Source: Sandaracinaceae bacterium (GTDB lineage Bacteria; Myxococcota_A; Polyangia; Polyangiales; Sandaracinaceae). Taken from it: DNA of 64,000 nt. The stretch's first letter is position 1. Each line of letters opens with the position of its first letter. The translations under genes were made by a program, and so were the position numbers. The stretch spans positions 248,001 to 312,000 of the forward strand of contig JAVJQK010000076.1 in assembly GCA_040218145.1 (NCBI GenBank), read 5' to 3'. Below the pieces are notes generated by a model. It was not told the DNA's origin. It did no database searches and saw only the letters and a list, made by a program, of their open reading frames with translations. Positions 1 to 64,000 of this stretch are shown in pieces.

Positions 1-186
1 CTGGTCACCGTCCCGTGCGCGTGTAGGGGGACTCCCGGATATCCGGTGACGCAAGAACATGCGACACCACGGGCGGTCGGCGCGCGTTCCCGGGCGGTCG
101 CGCAGCACCCGCGCCCAAACCGCCTACCTGGGGGGGCGGGGGCGCGCGTCGGCATCTCCAACAAGAGACACCCAATCAGCAACACA
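1..186. other. left-end DNA with no recognised gene
   Basis: No reading frame here has recognisable protein features. Short open frames are arginine/proline-rich, as expected from chance in this base composition. The next gene to the right is on the minus strand and ends at 321, so this stretch may hold the end of something outside the window or plain intergenic DNA. Confidence 0.4.
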
Positions 187-278
187 GGGACGGTGTTTAC
201 TTGTTGACTTCTTCGCAAGCTCGCCATCGCGCGATGACAAGTTTTGCTGTCAACAAGTCAACAAGTAAACACCGTCCC
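187..278. repeat. 92-bp hairpin-forming inverted repeat (REPIN/MITE-like)
   Basis: A 24-bp left arm (187-210, starting GGGACGGTGTTTACTTG) is repeated exactly as its reverse complement at 255-278. The centre holds a 12-bp perfect palindrome, CATCGCGCGATG (225-236). The element is clearly more AT-rich than its surroundings and carries no gene. The architecture matches REP/REPIN or MITE elements that are mobilised in trans by a transposase encoded elsewhere. No transposase is in this window, so the class is inferred. Confidence 0.75.
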
Positions 279-320
279 CGACCCCGACGCGGGCCGGTCG
301 GTGTCCCCACCTGGCGATGG

Positions 321-1172
321 TCAGGGGGGCTGGCGGGGGGAGAAGACCAGCCAGGCGCCGGCGAGGACGATGAGGGCGCCTCCGCCCAGGGCCCAGGCGT
401 CGGGCCACGCGGCAAAGAAGAGGATGTCTCCGACGACGGCGAAGAGGGGGCCCGCGTAGCTGGCCGCGGCGACGGTGGAGGCCTTGTCGAGCTGGTAGGC
501 GCGGGTCATCGCGAGCTGGGCGAGGGTGGTGGAGACGCCGACGCCGACGAGGGTCCACCACAGGTGAGCGGGCGGCAGCGGGAGCAGGGTCCGCTCGGTG
601 GCCACGAAGGCGGCGACGGCCGCGACGCACAGGAAGAGCTGGAACCAGAAGACGAGCGCGAAGGGGTTGTCGGTCTTGCCGAGCGCGCGGACGGCGACGT
701 GGGCGCCGGCGGAGCTCACCGCGGCGAAGAGCGCGAGCAGGCCGTAGATCGAGCCGCTCGAGAGGTCCGGCGAGAGCAGCAGCGCGGAGCCGGCGAGGCC
801 CAGGCCGAGCACGACCCAGACGCTCTTGTCGCTCTTCTCACTGACCCCGAGCGCGAGCGGCGCGAGCACGGCGATCAGGATGGGCTGCAGCTTCGAGACG
901 AGCGAGAGCTGCGCCATGGTCAGGCCCTTCGCGGCGGTGAAGAAGCCGAAGACGGCGCCGAAGCCGAGGACGCAGCGGACGAGCAGGGTGCGCCGGGACT
1001 TCACCGCGATGCCGGCCCGCCGGGCGAGCACGAAGGACAGCGGCAGGGCGGTCACGCTCCGCCAGCACACGACCTCGAGCGCGCTCAGCTCCTCACGCGC
1101 CACCTTCACCAGCCCGAGCATGACGGTGAAGAGCAGCCCCGCGAGGATCATGAACAGCGGTCCGCGGCGCAC
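321..1172 (-). CDS. EamA/DMT-family transporter
   Basis: A 283-residue integral membrane protein of the drug/metabolite transporter superfamily. About ten hydrophobic segments are arranged as two EamA repeats (roughly residues 5-135 and 140-280), starting from the first segment LFMILAGLLFTVMLGLVKVA. The length is normal for the family. Substrates of such carriers range from amino acids to metabolites and cannot be read from sequence. It is the last gene of a minus-strand run: sigma factor, anti-sigma-like protein, response regulator, then this gene after a 42-bp gap. Co-transcription is likely, but a functional link to the regulators is only inferred. Confidence 0.85.
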   Translation of the reverse strand: MRRGPLFMILAGLLFTVMLGLVKVAREELSALEVVCWRSVTALPLSFVLARRAGIAVKSRRTLLVRCVLGFGAVFGFFTAAKGLTMAQLSLVSKLQPILIAVLAPLALGVSEKSDKSVWVVLGLGLAGSALLLSPDLSSGSIYGLLALFAAVSSAGAHVAVRALGKTDNPFALVFWFQLFLCVAAVAAFVATERTLLPLPPAHLWWTLVGVGVSTTLAQLAMTRAYQLDKASTVAAASYAGPLFAVVGDILFFAAWPDAWALGGGALIVLAGAWLVFSPRQPP

Positions 1173-1214
1173 GGGCGCACCATGAGGGCGCGGCGCTGGC
1201 CCGTCGAGCGGCCG

Positions 1215-1604
1215 TCAGCGCGCGGCGCGTCGGCGGTGTCGGGCGATCACCGCGCGCAGGCCCTCGATCAGCTCCCCCATGTCGACCGGCTTGCGCAGCC
1301 ATCCGTCGACGCCCGCGACCAGGCCCTCGCCGAGCGGGGGATCGTCGAGCCCGGTGAGGATCACGAAGGGCAGCTCCGCCGTGCGCGGGTCGGCGCGCAG
1401 GGCGCGGCAGAGCGAGATACCGTCGAGCTCGGGCATGGTCACGTCGGCCAGCACGGCGTCGGGAGGCGAGGCGAGCGCCGCGTCGAGGGCGGCCTGGCCG
1501 TGCTCCACCACGACCGCGTGGAAGCCCTCGGACTCGAGGATCAGGCGCAGGGCCTCCGCCTGGGTGGGGCTGTCCTCCGCGATCAGGATCGTGTCACTCG
1601 CCAT
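1215..1604 (-). CDS. single-domain response regulator (CheY-like receiver)
   Basis: A 129-residue stand-alone receiver domain. The acidic pair E10/D11, phospho-acceptor D54 (in VLADVTMPELDG), conserved T84 (VILTG) and K105 (LRKP) are all present, so it should be phosphorylatable. There is no output domain, so it probably acts by protein contact or as a phosphorelay intermediate. Its start overlaps the end of the upstream anti-sigma-like gene by 11 bp, indicating translational coupling. No histidine kinase lies nearby. Confidence 0.9.
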   Translation of the reverse strand: MASDTILIAEDSPTQAEALRLILESEGFHAVVVEHGQAALDAALASPPDAVLADVTMPELDGISLCRALRADPRTAELPFVILTGLDDPPLGEGLVAGVDGWLRKPVDMGELIEGLRAVIARHRRRAAR

Positions 1605-1980
1605 GTTCAGCCGTCGTCTCTAGCACCACCGCGGTCTGGAGCGCATACACCGCGGCTCCGAGGATGAGCAGGACCGCGACGGCGGCGACGAGCGGCATCA
1701 TCCAGCCGGGCCCCGCGCGCCGCGAGAACTGGTCGCGGTAGTAGCGCCCGCGGCTGCGACGCCGGATCCGATCCTGGATCTTCGGCAGGAGGTTCGGGAC
1801 CTCGATCGACTCGGGCTCGCCCATCTTCGAGACGAGCGCGAAGGTGTCGACGAACTCCTCGTACTCGAGACGCAGCTCTTCGTCGGCGGCGAGCGCCGCG
1901 TCGAAGGCCTCCTGCTGCGCCTCGTCCAGGTCCCCCTCGAACGCCTCGCTGAAGAGGTCGCGTGCCTCGTCCGCCGTCAT
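1594..1980 (-). CDS. probable membrane anti-sigma factor
   Basis: A 128-residue protein with an acidic helical N-terminal half (MTADEARDLFSEAFEGDLDE) and one transmembrane helix near residues 95-115 (MMPLVAAVAVLLILGAAVYAL). Position directly after an ECF-type sigma gene (4-bp ATGA overlap) and this topology suit a cognate anti-sigma factor. The HxxxCxxC motif of zinc-binding ZAS anti-sigma factors is absent; the cytoplasmic part contains no cysteine. It would be a non-zinc anti-sigma or a sigma-associated membrane protein. The function is inferred from context. Confidence 0.65.
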   Translation of the reverse strand: MTADEARDLFSEAFEGDLDEAQQEAFDAALAADEELRLEYEEFVDTFALVSKMGEPESIEVPNLLPKIQDRIRRRSRGRYYRDQFSRRAGPGWMMPLVAAVAVLLILGAAVYALQTAVVLETTAEHGE

Positions 1981-2669
1981 GCTTTCTTCTTGGTGGGTTC
2001 CTGGGGGATGGACGAACGGCGACCCTCCGCCATTCGCCGGACCTTGTCCCGCAGCGCGTGCCGCGCGCGGTGGAGTCGGCTCTTCACCGTACCTTCGGCG
2101 AGACCGGTGATCTCCTGAATCTGCTCGTACGTGAGGTGCTCGATGTCGCGGAGCACGATCAGCGTCCGATGGTCCTCGTCGAGCTGCGCGATGGCCGCCT
2201 TGAGGATGGCCTCCTTCTGATAGGCCTCCAGCATCTCGTCGGGCCGGGCGATCTGCGACGTGGGGTTCATCGTGGCGCTCTCGAGCGCGTTGTGCTGCGC
2301 GACCTCGTCGAACTCCTTCTTCTTCCCGCGCGCGCGGCGCTGGAGGTACTTGATGCGGTTCTTACAGTGGTTGGTCGCGACGCGGTAGAGCCAGGTCGAG
2401 AGCTTGGAGTCGCCCCGGAAGCCGTCGATCGACTTGAAGACGGTGATGAAGACCTCCTGCGCGAGATCCTCCGCCTCTGCCCGGTCGCCCAGCATGCGGA
2501 ACACCAGGCGATAGATGCGCCCCTGGTAGAGCTGGATCAACTCGTTGAACGCGGCCTCGTCCCTCCGCTTCAAGCGTGCGACCAGCTTCTCTTCGTAGCC
2601 GTCGGGCATCGGGACGTGAAAGCCTGCCGCCGCGGCTGCCTTCTCGATGTCGAACGCCGCGATCTTCAC
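1977..2669 (-). CDS. ECF-type RNA polymerase sigma factor
   Basis: A 230-residue sigma-70-family protein. Region 2 lies around residues 40-115 (DLAQEVFITVFKSIDGFRG, then LSTWLYRVATNHCKN), and region 4 at about 160-215 with a helix-turn-helix (LTYEQIQEITGLAEGTVKSR). It lacks regions 1 and 3, as expected for an ECF or RpoE-like sigma. The start is GTG at 2669. It heads an operon with an anti-sigma-like gene, a receiver protein and a transporter. The N-terminal extension of about 25 residues before region 2 is slightly long. Confidence 0.93.
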   Translation of the reverse strand: MKIAAFDIEKAAAAAGFHVPMPDGYEEKLVARLKRRDEAAFNELIQLYQGRIYRLVFRMLGDRAEAEDLAQEVFITVFKSIDGFRGDSKLSTWLYRVATNHCKNRIKYLQRRARGKKKEFDEVAQHNALESATMNPTSQIARPDEMLEAYQKEAILKAAIAQLDEDHRTLIVLRDIEHLTYEQIQEITGLAEGTVKSRLHRARHALRDKVRRMAEGRRSSIPQEPTKKKA

Positions 2670-2788
2670 GACGTGGGCGACAACGAGCCGAGGCCACGGT
2701 TCCGCGGAAGGTAGCCGCCGGGTCCCCCCGACGTAAAGCCGGTTCGCGTGGGGTCGCTGGCGAGCGCCCGCGGCCCTACCCTCCGGGC

Positions 2789-3163
2789 ATGACCCAGGGA
2801 ATCCTCCTCGTCGATCACGGCAGCCGCCGCGCGGCGTCCAACGCGCTGCTCGGCGAGGTGGCCGAGCGGATCGCGGCCAAGCTCCCCGAAGGCACGCTGA
2901 TCGAGCCGGCCCACATGGAGCTCGCCTCGCCCACCATCGGCGAGGCCTTCGACCGGCTCGTGGCCCGCGGCGCTTCGGAGGTCGTGGTCGTGCCTTACTT
3001 CCTGAGCCCCGGGCGCCACGCCACCGAGGACGTCCCGCGCCTCGCGGCCGAGGCCGCCGCGCGTCACCCGGAGGTCGCGCACCGCGTCGCGCCGCCCCTC
3101 GGGCCCCACGACCTGCTCGACCAGCTCGTGCTCGTCCGGGCCGGCGTCCGCTCGGCGCAGTGA
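2789..3163 (+). CDS. CbiX/SirB-family chelatase
   Basis: A 124-residue single-domain protein of the CbiX/SirB family. These insert cobalt, nickel or iron into sirohydrochlorin during cobalamin, F430 or siroheme synthesis. The metal-binding histidines are visible at H10 (LLVDHGSR) and H77 (LSPGRHATEDV), with E44 between them (AHMELASPT). The short length matches the small ancestral CbiX-S form, which acts as a homodimer. The start ATG at 2789 is chosen because the open frame further upstream lacks family features. It is divergent from the sigma operon and has no tetrapyrrole neighbours, so the metal cannot be assigned. Confidence 0.85.
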   Translation: MTQGILLVDHGSRRAASNALLGEVAERIAAKLPEGTLIEPAHMELASPTIGEAFDRLVARGASEVVVVPYFLSPGRHATEDVPRLAAEAAARHPEVAHRVAPPLGPHDLLDQLVLVRAGVRSAQ

Positions 3164-3188
3164 ACGAGCGGCCCAGTGAACGAGCGGC

Positions 3189-4172
3189 TCAGTGAACGAA
3201 GTAGCGGAAGCTCGCCATCATGCGGGTGTCGTACGCACCGTTGACCTGCTGGCGAAGCGAGAGATCGAAGCCCAGCTGCTCGTTGAGCCAGCCCGAGCCG
3301 GCCGTGACGTAGTGGAGGTCGCGGCCGCTGTCGTAGATGTAGCCGGCGCGGATCGGGACCTCGCCCGTGAAGTACTCCGCCGCGCCGCCGATCATGGCCT
3401 CCGGTCGGATGGTGCCGTCCGGGTTCTGCCAGGTCGTGAGGTCCGCGAGGCCATCGAACGCGAGGGTGAAGGCGCTGTCGATGGTGTAGCTGATGCTGCC
3501 GCCGACCTGCATGGGCACCAGCGGTGAGCCGACGTCGATGAGGTTGTGGCCGAGCGCCGCGATGTGCAGGCCGGGGATGGGGGTGACCCGGATGGCCGCG
3601 TCGAAGGTGACGTGCTCCGCGAACGGCGCGGCCTCTTCGTTGCCTGCGCCCTCGCGCCAGAAGCTCATGTAGCGGCCGGTCAGTCCGAGCGCGAAGTGCT
3701 CGCCGAGGGGCAGGCCGAGCGCGACGCGTCCGTCGTAGCCGCCGTAGCTGCCGCGCTCGCCGCTCCCGTGCACGTAGCGGAAGTTCACGCCCATGTTGAT
3801 GGGGCCGCTGTGGCTGTCGGCGAGGGAGCCGCCGGCCCAGAAGCGCGCCGCCTGCGGGTCGTACCCGACGGAGCTGTCGATGTGGTAGTGGCGGCCGATG
3901 CTCAGGCCCGCCGGGTTGTAGGCGATGCCGTTGGTGCTCATGGCCGACGCGCGCGCGCCCAGACCCATGGCGAGGCCGCGGGCCGTCTCCATCGTGTCGG
4001 GCAGCATGGGCGTCTCGTCGGTCGCCTCGCGCGCGCCGCCCGGGATGGCGGTCTGCGCGCTGGCGCTCCCCGGCAGCAGGTGGGCGGAGAGCAGGGAGGC
4101 GGACAGACCGAGCGCCACCGTGAGCGCCCTCCGCATCAGCTTCCGTCCCGCTCCAGCGTGCTCGTTCATCAT
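3189..4172 (-). CDS. outer-membrane beta-barrel protein, function unknown
   Basis: A 327-residue exported protein. The signal peptide has a basic start, a hydrophobic core (LTVALGLSASLLSAHLL) and a likely cleavage after SASAQ. The mature part alternates short amphipathic strands with glycine- and aspartate-rich turns and ends in an aromatic segment (SFRYFVH), as outer-membrane barrels do. It has a general resemblance to PorV/FadL-like barrels, but no specific ligand can be claimed. The start has a GGAG ribosome-binding site about 7 bp upstream. It is convergent with the chelatase gene, with 25 bp between them. Confidence 0.7.
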   Translation of the reverse strand: MMNEHAGAGRKLMRRALTVALGLSASLLSAHLLPGSASAQTAIPGGAREATDETPMLPDTMETARGLAMGLGARASAMSTNGIAYNPAGLSIGRHYHIDSSVGYDPQAARFWAGGSLADSHSGPINMGVNFRYVHGSGERGSYGGYDGRVALGLPLGEHFALGLTGRYMSFWREGAGNEEAAPFAEHVTFDAAIRVTPIPGLHIAALGHNLIDVGSPLVPMQVGGSISYTIDSAFTLAFDGLADLTTWQNPDGTIRPEAMIGGAAEYFTGEVPIRAGYIYDSGRDLHYVTAGSGWLNEQLGFDLSLRQQVNGAYDTRMMASFRYFVH

Positions 4173-4786
4173 CTTCGTGCTCCGTCCCCGGACCGGCCGT
4201 CGCCTCGGGCAAGCTCCTTCTTATCGATCCGCGCGGCGGACGCCAAGAAAGCGGTCGTCGGCGAACGGAAGAGAGGCCCCGCGCTGTTCCGCCCTGCGCT
4301 TTTCTCGACCCACGGCTGGAGTCGCTGCCACCCTCCCAGAACAGCGACGTTGGGGGGCGTTTCGAGGCCGTCGCAAACGCGATCCCCGCCCGCGAGCGGA
4401 TCGAACGTGAAAACCTCCGTCGATCCGGGCACTTGTGGACAACCCTCGAAATGACCGGGCCGTCCACAATTTGTGTCCAACACGATCCACCCATGAAACA
4501 CGAACGATCCCGACCGCTTATGAATCTGTGCGATCTCGCCCGTAGACGTCTGCGGCTCCGTTTGCTAGCGTCCGGTCCTTGCTCAGGGGGCGCGGCTGAG
4601 CGTTCATCGTCTCCAGCCGACGCGGACTCGAGTGGCCCGATCCGGGCTCGTTCGAACCTCCGCATGTCCTTCCCGGACACCTGTCGGCTCAGACGTTTTC
4701 CACAAGCCGTCCCCAACTCCGATCCTGCCTGTGGATAGGCTGTGGATCGAACGTATAACTGTACCCAATCGCACGGGAAAACAGGA
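4173..4786. other. oriC: candidate replication-origin region upstream of dnaA
   Basis: A gene-free stretch of about 610 bp before dnaA with a run of DnaA-box-like 9-mers. TGTGGACAA lies at 4434-4442 (reverse complement TTGTCCACA, the high-GC consensus). CCGTCCACA is at 4460-4468, TTTTCCACA at 4696-4704, TGTGGATAG at 4730-4738 and TGTGGATCG at 4741-4749. The last two lie 10 bp apart directly before dnaA and could also autoregulate it. A second cluster lies before dnaN. Origin function is inferred from box density and location. Confidence 0.6.
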
Positions 4787-6208
4787 ATGCATCACCTGTG
4801 GGAATCCGCTCTCTCGACGCTACGGGGCCGGCTCTCGGAAGAGAACTACCGGACCTGGCTCGAGCCCGTCCAGCTGGACCGGCTCGAGGGAGGGACGGTC
4901 ACCCTGCGCATCCCGAACCGGTTCTACGCGGACTGGATCAGCACACACTACCTGGACTTGATCCTGGAGTCGCTGAGCCACGAGTCCGGCGTGGAGCCGC
5001 TCGAGGTGGACTGGTTGGTCGACGAGAAGCTCCAGCAGATGCTCGACCGCCGCGCCGACGAGTCGCGGCGGGAGGAGGAGCAGGAGCGCGCCCAGGAGAA
5101 GCGCGCCGGGAGTGACCCGTCGCTGCGGGCGTTCCGGCACAGCGCGCCCCCGCCGCAGCCGCCGTCGCACCCCCCGGCCGACAGCGGGCTCAACCCGAAG
5201 TACCGCTTCGACAACTTCATCGTCGGCCCCTCGAACCAGCTCGCCCACGCCGCGAGCGTGGCCGCCGCCTCGAGCCCGGGCACCCGGTACAACCCGCTCT
5301 TCATCTACGGCGGCGTGGGGCTGGGCAAGACCCACCTCGTCAACGCGGTCGGTCATCGGGTGCGGCAAGACAAGGCGGACGCGCGCGTCCTGTTCCTGAG
5401 CGCCGAGCGCTTCACCAACGAGTTCATCTGGGCGCTGCAGAACCACCGCATCGACCAGTTCCGCGAGCGCTACCGCACCAGCTGCGACGTGCTCTGCATC
5501 GACGACATCCAGTTCCTCGCCGGCCGTGAACAGACGCAAGAAGAGTTCTTCCACACCTTCAACGCGCTCTACCACGCCGACCGCCAGATCGTGGTCACCT
5601 CCGACGTCTATCCCCAGCAGATCAAGGAGATGGAGGAGCGCCTGATCAGCCGCTTCCAGTGGGGCCTCGTCGCCGACATCCAGGCGCCGGAGCTGGACAC
5701 GAGGATCGCGATCCTCAAGAAGAAGGCGGAGCAGGAGCAGATCGCGCTCGACGACGACGTCGCGCTGATCATCGCGCAGAAGGTGCAGAGCAACGTGCGC
5801 GAGCTCGAGGGCACGCTGCTGCGCCTCGCGGTCAAGGCCGAGCTGACGAAGCAGACGATCGACGTCGACTTCGCCCGGGACGCGCTCGGTACCGTGGTGC
5901 CGCGGCTCGAGAAGCAGACGACGGTCGAGGACATCCAGCGCGCCACCTGCGAGTACTTCAACCTGCGCCTGAGCGACCTGAAGTCGCATCGCCGCCACCG
6001 CGCCGTGAGCTTCCCGCGCATGGTCGCGATGTACGTCAGCCGTCAGCGCCTCAAGCTCAGCTACCCGGAGCTCGGTGACCGCTTCGGCGGCAAGGACCAC
6101 ACGACGGTCATGAGCGCGGTGAAGAAGATCGGCGGCCTGCTCGACAAGGACGACGAGGACGTGAAGAACGCCGTCGCCGCCATCGAGCGCAAGGTCGGCT
6201 TCAGCTGA
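4787..6208 (+). CDS. dnaA: chromosomal replication initiator DnaA
   Basis: DnaA, the AAA+ ATPase that binds DnaA boxes and opens the origin. Domain I (about residues 1-80, LWESALSTLRGRLSEENYRTW) is followed by a charged, proline-rich linker (85-135) and the AAA+ domain. Walker A is GGVGLGKT (175-182) and Walker B is CIDDIQF (D239, D240). The C-terminal DNA-binding domain carries the signature GGKDHTTVMSAVKKI. The ATG at 4787 gives a 473-residue protein with a typical DnaA N-terminus. A GTG 45 bp upstream lies inside a DnaA-like box and is less likely. Confidence 0.98.
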   Translation: MHHLWESALSTLRGRLSEENYRTWLEPVQLDRLEGGTVTLRIPNRFYADWISTHYLDLILESLSHESGVEPLEVDWLVDEKLQQMLDRRADESRREEEQERAQEKRAGSDPSLRAFRHSAPPPQPPSHPPADSGLNPKYRFDNFIVGPSNQLAHAASVAAASSPGTRYNPLFIYGGVGLGKTHLVNAVGHRVRQDKADARVLFLSAERFTNEFIWALQNHRIDQFRERYRTSCDVLCIDDIQFLAGREQTQEEFFHTFNALYHADRQIVVTSDVYPQQIKEMEERLISRFQWGLVADIQAPELDTRIAILKKKAEQEQIALDDDVALIIAQKVQSNVRELEGTLLRLAVKAELTKQTIDVDFARDALGTVVPRLEKQTTVEDIQRATCEYFNLRLSDLKSHRRHRAVSFPRMVAMYVSRQRLKLSYPELGDRFGGKDHTTVMSAVKKIGGLLDKDDEDVKNAVAAIERKVGFS

Positions 6209-6245
6209 GCCGACTCCCCCTCCCCGGTTCCAGACCGGCCTCCAG

Positions 6246-6276
6246 AAGGGCGCGCCTCCGGGCGCGCCTTTCTTCG
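6246..6276 (+). terminator. rho-independent-type terminator after dnaA
   Basis: A 10-bp GC-rich stem (6246-6255 paired with 6262-6271, one G-T pair) with a 6-base loop, followed by a short T-rich stretch (TTTCTT). It starts 38 bp after the dnaA stop codon. Confidence 0.6.
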
Positions 6277-6345
6277 TCCGTCCCTCCAGGGGCCCTCCAG
6301 GGCGGCTCCCACACGCCCGGGATAGCTGCTACCGTCCGCCCCCAC

Positions 6346-6654
6346 ATGGACGCCTCCCTCGCCCGCTGCCTGCTCGTCGCGAAGGTCCTCGCCGCCGACG
6401 GCATCATGACCGACGAGGAGCGCGCGTTCCTCGAGTCGAGCATGGACGCCCTCTCCCTCGACGAGGCGCAGCGTCAGCGCGTCCGGGACCTCGAGGGCTG
6501 GGACGAGGCGGAGCCCATCGTGGGGGCGCTCTCGGAGCCCGAGAAGCGCGCCTTCATGGACGGTCTGGTCCAGGCGGTGCTCGCCGACGGCAAGGTGAGC
6601 CCGCACGAGATGCAGACGATCGAGAAGCTCTCGGCCGCGCTGGGGCTCGATTGA
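6346..6654 (+). CDS. TerB-like small protein between dnaA and dnaN
   Basis: A 102-residue, acidic, all-helical protein. It shows the pattern of TerB-like domains: a helix with VLAADGIMTDEERAFLESSM near residues 15-34, then a second copy-like helix with AVLADGKVSPHEMQTIEKLS near 76-95. The paired A-D-G-x-(M/V)-(T/S)-x-x-E motifs are characteristic. TerB-like proteins are small bundles linked to metal binding and membrane-associated stress systems. Their role here is unknown. Its place inside the dnaA-dnaN interval, between two DnaA-box clusters, is notable. Confidence 0.7.
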   Translation: MDASLARCLLVAKVLAADGIMTDEERAFLESSMDALSLDEAQRQRVRDLEGWDEAEPIVGALSEPEKRAFMDGLVQAVLADGKVSPHEMQTIEKLSAALGLD

Positions 6655-7038
6655 AGCGCTCGAACCCGACCCGAAATCTTCAACGATTTCGAGGCATCAT
6701 CCTGACTACCAGGGGGCTCTTGCCTTCCCCTCGGGGGCTCTCTATACAGTCGAGCCTCGTCCGATCGGCCTGTGGACCGCGGGGGGGGAAACCTGGGGAT
6801 GAACACCGGGAGCACATGGGGATGACTTCTCCCACACTGTGTCCCCGTTTTTGTCCACGGGTGGAGACGATGGATCGCGGTAACGATTTCGGGCGGTTGG
6901 CCGGATCGATCCCCAATCCACAAGACTTAAGACGACGACGGAATTGAATTTAAAGATCCGAAAGGATCTTCTTCTGCGCGCTCGTGGATGTGGAAAGCCT
7001 CGGGCTGCACGCGAGAAGCTGGAAAGAGGCGAGGGACG
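6655..7038. other. second DnaA-box and AT-rich stretch upstream of dnaN
   Basis: A gene-free stretch of 384 bp. DnaA-box-like sequences are TGTGGACCG (6771-6779), TTGTCCACG (6851-6859, one base from the high-GC consensus) and CAATCCACA (6914-6922). They are followed by a locally AT-rich segment (about 6923-6972), rare in this DNA, which could act as an unwinding element. A perfect 7-bp hairpin, AAGATCC-GAAA-GGATCTT, lies at 6953-6970. With the region before dnaA this could make a bipartite origin. The dnaN promoter must also lie here. Confidence 0.5.
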
Positions 7039-8175
7039 ATGGAGCTCACGATCAGCAAGCGGAACTTCCTGCGTGGCTTGGCGCGAACCCACGGTGTCGC
7101 GGATCGGAAGAGCTCGATGCCGATCCTGTCGAACATCCTGCTGAGCACCGAGAGCACGGGGACGCTCCGGCTCGCCGCGACGGATCTGTACCTGGGCGTC
7201 ACGGCCACCGTGGAGGCGGACGTCACGACGGGCGGCTCCGTGGCGGTGGCGGCGAGGACGCTCTTCGACATCGTGAAGAATCTTCCCGAGGGCGAGGTGA
7301 AGTGGACCGTGGGCGCGAACAACGCCGCGGAGATTCGCTGCGGGAAGGTGAAATACAAAATTCCCGGCATGCCCGGAGACGACTTCCCGCCCCTGCCGAG
7401 CCCCGGTCGCGCGGAGTTCGTGGAGCTGGACGCCGAGCAGGTCGGCGATCTCATCGGCAAGACCCAGTACTCGATGAGCACCGACGACACGCGGCCGCAC
7501 CTGGCGGGCGCGCTCTTCGAGGGCGACGGCAAGCTCATGCGCATGGTGACCACCGACGGTCACCGCCTCAGCAAGGCCGAGCACAAGCTCGACGGCTCGA
7601 TGCTCAGCTTCACGATGCTCGTGCCCAACAAGGGCATCGGCGAGCTGAAGCGGCTGATCGACGACGCCAAGTCCGAGCACAAGAAGGGCGAGGGCGAGGC
7701 CGCCGCGGTCGGGGTGGCCACGACGGGCGGCAACGCGTTCTTCCGCGGCAAGGACGTGCTCCTCAGCGTGAAGCTGGCCGACGAGCAGTTCCCGCCCTAC
7801 TCCAAGGTCATTCCGCAGCAGCAGAGCAAGCGGGTGATATGCGCGCGCAGCAGCCTCATCGACTCTCTCCGCCGGATCAGCCTGGTCTCGAGCGACAAGA
7901 GCGGCGGGGTGCGGCTGACGATCGAGCCGGGGACGCTGCGCATCGTCAGCGAGAACCCGGACGTGGGCGAGGGCAGCGAGGAGCTGGACGTCGACTACGC
8001 CGGCGACGCGCTGACGGTCGGCTTCAACGCCCGGTACATCCTCGACGTGCTCGGCGCGCTCGACGACGACGAGGTGGCGCTGGAGCTGAGCGGCGAGCTC
8101 GACCCCGGCGTGGTCAAGCCGGCGGGCGACGCGGCGGCGAGCTTCGTCGGCGTCGTGATGCCGATGCGCATCTGA
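7039..8175 (+). CDS. dnaN: DNA polymerase III beta subunit (sliding clamp)
   Basis: The beta clamp, which tethers the replicative polymerase to DNA as a ring-shaped dimer. At 378 residues it has normal family length, with three repeated clamp domains. The N-terminus is MELTISKRNFLRGLARTHGV, and the protein ends with the clamp-typical VVMPMRI. The start ATG at 7039 has a purine-rich GAGGCGAGGG just upstream. A longer frame reaching back to 6988 lacks clamp similarity. recF follows after 14 bp, so the two are probably co-transcribed. Confidence 0.97.
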   Translation: MELTISKRNFLRGLARTHGVADRKSSMPILSNILLSTESTGTLRLAATDLYLGVTATVEADVTTGGSVAVAARTLFDIVKNLPEGEVKWTVGANNAAEIRCGKVKYKIPGMPGDDFPPLPSPGRAEFVELDAEQVGDLIGKTQYSMSTDDTRPHLAGALFEGDGKLMRMVTTDGHRLSKAEHKLDGSMLSFTMLVPNKGIGELKRLIDDAKSEHKKGEGEAAAVGVATTGGNAFFRGKDVLLSVKLADEQFPPYSKVIPQQQSKRVICARSSLIDSLRRISLVSSDKSGGVRLTIEPGTLRIVSENPDVGEGSEELDVDYAGDALTVGFNARYILDVLGALDDDEVALELSGELDPGVVKPAGDAAASFVGVVMPMRI

Positions 8176-8189
8176 CGGGCGCCAGGCCC

Positions 8190-9305
8190 ATGGACGAGCG
8201 AAGGCCGGCCCTGCGACTGACGCGGCTGGCTCTCCGCGGCTGGCGCAACCTCGCCGATCTCGATCTGAGCCCCGGGGCGCGCTTCAACGTGCTCGGGGGC
8301 GACAACGGGCAGGGCAAGTCCAACCTGCTCGAAGCCATCTACTACCTCGGGGCGCTCAAGAGCTTCCGCCTGGCGGGCCGCGAGGACCTGATCGGGCGGG
8401 ACCGGGACCAGGCGCTGGTCGCCGCCCGCTTCGACGCGAGCCCCGCGCCCATCACGACGAAGGTGCGGCTCGATCGGCGCAAGGCCCGCGCGCTGTCGTT
8501 CGAGGGCAAGCGGCCCCGCTCCACCGCGGCCTGGGTCTCGTCGCTCCAGATGGTGCTCTTCCACCCGGGCGACCTCGCGCTCGCCAGCGGCTCCCCCGAG
8601 GGGCGGCGCGGGTTCCTCGATCGCATCCTCGAGCAGCTCGACCCGACCTACGCCCGGACCCTGGCCAGCTATGGCAAGGCTTTGCGGAGCCGTAACCGCC
8701 TCCTGAAGCGCGAGGACGGGGATCGCCGGGGGGTCACCTCATATGACGCGCTCCTGGCCTCTGCGGGCGCCGTGGTGGGCCAGTGCCGGGCTCGCCTGAT
8801 CGAGGAGCTGGCCCCGCTCGCCGAGTCCGCCTTCGAGGAGGTGGCCGGTCAGGAGCTCCCGCTCAGCGTGGCGTATCGACCGCGAGTCGAGCCGGAGGTC
8901 GAGGCCATCCGCGAGGCGCTCGCCCGCTCGCTGCAGAAGGACTTCGCGCGCGGGTTCACCGCGGAGGGGCCGCACGGCGACGATCTCTCGCTGACGGTGC
9001 ACGCCGATCGCGGCGCCCGTCATCACGCGTCGCAGGGGCAGCACCGGATGATGGTGCTCGCCCTCAAGGTGGCGGAGCTCGAGGTCCTCTCGCGGCGCGT
9101 GGGGCGCGTGCCGATCCTGCTCCTGGACGACGTCTCGAGCGAGCTGGACAAGACCCGCAACCGGCGCCTGTTCGCCTACCTCGACCGGCTGGGCGGCCAG
9201 GTCTTCCTCACCACCACGCACCCGGAGCTGATCCGCCTCGAGGGGAGCCGCACCGACCTGCTGGTCCGAGAGGGCCACGTCGAGGCGCCCGAGGCCCCGG
9301 CGTGA
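8190..9305 (+). CDS. recF: DNA replication and repair protein RecF
   Basis: RecF, an SMC-like ABC ATPase that helps load RecA at gaps during recombinational repair. The 371-residue product has Walker A (GGDNGQGKSN, residues 36-45), the ABC-type signature region near ARHHASQGQHRMMVLALK, and Walker B (ILLLDDVSSELD). Its TGA stop overlaps the GTG start of the downstream RND transporter. The usual gyrB partner does not follow recF here. Confidence 0.95.
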   Translation: MDERRPALRLTRLALRGWRNLADLDLSPGARFNVLGGDNGQGKSNLLEAIYYLGALKSFRLAGREDLIGRDRDQALVAARFDASPAPITTKVRLDRRKARALSFEGKRPRSTAAWVSSLQMVLFHPGDLALASGSPEGRRGFLDRILEQLDPTYARTLASYGKALRSRNRLLKREDGDRRGVTSYDALLASAGAVVGQCRARLIEELAPLAESAFEEVAGQELPLSVAYRPRVEPEVEAIREALARSLQKDFARGFTAEGPHGDDLSLTVHADRGARHHASQGQHRMMVLALKVAELEVLSRRVGRVPILLLDDVSSELDKTRNRRLFAYLDRLGGQVFLTTTHPELIRLEGSRTDLLVREGHVEAPEAPA

Positions 9306-11749
9306 AGCGCCTCTACGACTCGCTCCCTCGATGGCGCCGGCCCGTCCTGGTGGCGCTGGCGCTCCTGAGCGCGGCGCTGATGAGCCAGATCCCCGAGCTC
9401 GAGGCCGTCTTCGCGCCCGAGGAGCTCGTCCCGGCCCGGCCCGAGGAGGCCGCCCTCGCCGAGCGCGCCTTCGGCGGGTTCACGGGGCGCGAGGAGCCGC
9501 TCCTCGTCGTGCTCGAGGCTCCGGACGCGCTCGACCCCGCGGTGCTGGGCTACCTGCACACGGCGGCGCGCCATTTTCAGAGCCGACCCTGGGCCGCGCG
9601 GGTGGACGGGCTCACGGTCACCGCGCTCCCGCACGCCCCCAGGGCCGAGGCGGTGGGACTGGACGAGCTCGACGAGGCAGATCCGGCGACGGATCCCGAG
9701 ACCGAGGACGCGCTCAGCGACATCGTCGGCTCCGAGCCGACCCGCTTCCCGATGGGGCTCGCCTCGCTCTCTCGCGGCGCCCCCGCGCTCGGCCCGCTGG
9801 TGGAGGGCGAAGACCTCGACGAGGCAGAGCGCGCGGCCATCGTCGAGGCGGTCGAGAGCGGCGTGCTCGATCGGCGCCTGATCGACGCGGAGCGGCGCGT
9901 GACCCAGCTCGTCATCGCGCCCCGCCCGATGGACGAAGACGCGGCCCGCGCGGCGGTGGAGGAGACCGAGGCCTGGCTGGCTGGCCACTCTCCGCCGGAG
10001 GGCGTGATGGCGCGCGTCGGAGGCCTGCCGGCCGTGCGCGTGGCCATGATCGAGGCGCTCGAGGACGACCAGGTGCTGCTCGTGGGCCTCGCGGTGATGG
10101 GCAGCCTGATCGTCTTGATCATCGGCTTCCGCTCCTGGGCGGGGGTGCTCTTGCCGCTCGGCGCGGCGGGCATGACGGCGGGCATGACCGTGGGCGCCAT
10201 GGCGTGGCTCGGCGAGCCGCTGAACCTGCTCAACAACGTCGTGCCGCCGCTGCTGATCACGATCGGGCTCGGCGACGCGGTGCACCTGCTGGTGCGTCAC
10301 CGCGAAGAGCTCCGCCGGGACCCTGATCGCATCGCGGCAGCGCGTCGGACCATGCGCGCGATGGTCGGGGCGTGCTTCTTGACCTCGGCCACCACCGCGG
10401 TGGGGTTCGGCTCGCTCGCGATCAGCGAGACGGGCGTGCTCCGCCGCTTCGGGATCACCGCGGCGCTGGGCGTCATGCTCGCGTACCTCGTCACGGTGCT
10501 CTTCCTGCCCGCCGCCCTGCCGGACTTCCGGGTGACGGTCCGCGAGCCTCGCCCCCGCATGGCGCTCGAGACCTGGATCCCGCGCCTGGCCGCGGCCGTC
10601 TCGCGGCGCTCGGGCTGGGTCATCGGCGGCAGCTGCGCGCTCCTGCTCCTCTCGGTCGCCACGGCCGGTCGGCTCCGCGTGGACAGCGCGCTCCTCGACC
10701 AGCTCCCGCCCGACTCGGACACGGCCCGCACGGCGGCGCTCCTCGAGGACCGGCTCGGTGGGGTGCGGGTGCTCGAGGTCGGGCTGATGGGCGCGCCCGG
10801 TCGCTATCGCAGCGCGGAGGGGCTCCGGGAGCTGGACGCGCTCGAGCGATGGCTCGCCGAGCAGCCCCACGTCCTGCGCGTGAGCGGGGCGGCGGGGTTG
10901 ACGGGCTCGCTCTGGGCCTGGATCGACGAGGGCGACGACCGGCCCGCCGCGCTCGCGGACGACGGCCGCGCGCAGGGCCTGGCCGCGCTCGCTGCCCACT
11001 CCGCGCCTGAGCGCTGGGCGACCTACGTCAGCGCAGACGGCGGGCGCGCGCGGGTCGAGGTGCGCCTCGCCGACGCCGGGGAGCGCGCGCTCAATCAGCT
11101 GCTCGACCGGGCAGAGGCGCGCGGCCGAGAGCTGCCCGAGGCGGAGCTGGTGCTGGGCGGCGAGGCGGTCCGCTCCGCGCGCGGGCTCGAGCGGCTGGTC
11201 GGCGAGCTGGTCGTGAGCCTCGCGGCGGCGGTCCTGATCATCTTCGTGCTGCTCGGCCTGCTCCTGCGCAGCGTCCGGCTCGGGCTGATCAGCGTCTTGC
11301 CCAACGTCCTGCCGCTGACGCTGACCCTCGCTTGGATGGCCCTCCGCGGCATCCCGCTGCACGCCGCGACGGCCATCGTGTTCACCGTCAGCATCGGCCT
11401 CGCGGTGGACGGCACCGTGCACATCCTCGCGCGCTACCGGGAGGAGATCTCGGAGGGGCAAGGTCGCATGCGGGGAATGATCCTCGCCATGCGCGGCAGC
11501 GGGCGCGCGGTGGTGATCGGCGCGATGACGCTGCTCCTCGGCTTCCTCGCGCTCCTGTTCGGATCCTTCGTGCCGATCCGTCTGTTCGCCGAGCTGTCGG
11601 TCGTCGCGATCGGCACGTCGCTCCTGGCGGAGCTCATCTTGCTCCCCGCGCTCCTCGCCCGCTTCGGGCCGACCGAGGTCACGGGCCGCGCGATGGTGCG
11701 CACCAAGCTCGAGCACTCGGGCGAGGCGCGGTCCCCCTACGCGCGCTGA
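9302..11749 (+). CDS. RND/MMPL-family exporter
   Basis: An 815-residue RND-superfamily membrane protein with two homologous halves. Each has one N-terminal helix, a large periplasmic domain and a bundle of about five helices. Diagnostic stretches are GLGDAVHLLVRHREELRRDP (first half) and SIGLAVDGTVHILARYREE (second half), both with the central membrane acidic residue. It belongs to the MMPL/sterol-sensing-like branch, which moves lipids, hopanoids or hydrophobic compounds. The substrate is unknown. The GTG start at 9302 overlaps the recF stop by 4 bp, so translation should be coupled to recF, a pairing with no obvious functional logic. Confidence 0.88.
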   Translation: MKRLYDSLPRWRRPVLVALALLSAALMSQIPELEAVFAPEELVPARPEEAALAERAFGGFTGREEPLLVVLEAPDALDPAVLGYLHTAARHFQSRPWAARVDGLTVTALPHAPRAEAVGLDELDEADPATDPETEDALSDIVGSEPTRFPMGLASLSRGAPALGPLVEGEDLDEAERAAIVEAVESGVLDRRLIDAERRVTQLVIAPRPMDEDAARAAVEETEAWLAGHSPPEGVMARVGGLPAVRVAMIEALEDDQVLLVGLAVMGSLIVLIIGFRSWAGVLLPLGAAGMTAGMTVGAMAWLGEPLNLLNNVVPPLLITIGLGDAVHLLVRHREELRRDPDRIAAARRTMRAMVGACFLTSATTAVGFGSLAISETGVLRRFGITAALGVMLAYLVTVLFLPAALPDFRVTVREPRPRMALETWIPRLAAAVSRRSGWVIGGSCALLLLSVATAGRLRVDSALLDQLPPDSDTARTAALLEDRLGGVRVLEVGLMGAPGRYRSAEGLRELDALERWLAEQPHVLRVSGAAGLTGSLWAWIDEGDDRPAALADDGRAQGLAALAAHSAPERWATYVSADGGRARVEVRLADAGERALNQLLDRAEARGRELPEAELVLGGEAVRSARGLERLVGELVVSLAAAVLIIFVLLGLLLRSVRLGLISVLPNVLPLTLTLAWMALRGIPLHAATAIVFTVSIGLAVDGTVHILARYREEISEGQGRMRGMILAMRGSGRAVVIGAMTLLLGFLALLFGSFVPIRLFAELSVVAIGTSLLAELILLPALLARFGPTEVTGRAMVRTKLEHSGEARSPYAR

Positions 11750-11752
11750 GCC

Positions 11753-12514
11753 TCAGCCGTCGGTCCCGCAGTACACGTTCTCCTGCGTGCGCGCCCGGCA
11801 GGTCTTGCCGAGCACGGGGCCGAGGCAGATCGACGAGGCGCACTCGTCCTCCCAGGTGCACGAGGAGCCGGTCGGTTCACCGCTTCCGCAGCGGCGGGGC
11901 ATGAAGCCGCCCGCGTGCTCACAGCGGAGCGAGGCGCACTCGAGCCCGTAGCGGCAGACCTCGCCGTCGCGGAGCGCGTCCACGCAGAGCCAGCGGTCGC
12001 CGCTCTGCTGGCAGATCTGATCCTTGCGCTCACACGCGAGGTTCGCGACGAGGAAGTCGATCTCCATCATGCCCCGCGGCGTGCACTCTCCGCCGCCCGG
12101 GATCGAGCCTCGCGCCGGGCCGTAGAAGCCTTCGCGCGAGATGTACCAGTCGGCGACGTCCGGGTCGCAAGTCGCGGCGAGCGCCGACCCGCTCGCCACC
12201 GCGCGCCCCGCCGCCTCCGCGTCCCACGTGATGCGGTCGTCGGCGATGATCGCCCCGAAGGCCGCTCCACACGCCATCTGGAGCTGTCGTGTGCAGGCCT
12301 CGACGTCGAAGGACGGATCATCGCAGCAGTCCGCCCCTCGCGCTTCGCACGCCGTTCGCGCGAAGGCCGGGCAGTAGTCGTCTCGCTCGACCCGGGGCAC
12401 GCTGGCGTCGGCGCCCCCGTCCATGCCCGCCCCGGGCACGAGGTGCCCGGACGGGTCGTTGACGAGCGAGCAGGCGCTCGCGAGCAGGATCGGCAGCAGG
12501 ATGAAGGCGCGCAT
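11753..12514 (-). CDS. Cys-rich lipoprotein, function unknown
   Basis: A 253-residue exported lipoprotein. The signal peptide MRAFILLPILLASAC places the lipobox cysteine at residue 15. The mature protein has many cysteines in short CxxxxxC-like spacings (for example DYCPAFARTACEARGADCC), which suggests disulphide-bonded surface protein. This style is common in myxobacteria. Its ATG overlaps the stop of the upstream TPR gene by 1 bp, so it is the third gene of a coupled operon led by the FHA-GGDEF protein. No enzymatic motif was seen. Confidence 0.75.
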   Translation of the reverse strand: MRAFILLPILLASACSLVNDPSGHLVPGAGMDGGADASVPRVERDDYCPAFARTACEARGADCCDDPSFDVEACTRQLQMACGAAFGAIIADDRITWDAEAAGRAVASGSALAATCDPDVADWYISREGFYGPARGSIPGGGECTPRGMMEIDFLVANLACERKDQICQQSGDRWLCVDALRDGEVCRYGLECASLRCEHAGGFMPRRCGSGEPTGSSCTWEDECASSICLGPVLGKTCRARTQENVYCGTDG

Positions 12515-13380
12515 CAGAAGCTCCCTCCCGCCGCGAGCCCGCCCGCGACGGGGCTCGCCCAGGGGGTGATCCAGGCCGCGTCGGTCGCGCTCGCCTCGGG
12601 CGGCAGGGCGAAGAGGAGGATGACGCCCGTGATCCCCGCCGCGGCGGCCGCGATCCAGCTGACGTCGGCGACGGTGTTGTAGAGGCGCAGCGTCTCGACG
12701 CGGCTCTCGGTGCAGGTGGTGGCCGGGTTGTCGCGCCCGCACTCCGAGGCGAGGCTCGCGTCCTCCGCCTCGCTCAGCCCGGCGAAGACGCCGAAGCTCG
12801 CCGCGAGCACGCCGGCGCCGATGAGCACGCCGATCCCCGCCGGGTGCACGCCCGAGGCCGGCTCCGGGGGCGGGGGCGGCGCGAGGTCGCGGTTGGTCAG
12901 TCGCTCTTCGCGCTGGTCCGCGTCGCGCGCCGCGCGCTCCCGCTCGAGCTCGGCTTCGGCCTGCGCCGCGCGCTCCTCCGCCACGCGGGCCTCCAGCCGC
13001 GCGAGCCGAGCGCTCAAGGCGTCGCGGCGGTCGGGCTCGACGTCACCCTCCTCGAGGTAGCGCTCGAGGGCCTCCGCGGCCTCCGCCAGCACGCCGCCGC
13101 GCTCGAGCGCGGAGTAGACGTTGAAGAGCAGGTCGGGGTGACCGGTCAGCGCGTGGGCGCGCCGGAACTCCGCCGCCGCGCGCGCGTAGTCGCCGGTGTC
13201 GAAGGCGGCGGTCCCGGCCTCGAAGTGGGCCTGGGCCTCCGCGCGGCGGTCGGGGTCGAGCGCCTCGTCCTGGGCGGCGGCCGGGCTGGCCAGGGCGCAG
13301 ACGAGCGAGAAGAGCGAGGCGAACCGAAGCGCGAATCGAAGCACGAGCGCAGGGTACTGGATGACGCGCGCGTGCGTCAT
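12514..13380 (-). CDS. TPR-containing exported protein with C-terminal membrane segments
   Basis: A 288-residue protein. A signal sequence or anchor (LRFASLFSLVCALASPAAAQ) precedes one or two TPR motifs (about residues 42-100, AQAHFEAGTAAFDTGDYARA). Then follow a charged coiled coil (about 115-165, EERAAQAEAELERERAARDA), a proline run, and two hydrophobic segments (IGVLIGAGVLAASFGVFAG and WIAAAAAGITGVILLFAL). This layout is frequent among myxobacterial proteins of unknown function. Its ATG overlaps the TGA of the FHA-GGDEF gene. Confidence 0.75.
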   Translation of the reverse strand: MTHARVIQYPALVLRFALRFASLFSLVCALASPAAAQDEALDPDRRAEAQAHFEAGTAAFDTGDYARAAAEFRRAHALTGHPDLLFNVYSALERGGVLAEAAEALERYLEEGDVEPDRRDALSARLARLEARVAEERAAQAEAELERERAARDADQREERLTNRDLAPPPPPEPASGVHPAGIGVLIGAGVLAASFGVFAGLSEAEDASLASECGRDNPATTCTESRVETLRLYNTVADVSWIAAAAAGITGVILLFALPPEASATDAAWITPWASPVAGGLAAGGSF

Positions 13381-14303
13381 CGGCAGACGCAGACCCGTCG
13401 TTTGCCCTCGCGCTTCGCCTGGTACATCGCCTCGTCCGCGCAGCGGAAGAGCGCCGTGGCGTCGTTGGCGTGCTCGGGGAACGCGGCCACCCCGATGGAG
13501 ATGCCCGGCGCGAGCGTGACGCCGTCCTTCTCGTAGCCGTGGCCCAGCACCGCCGCGAGGATGGCCTCGGCGATGACCTGGCTCTCGCCGAGCCCCTTGG
13601 CCGGGAACGCGGCCACGAACTCGTCGCCGCCGAAGCGGGCCGCGATGGCGCCGTCGGGGATGGTCTGCCCGATCAGCCGGCCGCTCTCGGCGATGACGTA
13701 GGCGCCGAAGAGGTGGCCGTGGCTGTCGTTGATGCCCTTGAGCCCGTCGAGGTCCATGACGAGCATCCCGAGGGGCTGGCTCTTCACGCGGGCGGCGCGG
13801 AGCAGCTCCTCCACCTCGCGGTCGAAGCGGCGTCGGACGTAGAGACCGGTCAGGTCGTCGATGTCGATCAGCCGCTCCACCAGCTCGTCGTAGGCCTGGT
13901 CGGTGGCGTCCTGGAGCTCGAAGCGGATCACCGTGTCGCCGACCTCGACCTTGTCGTTGGGGTGCAGCGCCACCTCGGTCTCGACGCGGGCGCCGTTGAC
14001 GCTCGTCCCGTTGGTGGAGCCGAGCTCCACCAGGGCCCAGCCGTCGCCCCGGTCCTCGATGCGACAGTGCCGCGAGGAGACCCTCGGGTCCGTCAAGGTC
14101 AGGTCCACCGCGTGGCTCCGGCCGACCACGAGGGCCGACTCTCGCACCCGCGCGCGCCGGCCGACGTCCTCGCCCAGCACGACCACCAGGGTGGGCCTGC
14201 GCTTCACCTGCGCGGCGGCGGCCAGCGCCCGATGGCGGAGCGTCTCTCCGTCGTCGATCTGCAGGGTACGCGCGACTTCGTCGTCGGTGCTGCGCTTGGC
14301 CAC
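13377..14303 (-). CDS. FHA-GGDEF protein (probable diguanylate cyclase)
   Basis: A 308-residue cytoplasmic protein. An N-terminal FHA domain (about residues 38-130; VVGRSHAVDLTLTDPRVSSRH, then LGSTNGTSVNG) would bind phosphothreonine. A C-terminal GGDEF domain (about 145-305) has an intact active-site motif RFGGDEFV, so it is probably an active c-di-GMP synthase. The RxxD inhibitory site normally upstream of GGDEF is missing (the segment reads IPDGAIAARF), so feedback inhibition through that site is not expected. The pairing suggests control by Ser/Thr phosphorylation. It is divergent from the carotenoid operon, separated by 110 bp. Confidence 0.92.
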   Translation of the reverse strand: MAKRSTDDEVARTLQIDDGETLRHRALAAAAQVKRRPTLVVVLGEDVGRRARVRESALVVGRSHAVDLTLTDPRVSSRHCRIEDRGDGWALVELGSTNGTSVNGARVETEVALHPNDKVEVGDTVIRFELQDATDQAYDELVERLIDIDDLTGLYVRRRFDREVEELLRAARVKSQPLGMLVMDLDGLKGINDSHGHLFGAYVIAESGRLIGQTIPDGAIAARFGGDEFVAAFPAKGLGESQVIAEAILAAVLGHGYEKDGVTLAPGISIGVAAFPEHANDATALFRCADEAMYQAKREGKRRVCVCR

Positions 14304-14413
14304 CGCCCTGGAGGATAGCAGGCGCGCGCGCGCCCTGGCGTGATCGCGGCAACGTCCCTACTGTGGCGCCCGGACGGCGGGGGCCTGCTCCGCCAGAGAC
14401 GAAAGAGACGCTG

Positions 14414-16093
14414 ATGGCCGTTCTTCCCCACCTGCGCGGCGTGTCCGACGCCCACCCTTTCGGTAGTGACGTGTCCTGGCGGCAGGCGCTCGACGCGGCG
14501 ATCGACGCCTTCATGAAGCCCAACGACCGGCTGCGGACGTCGGGCGACCCCATCCCCGTCACCGAGGACTCTCCGACCGCGGTCGTCATCGGCGCGGGGC
14601 TCGGGGGGCTCGCGGCCGCGGTGCGGCTCGGGGCGCGCGGCTATCGCGTGACGGTGGTCGACCGGCTCGACCAGCCCGGCGGCCGGGCGCGCGTGTTCCG
14701 CGACGACTACCAGGGCGGGACCTTCGTCTTCGACGCCGGCCCCACGGTGATCACCGCGCCCTTCATGCTCGAGGAGCTGTGGCGGCTCGCGGGCAAGCGG
14801 CTCGAGGACGACGTGGAGCTCCGCGAGGTCTCGCCCTTCTATCGCATCCGCTTCCACGACGGAGAGCAGTTCGACTACACCGGCTCGGCCGACGTCATGC
14901 GGAGCGAGATCGCGCGCTTCGCGCCCGGCGACCTCGCGGGCTACGACGCGTTCCTCGAGCACAGCGAGCGCATCTTCGAGATCGGGTTCGAGAAGCTCGC
15001 GCACGTGCCCTTCAGCAGCGCGGTCGACATGGCGCGCATCGTCCCGGCCATGATGCGGCTCGAGAACTACCGCACCGTGCACAGCCTCGTGTCGAAGTAC
15101 ATCCGGGACGAGCGGCTGCGGCAGGTCTTCAGCTTCCACCCCCTGCTCGTGGGCGGGAACCCCTACAGCTGCAGCTCCATCTACACGCTGATCGCCTACC
15201 TCGAGCGCAAGTGGAAGGTGTGGTTCGCGATGGGCGGCACGGGCGAGATCGTCAACGGGCTGGTCGGCCTCGTCGAGCACCTCGGCGGCGAGGTGCAGCT
15301 CGGAAAGGACGTGTCGGAGATCGTCGTCGAGGGCGGGCGCGCCACGGGCCTGCGCTTCCAGGACGGGACCCGGCTCCAGGCGGACGTGGTGGTCAGCAAC
15401 GCGGACGCCGCGTGGACCTACCGTCACCTGGTCAAGCCCGAGCATCGGCGGATCTGGCCCGACTGGCGCCTCGAGCGCAGCCGCTACTCGATGGGGCTCT
15501 TCGTCTGGTATTTCGGCACCAAGCGCCGCTACGAGGACGTCGCGCACCACACGATTCTGCTCGGCCCTCGTTACGAAGAGCTGCTCGACGACATCTTCTC
15601 CAAGAAGGTGCTCGCCGACGACTTCAGCCTCTACCTCCACCGGCCGACCGCGACCGATCCGTCGATGGCGCCCGACGGCTGCGACGCGTTCTACGTGCTC
15701 TCGCCCGTGCCGCACCTCGACGGCGGCGTGGATTGGTCGACCCAGACCGAGCCCTACCGCAAGAAGATCGAGCGCTACCTGAGCGACACCATCATGCCGG
15801 GCCTGGAGGGCGAGATCGTCAGCAGCCGGACCCTGACCCCGAAGGGCTTCCTCGAGGACTACCTCGCGTTCAAGGGCGCCGCGTTCTCGCTCGAGCCCGT
15901 GCTCCAGCAGAGCGCGTACTTCCGGCCGCACAACCGGTCCGAGGACGTCGACGGGCTCTACCTCGTCGGCGCGGGCACCCACCCGGGCGCCGGCATGCCG
16001 GGGGTGCTCTCGAGCGCCCGCGTGCTCGACACCGTCGTTCCGGACCCCGTCGTTCCGGACCCCGTCGTCCCGGACACCGTTCGTCGACGGTGA
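14414..16093 (+). CDS. crtI: phytoene desaturase CrtI
   Basis: A FAD-dependent carotenoid desaturase that introduces double bonds into phytoene toward lycopene. The dinucleotide-binding fold VVIGAGLGGLAAAV lies at about residues 57-70, with the second part GGRARVFRDDYQGGTFVFDAGP. The C-terminal FAD motif typical of bacterial phytoene desaturases is DGLYLVGAGTHPGAGMPG. About 50 residues precede the FAD fold, longer than usual; an ATG at 14513 would shorten this. The C-terminus carries three copies of a 15-bp repeat (PVVPD), probably a recent slippage expansion. First gene of the carotenoid operon; 559 residues. Confidence 0.93.
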   Translation: MAVLPHLRGVSDAHPFGSDVSWRQALDAAIDAFMKPNDRLRTSGDPIPVTEDSPTAVVIGAGLGGLAAAVRLGARGYRVTVVDRLDQPGGRARVFRDDYQGGTFVFDAGPTVITAPFMLEELWRLAGKRLEDDVELREVSPFYRIRFHDGEQFDYTGSADVMRSEIARFAPGDLAGYDAFLEHSERIFEIGFEKLAHVPFSSAVDMARIVPAMMRLENYRTVHSLVSKYIRDERLRQVFSFHPLLVGGNPYSCSSIYTLIAYLERKWKVWFAMGGTGEIVNGLVGLVEHLGGEVQLGKDVSEIVVEGGRATGLRFQDGTRLQADVVVSNADAAWTYRHLVKPEHRRIWPDWRLERSRYSMGLFVWYFGTKRRYEDVAHHTILLGPRYEELLDDIFSKKVLADDFSLYLHRPTATDPSMAPDGCDAFYVLSPVPHLDGGVDWSTQTEPYRKKIERYLSDTIMPGLEGEIVSSRTLTPKGFLEDYLAFKGAAFSLEPVLQQSAYFRPHNRSEDVDGLYLVGAGTHPGAGMPGVLSSARVLDTVVPDPVVPDPVVPDTVRRR

Positions 16094-16146
16094 GCGCGAC
16101 GGTCGGGATCCGCGCGCGGGCCACTTCGGTGTACCGTGCCGCCGCC

Positions 16147-17091
16147 ATGGGGGCCCCACAGCAGATGGACGCGCCGGAGGGAGACGTCGAAGTCATCCGC
16201 GCTTGTCGCGCCATCCTCGGCCGTGGGAGCAAGTCGTTCGCGGCCGCCTCGCGCCTGCTCCCCGCGCGGCTGCGGGATCCCGTCGCCTGCTACTACGCCT
16301 TCTGCCGGGTGAGCGACGACGCGGTCGACGAGTCGTCCGACCCCCGGGCCGCCCTCGACGCGCTCCGCGGTCGCCTGGACCGCGTCTACGCCGGCCGGCC
16401 CGACGCACACCCCGCCGACCGTGGGCTGGCCTGGGTGGTGGCGTCCCACCGCGTGCCGCGCGCGCCGCTCGACGCGCTGCTCGACGGCTACCTCTGGGAC
16501 GTGGAGGGCCGCCGCTATCGGGACCTCTCGGGCGTGCGCGCGTACTCGGCGCGGGTGGCCGCGAGCGTCGGCGTGGTGATGACCCTCTTGATGGGCCGCC
16601 GTGAGGACTACGTGCTGCATCGGGCGGCGGACCTCGGCGTGGCCATGCAGCTGACCAACATCGCGAGAGACGTCGGAGAGGACGCGAGGGCGGGCCGCCT
16701 CTATCTCCCCACCGCGTGGCTCGAGGCCGAGGGCATCGACCCGGACGCGTGGCTGCGCGACCCGCGCTTCGAGCCCGGCGTCGGGGTGGCGGTCTGTCGC
16801 CTCCTCGACCACGCGGCCCACCTCTATCGCCGCGCCGACCTCGGCGTGCCGGAGCTGCCCCGGGACTGTCGGGTCGCCATCTCGGGCGCACGCCACATCT
16901 ACGCCGACATCGGGCGCGTGATCCGCGAGCAGGGTCACGACAGCGTGCGCGAGCGCGCCTTCACGTCCGGGGCCCGCAAGGCCATGCTGCTCGCCCGCGC
17001 CGCCACCGAGCGCTGGCGCGAGCCGGACCCTTTCGCGGCGCACCCAGCGCCGCTCCCCGAAATCACGTTTCTCGTCGAGGGCGTCTCTTGA
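16147..17091 (+). CDS. crtB: phytoene synthase CrtB
   Basis: Condenses two geranylgeranyl diphosphates head to head into phytoene. The 314-residue protein has both aspartate-rich motifs of squalene/phytoene synthases: CRVSDDAVDESSDP and NIARDVGEDARAGRLYLP. It follows crtI by 53 bp and its TGA stop overlaps the TTG start of the next gene. No clear CrtE-type GGPP synthase is in this window; the prenyl synthase at 36 kb looks like a long-chain enzyme. Confidence 0.94.
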   Translation: MGAPQQMDAPEGDVEVIRACRAILGRGSKSFAAASRLLPARLRDPVACYYAFCRVSDDAVDESSDPRAALDALRGRLDRVYAGRPDAHPADRGLAWVVASHRVPRAPLDALLDGYLWDVEGRRYRDLSGVRAYSARVAASVGVVMTLLMGRREDYVLHRAADLGVAMQLTNIARDVGEDARAGRLYLPTAWLEAEGIDPDAWLRDPRFEPGVGVAVCRLLDHAAHLYRRADLGVPELPRDCRVAISGARHIYADIGRVIREQGHDSVRERAFTSGARKAMLLARAATERWREPDPFAAHPAPLPEITFLVEGVS

Positions 17092-17801
17092 AGCAGCTAC
17101 ATCATCGCAAGCGTAACGTTCACCGCGACTTCGACGTCGTCGCCTCCACGTACGACCTGCTGACCGGGATGAACCCCGGCTATCACCGCAACCTCCGGCA
17201 GAGCGCCGAGCGGCTGTCGATCCGGCGGGAGCGGCCGCGGCTCCTCGACCTGTGCTGCGGCACGGGCGCGAGCACGCTGGCGCTCCGCGCGAGCTACCCG
17301 GACGCGGAGATCGTCGGCCTCGACGCGTCCGCGGGCATGCTGCGCCACGCGCGCCAGAAGCCGGAGCTCGAGGGCGTCACGTTCGTCCAAGGAGACGCGA
17401 CCGATCCCGCCGCGGCGGGGGTCGAGGGTCCCTTCGACGGCGTGCTCATGGCGTACGGGATCCGCAACCTGCCAGAGCCGGATCTGGGGATCTCGAACCT
17501 GCGCGCCATGTTGCGCCCCGATGCGCGAATCGTCTTCCACGAGTACTCGGTGCGAGACTCCCGGCGCGCGCGCCTGAAGTGGGACGCGGTCTGCTACGGC
17601 GTGATCCTCCCGGGAGGGCTGATCACCGCACGTGAGAGTGACATCTACCGCTACCTGCACCGCAGCGTGCGGGACTTCGACGGGGTGCGCGCGTTCGAGG
17701 AGCGCCTCCGCCGCGCGGGCTTCGTGGACGTCTGGACGGCGCCGATGGACGGGTGGCAGCGCGGCATCGTGCACTCCTTCGTGGCGCGGAATCCGTCGTG
17801 A
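17088..17801 (+). CDS. UbiE-like SAM methyltransferase in the carotenoid operon
   Basis: A 237-residue class I methyltransferase. The SAM-binding motif I is LLDLCCGTGAS, followed by the acidic motif II (AEIVGLDAS) and a UbiE/COQ5-like stretch VLMAYGIRNLPEPD. The start is TTG at 17088, overlapping the crtB stop (TTGA); the next in-frame start would delete part of the fold. A separate UbiE/MenG lies in the menaquinone operon, so this copy is more likely a carotenoid-specific enzyme. The methyltransferase crtT accompanies crtU in actinobacterial aromatic-carotenoid clusters. The exact substrate is unknown. Confidence 0.8.
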   Translation: MKQLHHRKRNVHRDFDVVASTYDLLTGMNPGYHRNLRQSAERLSIRRERPRLLDLCCGTGASTLALRASYPDAEIVGLDASAGMLRHARQKPELEGVTFVQGDATDPAAAGVEGPFDGVLMAYGIRNLPEPDLGISNLRAMLRPDARIVFHEYSVRDSRRARLKWDAVCYGVILPGGLITARESDIYRYLHRSVRDFDGVRAFEERLRRAGFVDVWTAPMDGWQRGIVHSFVARNPS

Positions 17802-19318
17802 GCCTCCTCGACAACCTGGGCCTGGGCCGGCGCGAGGTGCGCGGCGTGACGCGCGGGACCCGCGACCGGGTCGACGATCAGACGCGCGTGGTGGTCGTCG
17901 GAGGCGGCCTCGCGGGCGTCGCGGCGGCGTGCGTGCTCGCCGAGCGCGGCGTGAGCGTGACCTTGCTGGAGAAGGAAGACTACCTCGGCGGGCGGGTCGG
18001 CGCGTGGACGGAGAAGCTCCCCGACGGAACGCCCTACGAGATGGAGCGCGGCTTCCACGGGTTCTTCAGGCAGTACTACAACCTGAGAAACCTCTTGCGC
18101 CGCGTGGATCCGGATCTCGCCCGGCTGCGGCCGCTCGACGACTACCCGGTGCTCGGCCCCGACGGCTCGATGGAGTCGTTCGAGGGGCTGCCCAAGACGC
18201 CGCCGCTCAACCTGATGGCGCTCCTGCGGCGCACGCAGTTCGTCAGCCTGAAAGATCTTCGCGGCGTCGATCAGTCCAAAGCGCGGCTGATGCTGATGTT
18301 CGACCCGGCGCGCACGTACGCCGACCACGACGAGGTCACCGCGCGCGCCTACCTCGACTCGCTCAACTTCCCCGAGCGCGGTCGGCAGATGCTCTTCGAT
18401 GTCTTCTCGCACTCGTTCTTCAACCCCGAGGCGGGGATGAGCGCGGCGGAGATGTTGATGATGTTCCACTTCTATTTCCTCGGGAACCCCGAGGGGCTCG
18501 TCTTCGACGTGCTGGACGAGCCGTTCAGCGACGCGCTCTGGAAGCCCTTCGAGCGCTACCTCTCGGGGCTCGGCGTCGACGTGCGCCTCGGGACGTCCGT
18601 GGACTCGGTCGAGCAGTCGGGGCACTCGTGCTGGCGTGTGCACGCGGGCTCCGAGACCTTCGACGGCGAGGGCCTCGTGCTCGCGGTGACGGTGCCGGCG
18701 CTGAAGTCGATCCTCACCGCTTCGCCCGCGCTCCAGGTGGCCGAGGGCCTCGCGCAGTCCGTCGAGTCGCTCGACGTGACGCTCCCGTTCGCGGTGTGGC
18801 GGCTCTTCCTGGACCGGGGCGCCAACGAGGAGCGCTACCCGTTCGCGGGCACGGCGGGCATCGGGCTCATCGACAACATCTCCCTGTACGAGAAGTTCGA
18901 GGGCGAGAGCCGCCGCTGGTCGATGCGCACGGGGGGCTCGGTGGTGGAGCTGCACGCGTACGCGTGTCCGCACTCGGACGAGGACGCGATCAAGGAGGAG
19001 CTCCTCGACGGGCTCCACCAGCTCTACCCCGAGCTCGCGGACGCCGAGATCCTCCACGACACCTGGCTGCTCCGGCAGGACTGTCCGTCCTTTGGCCCCG
19101 GCTCCCACGGGGTGCGCCCGCGCGTGGCGACGCCGTTCGGCAACGTGGTGCTGGCGGGGGACTTCGTGAAGATGCCCTTCCCCACCGCGCTGATGGAGCG
19201 CGCTGCGTCGAGCGGCATGCTCGCCGCCAACCACCTGCTCGATCGCTGGGACGTGCGCGGCGAGAGCCTCTTCTCGATCCCGCCGCGCGGCTTCATGTCC
19301 CGCCTGCCGCTGCGCTGA
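17798..19318 (+). CDS. CrtU-like FAD-dependent carotenoid desaturase
   Basis: A 506-residue amine-oxidase/phytoene-desaturase-fold flavoprotein. The FAD fold VVVVGGGLAGVAAACVLAE is at residues 31-49, then YLGGRVGAW and a terminal FAD segment NVVLAGDFVKMPFPTALMERA. The segment FRQYYNLRNLLRRVDPDL is typical of CrtU, which desaturates and rearranges a beta-ionone ring into an aromatic ring, and of zeta-carotene-desaturase relatives. The GTG start at 17798 overlaps the methyltransferase stop. With the lycopene cyclase at 37 kb this points to an isorenieratene-type end product. A different carotenoid oxidoreductase cannot be excluded. Confidence 0.7.
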   Translation: MSLLDNLGLGRREVRGVTRGTRDRVDDQTRVVVVGGGLAGVAAACVLAERGVSVTLLEKEDYLGGRVGAWTEKLPDGTPYEMERGFHGFFRQYYNLRNLLRRVDPDLARLRPLDDYPVLGPDGSMESFEGLPKTPPLNLMALLRRTQFVSLKDLRGVDQSKARLMLMFDPARTYADHDEVTARAYLDSLNFPERGRQMLFDVFSHSFFNPEAGMSAAEMLMMFHFYFLGNPEGLVFDVLDEPFSDALWKPFERYLSGLGVDVRLGTSVDSVEQSGHSCWRVHAGSETFDGEGLVLAVTVPALKSILTASPALQVAEGLAQSVESLDVTLPFAVWRLFLDRGANEERYPFAGTAGIGLIDNISLYEKFEGESRRWSMRTGGSVVELHAYACPHSDEDAIKEELLDGLHQLYPELADAEILHDTWLLRQDCPSFGPGSHGVRPRVATPFGNVVLAGDFVKMPFPTALMERAASSGMLAANHLLDRWDVRGESLFSIPPRGFMSRLPLR

Positions 19319-19337
19319 GCGGAGATCGAGATCGAAG

Positions 19338-19386
19338 AAGCCCCCGCCCTCGCCCCTCTTCCGAGGTGCGCGAGCGGGGGCGTTCT
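19338..19386. terminator. bidirectional hairpin between convergent genes
   Basis: GCCCCCGC (from about 19346) can pair with GCGGGGGC (about 19374-19381), extended by CTCG/CGAG with a bulge, in the 81-bp gap between the convergent CrtU-like and beta-helix genes. The T-run is poor, so termination is inferred from shape and location. Confidence 0.45.
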
Positions 19387-19399
19387 CTTCGATCGGTCG

Positions 19400-20578
19400 T
19401 CAGGGGGCGGGGGTGTACGGCGCCACGAGGTTGTCGGCGATGTCCCAGCCGGCCGGGGTCGAGCCGCAGTAGAAGCAGCTCCAGACGTCGGTCATCGCGA
19501 GGTTGCGGCGCGCGCGGAGCGAGCCGATGGCGCCGTCCGGGTTGAAGAGATCGGGCGCGACGTGGTGGAAGACGTTGTCGTCGAACCAGATGCGGTTCAG
19601 CGTGTCGCCCGCCATGCGCCCGAGCATGACGCCGGTGTTGATGAGGAGGTTGTCCCGCGCGTAGGCCAGGTCGCTGGTGCCGTGGATGCGGTAGTTGTGC
19701 TTGTTCGAGTTCGCGATCCGGTTCTCGATCGTCGCGGTCCGCAGCACGCTCACCAGCCGCACCGTGGACTCGGGGCCCGCGGAGTCGAAGCTGTTGCGGA
19801 AGAGGATCAGGTCCTCGCTCTGCATCGGGCCGGTGTCGCCGCACCAGACCGAGTAGCGCTCGGCCGTGATGTCGCTGTCGAGGATGGCGATGCGCCGCCC
19901 GCGCAGCTCGATCGCGGAGTCACCGGACACGACGCGCAGGCCCTCGAGGGAGATGTCCTCGGCCATCCAGTCGCTGCGGTAGGACGGGCCACCGCCGTCC
20001 CAGGACGCCGGGATGGGGAAGCGGACGCCGGACCACTGGCCGCCGACCACCCGCACGCGCTGCGTACCGTGCCCGAAGCTGAGGGTCCCGAGCCGGCTGC
20101 TGCCGTCGAAGATGATCTCGACGTCGTTCGCGCTCAGGCTCAGCCCGCCGCCGGTCACGCCATTGGCGAGGATGCGCGTGCCGGGCACGCTGGCTTCCCG
20201 GGCGAGCGACGCCGCGTCGGTGACGGTCACCTCGCGCGTCGTGGTGGGCGCGGTCGGCCAGCGCAGGCCGGCCATCTCCGCGGGGAGGGGTCCGAGGTCA
20301 CGGCTCGCCGGACCGCTGGGCTCTTCGGGCGCGGGCTCTTCGACCGGCGGATCCTCGCGCGGCGGCGGCTCCTCGGTCGGGGGGACCTCTTCGCCGGGGG
20401 CGTACGCCTCGGGCTGCCAGCCGTCGGCGTATTCGGCGCCGCGCAGGTCGGCGACGTCTCCATCGGGGATCTCCGGGTCATAGGGTCCCGGCTCCGAGGC
20501 GACCTGACCCACACAGCCGGTCACCAGACACACGTATCCAACCAGGAGCACACGGCTCCAACCACACACTGCAGACAT
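19400..20578 (-). CDS. right-handed beta-helix lipoprotein
   Basis: A 392-residue exported lipoprotein with the lipobox LVTGC (cysteine 22). A Pro/Glu-rich tether (about residues 60-90, EEVPPTEEPPPREDPPVEEP) leads to a domain of short repeated strands with asparagine turns (DISLEGLRVVSGDSAIELRG, then IAILDSDITAERYS). This is typical of parallel beta-helix (pectate-lyase-like) folds. No catalytic residues of a polysaccharide lyase could be identified, so it may bind or coat a glycan. It stands alone, convergent with the carotenoid operon. Confidence 0.7.
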   Translation of the reverse strand: MSAVCGWSRVLLVGYVCLVTGCVGQVASEPGPYDPEIPDGDVADLRGAEYADGWQPEAYAPGEEVPPTEEPPPREDPPVEEPAPEEPSGPASRDLGPLPAEMAGLRWPTAPTTTREVTVTDAASLAREASVPGTRILANGVTGGGLSLSANDVEIIFDGSSRLGTLSFGHGTQRVRVVGGQWSGVRFPIPASWDGGGPSYRSDWMAEDISLEGLRVVSGDSAIELRGRRIAILDSDITAERYSVWCGDTGPMQSEDLILFRNSFDSAGPESTVRLVSVLRTATIENRIANSNKHNYRIHGTSDLAYARDNLLINTGVMLGRMAGDTLNRIWFDDNVFHHVAPDLFNPDGAIGSLRARRNLAMTDVWSCFYCGSTPAGWDIADNLVAPYTPAP

Positions 20579-20967
20579 TTGCTCACGTCACCGAAGGGTG
20601 TCGGCTCGATTTTTTGCCGACGCGCCCCCCAGCGCTTCGCGGCCCTTCGTCCTTTCGAGCGAAAGGATGTCGCTGCGCAGAGTTCGTACAATGGGGGACA
20701 ACCCCGACACTTCTCGGGGTTCCCAAGCGGGGTGCAGCCCGCGTGTTCCTTGCCCCTGCCCTTGCCCGTGCCCCTGCCCGCGAGTTCTTGCCCTGCGGTG
20801 ACCGCGCTCGGCCAGCTCGAGCACGCGGTCAGAGGACTTGACCGGTGATTCGCGGGCGAGGGCATGCCCGCGGGTTCTCGGGTGACCGCGCTCGGGCCGC
20901 TCGAGCACGCGGTCGTCGACCGCTTTGACCGGCGATTCGCGGGCAAGGGCAGGCGTTCTTGGGCAGC
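20579..20967. repeat. intergenic repeat block with 84-bp tandem units and TGCCCN tract
   Basis: No gene is evident in this 389-bp gap. It contains a perfect 8-bp hairpin (AACCCCGA/TCGGGGTT, 20700-20721) and a C-rich hexamer tract of TGCCCN units (20749-20780). Two degenerate 84-bp direct repeats begin at about 20797 and 20881; each contains GACCGCG...CGCGGTC, which can form a hairpin. The right edge (about 20940-20953) carries the tract in the opposite orientation (GGGCAAGGGCAGG). Confidence 0.7.
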
Positions 20968-21981
20968 CTACCGATTGACGACGCGCAGGCGCTTGGAGCT
21001 GCGCTCTTCGTCGTGCTGGCGGCGCTCGTCACGCGTGCGGAGCGCGTAGGTGCGCTCGGCGTACGCGCGGTCCTCGACCCAGAGCCGCGCCGCGCGCCGC
21101 TCGATCATCGGTCGCGCGAGCGCGCCCAGCGTGCGGAAGAGCGGGAAGAGCATCCGGTCGCTCGTGGCGAGCGTCGCCTCGATCACCGCGGTGCGGCCGG
21201 CGTCGATCGGCGTGGCGTGCGTCTCGACCACCGAGCCGACTCCGTCGCCGCGGAGGATCGTCATGACGATGGTGCGGGGATCGGGGCAATCGAAGCGCGC
21301 GTCGACCTCCATCGCGAGCGGCCCGAGCACCTTGTAGACGACGCGCACCGTCAGCTGCGAGACGTCCTCGTCGATCACGCTCAGCCGCAAGAAGGAGTGC
21401 GGGTGATAGTGCGCGCCGTGCCACGGATCGAGCCGGTTGGCGAGGATGTCGCGCGGCTCGCAGCGCGCCTCCATGCGGACCACGCCCGACAAGAAAGTGT
21501 CCGGGCGTGCAGCGAGGATCGGCGCGCCGGTGAAGCGCTCGTCGGGCGCGAGCAGCTGGGGCAGGCGCACCCACGCGAGCACGCCGTCGTCGTGCGCGAT
21601 CCTCGGCTCCCAGTCCCCACGCGCGCGGTCGCCGAGGGCGAGGCCGTGCCACGGGCAGACGATCCGGCCCGCGTCGTCGACCTCTCCGTCGCAGAGCGAG
21701 GCGCCCATGTGCGGGCACGCCTCGGGCGCCACGCGGAGGGTTCCGTCTTTGGTGCGCCACGCGACCAGCTCCTCGCCGCCCACGGTGAAGCCGCGCGGCG
21801 CCGAGATGCGGTCGCTCGCGTCCAGCACGGCCCAGCCGCCCGACGGCTTGGCGAGCGCGTGGCGGAGGCTGCGCTCGATGCGGGCCGGGTTGGCCTGCGC
21901 CCAGTCCGGGCGATCATTGCTGGCTTCGGTCGCGCCCCCTTCCTGGGCGGGGTCTCGGCCGAAGAGAACGAAGCGTGCCAT
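20968..21981 (-). CDS. Rieske [2Fe-2S] protein, possible carotenoid accessory enzyme
   Basis: A 337-residue protein with an N-terminal Rieske domain. Iron-sulphur ligands are C89 and H91 (ACPHMGAS) and C109 and H112 (CPWHGLA). The C-terminal part resembles the domain fused to Rieske modules in proteins found near carotenoid genes of actinobacteria (DUF5914-type). That resemblance is from memory and not verified. The non-haem iron site of ring-hydroxylating oxygenases is not obvious; a HGAHYHPH cluster around residue 210 could bind metal. The ATG at 21981 is preferred because TAGGAG lies 5 bp before it. It lies 1.7 kb from the crt operon on the opposite strand. Confidence 0.75.
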   Translation of the reverse strand: MARFVLFGRDPAQEGGATEASNDRPDWAQANPARIERSLRHALAKPSGGWAVLDASDRISAPRGFTVGGEELVAWRTKDGTLRVAPEACPHMGASLCDGEVDDAGRIVCPWHGLALGDRARGDWEPRIAHDDGVLAWVRLPQLLAPDERFTGAPILAARPDTFLSGVVRMEARCEPRDILANRLDPWHGAHYHPHSFLRLSVIDEDVSQLTVRVVYKVLGPLAMEVDARFDCPDPRTIVMTILRGDGVGSVVETHATPIDAGRTAVIEATLATSDRMLFPLFRTLGALARPMIERRAARLWVEDRAYAERTYALRTRDERRQHDEERSSKRLRVVNR

Positions 21982-22079
21982 GCGAACTCCTACCATTGCT
22001 CAGTCGAGGCACATAGCCCCGCCCTCGTTACCGCCACCCTGGAGTCACTCTGCGCCGCTGTCCGCTATGCTCCGGCGCG

Positions 22080-22445
22080 ATGGACGACCCCCTGCTCCAG
22101 CGCGTTCGCGCCCTCATCGAGGCGCTGCCCGAGACCTCCGAGAAGCTCTCCCACGGCGCGCCGATGTTCTGGGGCGGCCGGAAGACCTTCGCGTGCTTCC
22201 ACGCCGGCGGCTACGACGACGGACGGCGCGGGGTCTGGATCAAGGCCGACGACGGCGTGCAGGGCGAGCTGATCGAGAGCGACCCCGACCGCTTCTACCG
22301 GCCGAAGTACATGGGCCCGAGCGGCTGGGTGGGCGTGCGCCTCGAGGGCGACGTCGACTGGGAGCAGGTGCGCGTGCTGCTCGAGGACGGCTGGCGGCTG
22401 GTGGTACCAAAGCGCGCGATCCGGGCGCTGGAGGAGCGGGGCTGA
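22080..22445 (+). CDS. MmcQ/YjbR-family protein
   Basis: A 121-residue small protein of the MmcQ/YjbR family, which has a CyaY-like alpha/beta fold and is thought to bind DNA. Diagnostic stretches are ALPETSEKLSHGAPMFWGGRKTFA near the N-terminus and DPDRFYRPKYMGPSGWVGV in the middle. Its biological role is not established. It lies 48 bp before the Ser/Thr kinase gene on the same strand. Confidence 0.8.
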   Translation: MDDPLLQRVRALIEALPETSEKLSHGAPMFWGGRKTFACFHAGGYDDGRRGVWIKADDGVQGELIESDPDRFYRPKYMGPSGWVGVRLEGDVDWEQVRVLLEDGWRLVVPKRAIRALEERG

Positions 22446-22493
22446 TCCGGGTTCTCGCGTCGGCGTCCGACGTGGCGCTATGATGGGCCGCTC

Positions 22494-24197
<1,704 letters not shown>

Positions 24198-24213
24198 GGG
24201 ACGCCCCGGTCGT

Positions 24214-24852
24214 CTACTGACCTGCGGACTGAGCGGCGGACTGGGCGGCGAAGAGGCTGCGGATGGCGTCCTTGCGGACGACGACGATGCCCCACACGTA
24301 GTACGCAACCTTGACGACCAGGAAGAGGGCGCCCATGCACATGCCGACGCTCGCGCTCGCCTCGCCGACCGCGCCCATCGTGTCGCCCATCCCGGGCGCC
24401 GCCTCCGCCGCTCCCGCCATCATCTCGCGCATGATCGGCTTCATCTGGAGCTGCACGACGATGCCGAGCACGGTGCCGATCACGTCCACGAAGATGCTCG
24501 CCGCCGCCGCGCCCACGAAGAGCCCGAGCGCCATGGGCTTCCAGCGGAGCAGCAGGATGCCCGCGATCCCGAGCGCGAGGCTGGCGAAGAGGTTCAGCAC
24601 CTGGTGCGTGAGCGTGAAGGGCTGCCAGCTCTCGGCGATCTCCTGCAGCCGGTCCTGCGTCTCGAGCTGACGCTGCAGCATCTCGGGGTTGGCGCCCTGC
24701 ATCGACTCCAGGTTGGCGCGATTGAACTCGTTGAGCGGGCCCTGCGCCAGCGTCGAGGCGAAGGTGAACGAGCTGACGCAGCTGCCGAGCACGCCGATCA
24801 CGATGGCGATGATGGCGACGGCGGTGAGCATTCCGGGGCGTTGTTGGGCCAT
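24214..24852 (-). CDS. small integral membrane protein, function unknown
   Basis: A 212-residue protein with about four transmembrane helices, at residues 8-30, 85-102, 105-130 and 170-192. A charged, glutamine-rich stretch separates helices 1 and 2 (NPEMLQRQLETQDRLQEIAE). It does not match a family I recognise. It starts 7 bp after the end of the upstream zinc-finger membrane gene, so the two probably form an operon. Confidence 0.7.
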   Translation of the reverse strand: MAQQRPGMLTAVAIIAIVIGVLGSCVSSFTFASTLAQGPLNEFNRANLESMQGANPEMLQRQLETQDRLQEIAESWQPFTLTHQVLNLFASLALGIAGILLLRWKPMALGLFVGAAAASIFVDVIGTVLGIVVQLQMKPIMREMMAGAAEAAPGMGDTMGAVGEASASVGMCMGALFLVVKVAYYVWGIVVVRKDAIRSLFAAQSAAQSAGQ

Positions 24853-24859
24853 GGGGGTC

Positions 24860-25477
24860 TCATGTAGCAGTCGGCTCCTCGGCGTCGAACCGAGCGATCA
24901 CCTCGCGTCGGTGCAGCACCACGGAGCCGTAGACGATCATCGCGAGCGCGGTGGGCAGGCAGTAGCAGCCGAAGACGGTCGAGAGGCCGAGCCAGATCGA
25001 GCCGATGGCGAGCCACCGCGAGTGGAAGGTGCGGACTCGCCAGCCGGCGAGCAGCTGCATCACCCCCGCGGGGAGGTGCATCAAGCCCATGCCCACCATG
25101 CCGCCCAGCATGATCGAGGAGATGGCGGCCTGGGCTGGGTCGTCGCTCGGGGGCAGGTCGCCGAGGGCCAGCGCGGTGAACGCGCCGTACATGAGGAGCA
25201 GCAAGGCCATCCCGAGGGTCATGGCGCCCTGCACCATCATGAGGATGCCGAGGACCGGGACGTGTCGAAGCCACCGGCCGCCGCCCAGCCGTCTTGCGCA
25301 CACGACACAGAAGCGCTTCTCCGTCATGTCCGAGAGGCACGCGTCGCACATGAAGCTGCCGCAGCGCTCGCAGGTCCCCGCGGTGGCCGCCTGCTCCGGG
25401 TGCAGCGCGCAGTGATCCTGGACCGCCTCCTCCCCGGACGGATCGTCGAGCTGCGTCTCGGGCGGGGCCTCGCTCAC
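24860..25477 (-). CDS. membrane protein with N-terminal zinc-finger (B-box-like) segment
   Basis: A 205-residue protein. The N-terminal 65 residues carry a cysteine/histidine-rich module (CALHPEQ, then TCERCGSFMCDACL, then CVVCARR) like the B-box/rubredoxin-type zinc ribbons found before membrane domains. About four transmembrane helices follow (GAMTLGMALLLLMYGAF and others). The GTG at 25477 is chosen as start because the frame further upstream runs through a low-complexity repeat tract coding for lysine and glycine only. Substrate and role are unknown. Confidence 0.7.
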   Translation of the reverse strand: MSEAPPETQLDDPSGEEAVQDHCALHPEQAATAGTCERCGSFMCDACLSDMTEKRFCVVCARRLGGGRWLRHVPVLGILMMVQGAMTLGMALLLLMYGAFTALALGDLPPSDDPAQAAISSIMLGGMVGMGLMHLPAGVMQLLAGWRVRTFHSRWLAIGSIWLGLSTVFGCYCLPTALAMIVYGSVVLHRREVIARFDAEEPTAT

Positions 25478-25496
25478 GGGGAGACGATAGCAGTCT

Positions 25497-25540
25497 GCCT
25501 GCCCCTCGCCCTTGCCCTTGCCCTTGCCCCTGCCCTTGCC
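25497..25540. repeat. TGCCCN hexamer tract
   Basis: A run of C-rich hexamers of the form TTGCCC/CTGCCC in the gap between two minus-strand genes. Like tracts occur at 20749-20780 and 36163-36190, and inverted at 36591-36626, always next to other repeats. Confidence 0.7.
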
Positions 25541-25583
25541 GGCGAGTTGGCGGTCACAGTTCTCGCGGAGCGCGAAAGGTATC

Positions 25584-25772
25584 TCGCGCAAAGACGCAAA
25601 GGCGCCAAGGGAAGAGGAGGGGTTGGGCCTCGTCTCGTTCGCGTGTCCGCGGCTTTGCGCGAGGCCCGTTCGGGCGTCACTCGGGAGTTTCTCGCGCAAA
25701 GACGCAAAGGCGCCAAGGGGAGAGGAGGGGGTTGGGCCTCGTCTCGTTCGCGTCTGCGCGGCTTTGCGCGAG
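25584..25772. repeat. two 80-bp units with perfect 11-bp terminal inverted repeats
   Basis: Copy 1 (25584-25663) and copy 2 (25691-25772) are near-identical direct repeats. Each starts CTCGCGCAAAG and ends with the exact reverse complement CTTTGCGCGAG. The internal part contains GACGCAAAGGCGCCAAGG, a motif that recurs in environmental bacterial genomes and is often mis-translated. The units look like non-autonomous mobile or REPIN-type elements. No other content was seen in the 25478-25792 gap. Confidence 0.8.
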
Positions 25773-25792
25773 AGAGCTTCTTCCGCAGCCTG

Positions 25793-27040
25793 CTATCCGC
25801 GGTCCGCGACCTGGTGGCCGAGGGCGGCGTTGCGGGCGTCGCCGAGGCGCTCGACGGCGGGGGCGTAGCGCGGGGACATGCGCAGGGCGCGGCGGTAGGC
25901 GCGGCGGGCGGCGGCCGGCTGTCCGTTGGCGTGGAGCGCGTCCCCGAGCAGGACCTGGTAGTAGGGGAGGCCGCCACGGAGGCGCGCCGCGCGGCGGGCC
26001 TGTCGCAGGGCGCGCTCGGAGTGCCCACGGCGGAGCGCACGACGGGCGGCGCGGGCGAGCCGGCGCGCTTCGACCCTGCGCCCCTCGCGCGCCTCGTCGG
26101 CCGGCTCCGCGTCGGTGGCGGCGTCGTCGCCGTCGTCGAAGGCGAGCGCGTCGACCGGCTCGCTGGAGGGAGAGAGGTCCGTCGCGACGGCGGGACCGGG
26201 CTCGATCGCGCTCGGGGTCGAGCCGTCGGCGTGGGTGAGCGCGAAGGCCAGGCCGGCGACGGCGACCGCCACCGTGGCGGCGCCCGCGGCGAGCCACGCG
26301 CGTCGGCGGGTCGGCTTCGGCGAGGCGGGCTTCGGCACGGAGACCGCGACGCGCTCGGTCTGGTCGCGCGCAGTGCGGTCGGAGGCAGTGCGGTCGGAGG
26401 CGGCGCGGTCGGAGGCGGTGCGGTCGGAGGCGGCGCGGTGGGAGGCGGCGCGGTGGGAGGCAGTGCGGTCGGAGGCGGCGCGGTCGGAGGCGGTCGCTGG
26501 CTCGTCGCGCGTGAGCTCGAGGTTGGTGAGCGAGGGGGCGCGGGTGGGGGCCGACGCGCTCTTCCACGCGCTCGAGAGGCCGGGGCCGGTCTCCCACTCG
26601 GGCGGGAGCTCGAGCTCCTGGGTGATGTTCTCGTGCGTGAGACCACGCGCGGGCAGCGTCACCTCGACCGTGTCCGGAGGCCCCGGCGGGCGCGAGCTGG
26701 CGCGCATCAGGTCGGGCAGCGCGTGCACGGGCTCGAGGATGTTCGCCAGCGACGGGAAGCGGAGCGGCTCGACCGCCGCGTCCCCCGTGCTCGTCTTCCG
26801 CAGCAGCGCGTACGCCGCGCGCCCCTGGAGGCGCTCGCCGTTCTTGTCCGCCACCGCGCCCACCACGAGGCCGGTGCCGACCTCGACCGTGATGTCGCCG
26901 AAGAGGCTGTCGACGATGACACGGTAGCTTCCTCCGTCCTCGGCGAGCCGCTCGAGGATCCGGGTGGGCCCGATCTCGGTGAGCGAGAGGACGACGGGCT
27001 CCCCGGCGAGGATGGCGGCTTCGAGGGCGGCTTCGGTCAT
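25793..27040 (-). CDS. DUF4388-like N-terminal domain plus TPR protein
   Basis: A 415-residue protein. Residues 1-115 resemble the DUF4388/PATAN regulatory domain (VEVGTGLVVGAVADKNGERLQGRAAYALL), found in myxobacterial signalling proteins. A disordered region follows with eight 5-residue repeats of the form ASDRT/ASHRA. Then come one hydrophobic helix (AWLAAGAATVAVAVAGLAFAL, about 255-275) and C-terminal TPR-like helices (YYQVLLGDALHANGQPAAA). It lies 108 bp after menE on the same strand and could be read from the menaquinone operon. Its function is unknown. Confidence 0.7.
   Translation of the reverse strand: MTEAALEAAILAGEPVVLSLTEIGPTRILERLAEDGGSYRVIVDSLFGDITVEVGTGLVVGAVADKNGERLQGRAAYALLRKTSTGDAAVEPLRFPSLANILEPVHALPDLMRASSRPPGPPDTVEVTLPARGLTHENITQELELPPEWETGPGLSSAWKSASAPTRAPSLTNLELTRDEPATASDRAASDRTASHRAASHRAASDRTASDRAASDRTASDRTARDQTERVAVSVPKPASPKPTRRRAWLAAGAATVAVAVAGLAFALTHADGSTPSAIEPGPAVATDLSPSSEPVDALAFDDGDDAATDAEPADEAREGRRVEARRLARAARRALRRGHSERALRQARRAARLRGGLPYYQVLLGDALHANGQPAAARRAYRRALRMSPRYAPAVERLGDARNAALGHQVADRG
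26370..26492 (-). repeat. 15-bp minisatellite inside the DUF4388-like gene
   Basis: About eight tandem 15-bp units (GCRGYGCGGTSGGAG on the plus strand) encode the ASDRT/ASHRA pentapeptides in the linker. Units keep the reading frame and differ by single substitutions, which suggests expansion by slippage. Confidence 0.85.
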
Positions 27041-27148
27041 GGCCGACCACAGTGCAGCTTTCGGGCCGAGTCACGGAATCGGCCGCGCGTGGACCAGACG
27101 GGGAGAATCGTACCCAGCGGACCACGCCTCGTGTGGCCACGCGGAGCC

Positions 27149-28387
27149 TCAGGTGCTCCGCTCGAGGGCCGTGGCCACCGCGCGGCGGTCGCGCTTGCCG
27201 CTCGGGGCGACCGGTAGCGCCTCGGCGAAGCGCCAGCGCCGCGGGTGCTTGAAGCGCGCGAGCCGGGGCGCCAGGTGCGCCTCGAGCTCCGCGACGGAGA
27301 CCTCCCCCACCACCATCGCCGCGACCCGCTGACCCCAGCGCGGGTCGGGCACGCCGACCACGCAGGCGTCGCGCACCGCGGGGTGAGCCCGCAGCGCGGC
27401 CTCGACCTCCAGGGGATCGACGTTCTCGCCCCCCGAGACGATCCGGTCGTCGACCCTCCCCGCGACGTGCAGGTGGCCGTCTTCGTCGAGGTGACCCAGG
27501 TCTCCCGTGCGATACCAGTCGCCCGACCGCGCCTCCTCGAGGAGCCCGTCGAAGAGGGTCGGACCCGCCACCTCGATCGCGCCGTCCCGCACCCGCACCC
27601 GCACCCCGGGGAGCGGCGGCCCCACGCCCTCGGGGCGCGGGTCGTCGAGGCGCTGGGTGGCGACCTGCGCGCAGATCTCGCTCGTTCCGTAGGTCGGCAG
27701 GAGCGGCCAGCCCGCCTCGCGCCCCTTCCGCAAGAGCGCGGGCGGACACGCGGCGCCGCCCAGGAGCGCGGCCCGGAGCCTCGGCGGAGGCGGTCGGCCG
27801 TCCTCGAGCAGGCGGTCGAGCATCGTCGGCACCAGCGAGAGCAGCGTGATCCCGAGGCGGCTCGAAGCCGCGTGAAACGTGTCAGGGTCGAAACGCTCCG
27901 GGCCGAGCGCCACCGCGCCTCGCGACCAGAGCGCGCGGGTGAGGATCGACAGCCCGCCGACGTGCCCGAGCGGCATCGCGAGCAGCCAGCGGTCGTCCGG
28001 CTGCCACGGGAGCGCGCGCGCGTGCGCCTCGGCCGCCGCGCCGAGGGCCTCGGCCGAGAGCCGCACTCCCTTGGGCTTGCCCGTCGAGCCCGACGTGAAG
28101 ACCACGACCTGCGCCGGGTGTCTCGAAGCCTGCACCCGCGCCCGCGCCTCGTCCCGCTCCGCGTCGGTCCACCGCGCGTGCAGGAGCGCGAAGGGTGTCC
28201 GCGCGTCGAGCAGGCTCCAGATCCGGAGCACGTCGGCCCGCCGCGCGCGCGCGGTGAGGATGGGTGACTCGGGCGTCAGCGCGGCCGCCGCGCGGGCGAC
28301 CTCGTCCCACGTCAGCGCGCCTTCGTCGTCGACCAGGGCGATCCGCGACGGCGCCTCGCGGGCCGCGTCGCGGATCGAGAGGGTCAC
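27149..28387 (-). CDS. menE: 2-succinylbenzoate-CoA ligase MenE
   Basis: An ANL-superfamily acyl-CoA ligase that activates o-succinylbenzoate with ATP and CoA in menaquinone synthesis. The 412-residue product has the phosphate-binding loop VVFTSGSTGKPKGV, the adenylate motif LLPTYGTSE, the hinge WYRTGDLGHLDEDG with GRVDDRIVSGGENV, and the C-terminal catalytic lysine context PVAPSGKRDR. The GTG start at 28387 overlaps the menC stop. Last men gene of the operon. Confidence 0.93.
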   Translation of the reverse strand: MTLSIRDAAREAPSRIALVDDEGALTWDEVARAAAALTPESPILTARARRADVLRIWSLLDARTPFALLHARWTDAERDEARARVQASRHPAQVVVFTSGSTGKPKGVRLSAEALGAAAEAHARALPWQPDDRWLLAMPLGHVGGLSILTRALWSRGAVALGPERFDPDTFHAASSRLGITLLSLVPTMLDRLLEDGRPPPPRLRAALLGGAACPPALLRKGREAGWPLLPTYGTSEICAQVATQRLDDPRPEGVGPPLPGVRVRVRDGAIEVAGPTLFDGLLEEARSGDWYRTGDLGHLDEDGHLHVAGRVDDRIVSGGENVDPLEVEAALRAHPAVRDACVVGVPDPRWGQRVAAMVVGEVSVAELEAHLAPRLARFKHPRRWRFAEALPVAPSGKRDRRAVATALERST

Positions 28388-29466
28388 CAGGCGAGCTCGA
28401 GCGACATTCCGGGCGAGGTCGGGGGCTCGATCCAGGCGAGATCGATCCAGGGCGAGGCCAGCCCGTCGCTCAGCGGCGCGAGGGCCGGGTGATCGCCCAG
28501 CCCGTGCGCCGGGCCACCGAGGGCCAGCGCGAGGTGCGCGGCGGCGGCCCGCGCGATCACGCCCTCCATGGTGTGGCTGACGATGGCGAGCTTGCCCGCG
28601 TCGGCGGCGCGGCGCGCGATGACGCGGCAGCGCTCCAGGCCCCCGAGCAGGGTCGGCTTGAGCACCACCGCGCCGACGTGCGGGCAGGCGAGCGCGCGCT
28701 CGAGGATCGCCTCTCCCTCCGGGCCGGAGAGCGTCTCGTCCACCGCGATCGGGAACGGCACCTCGGAGAGGGCCTCGACGTGCTCGAGCGCGCAGGGCTC
28801 CTCGAGCAGATCCGGCTCGTGCGCGGCCAGCTGCTCCAGCCGCTGCGCCAGCTCCTCCGGGAGGATGCTCCCGTTGGCGTCGAGCCGGAGCTCGATCGGC
28901 CCGAGCACCGCGCGGAGGTCGCGCAGGAGCGCGTTCTCTCTCGCCGGGGGCTGCCAGCCGATCTTGATCTTCGCCGCCACCGCCTCGTACGCGGCGGCCT
29001 CGCGGGCCGAGCGCAGGATCGCGCCCTCGTCCGTGCCCCAGAGCGCGTTGGCGATCGCGATCTCCTCGCTCGTCTCGCTCCACATCGCCCAGAGCGGCAC
29101 CTCGTGGATGGAGGCGGCGAGCGAGGCGAGCGCGCTCTCGGCCGCGAAGCGCGCGGACGGAAGCGACGCGTCGATGAGCGCGACCCGCTCGGCGATCTCG
29201 GCCAGCTCGAGGAGCGGCGCGTCGGGCCAGTCGAAGCCCGCGAGCGCGGCCCGCGCCTCCGACGCGGACTCCTGGCTCATGCCCGGCAGCGGCGCCGCCT
29301 CGCCGAGGCCGACGTGCCCGTCGCCGTCGTCGAGGATCACGCGCACGGAGCTCCGCGAGTGCCAGCGACGCTTGGCGTTGCCGGTCTCCTCGATGCTCGT
29401 GTGCAGGGTCTGTAGCTCGGGCCGCATGCGCGTCTCGCCGAAGCGTGGCGTGTCGCACGCCGACAT
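28384..29466 (-). CDS. menC: o-succinylbenzoate synthase MenC
   Basis: Dehydrates SHCHC to o-succinylbenzoate; a member of the enolase superfamily. The 360-residue protein shows the catalytic lysine motif AAKIKIG, metal ligands in LRLDANGS, the EEP segment and AVDETLSG, and the second lysine in VVLKPTLLGG. The N-terminus is uncertain: a second ATG 39 bp downstream gives MRPELQTLH. It begins 23 bp after menA, the one men junction here that does not overlap. Confidence 0.93.
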   Translation of the reverse strand: MSACDTPRFGETRMRPELQTLHTSIEETGNAKRRWHSRSSVRVILDDGDGHVGLGEAAPLPGMSQESASEARAALAGFDWPDAPLLELAEIAERVALIDASLPSARFAAESALASLAASIHEVPLWAMWSETSEEIAIANALWGTDEGAILRSAREAAAYEAVAAKIKIGWQPPARENALLRDLRAVLGPIELRLDANGSILPEELAQRLEQLAAHEPDLLEEPCALEHVEALSEVPFPIAVDETLSGPEGEAILERALACPHVGAVVLKPTLLGGLERCRVIARRAADAGKLAIVSHTMEGVIARAAAAHLALALGGPAHGLGDHPALAPLSDGLASPWIDLAWIEPPTSPGMSLELAW

Positions 29467-29489
29467 ACCAGTTTTCGGTCAGCGAGCGG

Positions 29490-30356
29490 TCAGAGCGCCA
29501 GCCCGGCCGCGAAGAGCAGACCGTAGACGAGGAGCAGCTGCGCGGTCCGCGCGAGGGTGTCGTTGAGCGGGCGGCCGCGGCGGGTGGCGACCTGGTGGCA
29601 GAGCATCGAGGCCCAGGGGAGCGTGATCGCGGGCAGGAAGATCCACGGCGAGGCGAGCCCGAGCGCGAAGAGCACGGTCGGCGTCGCGTAGCTGATCGCG
29701 ATGAGGAGCATGTACTCCGCGATGGCGCCGCCGCGCCCGAAGCGGACCGCGAGGGTGCGCTTGCCGGCCACGACGTCGGTCTCGCGGTCGCGCAGGTTGT
29801 TGACCACGAGGATCGCGGTGGCGAGCGCGCCGACCGGGACGCTCGCCCACAGCGCGACCGGGGGCACCGCGCCGAGCTGTACGAAGGCGGTGCCGCAGAC
29901 GGCGACGAAGCCGAAGAAGATCATCACGAAGACGTCGCCGAGCCCGTGGTAGCCGAGCGGATAGGGGCCGCCCGTGTAGGCGACGCCGCTGAGCACCGAG
30001 GCGACGCCGATCGCGATGACCGGCCAGCCCGCCACCCACACGAGGTAGGCGCCGCACAGGGTGGCGAGCCCGAAGGCGACGACCATGGCCACGCGCATCG
30101 CGCGCGGGGTGATGAGGCCGGACGCGACGGCGCGGGTGGGGCCGAGGCGCGCCTCGGTGTCGGCGCCCTTCTCCGCGTCGAAGACGTCGTTGGCGAAGTT
30201 CGTCCCGATCTGGATCCAGAACGCGCCGAAGAGGGCCGCGAGGGCCGGGCCCCACGAGAGGCCTCCCGCCGCGTGCGCGCAGGCGGTGCCGACGGCGACG
30301 GGCACGAAGGCGGCGGTCAGGGTCGCGGGGCGGGCGGCGAGGATCCAGCGTCTCAT
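29490..30356 (-). CDS. menA: 1,4-dihydroxy-2-naphthoate prenyltransferase MenA
   Basis: A UbiA-superfamily membrane enzyme that attaches the polyprenyl tail to DHNA. The 288-residue protein has about eight to nine transmembrane helices. Its two aspartate-rich motifs are [14 protein letters not shown] and [22 protein letters not shown]. The ATG at 30356 is chosen because it gives the standard MenA N-terminus ([20 protein letters not shown]) and overlaps the menH stop by 4 bp. The prenyl donor probably comes from the long-chain synthase at the head of this operon. Confidence 0.94.
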
Positions 30357-31084
30357 GAGGGCTCCGGGCTCGCGAGCAGCGCGGCCAGCGCGTCGGGCCG
30401 CTCGAGGACCACGTTGTGACCCGCGCCCTCCACCACGCGCAACGCGGCGCGCGGGAGCCGCTCGGCCAGCGCGCCCGAGAGCGCGCGGTGCTTCTCGTCG
30501 CGCTCGCCCACCACGAGCTGGATGGGCATGCGAAGCGCGCTCGGATCCGTGGCCGGCATCTGCGCCAGGCCGAGCGCCTCGAGCGCGTGGGCGAGCCCCT
30601 CGGCCGTGTGCGATTCGCGGAGGCGACGCTGGCTCGCGAGGCGCTCCGGGTCGAGCGCCTCCTGGCTCCCCCACATCGGGAGCGCCTCCCAGGCGTCGAT
30701 GAACGCGCGCAAACCTTGCTCACGGAGCACGCGGATCCAGCGATCGTCCCCGGCGCGCCGCTCGGCGCGGGCCGCCGCGTCGGGCAGGCCCGGGTGGGCG
30801 CCGACGAGCGTGGCGCGGGAGAAGCGAGGGGCGCGGGCGAGGAGCGAGAGCCCCACCCGGCCGCCGAGCGAGTAGCCGACGAGGTGCGCGTCTTCGACCC
30901 GCTCGCGCTCGAGGAGCGCATCGATCCGCGCGACCTCGGCGTCCCAGCCCTCGACGGAGACGGGCGCGGCGCCGTGCCCCGCGAGCTGCACCCGGACCAC
31001 GCGCGCGTCCGAGGGGAGCGCCGTCACGACCGCGTCCCAGCTCTCGGGCCCGCCCGAGAACCCATGCAAGAAGACGTACGTCAC
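30353..31084 (-). CDS. menH: alpha/beta hydrolase, probable SHCHC synthase MenH
   Basis: A 243-residue alpha/beta-hydrolase. MenH eliminates pyruvate from SEPHCHC to give SHCHC. Visible features are the oxyanion-hole start VFLHGFSGG, the nucleophile elbow GYSLGG (S72) and the terminal histidine context [10 protein letters not shown]. Sequence alone places it in the broad hydrolase family. Its position between menD and menA, with 4-bp overlaps on both sides, makes MenH the best call. Confidence 0.88.
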
Positions 31085-32802
31085 TTCAGCGCCTCGCGGA
31101 GCGCCCGCTCGATCTCGCTCGCGCCGTGCGGCGGGACGCGGACGTGCACCAGGGTCGCGCCGCCGTGCTCGAGCGCGCGCAGCAGCGCGTCCCGGGCCGG
31201 CCCCGCGCCCTCGGCCGCCTCGTAGCGGACTCCGTACGCCTCGGCCGCGCGCTCGAAGCGCACCGCGGGCGGGGTGGTGAAGAGCTCGGACGCGGGGTCA
31301 TACGAGCCCGGGTCCTGGGCAATGGGGAGCTGCTCGAAGATGCGGCCCCCGCCGTTGTCGATCACGACGAGCGCGGCCGGGGTGCGGAGCCGGGCGAGGA
31401 GCGCGAGCGAAGACAGGTCGTGGGCGGCGGTGACGTCCCCGACGATGCACGCCGCGGGCCCGCCGTCGGCCTGGGCGCTGCCCGCGAGCCCGGCGATCCA
31501 GCCGTCGATGCCATTGACCCCGCGCTGGGTGATCACGCGCAGATCCCCGCCGCCGGGCACGAAGCGGTCCGCGTGTCGGATGGGGAGGCTGTTCCCGAGG
31601 CCGAGCAGCGCCCCCGCGGGCAAGGCGCGCACGACGGCCCGCACCACCGCGCCCTCGGACTCCGGGGTGAGCGCGCCCTCCACCGCGTCCCACACCCGCC
31701 GCTCCGCGCGCTCCTGCGCGGCGACGAACGCCGGGTCGGGCTCGCGCGCCATCAGGGCCGCGTCGAGCTTCGCCAAGAGGGCGCTCAGATCCCCGAGCAG
31801 GACCGCCTCCGCGGCGCCGCTCGGGTCCCGATGGCGCGTCCCGCCGAGCACGAAGCGCCGGATGGCGGGCGCGCCGTCGAGCCAGCGCGCGTAGGCGGCC
31901 GAGGTGGGGGTCGCGCCCAGCTCGAGGATCACCTCGGGCGGGCAGGCGAGCGGCTGGCGGAGCCAGAGATCGAAGGCGTCGCCCGCGTGCACGTCGCCGC
32001 GCTCGGTGAAGCGGAGCTGGCTGCTCGCCTCCGCCCAGAGGCTCGCGCCGAGCTTGCGGGTCAGGGCGAGGATGGCCTCGCGCGGGGCGTCGAGCGGGAG
32101 CGGCCCCGCCACCACCGCCACGCGGCGGCTCGCCTCCACGGCCTCGATCACATGCGCCAGCGCGGGGCTCTCGAGCGTGACGCGCGCCGCGTGGACCGGA
32201 GGGAGCGAGGCGGCGAGCGCCGCGAGCGCGTGACCCTCTTCGCTCTCGGCCGCGCAGGGCTCGAGCGGCTTGCGAGCCCGGGCGTTGATCTGCACGGGTC
32301 CCGGCGCGGGGCCGAGCGCGGCCTGCACCGCGCGGGCGACGGCGCTCCGCATCGCGCGCAGGGCGCGAGCCGAGGGGTCGGCGTCGCCCAGGTCCACGAA
32401 CGCGCGCGCGTGCACCCCGTAGAGCGCGCGCTGATCGGTGGTCTGCGGCGCGCCCGTGCCCGACAGCTCGGTCGGTCGGTCCGCGCTGAGCACGACGAGG
32501 GGCAGCGACGCCTCGGAGGCCTCGATGACGGCGGGGTAGTAGTGCGCGGGCGCGGTGCCCGAGGTGCAGAGCAGGAGGGGCGGCCGGCCCGTCACGCGCG
32601 CGAGCCCGAGGGCGAAGAAGGAGGCGGCGCGCTCGTCGAGCACGGGGTGCAGGCGCAGATCGTCACGGCGCGCGGCCGCGAGGAGGAAGGGCGTCGACCG
32701 GGAGCCCGGGCTCACCACCACGTCGCGCACGCCGGCGCGGGCGAGCGCGTCGAGGAGCGCGTCGGCCCAGACGGTGAGCAGGTTCTCCGGTCGGTGGGTC
32801 AC
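31081..32802 (-). CDS. menD: SEPHCHC synthase MenD
   Basis: A thiamine-diphosphate enzyme that joins isochorismate with 2-oxoglutarate. The 573-residue product has the MenD N-terminus VVVSPGSRSTPFLLAA, the catalytic glutamate region VLDERAASFFALGLAR, and the ThDP/metal-binding segment GDVTAAHDLSSLALL with VVIDNGGGRIFEQLPI. The GTG start at 32802 overlaps the menF stop (GTGA). Normal family length. Confidence 0.95.
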   Translation of the reverse strand: MTHRPENLLTVWADALLDALARAGVRDVVVSPGSRSTPFLLAAARRDDLRLHPVLDERAASFFALGLARVTGRPPLLLCTSGTAPAHYYPAVIEASEASLPLVVLSADRPTELSGTGAPQTTDQRALYGVHARAFVDLGDADPSARALRAMRSAVARAVQAALGPAPGPVQINARARKPLEPCAAESEEGHALAALAASLPPVHAARVTLESPALAHVIEAVEASRRVAVVAGPLPLDAPREAILALTRKLGASLWAEASSQLRFTERGDVHAGDAFDLWLRQPLACPPEVILELGATPTSAAYARWLDGAPAIRRFVLGGTRHRDPSGAAEAVLLGDLSALLAKLDAALMAREPDPAFVAAQERAERRVWDAVEGALTPESEGAVVRAVVRALPAGALLGLGNSLPIRHADRFVPGGGDLRVITQRGVNGIDGWIAGLAGSAQADGGPAACIVGDVTAAHDLSSLALLARLRTPAALVVIDNGGGRIFEQLPIAQDPGSYDPASELFTTPPAVRFERAAEAYGVRYEAAEGAGPARDALLRALEHGGATLVHVRVPPHGASEIERALREALK

Positions 32803-34241
32803 TTCGGTCGGCCCGCGTCATCATCCACGTGTTGTTCTTCCACCTGTTGTTCCTCGACACCGAGCGCGTGCGTGAACGGCCGCAGCTTGAGCGCCGACTC
32901 CTGCCACTCCGCGTCCGGCTCCGAGCCCTCGACGATGCCGCCGCCGGCCCAGGCCCAGGCGTTGGCGCCCTGGATCACCCCGCAGCGCAGGGCGACCGCG
33001 AAGTCGGCGTCTCCGTCCGCGTCGAGCCAGCCGACGGGGCCCGCGTACCAGCCGCGCGGGTGCGCCTCCTGGGCCGCGATCCACTGCACCGCGGCCTCGG
33101 CCGGCACCCCGCCCACCGCGGGCGTCGGGTGGAGCGCGCTCGCGAGATCCGCCGCGTGCACCTCCGCCCGCAGGTGTCCGCGGAGCTGCGTGTGCAAGTG
33201 CAAGATGTTCGGCATGCGACGGAGCTGCGGCGCGTCCGGCGCGTCGAGCTGCGTGCAGAGCGGACCGAGCCGCGCTTGCAGGTGCTCGACCACCGGGCGG
33301 TGCTCGCGCTGGTCCTTCGCGCTCGCGAGCAGCCGGGCCTCCGCGTCCTCGCCGTTGGCCGCGATCGAGCCCGCGAGCGCGTCCGTCTCCACGAGCCGCC
33401 CGCGCTTGACGAAGAGGCGCTCGGGCGTCGCGGCGAGGAAGGTGCTCTGCCCGAAGCGCAGCCCGAAGCGCCAGGTCTCCGGATAGCGCGCGCCGAGCCC
33501 GCGGAGGATCGCCCACGCGTCGAGGTCGCGGTCGGTGCGCACCTCGGTCCGGCGCGCCGCGACGACCTTCTCGAACTCGCCCCGCGCGATGGCGTCGGTG
33601 ATCGCGTCGATCTGCGCGCGCCAGCGCTCGGGGGAGAGGTGGTCGACGCGCACCACGCTCGGCGGCGGCGTCTCGGGGGCGGGGGAGACGAGCGCGTCCC
33701 AGACCGCGCCGAGCTCCGCGCGGGCGAGCGAGAGGCGCCCGGCCCAGCCGTCGCGCAGGTCCGCGGCGTAGGTGAGGGTTGGGCTCGCGCCGCGCTCGTA
33801 GGTCCAGCGCGCGAGGAAGAAGCGCCCGTCGCCGAAGCCGCGCCAGGGCAGCTGGGACGCGCCGCCGACCGCGAACGAGAAGCCGCCGAAGAGGCGCGGC
33901 GCCGCGAGCGGGGCGTCGGGGTGGGTGACGCGCTGCAGCTCCGCGAAGAGGGCCGCGCTCTCGCGCTTCAGGTCCTCGAAGCGGTCGTCGCCGCGGAGCG
34001 AGAGCGTGGCCGCGGCGCCGTGGGCCGACAGCTCCGGGCCCTCGGGCGGGCGCCAGGCGATGGCGGTGTCGCGACGGAGCGCGCGCAGCATGGCGTCGGC
34101 CGGCGCGCGCGGGGCCGGGAAGCGGACGACGGCCACGGTGCGCTGCTCGAGCGCGCGGCCGAGCGCGTCCATCAGGAAGCGCTCCGCCTCCTTGCGATCG
34201 AAGGGCGCCGGGCTCAGCGCGGTCTGCGCCGGCGCGTTCAC
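32799..34241 (-). CDS. menF: isochorismate synthase MenF
   Basis: Converts chorismate to isochorismate, the first committed step to menaquinone. The 480-residue product belongs to the chorismate-binding family. Motifs include FEKVVAARRTEV, FLAATPERLFVKRG, ALAGSIAANG, SAKDQREHRPVVEHL and the C-terminal LHPTPAVGGVP with RGWYAGPVGWLD. The GTG start at 34241 overlaps the stop of menG. The C-terminus has an extra acidic tail with EEQQVEEQHVDDDAG, not part of the conserved fold. Confidence 0.92.
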   Translation of the reverse strand: MNAPAQTALSPAPFDRKEAERFLMDALGRALEQRTVAVVRFPAPRAPADAMLRALRRDTAIAWRPPEGPELSAHGAAATLSLRGDDRFEDLKRESAALFAELQRVTHPDAPLAAPRLFGGFSFAVGGASQLPWRGFGDGRFFLARWTYERGASPTLTYAADLRDGWAGRLSLARAELGAVWDALVSPAPETPPPSVVRVDHLSPERWRAQIDAITDAIARGEFEKVVAARRTEVRTDRDLDAWAILRGLGARYPETWRFGLRFGQSTFLAATPERLFVKRGRLVETDALAGSIAANGEDAEARLLASAKDQREHRPVVEHLQARLGPLCTQLDAPDAPQLRRMPNILHLHTQLRGHLRAEVHAADLASALHPTPAVGGVPAEAAVQWIAAQEAHPRGWYAGPVGWLDADGDADFAVALRCGVIQGANAWAWAGGGIVEGSEPDAEWQESALKLRPFTHALGVEEQQVEEQHVDDDAGRPK

Positions 34242-34951
34242 GATCCCTCCGCGGGGGTCCCCACATACAGCGTGCAGACGCCGAAGGTGAGCGGGATCAC
34301 CTCCAGCACGTCGAGGCCCGCGCTGCGCATCAGCTCGGCGAAGGTCTCGGGCGGCGGGAAGGCGGCGATGGACTGCTGCAGGTAGCGGTACTCCTTCTTG
34401 CCGCTCAGCAGCCCGCCGAGGGTGGGCACGACGTGGTGCACGTGGAAGCGCGCGAGCGGGCCGAGCAGCCCGGAGCGCGGCTCGCTCAGCTCGAGGATGG
34501 CCACGCGCCCTCCGGGCCGGGTCACGCGCGCCATCTCGGCCAGCGCCCTGGCCCGGTCGGGCACGTTGCGGATGCCGAACGCGATGGTCACGCCGTCGAA
34601 GCGGTCGTCGTCGAAGGGCAGCGCCTGCGCGTCGCCCTCCACCAGCTTCACCCGGCCGTCCACCTCGTCGGCGCGCGCCTTGTCGCGCCCGATGGCGAGC
34701 ATGTTCACCGACGGGTCGAGCCCGACCACCTGCGCGTCGGTGTGGGTCTGCGCGATCCGGATCGCGAGGTCGGCGGTGCCCGTCGCGAGGTCGAGCACCT
34801 TCGGGTGCGCTCCCAGCTCGAGCTTGGACACGGTGAGGCGGCGCCATCGCTGGTCGACGCCGAGGCTGATGATGCGGTTGAGGAGATCGTAGCGATCGGC
34901 GATCGCGTCGAACATCTGGCCCGAGCCCTGGGTGGCTTCCGTTGCGGTCAT
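34238..34951 (-). CDS. ubiE: demethylmenaquinone methyltransferase MenG/UbiE
   Basis: The SAM-dependent C-methyltransferase of the last menaquinone step. The 237-residue protein shows family signatures: FDAIADRYDLLNRIISLG at the N-terminus, motif I VLDLATGTADLAI, ITIAFGIRN-like VTIAFGIRNVPD, and the C-terminal KKEYRYLQQSIAAFP. It is much closer to UbiE/MenG than the methyltransferase in the carotenoid operon. It lies 15 bp after the prenyl synthase and overlaps menF. Confidence 0.95.
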   Translation of the reverse strand: MTATEATQGSGQMFDAIADRYDLLNRIISLGVDQRWRRLTVSKLELGAHPKVLDLATGTADLAIRIAQTHTDAQVVGLDPSVNMLAIGRDKARADEVDGRVKLVEGDAQALPFDDDRFDGVTIAFGIRNVPDRARALAEMARVTRPGGRVAILELSEPRSGLLGPLARFHVHHVVPTLGGLLSGKKEYRYLQQSIAAFPPPETFAELMRSAGLDVLEVIPLTFGVCTLYVGTPAEGS

Positions 34952-34966
34952 GGGGGGCTCCTGTCT

Positions 34967-36037
34967 TCAGCTCGGGCGGTGGACGGTCGCGTCGGCGACC
35001 GTGAGGAGGGCGTCTTTGGCGCGCGACGGGGGCATGCCGCCGAGCGCGTCCTTGGCGCGGGCGGCGTGGTCGAGGGCCAGCTTGCGGCACTCGTCGAGGC
35101 TCCCGGTCGCGTCGAGGATGGCCAGGACTCGCTGGTGCTGGCGGTGCTGCTCCGGGGTCGACTCGTCGGCGCCGATGATGTCGCGCAGCAGCGGCTCGAG
35201 GGCCGGCTCGCGCCCGAGCGACACGATGAGCGGATAAGTCAGCTTGCCTTCCCGCAGGTCGGTGAAGAGCGCCTTGCCAGTCTCGTCGGGGTTCCCCGCG
35301 AGGTCGAGCAGGTCGTCGATGGCCTGGAACGCGACGCCGAGGTGCCGCCCGTAGGTCTCGAGCACCTCGCACTCCGCGTCGCTCGCGCCGCCCGCCTTGC
35401 CGCCCGCGAACATGGCCCAGCGGAAGAGCGCGGCGGTCTTGCCGTCGACGATGTCGAACCACTGCGCCTGGGTCGTGTCGAGCCGGCCGCGCCGCTCGAG
35501 CTGGAGCGACTCGGCGAGGATCATCTCCTCGATGACGTCGAGCAGCCGCTCGAGCACCCCGTCGACCTCCGCCCTGCGGACCCGCTTGAGCGCGTCGATG
35601 AGCAGCCAGTCGCCGGCGAAGATGCTGACCGCGTTGCCGAAGATCATGCGCGCGGCGGGCGCCCCGCGGCGGGTGTCGCCCACGTCCACCACGTCGTCGT
35701 GCAGGAGCGTGGCCGCGTGCACCATCTCGACCGCGACCGCGAGCTGGAGCGCGCGCTCGTCGAAGCCGGTCCCGAGCCGCGACGCCAGCGCGACGCAGAT
35801 GGGCCGGAGGCGCTTGCCGCCGAGATCCACCAGGTGCTGCGCGCCGCGCTCCACCGCGCTCGCCTCGGGGCGGAGCGAAGGCACCGTCTTCTCGAAGCGC
35901 GCCACGTCCGGCGCCACGAGGTCGGCGAGCCCGGCGAGGCGGGCGGCGAGCGCGCCGAGCTCGCGGCCTCGGCAGAGAGATTGAAGGCGTCGCAGCAGAT
36001 CCGGGGGATCGGGCTGGACGGCGGCGGTGGTCGGCAT
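34967..36037 (-). CDS. long-chain polyprenyl diphosphate synthase (IspB/HepT-like)
   Basis: An all-trans prenyl synthase that extends FPP or GGPP with IPP units. The first aspartate-rich motif is DDVVD (D114-D118) in ATLLHDDVVDVGDTRRG and the second is FQAIDDLLD; GKRLRP binds IPP. The DDxxD spacing and the segment before it match octa-/heptaprenyl synthases. GGPP synthases of the CrtE type usually have a DDxxxxD motif. It therefore probably makes the menaquinone tail. The ATG at 36037 (356 residues) has GGGGAG upstream; a TTG at 36091 is an alternative. First gene of the men operon. Confidence 0.88.
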   Translation of the reverse strand: MPTTAAVQPDPPDLLRRLQSLCRGRELGALAARLAGLADLVAPDVARFEKTVPSLRPEASAVERGAQHLVDLGGKRLRPICVALASRLGTGFDERALQLAVAVEMVHAATLLHDDVVDVGDTRRGAPAARMIFGNAVSIFAGDWLLIDALKRVRRAEVDGVLERLLDVIEEMILAESLQLERRGRLDTTQAQWFDIVDGKTAALFRWAMFAGGKAGGASDAECEVLETYGRHLGVAFQAIDDLLDLAGNPDETGKALFTDLREGKLTYPLIVSLGREPALEPLLRDIIGADESTPEQHRQHQRVLAILDATGSLDECRKLALDHAARAKDALGGMPPSRAKDALLTVADATVHRPS

Positions 36038-36137
36038 CGAGAGGCTCCCCTCGTTTCCCGAGCGTCGGACCGGCGTGATCACGACGTTCAAGAACTTTTG
36101 AAGGAACTGTGGTGTCGGGGCAGCCGGATTTCAAGCC

Positions 36138-36162
36138 GATCGGTCGCTGAAAGCGACCGATC
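36138..36162. other. perfect 11-bp hairpin upstream of the men operon
   Basis: GATCGGTCGCT (36138-36148), loop GAA, then AGCGACCGATC (36152-36162). It sits about 100 bp before the prenyl synthase start. It could be a terminator for upstream transcription, a leader structure, or the edge of the adjoining repeat block. Confidence 0.6.
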
Positions 36163-36626
36163 CCCTTGCCCTTGCCCCTGCCCTTGCCCGCAAGGTGCTG
36201 CGCAAAATTCGGGAGGGCGGGCAAGGGCACCCGTCGACGAAAGGCGACCCGCCCCCGAGGCAGTAGTTCGCGACACCCGGGAGGGTCGAGCGAACCCGAG
36301 CCGAGACGTCGCTGATGGTCCTTGCCCCTCTTTCGCCGACCGCGGATACGGTGTCCCAATTGACACCCCTTGCCCGAGAGGTGCTGCGCAAGGGCGGGCA
36401 AACGCAAGGGCACGAACCCGCCCCGTCGACGAAAGGCGACCCGCCCCCGAGGCAGTAGTTCGCGACACCCGGGAGGGTCGAGCGAACCCGAGCCGAGACG
36501 TCGCTGATAGTCCTTGCCCCTCTTTCGCCGACCGCGGATACGGTGTCCCAGTTGACACCCCTTGCCCTCTTCGCGAAGACCGGGATCCGCGGGCACGGGC
36601 AGGGGCACGGGCAGGGGCAAGGGGTA
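36163..36626. repeat. repeat block: inverted TGCCCN tracts around a duplicated 145-bp unit
   Basis: A C-rich hexamer tract (36163-36190) and an oppositely oriented G-rich tract (36591-36626) enclose two direct repeats. The copies, 36231-36375 and 36423-36567, are 145 bp each with two differences and a 192-bp period. The spacer between them repeats part of the sequence before the first copy (GGTGCTGCGCAA). No gene is recognisable. With flanks, this fills the gap of about 610 bp between crtY and the prenyl synthase. Confidence 0.8.
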
Positions 36627-36631
36627 GGCAG

Positions 36632-36659
36632 AACGCCTCCGGCGTTCTCTGCCTACCGT
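36632..36659 (-). terminator. strong hairpin overlapping the crtY stop codon
   Basis: GTAGGCAG-AACGCC pairs with GGCGTT-CTCTGCCTAC around a TCC loop, with a 2-base bulge. The TAG stop codon of the lycopene cyclase gene (36653-36655) lies in the stem. There is no T-run after it on the minus strand, so it may be a rho-assisted terminator or an RNA-stability element. Confidence 0.5.
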
Positions 36660-37858
36660 AACCACAAGCGGTACGAGCGGAGGGTCTCGGCCGTCATGGC
36701 CCGGATGGGCATCGCGGCCATCACCTCGAGCGCGTTGGTCGGGCTCGAGCGGTCGCTGAGGAAGCGGGCCAGGAGCTTCGGCTCGACCTGCTCGAAGAGG
36801 CCGACCAGGGTCGCGGGCATGCGGCTCGTGTGTCTCGACAGATACGAGAGGAACACGCGGTCCTGGAAGAGCTGGAACGGCGTGCGCGGGGTGGGCGGCT
36901 CGGGCAGGGTGTCGTGATCGAGACGCGCGGCCATGCCCTCGCTGAAGGTCTGGATGGCCTGAAAGGCGTATCCTGTCGAAGGCTTGGCCATGCCGCCCCC
37001 GAGGCCGATGCGGTAGACGCGCTCCGACAGCCGGATGGGCATGGGCTCCGCGCTCATCGGGATCACCCCCGCCTCGCGATCGGTGATCCGCCACTCGTTC
37101 ACCCCGAGGCTCTCCCGGATGTATCGAACGAGCGCCGTCTCGTAGACCGCGTCCCCCGGGACCTCGGTGCCGAACCAGGTGGCCTCGACGAGCGCGCGCC
37201 GCGGGCCGTAGGGCAGGACATAGAAGAAGTGGACGCCGTGCTCCTGCGGCACCGCGAAGTCCATCAGGGTGGCCACGGTGGGGTCGAAGGCGTCGCGGTC
37301 GGCTTCGATCTGCCAGCCCTCGAAGTGCTGGAGGAAGGCCACGTCGCGGCCGGGGCGGCTCGCGGCGCGGCGCGGCGGGGGGCGGGAGTCGAAGGCGATG
37401 GGCGCGCGCAGGGTGCCGCCGCTCGTCTCCACCCGCACTCCGTCCGCGTGCTCGACGATCTCGCCCGCCGACGTGCCCAGCCGCAGCTCCACGCCCGGCT
37501 CCGCGCGCAGCCGGGCGAGCGCCCGGTCGTAGAACGCGTCCGACGGGAGGTGCTCGTAGCGGAGCCCGTCCGCGGAGCGCTCGACCCAGGGGCCGTCGTG
37601 CCGCACGCGCCAGCGGCTCCAGCGCTTCGTGACGAGGTCCTCGAACGGGTGCTCGACCACGTTCCAGAAGCACCACGTGCGGTCGCGGCCGTACTCGGTG
37701 CGCGGGTCGACCAGGAGCAGACGCCGGCCGCCGAGCCCGCGCTCCACGAGGTGCCACGCGAGGCTGAGCCCCGCGCACCCGGCGCCGACGATCAGCACGT
37801 CGGCGTCGCTCAGCGCACCGCTCGGGCGAGCGCTTCGACCGTCTCGTCGAAGGAGCAC
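36653..37858 (-). CDS. crtY: lycopene cyclase, CrtY type
   Basis: A FAD/NAD(P)-dependent lycopene beta-cyclase that closes the ionone rings of lycopene. The dinucleotide-binding fold is DVLIVGAGCAGLSLAWHL. Family segments are DRTWCFWNVVEHPF, HFFYVLPYGPRRALVEATWF, the GVIPMS stretch and GLGGGMAKPSTGYAFQAIQ. The start is uncertain: GTG 37858 has GAGGAG 4 bp upstream and overlaps the ATPase gene by 49 bp. A GTG at 37798 would trim the fold, and a CTG at 37813 would give a CTGA overlap. About 400 residues. It would feed the CrtU-like enzyme at 18 kb. Confidence 0.88.
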   Translation of the reverse strand: MLLRRDGRSARPSGALSDADVLIVGAGCAGLSLAWHLVERGLGGRRLLLVDPRTEYGRDRTWCFWNVVEHPFEDLVTKRWSRWRVRHDGPWVERSADGLRYEHLPSDAFYDRALARLRAEPGVELRLGTSAGEIVEHADGVRVETSGGTLRAPIAFDSRPPPRRAASRPGRDVAFLQHFEGWQIEADRDAFDPTVATLMDFAVPQEHGVHFFYVLPYGPRRALVEATWFGTEVPGDAVYETALVRYIRESLGVNEWRITDREAGVIPMSAEPMPIRLSERVYRIGLGGGMAKPSTGYAFQAIQTFSEGMAARLDHDTLPEPPTPRTPFQLFQDRVFLSYLSRHTSRMPATLVGLFEQVEPKLLARFLSDRSSPTNALEVMAAMPIRAMTAETLRSYRLWLR

Positions 37859-39114
37859 GTCTCTCCTCGGGGTTGGCGGAGGAAGGCCTCGATCGCGTCG
37901 ATGCGCTCGAGGGCCGCGTCGAGCTGGGGGTCGCGCCCCGGCTCGTGCGCGCCGAGCAGGACCAGGTCCCGCTTCGCTTCGTAGACCGACAGGTGCGCCC
38001 GGAGCGCGCGCGCGTGCTCGACCTGCTGCGCGTCGGTCACCGCGTCCATCACCCGCGAGAGGCTGTGGAGCGGGTCGATGGCGGGCCAGCGCCCGCGCGC
38101 CGCGAGCTCCCGGTCGAGCACCACGTGCCCGTCCAGCACGCCGCGCACCTCGTCCGCGATGGGCTCGTCCATGTCGCCGCCCTCGACGAGCACGGTGTAG
38201 ACGGCGGTGATCGAGCCGCGCTCGCCCTGCCCCGTGCGCTCGAGCAGCTCGGGCAAGGCGGCGAAGACGCTCGGCGGGTAGCCGCGCCGCGCGGGCGGCT
38301 CCCCCGCCGCGAGCCCCACCTCGCGCGCCGCGCGGGCGAAGCGGGTCACGCTGTCCATCAAGAGCAGCACCCGCTGGCCCCGGTCCCGGTAGTACTCGGC
38401 GAGCGCGGTCGCGACCCAGGCCGATCGCATGCGCACCAGCGCGGGCGCGTCGCTCGTCGCGGCCACCACCACCGAGCGCGCGAGGCCCTCGGCGCCGAGG
38501 CCCTCCTCGACCAGCTCCCGCACCTCGCGGCCGCGCTCGCCGACCATGCCGATCACCACCACGTCCGCGTCGGCCTTGCGCGCGATGCGCCCGAGGAGCG
38601 TGCTCTTGCCCACGCCGCTGCCCGCGAAGAGGCCCACGCGCTGCCCCTCGCCCAGGGTCATCAGCCCGTCGATGGCGCGCACCCCCGTGACGAAGGGCGT
38701 CGTGATGCGGGCGCGCGAGAGCGGATCGGGCGCGGGCCGCATCACCGGCCAGGCCACCCCGGGCGGGAGCGGCCGACCGTCGATCGGCTGGCCCAGCCCG
38801 TCGATCACCCGGCCTCGCAGCGCGTCGCTCGCCTGGATCGCGAACGGCCGCCCGGTCGGGCGCACGGGCAGGTCGGGCCCCACCCCGCGGGCGTCTCCGA
38901 GCGGCAGCAGGGTCGCGTCGTCGAGCTCGAAGCCCACCACCTCCGCGAGCAGCGGGCCCTGGTCGCGCCGCAGGATCTCCACCACCTCGCCGACCCGGAC
39001 CCCCGGGATGGAGGCGCGAATGGTCAGGCCCACGAGCGCGCGCACCCGGCCCGTGACCGCCACCGAGTCGGTGGCGGCGAGCGTCGAGAGCGCGCGTTCG
39101 AGATCGAAGGCCAT
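37810..39114 (-). CDS. FliI/SctN-type secretion ATPase (orphan)
   Basis: A 434-residue F1-like ATPase of the flagellar/type III secretion export family. Walker A is GLFAGSGVGKSTLLG, Walker B is VLLLMDSVTRFARAAREV, and the family-specific GEPPARRGYPPSVFAALPELLERTG is intact. In FliI/SctN the enzyme unfolds and delivers export substrates to the secretion gate. No other flagellar or type III gene is present here; neighbours are dnaJ and lycopene cyclase. The start ATG at 39114 has AGGG upstream; an ATG at 39132 is possible. Confidence 0.9.
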   Translation of the reverse strand: MAFDLERALSTLAATDSVAVTGRVRALVGLTIRASIPGVRVGEVVEILRRDQGPLLAEVVGFELDDATLLPLGDARGVGPDLPVRPTGRPFAIQASDALRGRVIDGLGQPIDGRPLPPGVAWPVMRPAPDPLSRARITTPFVTGVRAIDGLMTLGEGQRVGLFAGSGVGKSTLLGRIARKADADVVVIGMVGERGREVRELVEEGLGAEGLARSVVVAATSDAPALVRMRSAWVATALAEYYRDRGQRVLLLMDSVTRFARAAREVGLAAGEPPARRGYPPSVFAALPELLERTGQGERGSITAVYTVLVEGGDMDEPIADEVRGVLDGHVVLDRELAARGRWPAIDPLHSLSRVMDAVTDAQQVEHARALRAHLSVYEAKRDLVLLGAHEPGRDPQLDAALERIDAIEAFLRQPRGETCSFDETVEALARAVR

Positions 39115-39174
39115 GTGCCGACCCTGCCACATAGGGCCCAGCGGCTGTAAATCGCAAGGCGTCCCGAGCGCGGC

Positions 39175-40275
39175 TCAGTCGAAGAGCGCCTTGAGCTTGT
39201 CGAGGAAGCTCTTCTGCTGCGGGTGGACCTCTTCGCCCATCTCCGCCGCGAGGTCGTGGATCAGCTGCTTCTGCTTCTTGCTGATCTTCTCGGGCACCTC
39301 GACCACGATCTTCACCAGCTCGTCGCCCTTGCCGTAGCCGCCGAGCACCGGGATGCCCTTGCCGCGGAGCCGGAAGATCTTGCCCGACTGCGTGCCGGCG
39401 GGGATGCGCATCTTCACGCGGCCGTCGAGCGTGGGCACGTCGATCTGCGCGCCGAGCACCGCCTGCGGGAAGCTGATCGGCACGGTCACGCGCACGTCGG
39501 CGCCGTCGCGCTGAAAGAGCGGGTGCGGCTCCACCACGATGCGCACGTGCAGGTCGCCCGCGCCGCCGCGGCCGCGCTCGCCGCCGCCCTTGACGGTGCG
39601 GATGGAGCCGTCCTCGACCCCGGCCGGGATCTTGACGTCGAGCTCCTCGGACCGGGGCACGACCCCGTCGCCCGCGCAGGCGTGGCAGGGCTTCTCGATG
39701 CGCTTGCCCGAGCCGCCGCAGGTCGCGCAGGGGCGGGCCACGCTGAAGAAGCCGCGCTGGTAGCGCACCTCGCCCTTGCCGCTGCACTGGGCGCACGCGC
39801 TGACGGTGGTCCCCGCCGCCGCGCCGCTCCCGTCGCACTCCTCGCAAGGCTGGGCGCGCTGGATGGTGATGCTCTTGTCGGCCCCGAGCGCGGCCTCCTC
39901 GAAGCTGACGTTCAGGTCCACCTCGATGTCGCCGCCCACGCGCGCGCGCCGCATGCCGCCGCCGAAGACGCCGCCGAAGAGCCCCTCGAGCAGGTCGCCG
40001 AAGGAGGAGAAGTCGACCCGCTCGTACGGCGTGCCGCCGCCCGCGTTCTGGAAGGCGGCGTGGCCCATCCGGTCGTAGCGGCGGCGCTTCTCGTCGTCGG
40101 AGAGCACCGCGTAGGCCTCGGTGGCCTCCTTGAAGCGCGCCTCGGCCGCCGCGTCGCCCGGGTTGCGGTCGGGGTGAGAGGCGAGCGCGATCTTGCGGAA
40201 CGCCCGCTTGATCTCGTCGAGCGAGGCCCCTTTGTTCACGCCGAGCGTGTCGTAGTAGTCCCGCTTTGGCGCCAC
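39175..40275 (-). CDS. dnaJ: chaperone DnaJ
   Basis: An Hsp40 co-chaperone that stimulates DnaK. The J domain (KRDYYDTLGVNKGASLDEIK) contains the HPD motif (ASHPDRNPGD). A Gly-rich linker is followed by four zinc-binding repeats CEECDGSG, CAQCSGKG, CATCGGSG and CHACAGDG, then the C-terminal substrate-binding domain. The GTG at 40275 gives the standard N-terminus. A GTG at 40311 adds 12 residues and would overlap a doubtful upstream frame as GTGA. No dnaK or grpE lies next to it. About 366 residues. Confidence 0.95.
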   Translation of the reverse strand: MAPKRDYYDTLGVNKGASLDEIKRAFRKIALASHPDRNPGDAAAEARFKEATEAYAVLSDDEKRRRYDRMGHAAFQNAGGGTPYERVDFSSFGDLLEGLFGGVFGGGMRRARVGGDIEVDLNVSFEEAALGADKSITIQRAQPCEECDGSGAAAGTTVSACAQCSGKGEVRYQRGFFSVARPCATCGGSGKRIEKPCHACAGDGVVPRSEELDVKIPAGVEDGSIRTVKGGGERGRGGAGDLHVRIVVEPHPLFQRDGADVRVTVPISFPQAVLGAQIDVPTLDGRVKMRIPAGTQSGKIFRLRGKGIPVLGGYGKGDELVKIVVEVPEKISKKQKQLIHDLAAEMGEEVHPQQKSFLDKLKALFD

Positions 40276-40390
40276 GGCGGGGGACTCTAGCAGGGCGTCG
40301 ACGAACTTCACTCCTCGTCTTCGCTCTCGAGCCGAGGAGGCAGGAGTCCCGGCTCTCCCGTCGTCGCCGAGCCTGAGAAGCCATTCGCGC

Positions 40391-40672
40391 GACCCGCCCC
40401 CGCGATCGGGTGATGCGCCCCCCCATTCCGCGGCATGCGCCCCCCCATTCGGTCGATGCGCCCCCGCGATCGCGCGACCCGCCCCCGCGATCGGTTGATG
40501 CGCCCCCGCGATCGGTTGATGCGCCCCCCGTGGGGGCGGGTCTCGCCAATAGGGGGGCGGGTCCGGCTAATAGGGGGGCGGGTCAACGCTAATAGGGGGG
40601 CGGGTCGACGCTAATAGGGGGGCGGGTCCAGCCAATGGGGGGGCGGGTCTCGCTAATAGGGGGGCGTATCCC
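40391..40672. repeat. mirror-like G/C-skewed minisatellite
   Basis: About six C-rich 21-bp units (pattern GATGCGCCCCCGCGATCGGTT) run to 40529. They switch at GCGCCCCCCGTGGGGGCGGG (40521-40540) into about six G-rich 21-22-bp units (pattern AATAGGGGGGCGGGTC plus 5-6 variable bases). The G-runs are long enough for G-quadruplexes and the two halves can pair partly. The stretch fills most of the dnaJ to ADP-ribosylglycohydrolase gap. Confidence 0.85.
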
Positions 40673-40829
40673 AGGACTGGGAGGGGTGAGGCCCGTCGAT
40701 GTCCCGGAACGAGGGCGGTCGGGCGGTTTCGGCGAGGACGAGGGTCGCCGAATGGGGGCGGCTGTCGCGTGGGCATGGCTCGAGGACCAACCCGTTGAGG
40801 CAACTCCAGGGTCGTGGGAACGTGCGGCG

Positions 40830-43133
40830 ATGGGCGACGAAGGGCAGCTCAGCCTCCTCGACATCGCGGCCGGCCCCGCGACCCCCGAAGTGGCGGTCTC
40901 CGAGGAGAGCGCCTCCGTGCGCTGGATCGCGGGCGTCGAGCCGGGGCGCCTCGGGCGGGTCTCGTTCGGCGCGCTGGACGTGCTGCGGGACGCCTCGAAG
41001 GCGAGCGTGTTCGTCGGGGTGGGCGTCGACCGCGCCGCGTTCGCGCGGGCCGCGGACGACGCGGACCTGGCCGTGCGCTGGACCGAGACGCCGGACGAGG
41101 AGCGACACATCGCCGCCCTCGCCTTCGACCTGCGCCACGGACGCCGCTGCGTGTTGATCGGACAAGAGCCCGACACCGCGATGCTGGCCGCGCTGGTCAT
41201 GGTCGAGCGCGGCGCCAAGCCGTCCGAGGCCATCGCCGCGCTGGGCGGCAAGGCGGTGTTCGGCCCGGAGAGAGAGGCGACGATCCGAGCCAGGAGAGCC
41301 GAAGCCCGAGAAGCCTTCGCCCTGCGCGCTTCTCGCCAGGCCGGCGCCGCGGTGGCCGCGAGCGGTCCCGGATCCGCCGCCGCACCCGTTGCCGCGCCCC
41401 CTGCCGCGTCCGTTCCCGCTGCCGCGTCCGTTCCCGCTGCCGCGTCCGTTCCCGCTGCCGCGTCCGTTCCCGCTGCCGCGTCCGTTCCCGCTGCCGCTCC
41501 CGTTTCCGCTGCCGTTCCCGTTCCCGCTGCCGTTCCCGAGTCCGCTGCCGCTCCCGAGTCCGCATCATCCGAGTCCGCTGCCGAGTCCGAGTCCACTGCC
41601 GCGTCCGCAGCCGCGTCCGCAGCCGCGTCCGCAGCCGCTGCCGCTCCCGTTCCCGCTGCCGTTCCCGTTCCCGTTCCCGTTTCCGCTCCCGCTCCCGCTC
41701 CCGTTCCCGCATCCGAGTCCGCTCCCGCTGCCGAGTCCGCTCCCGCATCCGAGTCCGCAGCCGCTCCCGCTGCCGAGTCCGCATCCGCATCCGAGTCCGA
41801 GTCCGCAGCCGAATCCGCTCTCGGGTCCGACTCCGGCGCCGGGTCCGACTCCGCTGCTGGCTCCGACTCTGTTGCTGCGTCCGCATCAGAGTCCGCTGCT
41901 GCGCCCGCATCGGAGTCCGCATCGGAGTCCGCAGCCGAATCCGCTCTCGGGTCCGACTCCGGCGCCGGGTCCGCCTCCGTTGCCGGGTCCGAGTCCGCTG
42001 CCGCGTCCGCATCCGAGTCCGCTGCCGCCGCGTCCGATTCCGAACCCGAAACCGCGTCCGCTTCCGAACCCGCGTCCTCCGAACCAGCCTCCGCTCGCCA
42101 AGCCACGTCAGAGGCGCGCGCGGCCGATCCCTCCAGCGCGACGTCCGCCGCGGTCCCTTCAGCTCGCGCCCCCTCCCGCGAGGCGCGCGTCCGCGGGGCG
42201 GTCCTGGGCGCGGCGATCGGGGACGCGATGGGGCACCCGACGGAGTTCGTCGGCTCCTTCGAGGCCATCCGCGACAAGTGGCCGCCGGACGGCGTGACCG
42301 GATACGCGCTCACCTGGGAGCGCGACGGGAAGCGGTTTGCTCCCTACACCGACGACACCCAGATGGCCGAGCTCGTCGTGCGCGCGCTCCTCTGGAGGCG
42401 CGAGCGCGGCGCGGATCTCGACGCGACCATGCGGCACCTCGGCGGGCTCTTCGCCGAGTGGGCCGAGGACCCGCAGGGCGGACACCGCGCGCCGGGCAAC
42501 GCGTGCCTGCTCGGATCGCGCAACCTCGCGCGCGGTGTGCCCTGGTTCGAGGCGGGCGGCGAGCGGGCGGGCGGCTGCGGCTCCGTCATGCGGGCCTACC
42601 CCTTCGGGCTCCTCTTCTCGGCCGACCTCGAGCGCGCCGAGGCGTGGTCCGTCGCGCACTCCAAGCTGACGCACCGCGACCCCATCGCGCTCGCCGCGTG
42701 CGCCGCCATGGCCGTCGGCGTCGCGCATCTGCTGAACGACGCCTCCCCGCTCCACGCCCTCAGCGAGATGATCGGCGCCGCCTGCCGCTACAGCGCGAGC
42801 ACGGGCGCGATGATGGCGCAGGCGCTCGACGAAGCGCAGCGCGGCGTGCCGCCCGAGGTCACCCTGAAGCGCCTCGAAGGCTGGGCCGCGCACGAGGCCA
42901 TCGCGGCCGGCGTCTACCTCTTCGCCCGCCACCCCGAAGACGCCCGCGCCGCGATCCTCGAGGCGGCCAACACCCCCGGCGACAGCGACAGCCTCGCCAC
43001 CCTCGCGGGCGCGCTCGTGGGCGCTCACGGCGGCGTCGACGTGCTCCCGGCCGAGTGGATCGCCGAGCTCGAGCGGAGCGACGCCCTCGACGCGCTGGCC
43101 CGGAGTCTGGCTCGCGCAGAGCTCGACGAATGA
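40830..43133 (+). CDS. ADP-ribosylglycohydrolase with long low-complexity linker
   Basis: A 767-residue protein. The C-terminal third (about residue 445 on) is a DraG-type ADP-ribosylglycohydrolase that would remove ADP-ribose from proteins or nucleic acids. Metal-site motifs are [19 protein letters not shown] and [17 protein letters not shown]. The N-terminal 170 residues resemble a dual-specificity-phosphatase fold ([23 protein letters not shown]) but lack the CX5R catalytic motif. Between them lie about 250 residues of Ala/Pro/Ser/Val/Glu repeats encoded by hexamer-like DNA. The start is uncertain: ATG 40752 has GAGGG upstream and is an alternative. Confidence 0.85.
41375..42110 (+). repeat. 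hexamer-based low-complexity tract in the glycohydrolase gene
   Basis: About 730 bp of imperfect 6-bp and 18-bp units (CCGTTCCCGCTGCCGCGT and variants such as CCGAGTCCG) encode the AAASVP-, SESA- and ASES-rich linker. The strand is strongly pyrimidine-biased. All plus-strand frames stay open for long distances, so frameshifting indels by slippage would not stop translation at once. Confidence 0.9.
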
Positions 43134-43134
43134 A
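43108..43134 (+). repeat. 27-bp direct repeat, copy 1 (left flank of XRE-NTase module)
   Basis: Covers the last codons and stop of the glycohydrolase gene (TGGCTCGCGCAGAG, three variable bases, GACGAATGAA). It matches copy 2 at 44051-44077 in 25 of 27 positions. Confidence 0.8.
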
Positions 43135-43158
43135 CGGGTGACTTGGCGATGGCTGGAG

Positions 43159-43176
43159 GATGTCGGATGTGACATC
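43159..43176. promoter_or_regulatory. inverted repeat, probable XRE operator
   Basis: GATGTC-N6-GACATC, perfect 6-bp arms, ending 9 bp before the GTG start of the XRE gene. Position and symmetry fit autoregulation by the HTH protein. Confidence 0.55.
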
Positions 43177-43184
43177 TTGGGTGC

Positions 43185-43601
43185 GTGAAGGATCGGCTCG
43201 TCGAGATCGTGCGGAGGCGGCGTCGGGAGCTCGGGTGGACGCAACGTGAGCTCGCGCGGGCGGTGGGTTCGAGCGCCTCGCGCATCTCCAAGCTGGAGCA
43301 CGGAGACGCGAGCGTGTCCCTCGAGCTCGTCGCTCGCTGTCTGGAGGCGATGTCGGTCACGTTGAAGCTCGACCCCGACGACGCGCTCGACCCGCTGCGC
43401 CAGCCGGGGCTCACCGAGCATCACCGCGCGGAGCTCTCCCGTGAGCTCCTGAGACGTCGGATCGCGGCGCGCATCGCGGAGCGCGAGGGCGTCGACCCGG
43501 ACGACGTGCGTCACGCGCTGGCCAACCTCGAGCTCGAGCCGCTCGAGCGCCTGCGCCGGATGTTCCAACGTGCCCGACTCCATCGACAGTCCGTTCACTG
43601 A
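43185..43601 (+). CDS. XRE-family HTH regulator (probable antitoxin)
   Basis: A 138-residue protein. The N-terminal helix-turn-helix (about residues 17-55) reads WTQRELARAVGSSASRISKL, followed by EHGDASVSLELVARCLEAM. A charged helical C-terminus may contact a partner (DDVRHALANLELEPLERLRR). The GTG start lies just after an inverted repeat. The end overlaps the start of the nucleotidyltransferase-like gene by 32 bp, the usual arrangement of an antitoxin followed by its toxin. The toxin-antitoxin role is inferred from this pairing. Confidence 0.82.
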   Translation: MKDRLVEIVRRRRRELGWTQRELARAVGSSASRISKLEHGDASVSLELVARCLEAMSVTLKLDPDDALDPLRQPGLTEHHRAELSRELLRRRIAARIAEREGVDPDDVRHALANLELEPLERLRRMFQRARLHRQSVH

Positions 43602-44028
43602 CGAAGAGCTGACGTTCTTCCAGGGGCTCACCGAGCGCGGCGTGCGCTTCGTGCTCGTCGGGCTGTCGGCGGCCGTGGTGCAGGGGGCGGATACGACGAC
43701 GCAGGACCTCGATGTCTGGTTCGAGTCGCTCGGAGACTCCGGGATCGGGGAGGCGGCGCACGACGCGGGCGGGTTCTTCGCGACCCGCACTCATCCGCCG
43801 ATGATCGGAGGTCGCGGGCTCGAGAGGATCGACGTCGTCACGCACTGCGATGGCCTCGAGGGTTTCGACGCCGAGTACGCGCGGACCAAGACGCTGAAGC
43901 TGGGCGAAGTCGAGCTCCGAGTCCTCGACCTCGAGCGCATCATCGCGAGCAAGGAGGCGGCCGGGCGGCCAAAGGACCTCGCGGTGTTGCCCGCGCTCAG
44001 GGCCGCGCTCGCGGCCGCGCGGGGCTGA
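43570..44028 (+). CDS. nucleotidyltransferase-fold protein (probable toxin or partner)
   Basis: A 152-residue protein with the minimal nucleotidyltransferase pattern: a glycine segment (RFVLVGLSAAVVQGADTTT) followed by the metal-binding DLDVW. A later acidic position (ERIDVVTH) and the lysine-rich end (RIIASKEAAGRPKDLAVL) match MNT/AbiEii-like and DUF6036-like proteins. The start is GTG at 43570. It is translated together with an XRE regulator. It could be a growth-inhibiting nucleotidyltransferase or a defence module; activity is not proven. Confidence 0.75.
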   Translation: MPDSIDSPFTDEELTFFQGLTERGVRFVLVGLSAAVVQGADTTTQDLDVWFESLGDSGIGEAAHDAGGFFATRTHPPMIGGRGLERIDVVTHCDGLEGFDAEYARTKTLKLGEVELRVLDLERIIASKEAAGRPKDLAVLPALRAALAAARG

Positions 44029-44050
44029 CCCCCGGACGTCGCGCGGAACT

Positions 44051-44077
44051 TGGCTCGCGCAGAGTTTGACGAATGAA
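44051..44077 (+). repeat. 27-bp direct repeat, copy 2 (right flank of XRE-NTase module)
   Basis: A near copy of the glycohydrolase 3' end (43108-43134) placed 943 bp further on, 23 bp after the nucleotidyltransferase gene. Just after it lie the direct repeat GGATCGTCCC (two copies) and the 14-bp palindrome CGCGCTGCAGCGCG (about 44097-44110), so it may belong to a larger dispersed element. Confidence 0.75.
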
Positions 44078-44126
44078 TAGGATCGTCCCTGCCTCCGCGC
44101 TGCAGCGCGAACGGGATCGTCCCCGC

Positions 44127-44462
44127 TCAGGGTGCGCGGTCGAGGATCGTGTAGGGGACGCCGAGGAAGGTCGCGAAGAGGCGGGCGCCCATCTGGGTGA
44201 GCTGCGACCGGCTGACGATGGTGAGAGAGAGGATCTGCCCACGGCGCGGCCAGACCGCCGTCTGCCAGGCCTTCCGGGTGGCCGGCGCGTACGCCTCCAC
44301 CTCGCTGAGGTCGAGCAACAGATGCACGGACGCGTCTCCCATCACCTCGACGCAGCGCGCCGCGGACGCGCGCCCCGTCTCGGCGTCGAGCCTGCCCCGG
44401 AAGCAGACGCGAACTCGGGAGTCGGGGTCTCGCTCGACGGTCCAGCTCGGCGATTCGGCCAC
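44127..44462 (-). CDS. STAS/SpoIIAA-like small protein
   Basis: A 111-residue protein with the alternating strand/helix pattern of STAS-like domains: VRVCFRGRLDAETGRA, then VHLLLDLSEVEAYAPATRKAW, then ILSLTIVSRSQLTQMGARLF. The conserved phospho-serine of classical anti-sigma antagonists (DLSxxxxxDS) is not in place; DLSEVEAYAPATR is found instead. It may be a stand-alone member without partner-switch phosphorylation. No sigma or anti-sigma gene adjoins it. Confidence 0.6.
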   Translation of the reverse strand: MAESPSWTVERDPDSRVRVCFRGRLDAETGRASAARCVEVMGDASVHLLLDLSEVEAYAPATRKAWQTAVWPRRGQILSLTIVSRSQLTQMGARLFATFLGVPYTILDRAP

Positions 44463-44507
44463 GGCTGGGATTGTAACGGCAGACGCTCAGGTCCATGAAT
44501 GGCGTCG

Positions 44508-45104
44508 TCATCCCGAGCTCGCCTCGCCCGTCGTGAGCAGCCGCTCGAGCTCTCGACGGTCCCGTACGCGGATCCAGCGCAGGTGGGCCCAGCGCGGGTC
44601 GTCGATGCGGGCGAGGAACTCGGCTCGGTAGGCGTGGTGACGGGTGAAGCTCCACGCGAGCACGGAGCGCTCCGGGTCGAGGGAGTAGAGGTTGCTCCAG
44701 GGCTCGCGGTTGCCGTTGTAGAGCACCTCGCGCGTGACGAGGCGGCGCAGGGTGCGCCGGAGCAAGGAGCGCATGACCACGGCGCGCGGCAGGTCGAGCC
44801 AGACGACGGTGTCCGCCGCGCCCCAGATCAGCTCGCGGTACATCGCGTAGTTGCCGTCGACGACCCAGCGCGGCTCGCCGTCGGTGAACGCGGCGATCTC
44901 CGCCCGCGCTTCGCCTTCGGGTCGCGGGGTCCAGCCGGCCATGTGATGCACGTGGTCCAGCTCGAGCCACGCGTAGCCGCGCTCGTCCCGCAGGCGCCGA
45001 GCGAGCGTGCTCTTGCCCGACCCGCTCGACCCGATGATCGCGACGCGATCCCCCAGCGTCAGGGGATGGGGGAGAGCGGAGGCATCTCGCGCGGCGTCGG
45101 TCAC
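44508..45104 (-). CDS. P-loop adenylate-kinase-like NTPase
   Basis: A 198-residue protein with Walker A VAIIGSSGSGKSTLARRL, the LELDHVHHMAGWTPRP segment and WVVDGNYAMYR. These are typical of small kinases once called topology-modulation (FlaR-like) proteins. The substrate is unknown, and such proteins resemble shikimate or adenylate kinases. The GTG start at 45104 overlaps the stop of the upstream lipoprotein (GTGA). An ATG at 45158 would add 18 residues and overlap far more. Confidence 0.8.
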   Translation of the reverse strand: MTDAARDASALPHPLTLGDRVAIIGSSGSGKSTLARRLRDERGYAWLELDHVHHMAGWTPRPEGEARAEIAAFTDGEPRWVVDGNYAMYRELIWGAADTVVWLDLPRAVVMRSLLRRTLRRLVTREVLYNGNREPWSNLYSLDPERSVLAWSFTRHHAYRAEFLARIDDPRWAHLRWIRVRDRRELERLLTTGEASSG

Positions 45105-45469
45105 GGCATCGACAGGCTGCACCCCTCCCAGCGGCACTCCGGGAGGTAGACGCGACACAGATCGTCACCCACGGCGCGCCGACAGGCCACCCAGTCCGCG
45201 ACCGTGGCGTGGCACTCCGGGTCGTCTTCGCGGTTCAGCCGGTGCGTCATGCATTCGAGCGGGCTGTACGGGCTTCTGGAGAAGCCGTCGCATTCGAGGG
45301 CTGGGCGGTCGGGAAAGCCCTCGCTGGCCGCGTGCCACTCGCACATCAGCCGATATTCTTCGTCGCTGAGGTCTGCAAGGACTGCATCGTTGTCGAGAGG
45401 GGCCTCTCCGATGGAGTCGTAGCAGCCGCCCCCCATAAGTAGTGCAAAGATGACTACATAGCGGGACAT
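45101..45469 (-). CDS. small Cys-containing lipoprotein
   Basis: A 122-residue exported lipoprotein. The signal peptide MSRYVVIFALLMGGGC has its lipobox cysteine at position 16. The mature part has well-spaced cysteines (LMCEW, LECD, LECMTH, PECHATVADWVACRR, LPECRWEGC), suggesting several disulphides. It resembles the tail of other Cys-rich lipoproteins in this window. It overlaps the end of the upstream Cys-rich gene by 16 bp, so the three minus-strand genes are coupled. Function unknown. Confidence 0.75.
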   Translation of the reverse strand: MSRYVVIFALLMGGGCYDSIGEAPLDNDAVLADLSDEEYRLMCEWHAASEGFPDRPALECDGFSRSPYSPLECMTHRLNREDDPECHATVADWVACRRAVGDDLCRVYLPECRWEGCSLSMP

Positions 45470-47100
45470 GATGTACCTGTGGTGTTGGCGTTGCTTGCAT
45501 TGTGCCAACACACCGCCGTGCCTGCAGGGCAGGCATGCTGGACTGAGGTGTGACCGGGCTCTGCCCTGTTGAACGGCCAGCACCCGAATCCAGTCGTGTA
45601 GCCTGCGTCGGGGCGGCAATACTGGGCTGGTGCGCAGTCTGCGTGGCTGTTGGAGTCGGCGCATGCCCGTCTGCCAATGCCACAGTGATCAGCCGATGCC
45701 GAACTGGCGGTGAGCCCGCCGCCGCCGGAGTTGTTGTCGAACGCCCACACGCAGTAAGGGTCGGCCGCTTCGCAGACGATGTCGCCGCCGTTGCAGCGTT
45801 CGACCCCGGCGACGGTGAAGCTCGAGGGGCACTGGGGGTCCGTGAAGCTGCACGAGCCGGGGACGAAGTCCTCGTCGACGTTCTCGTCGCAGTCGTTGTT
45901 GACGCCATCACAGACGTCGGGCTCGCCGCTGACGTCTTCGACCGGGAGGCACTCGTCGCCGCGATCGGTGCACACCCACTCGGTTTCCACCTCGCAGCTC
46001 GGGCGTGGGCAGGCCCCGTCTTCGTTGCACGGCGGGCGGCAGACGCCGCCGCGCACGACGCGGTCACCGCAGCACTCGTAGTTGGCGCTGGCGGACGCGC
46101 CTTCCTCCACGCACGCGTTGCAGGTGTTGCCGGCGGGATCGCAGTACTGGTTGCGGCAGCAGTCGCCGTCGGTCTCGCAGTCGGCGCCGTCGACGCCGCA
46201 GCACGTGCCGGTCCAACGGGGGCGGCCGTCGGGGCCCGTGGAGGAGGGTGTGCCCGAGAGCGAGCGACACTCGTTGTTCGGGTCGCAGCAGGCGTAGGGC
46301 TCCGAACCGAGGTACGCGGGGCACCCGGGCTTGAACGGGTCCGCGGCGCATTCTGCGTCCATCTCCGGGTCCGGCAGCCGGCTCTCGCACTCGGCGTTTC
46401 GCTGTACGCACACGGTACAGAAGCCTGTCTCGCAGGTGGTGCTTCCGCCACCGGACTCGCAGTTGGGGCAGTCGAGGTCGTTGGCGCATGGACGGAGGCA
46501 ACGGAGGGTGTTGTTGCGGTTGGGATCCGCCGCGCACTGGGTCCCGGGCTCGCACACCGCGCAACCGGCCTGACCCCAGTTCGCGTCGCAGAGGCCGCCT
46601 TCGCGCACGGGAGGCAGGCAGACGCCGTCCCAGCCGGCGTAGTAGCTGCCGGAGGGGCGCTCGGCGTTGGAGGGGCACTCCGGGGCGGCGCTGTCCTTGA
46701 ACGGCCTGCAGAAGAGTCCGGTGGCGCAGGTGTTGACGTGCGGACTGGGCTGGCAGCGGGCCAGCGCCGGTTGGGCGACGTCGACGCAGGTGCCCAGCCC
46801 GCCGCTCTCGAAGAGGCAGCTCAAGGGGGAGGGGCAGAGGATCGCGCTGCCACCGAGGAGCGCCTCGTCGCACGGGTCGACGACGCAGGTCTGGCCGAGC
46901 GCCTCCTCGCGCGGGACCCGGTCGACGCAGAACTGGATGCAGGCGGGCAGCTGGTTCGCGGCGTCGCACATGCCCGGCGCGTCGCACGGCCGGGGTGAGG
47001 GGCTGCAGTCGTCGAAGGCCAGGAGCGGGAGGGCCATGAGGAGAACCCAGGGGGCTGCGAGGAGTGGGAGCCGTCGGCGCGGCCGCTTGCTGTCGGACAT
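45454..47100 (-). CDS. Cys-rich secreted protein with MopE-like motif
   Basis: A 548-residue exported protein. An N-terminal hydrophobic segment (LPLLAAPWVLLMALPLLAF) precedes a mature part with dozens of cysteines in EGF- or knottin-like spacings. It contains one DVCDGVNNDCDENVDEDF element, the metal-binding-type repeat found in MopE and many myxobacterial surface proteins. Disulphide-stabilised extracellular function is likely; no enzyme motif was seen. A 12-base G-run lies 63 bp upstream of its start and could vary expression. Confidence 0.78.
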   Translation of the reverse strand: MSDSKRPRRRLPLLAAPWVLLMALPLLAFDDCSPSPRPCDAPGMCDAANQLPACIQFCVDRVPREEALGQTCVVDPCDEALLGGSAILCPSPLSCLFESGGLGTCVDVAQPALARCQPSPHVNTCATGLFCRPFKDSAAPECPSNAERPSGSYYAGWDGVCLPPVREGGLCDANWGQAGCAVCEPGTQCAADPNRNNTLRCLRPCANDLDCPNCESGGGSTTCETGFCTVCVQRNAECESRLPDPEMDAECAADPFKPGCPAYLGSEPYACCDPNNECRSLSGTPSSTGPDGRPRWTGTCCGVDGADCETDGDCCRNQYCDPAGNTCNACVEEGASASANYECCGDRVVRGGVCRPPCNEDGACPRPSCEVETEWVCTDRGDECLPVEDVSGEPDVCDGVNNDCDENVDEDFVPGSCSFTDPQCPSSFTVAGVERCNGGDIVCEAADPYCVWAFDNNSGGGGLTASSASADHCGIGRRACADSNSHADCAPAQYCRPDAGYTTGFGCWPFNRAEPGHTSVQHACPAGTAVCWHNASNANTTGTSCPAM

Positions 47101-47162
47101 CGTCGTGTTGCCTTCCTGCGAGAACGTGACGTGCGCACGTTTCGAGGACGGTCATACACGGC

Positions 47163-47174
47163 GGGGGGGGGGGG
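47163..47174. repeat. G12 homopolymer upstream of the Cys-rich gene
   Basis: Twelve consecutive G residues lie 63 bp upstream of the ATG at 47100, in the 144-bp gap to the preceding minus-strand gene. Tracts of this kind slip during replication and can switch promoters. A base-calling error in length is also possible. Confidence 0.8.
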
Positions 47175-47244
47175 CTGTCAAGCGGAGATGCCATCTCTCT
47201 GTTCGGGAGAGCCCCGTTGGATCGCAAGGCTCGGTTGGCCCGCG

Positions 47245-49557
47245 TCAGGCGAGCATGGCGTGCTCGGCGTAGTCCTCGAAGGCGATGGGGCCGAGCATGG
47301 GGTCGGGGACGCCGAAGGCGTTGACGAGGGCGACGGCGTGCGCGCGGACGGCGGCGCACTGGCGGCCGAAGAGCTTGCGGAGGGCGCGGGCTTTGCGACC
47401 GTCGAGGTAGTCGTTCTCGAGGTACCAGCCGACGTCGGTGTGCAGGCGCCAGATGGACCACAGGGCGCGGAGGGACTCGAGGGCGTCCTTCTCGGGGCCG
47501 TCGGGCTGGGCCTCGATGGCCTCGAGGAAGCAGGCGTGCACGTGCTCCTCGACGTGGGCGTGGGCGAGGGCGACGCAGTGATCTTGCACCTCGGTGAAGG
47601 CGTCGAAGGCGTCCATGCCGGCGTCGGTGCGCTTCTTCAGGCGGCGCGCGGCGGAGACGAGGAGGTTGTGGGTGCGGTAGCGCAGGGCGTCGCGGTGGAA
47701 GTCGGCGCTCTTGAGGTGCTCGTCGTCGGTGCGGCGCTTGTTGACCGGGTTCTGCTCGAGGAGGGCGCGCTTGGCGCGCTCGCCGATCTCGGAGAGGAGG
47801 GTGCCGAGGAGATCGTCCGAGAGCTGCTTGGCGAAGCCGGTGAGCAGGCTCTTGGCGAGGAGCTGGAGGAGCACGGTGTTGTCGCCCTCGAAGGTGGCGA
47901 AGACGTCGACGTCGCGGCGCATCTGCGAGATGCGGTTGAGGGTCAAGAAGCCCATGCCGCCGCAGCACTCGCGCGCGGCCTGGCAGGCGTCGATGCCGTG
48001 CCAGGTGGCGAGCGCCTTGACGCCCGCCGCGAGCGCCTCGATCTCGCGGGTGTCCTCGCCCTCGTGGGCCGACCAGCGGGCTTGCAGGTCCGCGGCCGCG
48101 AAGTGGTGGGCGTACGCGCTCGCGAGCCACGGCATGAGGCGCTGCTGGTGCGCGGGGTAGTCGAGCACGCTCTGCTCGGCCTCGCCCGCCGGGCCGAACT
48201 GGCGGCGGAGCGCGCCGTAGCGGATGGCGGTGGCGAGCGCGACCTTGGACGCGCTGACGGCGGCGGCGCCGACGCTGATGCGGCCGCCGACGAGGGTGCC
48301 GAGCATGGTGAAGAAGCGGCGCGAGGGGTTGGCGATGGGGCTGTCGTAGGTGCCGTCCTCGGCCACGCTGGCGTAGCGGTCGAGGAGCTCCTCGCGCGGG
48401 ACCTGGACGTGGTCGAACCAGAGACGGCCGTTGTCGACGCCGTTGAGGCCCATCTTGTGGCCGCAGTCCTCGACCGCGACGCCCGGGAGCAGCTTGCCTT
48501 CCTCGTCGCGGATGGGCACGTAGAAGGCGTGCACGCCGTGGCCCTCCCCCTGGGTCTCGAGCTGGGCGAAGACGACCATCGCGCGGCCGTGGAGGGCGGC
48601 GTTGCCGATCCACTCCTTGCGCGCGGAGACGCTCGGGGTGTGGAGCACGAAGACGCCTTGCTCGGCGTCGTAGGCGGCGACGGTCTCGAGGTCGCGCACG
48701 TTCGAGCCGTGGCCGAGCTCGGTCATCGCGAAGCCGCCGAGCAGCTCGCCCTTGCCGATGGCGGGCAAGAGGCGCGCGTGGTGCCGCTCGCTGCCGAGGT
48801 TGGCGATGGCGCCGCCGAAGAGGCCGAACTGCACGCCGAGCTTCACGACGAGGGAGAGGTCGTGCATGCCGAGCGCCTCGAAGGTCTTGACGAAGCGCGC
48901 GTTGGAGGCCTCGCCGCCTTGGGCCTCGGGGTAGCTGAGCGCGCCGATGCCCTCTTCGGTGAGCACCTGGAGCTGCTCGAGGATGCGCGCGCGGTTCTGC
49001 GCCGTGGGCAGGCCGTGGTGGATCGCGAGTCGGGGGTCGACGACCAGCGCCCGCACGCGCTCCCACTCCTCGTGGTGCGCGCCGTCGAGGACGCGCGTCA
49101 TCGCGTCGACCGCGAAGGGCGGCTCGGGCTCCCGGAAGTCCTGCCGCACGGGCGGGCGCTCCTCGAAGAAGTGCCGCGCGACCTCGCGGCTCTGGATGCC
49201 GAGGGCCGACTCGACCTCCTCGAGCGCGCGCCGGTTCGCGCCGTCCGTCTCGCCTTCGAGCTTCGCGATCGCGCAGCCGAGGTCGACCAGGCTCCCGCGC
49301 GTCTCCGCGTCGAGCCGCCCGGCCCGCTCGCGCACGAAGCGGAAGAGCCGGAGCAGATCGGTCGAAGACGGAGGCGCCTCGGGATCCAGCCACGCGTCGA
49401 GCGCCTCCTGGTGGGCGCCCGGCATGTGGGCCCGCGCCGCGTCGCGGATGGCGCGGATCTCCTCGGCGCGCAGGGCGCCGTCCGCCCACGCCACGTACAG
49501 CAGCGGCGTCATGGCGGTCAGCTCGGGGTGTCGCGTCAGGGAGTCGATGGCGGCCAT
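47245..49557 (-). CDS. acyl-CoA oxidase/dehydrogenase with TerB-like N-terminus
   Basis: A 770-residue flavoprotein of the acyl-CoA oxidase (ACOX) type, which oxidises fatty acyl-CoA at the alpha-beta bond. Family features are GGFAMTELGHGSNVRDLETVA, the segment GVAVEDCGHKMGLNGVDNGRL, the GGMGFLTLNR flavin-contact region and VFATFEGDNTVLLQLLAKSLL. About 90 residues before the oxidase fold form a TerB-like helical domain (LLYVAWADGALRAEEIRAIRDA). This fusion is unusual. It could act in beta-oxidation; no other beta-oxidation genes adjoin it. Confidence 0.88.
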   Translation of the reverse strand: MAAIDSLTRHPELTAMTPLLYVAWADGALRAEEIRAIRDAARAHMPGAHQEALDAWLDPEAPPSSTDLLRLFRFVRERAGRLDAETRGSLVDLGCAIAKLEGETDGANRRALEEVESALGIQSREVARHFFEERPPVRQDFREPEPPFAVDAMTRVLDGAHHEEWERVRALVVDPRLAIHHGLPTAQNRARILEQLQVLTEEGIGALSYPEAQGGEASNARFVKTFEALGMHDLSLVVKLGVQFGLFGGAIANLGSERHHARLLPAIGKGELLGGFAMTELGHGSNVRDLETVAAYDAEQGVFVLHTPSVSARKEWIGNAALHGRAMVVFAQLETQGEGHGVHAFYVPIRDEEGKLLPGVAVEDCGHKMGLNGVDNGRLWFDHVQVPREELLDRYASVAEDGTYDSPIANPSRRFFTMLGTLVGGRISVGAAAVSASKVALATAIRYGALRRQFGPAGEAEQSVLDYPAHQQRLMPWLASAYAHHFAAADLQARWSAHEGEDTREIEALAAGVKALATWHGIDACQAARECCGGMGFLTLNRISQMRRDVDVFATFEGDNTVLLQLLAKSLLTGFAKQLSDDLLGTLLSEIGERAKRALLEQNPVNKRRTDDEHLKSADFHRDALRYRTHNLLVSAARRLKKRTDAGMDAFDAFTEVQDHCVALAHAHVEEHVHACFLEAIEAQPDGPEKDALESLRALWSIWRLHTDVGWYLENDYLDGRKARALRKLFGRQCAAVRAHAVALVNAFGVPDPMLGPIAFEDYAEHAMLA

Positions 49558-49595
49558 GCCGCTACCGTAGATCCAGACGCCCTCGCGGGAACACC

Positions 49596-49717
49596 GCTAC
49601 TCACAGACGCTGGCCACGCAGCGGCGCGCGTCGTTCGAGACGGCCTTCCGCGGAGAGACCGCGACTCGCAGCCGCGGGCCACGCCGAGCGTCGTCCAGAC
49701 GCCCTCCCCTCACGCCG
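49596..49717 (-). pseudogene. degenerate tandem copies of the 3' end of the next lipoprotein gene
   Basis: On the minus strand, 49596-49640 reads almost like the last 14 codons of the gene ending at 49718 (ARRCVASVCE plus TAG, against ARRCVAGVCE plus TAG). A more decayed copy begins at 49661. The three start points are 65 and 56 bp apart. They look like remnants of tandem duplication of the gene tail. Confidence 0.65.
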
Positions 49718-50233
49718 CTACTCGCAGACGCCGGCCACGCAGCGGCGGGCGTCGTCGAGGCAGTGGCCGTCCGGGGACGACGGGGCGCAGAGCGGCTCGC
49801 ACGCGCCGGCGAGGCAGACCGCGTCGAGGGGGCAGAGACCGAACGGGGTCGCGGGGGTGCAGGGCTCGACGTGGGTCTCGGCGCCGGTCGCGATGAAGCG
49901 GAGGCGGCTGGGCGTGTCCTCGAGCTCGAAGGCCACGAGGCAGCGGCGGCGCGCTCCGTCGAGCAGGCCCTCGCACGCGCCGAGGCCGGGGTCGGGCGCC
50001 GCGCGGTGGAGCGCGCCGCGCCGGCTGGTCAGCTCGAATTGCTCGGGGCCGGATGGGAGGCCCGACGCGCCTCCGAGCTCCACCACGAGCGCGAGCCGGG
50101 CGGGGGTCTGCCACCAGGCGGTGCGGATCGCGAGCGGCGGGGCGTCGTGGTGCTCGACAGCACCGTGGGGAGCGGCGTGGCTGGACGCGCAGCCGAGCGC
50201 GAGGGCCATCGTGATGGGGATCCAGATCTGCAT
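49718..50233 (-). CDS. Cys-containing lipoprotein
   Basis: A 171-residue lipoprotein with the lipobox ALGC (cysteine 15). After an immunoglobulin-like beta-rich stretch (LALVVELGGASGLPSGPEQFE), the C-terminus is Cys-rich (HVEPCTPATPFGLCPLDAVC, then CLDDARRCVAGVCE). That motif resembles the short Cys modules that describe binding or anchoring domains in myxobacterial proteins. The ATG at 50233 is chosen because GGAGG lies 8 bp upstream. It is divergent from the AraC gene. Function unknown. Confidence 0.7.
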   Translation of the reverse strand: MQIWIPITMALALGCASSHAAPHGAVEHHDAPPLAIRTAWWQTPARLALVVELGGASGLPSGPEQFELTSRRGALHRAAPDPGLGACEGLLDGARRRCLVAFELEDTPSRLRFIATGAETHVEPCTPATPFGLCPLDAVCLAGACEPLCAPSSPDGHCLDDARRCVAGVCE

Positions 50234-50400
50234 TTTCGTCACCTCCGCGGGGAGGCAGAGCGAGCGGCGTGCCGGAGGCGGAGCGTGTGATCACGGGGAC
50301 TTGCGGCGTCGGATCGGCGGGGGTGGCGGGCTGTGGGGTGGCGGCCGCCAGGGATTCGCCTGACTGGCACGGTTTTCTCGCGCTCTCTACGCTGGGCCGC

Positions 50401-51153
50401 GTGCAGCTCCCCGAGGCCGCCCCGCTCTCGCTCTGGCCCTCGCGCCTCGCCGTGCAGACGACGGGCGACGCGTCTGCGGGGCACGCGCACCACACCATCC
50501 ACCTCGTGCTCGCGCGCGAGGGGCGGCTGGGGCTGCGGCTCGACGGGTCGGAGCGCGGGGCGCACGCGGGGCTGCTGACGCCGCCGGATCTGCCGCACGC
50601 CATCGACGGCGCGGGGCGCACGGTGCTGCTGCTGTTCATCGACCCGGAGTCCCGGCCCGGTCGGAGGCTGCGCTCGTCGCTCGACGGGGTGCGCACGTTC
50701 GACGACGCGGAGCGGGACGCGCTCCTGGAGGGGCTCGCGCCGACGCCGACCTCGAGCCAGCTCGACGCCTGGGCGCGCGGGGTGCTCGATCGGCTGGCGG
50801 GGGAGGAGCCGCTCGCGCCGATGCACCCGAAGGTGCGCGCGCTGCTCGAGACGCTGCGGGCGCTGCCGCCGGACGCGGACACGTCCCTCGAGGCGCTCGC
50901 GGCGGAGGCGGCGCTGTCGCCGTCGCGGCTGATGCACGCCTTCACGGAGTCGGTGGGGATCCCGTTGCGGCCCTACGTGCGCTGGCTGCGGCTGCAGCGC
51001 GCGGCGACGGCGATCGTGACCGGCACGCCGCTCTCGCTCGCGGCGGCGGAGGCCGGCTTCTCGGACGCGGCGCACATGAGCCGCACGTTCAAGCAGATGT
51101 TCGGCATGACTCCGTCCGCGCTGCAGCGCCGCAGCCCCGCAGCGTCGAGGTAG
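50401..51153 (+). CDS. AraC-family transcriptional regulator
   Basis: A 250-residue protein. The N-terminal cupin-like sensor (HAHHTIHLVLAREGRLGLRL, then LLTPPDLPHAIDG) precedes a C-terminal AraC double HTH (TSLEALAAEAALSPSRLMHA and LSLAAAEAGFSDAAHMSRTF, ending FGMTPSALQRR). The GTG at 50401 starts in front of the cupin. The frame extends back to 50269, but that part lacks domain features. The target genes are not obvious; it is divergent from a Cys-containing lipoprotein gene 170 bp away. Confidence 0.9.
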   Translation: MQLPEAAPLSLWPSRLAVQTTGDASAGHAHHTIHLVLAREGRLGLRLDGSERGAHAGLLTPPDLPHAIDGAGRTVLLLFIDPESRPGRRLRSSLDGVRTFDDAERDALLEGLAPTPTSSQLDAWARGVLDRLAGEEPLAPMHPKVRALLETLRALPPDADTSLEALAAEAALSPSRLMHAFTESVGIPLRPYVRWLRLQRAATAIVTGTPLSLAAAEAGFSDAAHMSRTFKQMFGMTPSALQRRSPAASR

Positions 51154-51209
51154 GGATCCGCAGCCAGTCCGTTCAAGCTCGGCCCGGCCCCGGCCCGCAA
51201 GCTTCAGGC

Positions 51210-51575
51210 ATGTCGACCGAAGGACTCCTCGCCGGCCAGCGCGCCGACTACCCGCTCAACCACGCGAGCCGCGCCAACCTGGTGCTGCACGTGCTGACGG
51301 TGCCGCTCTTTCAGCTCGGCACGCTCGCGCCGCTGATCGCGCTGATCGTGGGGTCGCCCTGGCTCGCGCTCGGCGCGCTGGCCATGCCGCTCGCGATGGC
51401 CTTCCAGGCGCGCGGGCACGCGCTCGAGGTCAACCCGCCCAAGCCCTTCACCGGGCCGCTGAACGTGGCCGCGCGCATCTTCGCCGAGCAGTGGATCACC
51501 TTCCCGCGCTTCGTGCTCGGGGGCGGCTTCGCGCGGGCGTGGCGCGGTCGGTCGGAGGAGGTCAGCCCGGCCTGA
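51210..51575 (+). CDS. Mpo1/YGL010W-like (DUF962) membrane protein
   Basis: A 121-residue protein with the start YPLNHASRANLVLHVLTVPL, two hydrophobic helices (LAPLIALIVGSPWLALGALAM) and the stretch FQARGHALEVNPPKPFTGPL. These resemble the histidine-containing Mpo1/DUF962 family, whose yeast member is an iron-dependent fatty-acid alpha-oxidation dioxygenase. The match is moderate, and the biochemical role here is not established. It is convergent with, and overlaps by 14 bp, the lipoprotein gene downstream. Confidence 0.6.
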   Translation: MSTEGLLAGQRADYPLNHASRANLVLHVLTVPLFQLGTLAPLIALIVGSPWLALGALAMPLAMAFQARGHALEVNPPKPFTGPLNVAARIFAEQWITFPRFVLGGGFARAWRGRSEEVSPA

Positions 51576-52461
51576 CGGTCAGGCGCACGCCCGCGTCGGT
51601 GCCGTCCTCGCGGGTGTAGCGGACCTCGTAGATGCCCGGCGCCGCGAGCACGGACTCGATCGAGCGCTGCATGGACGCGGTCTCGCCGGGCATGAGCCGG
51701 CTCCAGCTGTTGTCGCGGAGCCCGTTGCCGAAGGTGAGGTCGAGCGCGGGCGCGGGCTGCCCGTTGACGGTCCAGGTGCCCGCCTCGAGCCCGGGCTCGA
51801 CCGGCTCGGCGCCGTCGTTCCGCACCGACAACCGCAGAAGAGTCTCGCCGCGCTCGCCCATGGTCGGCCGCGGCTCGGTCGCCTCCAGCCACCAGGAGAC
51901 GCCGCGCTCGTCGGGCGCGTTCTCGGTGACGATCACCCGGGTCTCGGCCCGCGCGCTCCCGTGCTCGTAGGCGATGACGTAGGCGCCCGGCTCAGGGAAG
52001 AGCGCCTCCCCGATCTCGCGGATGAGGGTGCCGCTGTCGCCCGGGGCGACCTCGCGCCACTCGCCCCCGCGCGGCCCGGTGGTGAAGAGCGCGACCGTCT
52101 CCGGGTCGCGGCGGCCGTTGACGAGGATCTGCTCCGACAGCGGCAGCTCGTCCATCTCCGCCCCGCTCCGGTTGGTGATCGTCAGACGCAAGCGAAAGTG
52201 CGGGCGGTCGTTGAGGATCAAGACGTCCGGCGTCGCGGCGAGCGCGACCTGCACGTCGTCGCCCGCCTCCCAGCGTGGCGCGAGCCCGTCGCGCTCCCGC
52301 TCCTCCTCGGTCTGGTCCGACAGCGGCGGCGCCTCCTGCTCCTCGGCCGGTTCCTCCTCGAGGGGCGCGGCGGGCGCGGTCTCGGTCTCGGGAGTGGCCG
52401 GCGGCTCGTCTCCCCCGCACGCGGTGGCGGAGAGGGCGAGGATCCAGATCAGGCTTCGCAT
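51562..52461 (-). CDS. beta-sandwich lipoprotein
   Basis: A 299-residue lipoprotein. The lipobox ATAC (cysteine 15) is followed by a Glu/Pro-rich tether (about 18-50). Two immunoglobulin-like repeats then follow (FRLRLTITNRSGAEMDEL...VNGRRDPETVA and LLRLSVRNDGAEPVEPGL...TVNGQPAPALD). The two halves align with each other, suggesting internal duplication. It probably acts at the cell surface. No catalytic motif was seen. Confidence 0.72.
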   Translation of the reverse strand: MRSLIWILALSATACGGDEPPATPETETAPAAPLEEEPAEEQEAPPLSDQTEEERERDGLAPRWEAGDDVQVALAATPDVLILNDRPHFRLRLTITNRSGAEMDELPLSEQILVNGRRDPETVALFTTGPRGGEWREVAPGDSGTLIREIGEALFPEPGAYVIAYEHGSARAETRVIVTENAPDERGVSWWLEATEPRPTMGERGETLLRLSVRNDGAEPVEPGLEAGTWTVNGQPAPALDLTFGNGLRDNSWSRLMPGETASMQRSIESVLAAPGIYEVRYTREDGTDAGVRLTVRPG

Positions 52462-52479
52462 GCGCGGAGGGTACTCCGC

Positions 52480-53199
52480 TCAGTCTTCGTCGTCGCGGCG
52501 CGACTCTTCGTCGCGGAGCTGCGCGAGGCGCTTCTGGAGCTGAGCCTGGGCCGCGGCGTGGTCGGGCAAGGTCGGCCTCGAGCCGCGGCGCTTGCGGTTG
52601 GCGCGCGGCGCGGCGGGCGTGGTGCTGCCCTGATGCGCGTGGGTGCGCTCGCGGATGGCGCGCTCGAGGCTCGAGAAGTCGATGATGCGGTGCGTCTTCA
52701 GGACGTCGTGCGCGAGCCACATGAGGTGCGCGCAGGCCTGCGGGGTGAGCGAGGGCGCGGCGAGGCGCGGCAGGGCGACGCTGCGGATGGCGCCCGGGTC
52801 GACGCCGTTGCGGAGCTCCACCGTGAGCAGCGCGGCCCCGGTCGCGCGGGCCACCGCCTCCGCGTCCGCGCCGTCCGGGAGCGCGACCGCGATGAGGAAG
52901 CGGGGCGTCCTCTTTCCCGTGGTCAGGCAGAGCGCGCGCCCGTGGGGGATCGCGCCGCCCTGCTCGGCGACCGTCTTGCTGAGCGCGGCCGGCACGCTGG
53001 GGCCGAGGAAGGTGGCCACCGTGCTGGCGACGCCGCGGTCCATCGCGCCGTCCGGGCCGACCGGCACGACCCAGGCGTCGCTCGTCGCGTCGAGGAGGGA
53101 GCGCTCGTGCACGACGATGTCGGGATCGTCGAAGCGCTCTCGCCACGCGGCCGCCATCTGGGCGTTCGCGTCGGTCAACACGACCTGGATCCCTCTCAT
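52480..53199 (-). CDS. macrodomain-like protein (probable ADP-ribose binding)
   Basis: A 239-residue protein whose first 170 residues match the macrodomain pattern: a short opening strand (GIQVVLTDANAQMAAAW), then ATSDAWVVPVGPDGAMDRGVA in place of the usual NxxN...GGGVA loop, and a long glycine-containing phosphate-binding segment near GAIPHGRALCLTTG. Macrodomains bind or hydrolyse ADP-ribose and its derivatives. The C-terminal tail is basic and disordered (RANRKRRGSRPTLP). The ATG at 53199 has GGAGG 5 bp upstream. An ADP-ribosylglycohydrolase lies about 9 kb away. Confidence 0.7.
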   Translation of the reverse strand: MRGIQVVLTDANAQMAAAWRERFDDPDIVVHERSLLDATSDAWVVPVGPDGAMDRGVASTVATFLGPSVPAALSKTVAEQGGAIPHGRALCLTTGKRTPRFLIAVALPDGADAEAVARATGAALLTVELRNGVDPGAIRSVALPRLAAPSLTPQACAHLMWLAHDVLKTHRIIDFSSLERAIRERTHAHQGSTTPAAPRANRKRRGSRPTLPDHAAAQAQLQKRLAQLRDEESRRDDED

Positions 53200-53382
53200 C
53201 GCCGCCTCCAACCCACCGCGGCTCCATTCAACCACGATTCGGGGGAGCGAGTGAATGGCCGCGGAGCCGCCGGTTCCCCCGGGATCCCCCGACGACGGCG
53301 CCGCGGCACCCTCTCCTACGGCGCCCCCCTCCCTTCCTTCCCCTTCCCTCCCGTCCGCATCAAGGCGCAGGGGCGGTGAGGG

Positions 53383-54783
53383 TCAGCAGAGGGCCCGGGT
53401 GTCGGGCCGGTCGTGCGGGCGATGGGGGGCGGTGCGGGGGCGGACGGTCATGCGCATGCCGTGCTTGGGGCGCAGGGTCACGGCCGGGTCGAGCTCCACG
53501 CGGTGGCCGGGGACGAGCGCGAGGTGGTGGCGCTGACGCAGGGTGGCGATCACCAGCTTCGCCTCCATGAGCGCCATGCCCAGGCCGATGCACTGACGCG
53601 GGCCCGCGCCGAAGGGGAGGTAGGCGAAGCGGTTGCGGGCCTTGGCCGCGTCGGGGAGCCAGCGGTCCGGGTCGAAGCCCTCCGGGTTGTCCCAGTGGTC
53701 CGGGTGACGGTGCAGCGCGTAGGGAGAGATGCCCAGGGTGGAGCCGGCCGGGATCGGATAGCCGCACAGCTCGTCGTCTTCGATGGAGTCGCGCTCGAAC
53801 GCCCACGCGGGCGGATAGAGGCGCAGCGACTCGCGCACGACGCGATCGGTCAGCTCGAGCTTCGGCAGATCCTCCACCGTGGGGAGCCGCCCGCCCAGCA
53901 CCGCGTCCAGCTCTGCCTCGAGCGCGCGGTCCGTCTCCGGGTGCCGCGAGAGCAGGTACCAGGTCCAGCTCAGCAGGTTCGCGGTGGTCTCGTGGCCGGC
54001 CATCACGAGCGTAATCACCTCGTCCCGGAGCTGCTGCTCGTCCATGCGGCCCTGCTCGTCGGTCGCGCTCATCAAGAGGCCGAGCAGGTCCTCGCGCTCG
54101 TCCCCCGTGGCCCGCCGCGTCTCGACGATGTCCGACACCAGCCGATCGAGCGACGCCATCGCGCGCCGGAACTCGAAGTTGCGCGGGAGCGGCAGCCAGG
54201 TGGGCAGCCGGAGCAGGCTCTCCGCCCAGTCGTTGGCGAAGTGGATCAGCACCGAGACGGTGGGCCCGATCGCGTCCGCCTCGTGCGCGAGGTCCTTGTC
54301 GAAGAGGGTCTTGCCGACGATGCGGAAGGTCAGCTTCATCATCTCCTCGTGCACGTCGAGCGCCTCGCCGCGCTCGGCCTCCCAGGCGTCGGCCATGTCG
54401 GCCGCGTACCGCGCGATGGGGGGCCCGAAGGCGTCGATCCGGCGCTTGAGGAACGCGGGCTGCGCGAGCTTGCGCTGCCGTCGCCACAGCTCGCCGTCGC
54501 TCGTGACCAGGCCCTCGCCGAGGATGAGCTTCAGCCCCTCGTAGTTGCGGCTCTTGACGTACGCGCGGTTGTTGTCGATGAGCACGCGCTTCACCGCGTC
54601 GACGTCGTTGACCAGGTAGTAGGGGAAGGGCCCGAAGTCGAAGCGCACCAGATCGCCGTGATCCCGCGAGGCCTCGAGCAGGTTGTGCAGCGGGTCCTTC
54701 CAGAGGAGGTGCACGTGCCCGATCACGGGGTGCCCCTTGGGCCCCGGTGGCCTCCGCCCGGTCTTTCGCCATTCCAGCCGCAT
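53383..54783 (-). CDS. cytochrome P450
   Basis: A 466-residue haem monooxygenase. The oxygen-activation motif AGHETTANLLSW, the ExxR motif ESLRLYPPAW, and the haem-binding segment FGAGPRQCIGLG with the ligand cysteine are all intact. The N-terminus (RRPPGPKGHPVIGHVHLLWK) has the proline-rich hinge of bacterial class I/CYP102-like enzymes without a strong membrane anchor. The substrate is unknown; fatty acids or terpenoids are possible. A TetR gene is divergent to it across a 9-bp palindrome, so its expression is probably repressed by that regulator. Confidence 0.95.
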   Translation of the reverse strand: MRLEWRKTGRRPPGPKGHPVIGHVHLLWKDPLHNLLEASRDHGDLVRFDFGPFPYYLVNDVDAVKRVLIDNNRAYVKSRNYEGLKLILGEGLVTSDGELWRRQRKLAQPAFLKRRIDAFGPPIARYAADMADAWEAERGEALDVHEEMMKLTFRIVGKTLFDKDLAHEADAIGPTVSVLIHFANDWAESLLRLPTWLPLPRNFEFRRAMASLDRLVSDIVETRRATGDEREDLLGLLMSATDEQGRMDEQQLRDEVITLVMAGHETTANLLSWTWYLLSRHPETDRALEAELDAVLGGRLPTVEDLPKLELTDRVVRESLRLYPPAWAFERDSIEDDELCGYPIPAGSTLGISPYALHRHPDHWDNPEGFDPDRWLPDAAKARNRFAYLPFGAGPRQCIGLGMALMEAKLVIATLRQRHHLALVPGHRVELDPAVTLRPKHGMRMTVRPRTAPHRPHDRPDTRALC

Positions 54784-54799
54784 CGTCGCCCCCTCGTCT

Positions 54800-54821
54800 A
54801 ACGTGAGGATGCCCTCACGTT
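54800..54821. promoter_or_regulatory. palindromic operator between P450 and TetR genes
   Basis: AACGTGAGG (54800-54808), 4-base spacer, CCTCACGTT (54813-54821): perfect 9-bp arms. A third half-site-like ATGTGAGG lies at 54834-54841. It sits 17 bp before the P450 start and 47 bp before the TetR start, the usual location for a TetR binding site controlling both. Confidence 0.8.
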
Positions 54822-54867
54822 TATGATGCTAGAATGTGAGGTCCGCCTCGGGTTAGTCAAGGGAGCG

Positions 54868-55494
54868 ATGTCCACACGGCTCAGAAAGCGACCGGTGCAG
54901 GCCCGGAGCCGCAAGCGCTTCGAGGGGATCCTCGACGCGGCGGCAGATCAGTTCGCGGAGCACGGCTTCGACAAGACCACGATGGACGCGATCGCGGCCG
55001 CGGCCGGGACGTCGATCGGGAGCGTCTACCAGTACTTCCCGGACAAGGACGCGGTGTTCTTCGCGCTGGCCGAGCGCGTGCTCGAGCAGAGCCGGGGGCT
55101 CTTCGACGCGCTCATGCCCGCGATGGAGGCGGAGCGGCCGCCCTGGGAGGCGCTGCTCGATCGCATGGTGGACGGCTTCGCGGTGATCAACCGGGACCCG
55201 TCGGTGCGCGCGGTCTGGCGGAACCTGCAGCTGCACGGGGAGATCGTGGAGGCGGACGCGGCGCTGCACGAGGAGCTGATCGTGCGGACGACGGAGATCT
55301 TCGGCTGGTACGCGCCCGGCGCGGACGCGGCCGAGCGGCGGCGGGTGGCGACGATGACGGTCGACGTGATCGGCGCGGTGCTCTTCATCGGCATCCTGCG
55401 CGACGACGAGCGCACCCCGCAGATGCGGGACGAGCTGAAGCTGGTGATCCGGCGTTACCTCGAGCCGTGGATCCAGGCGCACCAAAGCAAGTAA
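54868..55494 (+). CDS. TetR-family transcriptional regulator
   Basis: A 208-residue repressor-type protein. The N-terminal HTH spans about residues 17-60 (ILDAAADQFAEHGFDKTTMD, then IAAAAGTSIGSVYQYFPDKD). A helical ligand-binding domain with a typical C-terminal stretch (VIGAVLFIGILRDD) follows. The ATG at 54868 has AAGGGAG upstream. It is divergent from the P450 gene, sharing the palindrome at 54800-54821. The inducer is unknown but may be the P450 substrate. Confidence 0.93.
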   Translation: MSTRLRKRPVQARSRKRFEGILDAAADQFAEHGFDKTTMDAIAAAAGTSIGSVYQYFPDKDAVFFALAERVLEQSRGLFDALMPAMEAERPPWEALLDRMVDGFAVINRDPSVRAVWRNLQLHGEIVEADAALHEELIVRTTEIFGWYAPGADAAERRRVATMTVDVIGAVLFIGILRDDERTPQMRDELKLVIRRYLEPWIQAHQSK

Positions 55495-55523
55495 CCTCGG
55501 GGTCCGATGCGAGGACGACGGCA

Positions 55524-56459
55524 TTGAGCTTCGACCTGGAGGTCGACACGGTCGAAGACGGCACGCGGCTGGACGTGATGCTCGTGCGCCGGGTGGAGGG
55601 GATGAGCCGGGCCAAGGCGAGGCGCATGATCCAGGACGGGCTCGTGCGCCTGAACGGGCGGCGGGCGCGCAAGGGCGCGCGGCTGGCCGCGGGCGACACG
55701 GTGTCCCTGGACGAGCTGCCGCGGCCGAGCGACTTCGTGGCGCAGCCCGCGCCCGAGGTGCCGCTCGTGGTGGTCTACGAGGACGAGCACCTGGTGGTGG
55801 TGGACAAGCCCCCGGGCATGCCGAGCCACCCGCTCCGGCCGCACGAGCGGGAGACCCTCGCCAACGCGCTGATCGCTCGCTACCCCGAGATGGAGCGGGT
55901 GGGCTACGCGCTGCGCGAGCCGGGTATCCTCCATCGCCTCGACAACGACACGTCCGGGCTGCTCGTCGCGGCGCGGAGCCAGGCCGCGTTCGATCGGCTC
56001 CGCGCGCTGCTGACGGAGGGCGCGATCGAGAAGGGCTACCAGGCGCTGGTCGACGGGTACGTGCAGGCGCCGATGGAGATCGACCACCCCATCGCGCCCC
56101 ACCCGAGCGACCCGCGCCGCGTGCACGTCTGCCTGGACCACGCGGACCGGCGCCTCCCCGCGGCGCGGCCGGCGCGGACCGAGCTCGCCCGGGCGGAGCG
56201 CGCCGGCGCCGCGACCTTGCTGGAGGTGCACGCGCCGGTCGCGGTGCGGCACCAGATCCGCGCGCATCTGGCCGCGGTGGGCCATCCGCTCGTCGGGGAC
56301 TGGCTGTACGGCGGCTCGGGCATAGACCAACTGGGGAGGCACTTCCTTCACGCGTCGACCATCGCGCTCGCGCACCCCTTCGGCGGGGCGCGGCTCGAGG
56401 TCACGGCCGAGCTTCCGGACGATCTGCGAGAGGCGCTCGATTGGATGAGACGAAACTGA
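55524..56459 (+). CDS. RluA-family pseudouridine synthase
   Basis: A 311-residue RNA-modifying enzyme. The N-terminal S4 RNA-binding domain (RLDVMLVRRVEGMSRAKARR) is followed by the catalytic domain with the motif GILHRLDNDTSGLL, whose aspartate is the nucleophile. The C-terminal segments are HQIRAHLAAVGHPLVGDWLYGG. This is the RluC/RluD type, acting on 23S rRNA or tRNA; the target position is not readable. The start is TTG at 55524, since the frame upstream lies inside the TetR gene. It overlaps pcm by 19 bp. Confidence 0.9.
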   Translation: MSFDLEVDTVEDGTRLDVMLVRRVEGMSRAKARRMIQDGLVRLNGRRARKGARLAAGDTVSLDELPRPSDFVAQPAPEVPLVVVYEDEHLVVVDKPPGMPSHPLRPHERETLANALIARYPEMERVGYALREPGILHRLDNDTSGLLVAARSQAAFDRLRALLTEGAIEKGYQALVDGYVQAPMEIDHPIAPHPSDPRRVHVCLDHADRRLPAARPARTELARAERAGAATLLEVHAPVAVRHQIRAHLAAVGHPLVGDWLYGGSGIDQLGRHFLHASTIALAHPFGGARLEVTAELPDDLREALDWMRRN

Positions 56460-57094
56460 ACCCCATCCGCGCGCACATGGTCCGCTCGCAGCTGGCCGCG
56501 CGGGGCATCCGGGACGCGCGCGTGCTCGACGCGATGGGCCGCGTGGCCCGCGAGCAGTTCGTGCCGCTCTCGCGGAGGGGCTCCGCCTACGAAGATCGCG
56601 CGCTGCCGCTGGAGGAGGGCCAGACCATCTCCCAGCCCTACATGGTCGCGCGCACGCTCGAGCTCGCGGGGGTGCCGGCGGACGGGCGCGCCCTCGACAT
56701 CGGCACGGGCTCCGGATACCAGGCCGCGCTCCTCGGCGAGCTGGCGAAGGAGGTCGTCACCATCGAGCGCATCCCCTCGCTGGCCGAGAGCGCGCGCGCG
56801 AAGCTCGCGGAGCTGGGCTACGACAACGTCGAGGTCGTGGTCGGGGACGGCTCGGTGGGCTACGCGGACCGCGCCCCGTATGACGCCATCGTCGGCGCCG
56901 CCGCGGCTCCGCGCGCGCCCGAGACCTTGAAGCGCCAGCTCGCGATCGGGGGGCGCCTCGTGCTGCCCATCGGCTCGCGCACCATGCAGCGCCTGACCGT
57001 GGTGCGCCGCGTCTCGGCCGAGGAGTTCACCCTCGAGGAGTACGAGGGCTGCATCTACGTGCCGCTCGTCGGCGCCGAGGGCTGGTCGTCCTGA
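56441..57094 (+). CDS. pcm: protein-L-isoaspartate O-methyltransferase Pcm
   Basis: Repairs isoaspartyl residues in aged proteins using SAM. The 217-residue protein shows the Pcm N-terminal region SQLAARGIRDARVLDAMGRV, then QTISQPYMVARTLELAGV, the motif DIGTGSGYQAALL, and VEVVVGDGSVGYADRAPYD. The start codon is TTG at 56441, overlapping the RluA gene; an ATG at 56477 (MVRSQLAARGI) is a plausible shorter start. Confidence 0.93.
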   Translation: MDETKLNPIRAHMVRSQLAARGIRDARVLDAMGRVAREQFVPLSRRGSAYEDRALPLEEGQTISQPYMVARTLELAGVPADGRALDIGTGSGYQAALLGELAKEVVTIERIPSLAESARAKLAELGYDNVEVVVGDGSVGYADRAPYDAIVGAAAAPRAPETLKRQLAIGGRLVLPIGSRTMQRLTVVRRVSAEEFTLEEYEGCIYVPLVGAEGWSS

Positions 57095-57103
57095 GGCCGC
57101 GGC

Positions 57104-58237
57104 TCAGAAGGGCGCGCGCAGGCCGGCCTGGGCCAGGATCGCGTCGCCGAACGTGCTGGTCTGGTGCCAGTAGTTGAACGAGAGATCGACCCACGCGCGC
57201 TCGAGGAACGACAGCGGGGTGCGGGACAGGAAGTCGAGCCCGACCCGGAGCTGGACCCCGAAGAGGTGGGAGAAGAAGTTGCTCATCTTCGGGTCCGCGG
57301 TGACGAAGTCCTCGGTGCCCGAGTACTCGGTGCGGAAGAAGAACGAGTCCACCTGATCGTGGTAGCGGTAGCGCAGGCGCACCACGACGGAGTCGCCGAT
57401 GAGCTGGTAGACGCGGACCTCGGGGTTGAGGGCGGAGACGTCCCAGTCGTCGAGGTAGGCGCGGTACATCAGGTGGACCGCGGTGCGCGTCTCCGGGAAG
57501 AAGTGCGCGAGGCGGCCCCAGAGCGTGTGGCGGGTGCGCTGGTCGGGGTGATCCTCGGCCACGAGCCCGCCGCCGACGCGCGCGCGCCGATACGGGTTCT
57601 GCAGGTAGCCCCAGTTGTGCACGAGCTGGTAGCCCGTCACGAAGGTGGTCACCGGTGAGAGCGTCTGGTTGAGGGAGACCGACGCGGTCACGCCCTCGAG
57701 CTGGCCCTGCCGCCCCCGGTCGCTCAGGTCGCGCCCGGTGTCGTCGGTGCGGGGCATGCCGCCGCGCAGCACGGAGCCGACGTTGTCGTGGATGTAGGTG
57801 AAGGCGCCGCTGATCACCGTCGAGCGCTGGTTGAGCGACAGGGTCGAGAAGGTGGTGATACGCGAGGCGAAGTAGTCGGGCTCGTGGCTGAGCCCGCCGA
57901 GCACCCCGAGGCGGAGCTGCATCTCGCCGAGGTCGAACTCGCGGCTCGCGCCCAGCGATCCCTGGTTGCGCACCTCGGTGAAGCGGATGTCCTCCTGCAC
58001 GCCGGCCGCGATGCTCGCGCTGGTGATGGCGTCGATGAGGTAGCCGCCGTCGATCTGCACGCCCTCGGGCGTGACGAGGCGAGCGCGCACCTCGGGGGCC
58101 ACCACGCGGGTGGAGGTCTCCCAGTAGTAGTTCGCGCGGAGCTCCACCGAGCCGGTCCAGGTGCCCGACGCTTCATCCGCGGCCGCGGGCGCGGCGAGCG
58201 CGAGCGCCGCGACGAAGGCTGTCAGCGCGCGCTTCAT
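57104..58237 (-). CDS. DUF3570-type outer-membrane beta-barrel protein
   Basis: A 377-residue exported protein. The signal peptide MKRALTAFVAALALAAPAAA is followed by repeated amphipathic strands with aromatic girdle residues (VELRANYYWETSTRVVAPEV, then YRYHDQVDSFFFRTEYSG) and an aromatic C-terminus (AGLRAPF). Such proteins (DUF3570) form barrels and normally accompany a DUF4266 small lipoprotein, as here. The ATG overlaps the stop of that gene. The function of the pair is not known. Confidence 0.82.
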   Translation of the reverse strand: MKRALTAFVAALALAAPAAADEASGTWTGSVELRANYYWETSTRVVAPEVRARLVTPEGVQIDGGYLIDAITSASIAAGVQEDIRFTEVRNQGSLGASREFDLGEMQLRLGVLGGLSHEPDYFASRITTFSTLSLNQRSTVISGAFTYIHDNVGSVLRGGMPRTDDTGRDLSDRGRQGQLEGVTASVSLNQTLSPVTTFVTGYQLVHNWGYLQNPYRRARVGGGLVAEDHPDQRTRHTLWGRLAHFFPETRTAVHLMYRAYLDDWDVSALNPEVRVYQLIGDSVVVRLRYRYHDQVDSFFFRTEYSGTEDFVTADPKMSNFFSHLFGVQLRVGLDFLSRTPLSFLERAWVDLSFNYWHQTSTFGDAILAQAGLRAPF

Positions 58238-58446
58238 CAGTTGCAGCCGCAGCCGCCGCCGGTGGATCCGGTCCCGCCCGTCGCGCCCTCGCGGGAGTCG
58301 AAGACGTGGGCCTGGAACTCGCCTTCGCCCTCCTCGAGCTCCACGTTCATCGCCGGGTTGGCGAGGTACTCGCGCTCGTAGGGGGCGACGGAGACGCAGC
58401 CGCCGAGCGCGGCGCAACACAGACAGAGGAGCAAAGCCAGACGCAT
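58237..58446 (-). CDS. DUF4266-type small lipoprotein ending GGGCGCN
   Basis: A 69-residue lipoprotein. The lipobox LGGC puts the lipid cysteine at residue 17. A short conserved core (PYEREYLANPAMNVE, then HVFDSREGATGG) leads into a Gly-rich tail ending GGGCGCN. This matches DUF4266, which travels with DUF3570 barrels. The two C-terminal cysteines are a plausible metal- or cofactor-binding or maturation site. It is the upstream gene of the pair and shares one base with the barrel gene. Role unknown. Confidence 0.82.
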   Translation of the reverse strand: MRLALLLCLCCAALGGCVSVAPYEREYLANPAMNVELEEGEGEFQAHVFDSREGATGGTGSTGGGCGCN

Positions 58447-58486
58447 GACGCGCGGAGCCTAGCTCGGATTCTCCGTGCGCTCACCC

Positions 58487-60070
58487 TCACGGGGTCGCGG
58501 TGACGAGCCCCACGCTCGCGAGGCCGGAGGCGAGGTCCGGCTGGAGCGCTCCGCCGATCGCGGCCGCGCCCACGGTGCGCGCGTTGAAGCGCAGGCGCCC
58601 GGCCCCGCCGCCGCCGCCGCCGCCGTTCTCCGCGGAGGTCCCGGGGCCGCCGTCGCTCCCCATCGCGTCGCTTCCGTCGCCGCCGCCGCCGCCCTGGTCG
58701 CGCCCCATCGGCCCGGGGGCGGGAACGGTCACGGTGTCGCCGTCCGGGCCGTCGTCGCCGCGGCCGCCGCAGCCGATGCCCAAGCCACAGCGGCTGCCCT
58801 GGGCGCCCGCGCCCCCGTTGGCGCCCACCGTGCCCGTGACGGTGAGGGAAGCTGCCTCGAGCAGGATCGCGCCGCCCGCGCCGCCGCCGCCGCCCGCGCC
58901 GGAGTCGAACAACGCGCCGCCGCCTCCCTGGCCTCCGCCCCCGCCCGCGTCGATCACGCCCCCGACCCGCAGCGCGCCGCCGGCGCTGATCTGGAAGGCG
59001 CCGCCGCCGCCGCCGCCCGAGCCGCCGTTGTTGTCGCCGCCGCCGCCGCCGCCGGAGCCGCCGCGGATCGGCACGAGCGAGGCGACGCCGTGCGTGCCCC
59101 CCGCCGCGCTGCCGCGCCCACCGGCGCCGCCCGACGAGCCGTGGCCGCCGCCGCCGCCGCCTTCGTCTCGGTTGCTCGACTCGTCCGCGCCGCCCGCGCC
59201 GCCGCCCGGGCCGCCGCCTCCGCTTCGCGCGCCGCCGCCGCCGTCCCCGCCCGGGCCCGCGCCGCGTCCGTCGGAGCTGACGTCGACGAGCCCGTCGAGG
59301 GTCGCGTCCTCGGTGACGAGCAGGATCAGCGCCCTGCTCCCCCGTCCGCGGATCGTGCTGCCAGCCGGGAGGCTGAGGGAGCGGAGGACGAAGACGCCGA
59401 GGGGCGCGCCGACGGGGGTGCTCGGATCGAGGCGCTGATAGAAGATCCCCGAGTCGGGGTCGCGCCCCTCGCCGTCGGAGGCTTCCCGGATCACGGTCGA
59501 GGACTGGACGATGGAGCCGTCGTCGGTGTCGAAGACGACCGCGTCCGGACCCGCGACGAGCAGGTCTCCGTCCCCGGCGTCCATGGCCACGCGGGCGCCC
59601 ACGTTGCTCGGGAGCAGGACCCTGCAGGCGCCGGTCGCGCAGCCGAGCGGGCAGGTCTCCCGCGTCAGCGCGCCCATCTCGCAGCGCACGACGTCGTCTC
59701 CGTCGCACACGGAGGGCGCGGTCGGATCGCAGCCGGCGTCGAAGCCCGAGTCCACGCCGCCGTCAACGCCTCCGTCGACGCCTCCGTCCATGCCCGCGTC
59801 CGTGCTGGCGTCGGTGCTGGCGTCGGTGCTGGCGTCCGGGCCGGCGTCCATGCTGGCGTCGGGGCCGGCGTCCGCGCTCGCGTCCGGGGTCTCGCCCGCG
59901 TCCGGATCACGCCCGCCGTCGAGGGCCGCGTCCCCTTCGCTCGAGCCGTCGAGGCGGCTCGCGTCCAGCCCGCTCGCGTCGGGGCCGTCGGCGGGCTCGC
60001 GGAGCCCGCTCCGATCGAGCGTGCATCCGAAGAGCGCCACGGTGAGGAGAAGAAAGAAGCAAGAGCGCAT
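58487..60070 (-). CDS. Gly-rich lipoprotein with Asp-Ala-Ser tether
   Basis: A 527-residue lipoprotein with the lipobox LFGC (cysteine 16). The tether (about residues 20-105) is made of D-A/G-S/G/T repeats such as DASTDASTDASTDAG. A short Cys module follows (CDPTAPSVCDGDDVVRCEMG). The body is beta-helix-like with long glycine runs (GGGGGGGHGSSGGAGG), as in proteins with glycine-rich parallel repeats. The DNA is strongly repetitive. The ATG at 60070 is chosen for the signal peptide. A structural or adhesive surface protein is possible; function unknown. Confidence 0.75.
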   Translation of the reverse strand: MRSCFFLLLTVALFGCTLDRSGLREPADGPDASGLDASRLDGSSEGDAALDGGRDPDAGETPDASADAGPDASMDAGPDASTDASTDASTDAGMDGGVDGGVDGGVDSGFDAGCDPTAPSVCDGDDVVRCEMGALTRETCPLGCATGACRVLLPSNVGARVAMDAGDGDLLVAGPDAVVFDTDDGSIVQSSTVIREASDGEGRDPDSGIFYQRLDPSTPVGAPLGVFVLRSLSLPAGSTIRGRGSRALILLVTEDATLDGLVDVSSDGRGAGPGGDGGGGARSGGGGPGGGAGGADESSNRDEGGGGGGHGSSGGAGGRGSAAGGTHGVASLVPIRGGSGGGGGGDNNGGSGGGGGGAFQISAGGALRVGGVIDAGGGGGQGGGGALFDSGAGGGGGAGGAILLEAASLTVTGTVGANGGAGAQGSRCGLGIGCGGRGDDGPDGDTVTVPAPGPMGRDQGGGGGDGSDAMGSDGGPGTSAENGGGGGGGAGRLRFNARTVGAAAIGGALQPDLASGLASVGLVTATP

Positions 60071-60119
60071 GGGGCGGACTCTTCCCCGAGATCCGGCCTC
60101 GATCAACGCAGCGTCGCCG

Positions 60120-62159
<2,040 letters not shown>

Positions 62160-62250
62160 CGGGGCGATGTAGCAATGCGGGGGCGGCGCCGCACCCGGCC
62201 TCCTGACAGCGTTCTGGCGGCAGGCGCGGCTCGGGGTAGATTCGCGGGCG

Positions 62251-63063
62251 ATGCGCGCGAAGGCATGGCTGCTCCGGTTCTTCAGGCTGCTCATGGTGGC
62301 GCTGGCCGCGTGGCTCGCCTTCCGCTGGCTCGAGCCCCAGGGGCTGGGCTGGGTCGTGCTCGCGGTGGCGGGCCTGGCCGTCGCGCTCTGGATCGGCTTC
62401 CGGGCCGTGCTCGTCCGCCGCGCGCGGGCCGAGGAGGCGCAGGCGGACCGCTGGGCGGAGGCGCTCCTGGTGCCCGAGCAGCGCCCGGCCGCGGTGCGGG
62501 AGCTACAGGCGGAGCGCGCGCTCCGCGACCCGAAGAACCCCAAGCACGCCGAGACGCACGCGCGGCTGACGCTGGTGCTGGCGGAGCTGCTCGAGGCGGA
62601 GGGGAAGCCGGAGGCGGCGCTCGACGCGCTGGGCGAGGTGGCCCTCGCCGGGCTCTCCGACGCGCTCCGCGCGGTGGTGCTGCACGCCCGCGCCATCTCG
62701 CACCTCAGCGCGGGCGATCCCGAGGCCGCGGGCGCCTCGCTCGACGCGATCGGTGGCCCGTGCGGCACCCGGGACGTCGATCTGCGGGTCCGGCTCGCGC
62801 GGGGGCTCGTGCACGTCGAGAGGGGCGAGCGCGAGGACGCGCTGATCGTCGCCGACGAGGTGCGCCAGGAGAGCGGCGACGACCGCCACCTCCTGCTCGA
62901 GGCGCGCGTGCTGAAGGCGGTGGCGCTGGCGGAGGGCGACCGCGAGGCGGGGCTGAAGACGATGGCTGGGATCGACGATGAGATGCTCGAGGTGCTCGTC
63001 GTGCTCGGCTTGCCCCGCGTGCGTCGGCTCGCCGACGAGGCGCTCGGCCAGCGCGACGCCTGA
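62251..63063 (+). CDS. TPR-like membrane protein
   Basis: A 270-residue protein. Two N-terminal transmembrane helices ([18 protein letters not shown] and [18 protein letters not shown]) are followed by cytoplasmic helical pairs resembling TPRs ([20 protein letters not shown], then [20 protein letters not shown]). It is divergent from uvrB across 91 bp. It may scaffold other proteins; no specific role is apparent. Confidence 0.72.
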
Positions 63064-63100
63064 CCCTTCCAGTTCCGCGCGCGGGGGCTCCATACGTGAG

Positions 63101-64000
63101 GTGGCCGACACCTGGGTCCTCGCGAATCCGAACGCTGGCAGCGCCGAAGCTGCGGACGAGCTCCGTCACGCGGCGGAGGCGCGCGGCTGGCGGTGGGTGG
63201 CGTGCGAGGGCGCGTCCGACGGGGCGGGGCACGCGCGCGAGGCCTGCGAGCGCGGCATCGCGCGGGTCTTCGCGGCCGGCGGCGACGGCACGGTGCACAC
63301 CATCGCGGGCGGCCTCCTCGAGGGCGGCGGTGGGCCCGTGCTCGGGGTGCTGCCGCTCGGCACGGGCAACGACCTCGCGCGCTCGCTCGGCCTGGGGGTC
63401 GAGCCGCTCGCGGCGCTCGAGGAGCTCGAGCAGGGTCGGACGCGGCGCATCGACGTCGGTCGGTTCACGAGCGACGAGGCGGTGCGCTGGCTGATCAACG
63501 TCTCGGCCTGGGGCTTCGCGGGCGAGGTCGATCAGGTGATCGAGGAAGAGACCAAGCGTAATTGGGGCACGCTCGCCTACGTGGGCGGCGCGCTCGAGGT
63601 GCTCGGCGACCTGCCGCTCTACGACGTCCAGCTCTTCGTCGGCGGCGCGCTGGTCGAGCAGGCGCGCTGCGTCGGGGTGACGCTGGCCAACGCCCGCACG
63701 TGCGGCGGCGGGGTGGTGGTGGCGCCGACGGCGGACCTCGAAGACGGCCTGCTCGACGTCACGCTGGTGACCGAGGGGAGCCCGCTCCAGCTCGCGACGA
63801 CGGCGGCGCGGCTGCGCGGCGGACAGACGCTCTCCGATCCGCGGGTGCGCCATCACCTCGGCGCGGAGATCGAGCTGCGGGTGGATCCGCCGATGCTCGC
63901 CAACGTCGACGGGGAGCTGCTCGGGCGCTTCAGCCAGGCCCGCTTCGAGGTGCGCCGCGGCGCGCTGGCGGTCCTGGTGGGCGGCGGCTATCGCCGTGAG
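63101..64000 (+). CDS. diacylglycerol-kinase-family lipid kinase (runs off the window)
   Basis: 300 codons are present and no stop is reached before the window end, so the gene is partial at its 3' side. The N-terminal nucleotide-binding domain has LANPNAGSA and the diagnostic [14 protein letters not shown]. It then shows [18 protein letters not shown] and the C-terminal beta-sandwich with [31 protein letters not shown]. These define the DagK/YegS/BmrU lipid-kinase family, which phosphorylates diacylglycerol or sphingosine-like lipids. The start GTG at 63101 is the first that keeps the fold. Confidence 0.93.

Follow-up and report, generated by a model that had tools for sequence, protein, structure and literature searches.

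What does a lipoprotein of 69 residues with two cysteines at its extreme C-terminus do for the outer-membrane barrel encoded directly behind it? This question is raised by a gene pair on the reverse strand of the window, a 64,000-nucleotide stretch of DNA whose host is a marine myxobacterium of the Sandaracinaceae. The smaller gene (58237..58446, minus strand, with its ATG at position 58446) encodes a DUF4266 lipoprotein (PF14086, E 9.2e-21; 75 bits against a curated cut-off of 27), and the larger (57104..58237, minus strand) encodes a 377-residue DUF3570 protein (PF12094, E 3.8e-26; 92 bits against a curated cut-off of 25). The TGATG at which the genes meet (58235..58239, minus strand) contains both the stop of the lipoprotein (TGA, 58239-58237) and the start of the barrel (ATG, 58237-58235), with one base in common, just as an earlier note on this DNA had read it. 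Because both proteins exceed their Pfam cut-offs, the genome contains four such pairs, and DUF3570 comes next in 38 of the 43 HMM-found myxobacterial DUF4266 genes that have more than 1.5 kb downstream, the pair is confirmed as real and not a product of chance. When 29 genomes of the order were searched for both families, 18 had both, 11 had neither and none was discordant (p 3e-8). The recurrent pairing of a lipoprotein with an outer-membrane barrel claimed in the earlier note is upheld by the Pfam matches, the four pairs, this co-occurrence and the barrel model described below.

The same note held that no function is established for the pair, a statement that is now outdated. In Chlorobium luteolum, DUF3570 is flavinylated by its cognate ApbE at two [ST]GA[ST] sites, and the modification is lost only when both serines are mutated; clusters with ApbE, a thioredoxin-like protein, DUF4266 and often DsbD were described in the same work, where redox cycling was proposed for the DUF4266 CXC (PMC8238504, Meheust et al. 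2021). Neither the barrel fold nor the membrane location of DUF3570 is given there, and a 2024 follow-up, in its excerpted text, models other ApbE targets and not DUF3570 (PMC11334425). In the literature searched, we found DUF3570 and DUF4266 by name only in PMC8238504, and no report of an outer-membrane barrel with a flavin site at its outer mouth for DUF3570. Half of the reading proposed here was suggested already in 2021; the barrel architecture and the stand-alone variant seem to be new.

In the window, the pair occurs as a stand-alone variant: neither ApbE, thioredoxin nor DsbD is linked to it, there is one putative flavinylation site and not two, and serine takes the place of the motif glycine. 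No ApbE or thioredoxin-family gene lies near the pair and no DsbD-like ORF was recognised among the listed neighbours; no ApbE gene lies near the three paralogous pairs of the genome either. The pair is flanked by a gene for a Gly-rich lipoprotein and by pcm, and uvrB is nearby; relatives partly share this placement near uvrB. The Gly-rich lipoprotein (58487..60106, minus strand) is also Asp-rich and has no Pfam match. Its gene shares the strand of DUF4266, lies 40 bp upstream of it and is probably outside the DUF4266-DUF3570 system; according to the neighbour map, related genomes have a DUF2271-like gene at this spot. No sigma-70-like promoter was found at the pair, a result that is uninformative for a GC-rich host.

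The DUF3570 protein has a signal peptide, amphipathic strands that close a barrel and a C-terminal aromatic residue (Phe). Its AlphaFold2 model, built from a 74-sequence alignment (A3), contains 16 strands with a mean pLDDT of 90.7 and a pTM of 0.84; it was matched by Foldseek to OmpG and CymA, and by structural alignment to the barrels of BamA, PelB, BcsC and FhaC with Z of 17-22. The protein is thus confidently modelled as a 16-strand outer-membrane barrel, the assignment that the earlier note had made from the letters. Lumen and lipid faces were assigned from hydrophobicity parity, and the alternation is clear in most strands and weak in strands 8 and 12, as is the assignment there. Lumen-facing residues are far more conserved in the outer third of the barrel (2.65 bits) than in the periplasmic third (1.56 bits; p 2e-5), and those of the outer third form a lumenal crown (Y38, D69, R90, S117, E119, D151, R234, R259, D263, R291, Y/H293 and Q295). 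Neither translation of the pair contains a CxxCH haem motif.

Alignment of 74 DUF3570s locates a putative flavinylation site, D69-A-I-T-S-A-S75 (58013..58033, minus strand), which in the model runs from the end of strand 3 into the 16-residue loop before strand 4 (loop 2). Since both ends of an outer-membrane barrel are usually periplasmic and its long loops lie outside, loop 2 is extracellular in the model, and the site sits at the outer mouth under the Arg/Asp/Glu/Tyr/Gln crown. The barrel probably carries a covalent vitamin-B2 cofactor (FMN) at its outer mouth. Within the pattern D-x-x-[ST]-x-A-[ST], the first [ST] and the acceptor [ST] are present in all 74 sequences, the Asp in 72 and the Ala in 73, and this near-invariance extends to copies without a linked apbE. 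At position five, 32 sequences have Gly, 32 have Ser and 10 have Ala, and Gly is more frequent at apbE-linked loci than at unlinked ones (Fisher p 0.003). The window heptapeptide agrees with this relaxed pattern and departs from the canonical ApbE-substrate motif D-x-x-[ST]-G-A-[ST]. It also lacks the two [ST]GA[ST] motifs that have been reported for ApbE-associated DUF3570s, which are no condition for membership of the Pfam family: the second site is absent, and the first alone is kept in the window protein and in its close relatives L063, L074 and L103.

A Gly-less first site (TSAS, TAAS or SSAS) is found in 15 apbE-linked loci, and in several loci of this kind (L068, L072, L075, L084 and L089) the second site is missing. 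Because apbE-linked loci have this motif, several of them without a second site, TSAS and SSAS look, by their sequence context, like natural ApbE targets. In another substrate, exchange of the Gly for Ala cuts flavinylation to about half (PMC12052999).

The genome encodes a single ApbE (C77:9520-10359, E 1.4e-75), a lipoprotein by its signal sequence, which is unlinked to the pairs. With phylogeny ignored throughout, ApbE is found in 88 of the 89 genomes of the phylum that have DUF4266 and in 143 of the 193 that do not (p 2e-8), in 39 of 39 against 9 of 19 in the order and class, and in 23 of 23 against 4 of 14 among genomes of the window's class that have no FMN_bind (p 3e-6). In G204, a DUF4266-positive genome that is 86% complete, no ApbE was detected. 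Neither an FMN_bind protein nor a DUF2271 above cut-off was found in the window's genome. A secreted DUF2271-like family (c23; for example L145:5971-7986, plus strand; PF10029 at E 0.0037, below cut-off) has a site of the form D-A-[VI]-T-x-A-T, its C-terminus carries the tail 'CFIATAAYGS...', and in several relatives its gene stands directly upstream of DUF4266. By its sequence, this family is a possible unrecognised ApbE substrate. The window's genome has three copies (G000:C131:12744-14120, C50:142263-143399 and C44:4129-5100), which could explain the presence of its ApbE and which confound the co-occurrence; the idea that the DUF3570s are the only ApbE targets of the genome is weakened by them. 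That the DUF2271-like site also lacks the Gly fits a relaxed local preference of ApbE.

In the small lipoprotein, the lipobox (..LGG before Cys17) leaves a mature chain of 53 residues that begins at Cys17 and ends T-G-G-G-C-G-C-N, the last seven residues (Cys66 and Cys68; 58240..58260, minus strand) forming the CxC tail. All four DUF4266 lipoproteins of the genome end in GGGCGCN, and a Sandaracinaceae MAG contig (L045) encodes a DUF4266 identical to that of the window. Our scan of named genomes was drawn with the pattern GGGCGCN and is circular with regard to CxC conservation, so we turned to a tail-less profile (A7) that covers only the N-terminal part of DUF4266 and searched 56 genomes of the order with it. 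Of its 70 matches, 66 have Cys-x-Cys no more than four residues from the C-terminus, in agreement with the conserved terminal cysteines of the earlier note. Three of the four exceptions are weak matches that are probably unrelated to DUF4266. The fourth, L206 (G295:C159:5506-6210), is a clear homologue whose CxC tail is gone, apparently through frameshift or decay. We also considered DUF4266 itself as an ApbE substrate, given that its window tail D-S-R-E-G-A-T resembles the motif; the paralogues read REGTAG, REGSYG and REASAG at this place, and the likeness was set aside as chance.

Of 126 homologues, 73 have a mature chain of 53 residues, and the full range is 50-64; since this range is narrow for a mostly flexible chain, it suggests a spatial constraint on the lipoprotein. 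Docking of the tail was modelled with a read-through fusion of the homologous pair L116 (its TAG read as Gln), folded with 30 alignment rows. The barrel and the small helical core were folded in this model; the tail (62-77) had a pLDDT below 50 and gave no sign of docking, which is consistent with its being flexible. Around the pair, our survey bore out the hint that ApbE and thioredoxin-like genes might be neighbours: apbE is linked in 31 of 74 named loci, the rest being unlinked, and in 53 of the 74 a thioredoxin-family gene (CGPC in most cases) is found no more than 1.5 kb away on the strand of DUF4266, vs 5 of 43 myxobacterial loci. Because the tail is predicted to be disordered and such neighbours are frequent in the named loci, a redox-active arm fits better than a fixed plug.

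The pair is most likely a device that moves electrons to the cell surface. The barrel would be exported, and an ApbE encoded elsewhere would act in trans to transfer FMN from FAD to Ser75; the barrel would then insert with the flavin at its outer mouth under the conserved crown. The small lipoprotein would be anchored to the outer membrane, its chain of about 53 residues consisting of a short helical core followed by a flexible tail, rich in Gly, that presents Cys-Gly-Cys. In contact with the barrel, this motif would cycle between dithiol and disulfide and shuttle electrons between thiol donors of the periplasm (TlpA/thioredoxin, DsbD) and the FMN, and electrons would probably flow outward to a final acceptor. 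To such a stand-alone outer-membrane redox module, with FMN placed on Ser75 in trans and the CGC tail as thiol-flavin shuttle, we give an even chance. Counting against it, a flavin at the outer mouth would be far from periplasmic thiols, the window motif lacks the canonical Gly, and no ApbE, thioredoxin or DsbD gene is near the pair. A bolder form, in which the porin-like barrel with its extracellular-mouth flavin becomes a trans-outer-membrane conduit, the dithiol tail threading the lumen and the unlinked ApbE accepting the Gly-less motif, we hold to be possible and rather unlikely.

The departures of the window copy can also be read as a loss: the change of Gly to Ser, the missing second site and the missing apbE and thioredoxin neighbours would all be expected if the protein had given up flavinylation and become an ordinary channel or binding barrel, of a fold indistinguishable from porins, with TSAS as a structural remnant and the lipoprotein as an assembly or stabilising partner with a structural disulfide. 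We consider this unlikely, since the Asp, [ST], Ala and [ST] of the site are nearly invariant even in unlinked copies, ApbE co-occurs with unlinked pairs, and a conserved crown surrounds the TSAS site. A CxC at the C-terminus, together with Gly and Asn, is also able to bind soft metals. The tail could accordingly hold copper, iron or zinc, and the pair could be an outer-membrane device for metal uptake, efflux or sensing in which the flavin reduces the metal, a reading favoured by the 25 DUF3570 clusters that contain a VIT1 iron transporter (PMC8238504). Genes of the thioredoxin family are much commoner neighbours and suggest thiol exchange, the window pair has no metal gene beside it, and one core His is the only other conserved ligand, so that a metal device appears distinctly unlikely to us.

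CxxCH proteins (HZS-alpha-like proteins and small di-heme lipoproteins) are encoded close to DUF4266 in 31 of the 74 named loci and in 15 of the 43 myxobacterial ones, and in several Polyangia loci, including the C12 copy of this genome, small CxxCH lipoproteins follow the pair. The pair may then be one end of a longer electron wire with c-type cytochromes, the lipoprotein being a mere scaffold. This is improbable, as the window copy and two of the other three pairs of the genome have no CxxCH protein nearby, and a CxC that is near invariant would be needless in a scaffold. With regard to the composition of these loci, gammaproteobacterial loci without a linked apbE have a long cluster in common, which comprises an HZS-alpha-like CxxCH protein, an SH3 plus barrel protein, a small barrel, a TlpA-like protein, DUF4266 and DUF3570. 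The protein of about 900 residues that heads such clusters (L106:5282-7966, plus strand, and its like in 47 loci) contains two CxxCH motifs and, in its middle, a hydrazine-synthase-alpha domain. Behind the C12 pair (L012:7116-9277, minus strand) come a small lipoprotein with two CxxCH haem motifs and another with a Cys-Asp/His motif of the HZS-alpha-associated group.

Returning to the redox module, we predict that present counts of flavinylation sites are too low, because the Gly-less motif of unlinked pairs would escape searches with [ST]GA[ST]. Among the closest known systems are the DsbD-type flavinylation clusters (ApbE, DUF3570, thioredoxin-like PF13899, DUF4266 and DsbD; PMC8238504), which have the same pair, the same kind of site and the same C-terminal CXC. 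The window pair differs from them in its lack of linked ApbE, thioredoxin and DsbD, so that ApbE would act in trans, and in having one site, with Ser replacing the motif Gly, whereas two are reported there. In the Erv2/ALR sulfhydryl oxidases, a mobile terminal CXC disulfide feeds the flavin (PMC4019985), much as in the model proposed here. There is no homology between the two: Erv2 is a helical bundle with non-covalent FAD and a proximal CXXC, whereas in the window pair the FMN would be covalent and would sit on a barrel in another polypeptide. The OmpG, CymA and BamA-type barrels share the fold of the DUF3570 model, at a sequence identity of about 6-14%, and no flavinylation site is known in them. 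In porin-cytochrome conduits of the MtrAB type, an outer-membrane barrel brings electrons across the outer membrane, and by analogy a barrel is proposed here for their passage; the window proteins have no haem motif, and the redox groups would be a flavin and a dithiol. If the flavin does sit at the outer mouth of the 16-strand barrel, a testable question arises, namely whether these bacteria bring electrons to their surface by flavin and thiols and not by haems. Such a conduit would be the flavin and thiol counterpart of the haem-based porin-cytochrome complexes.
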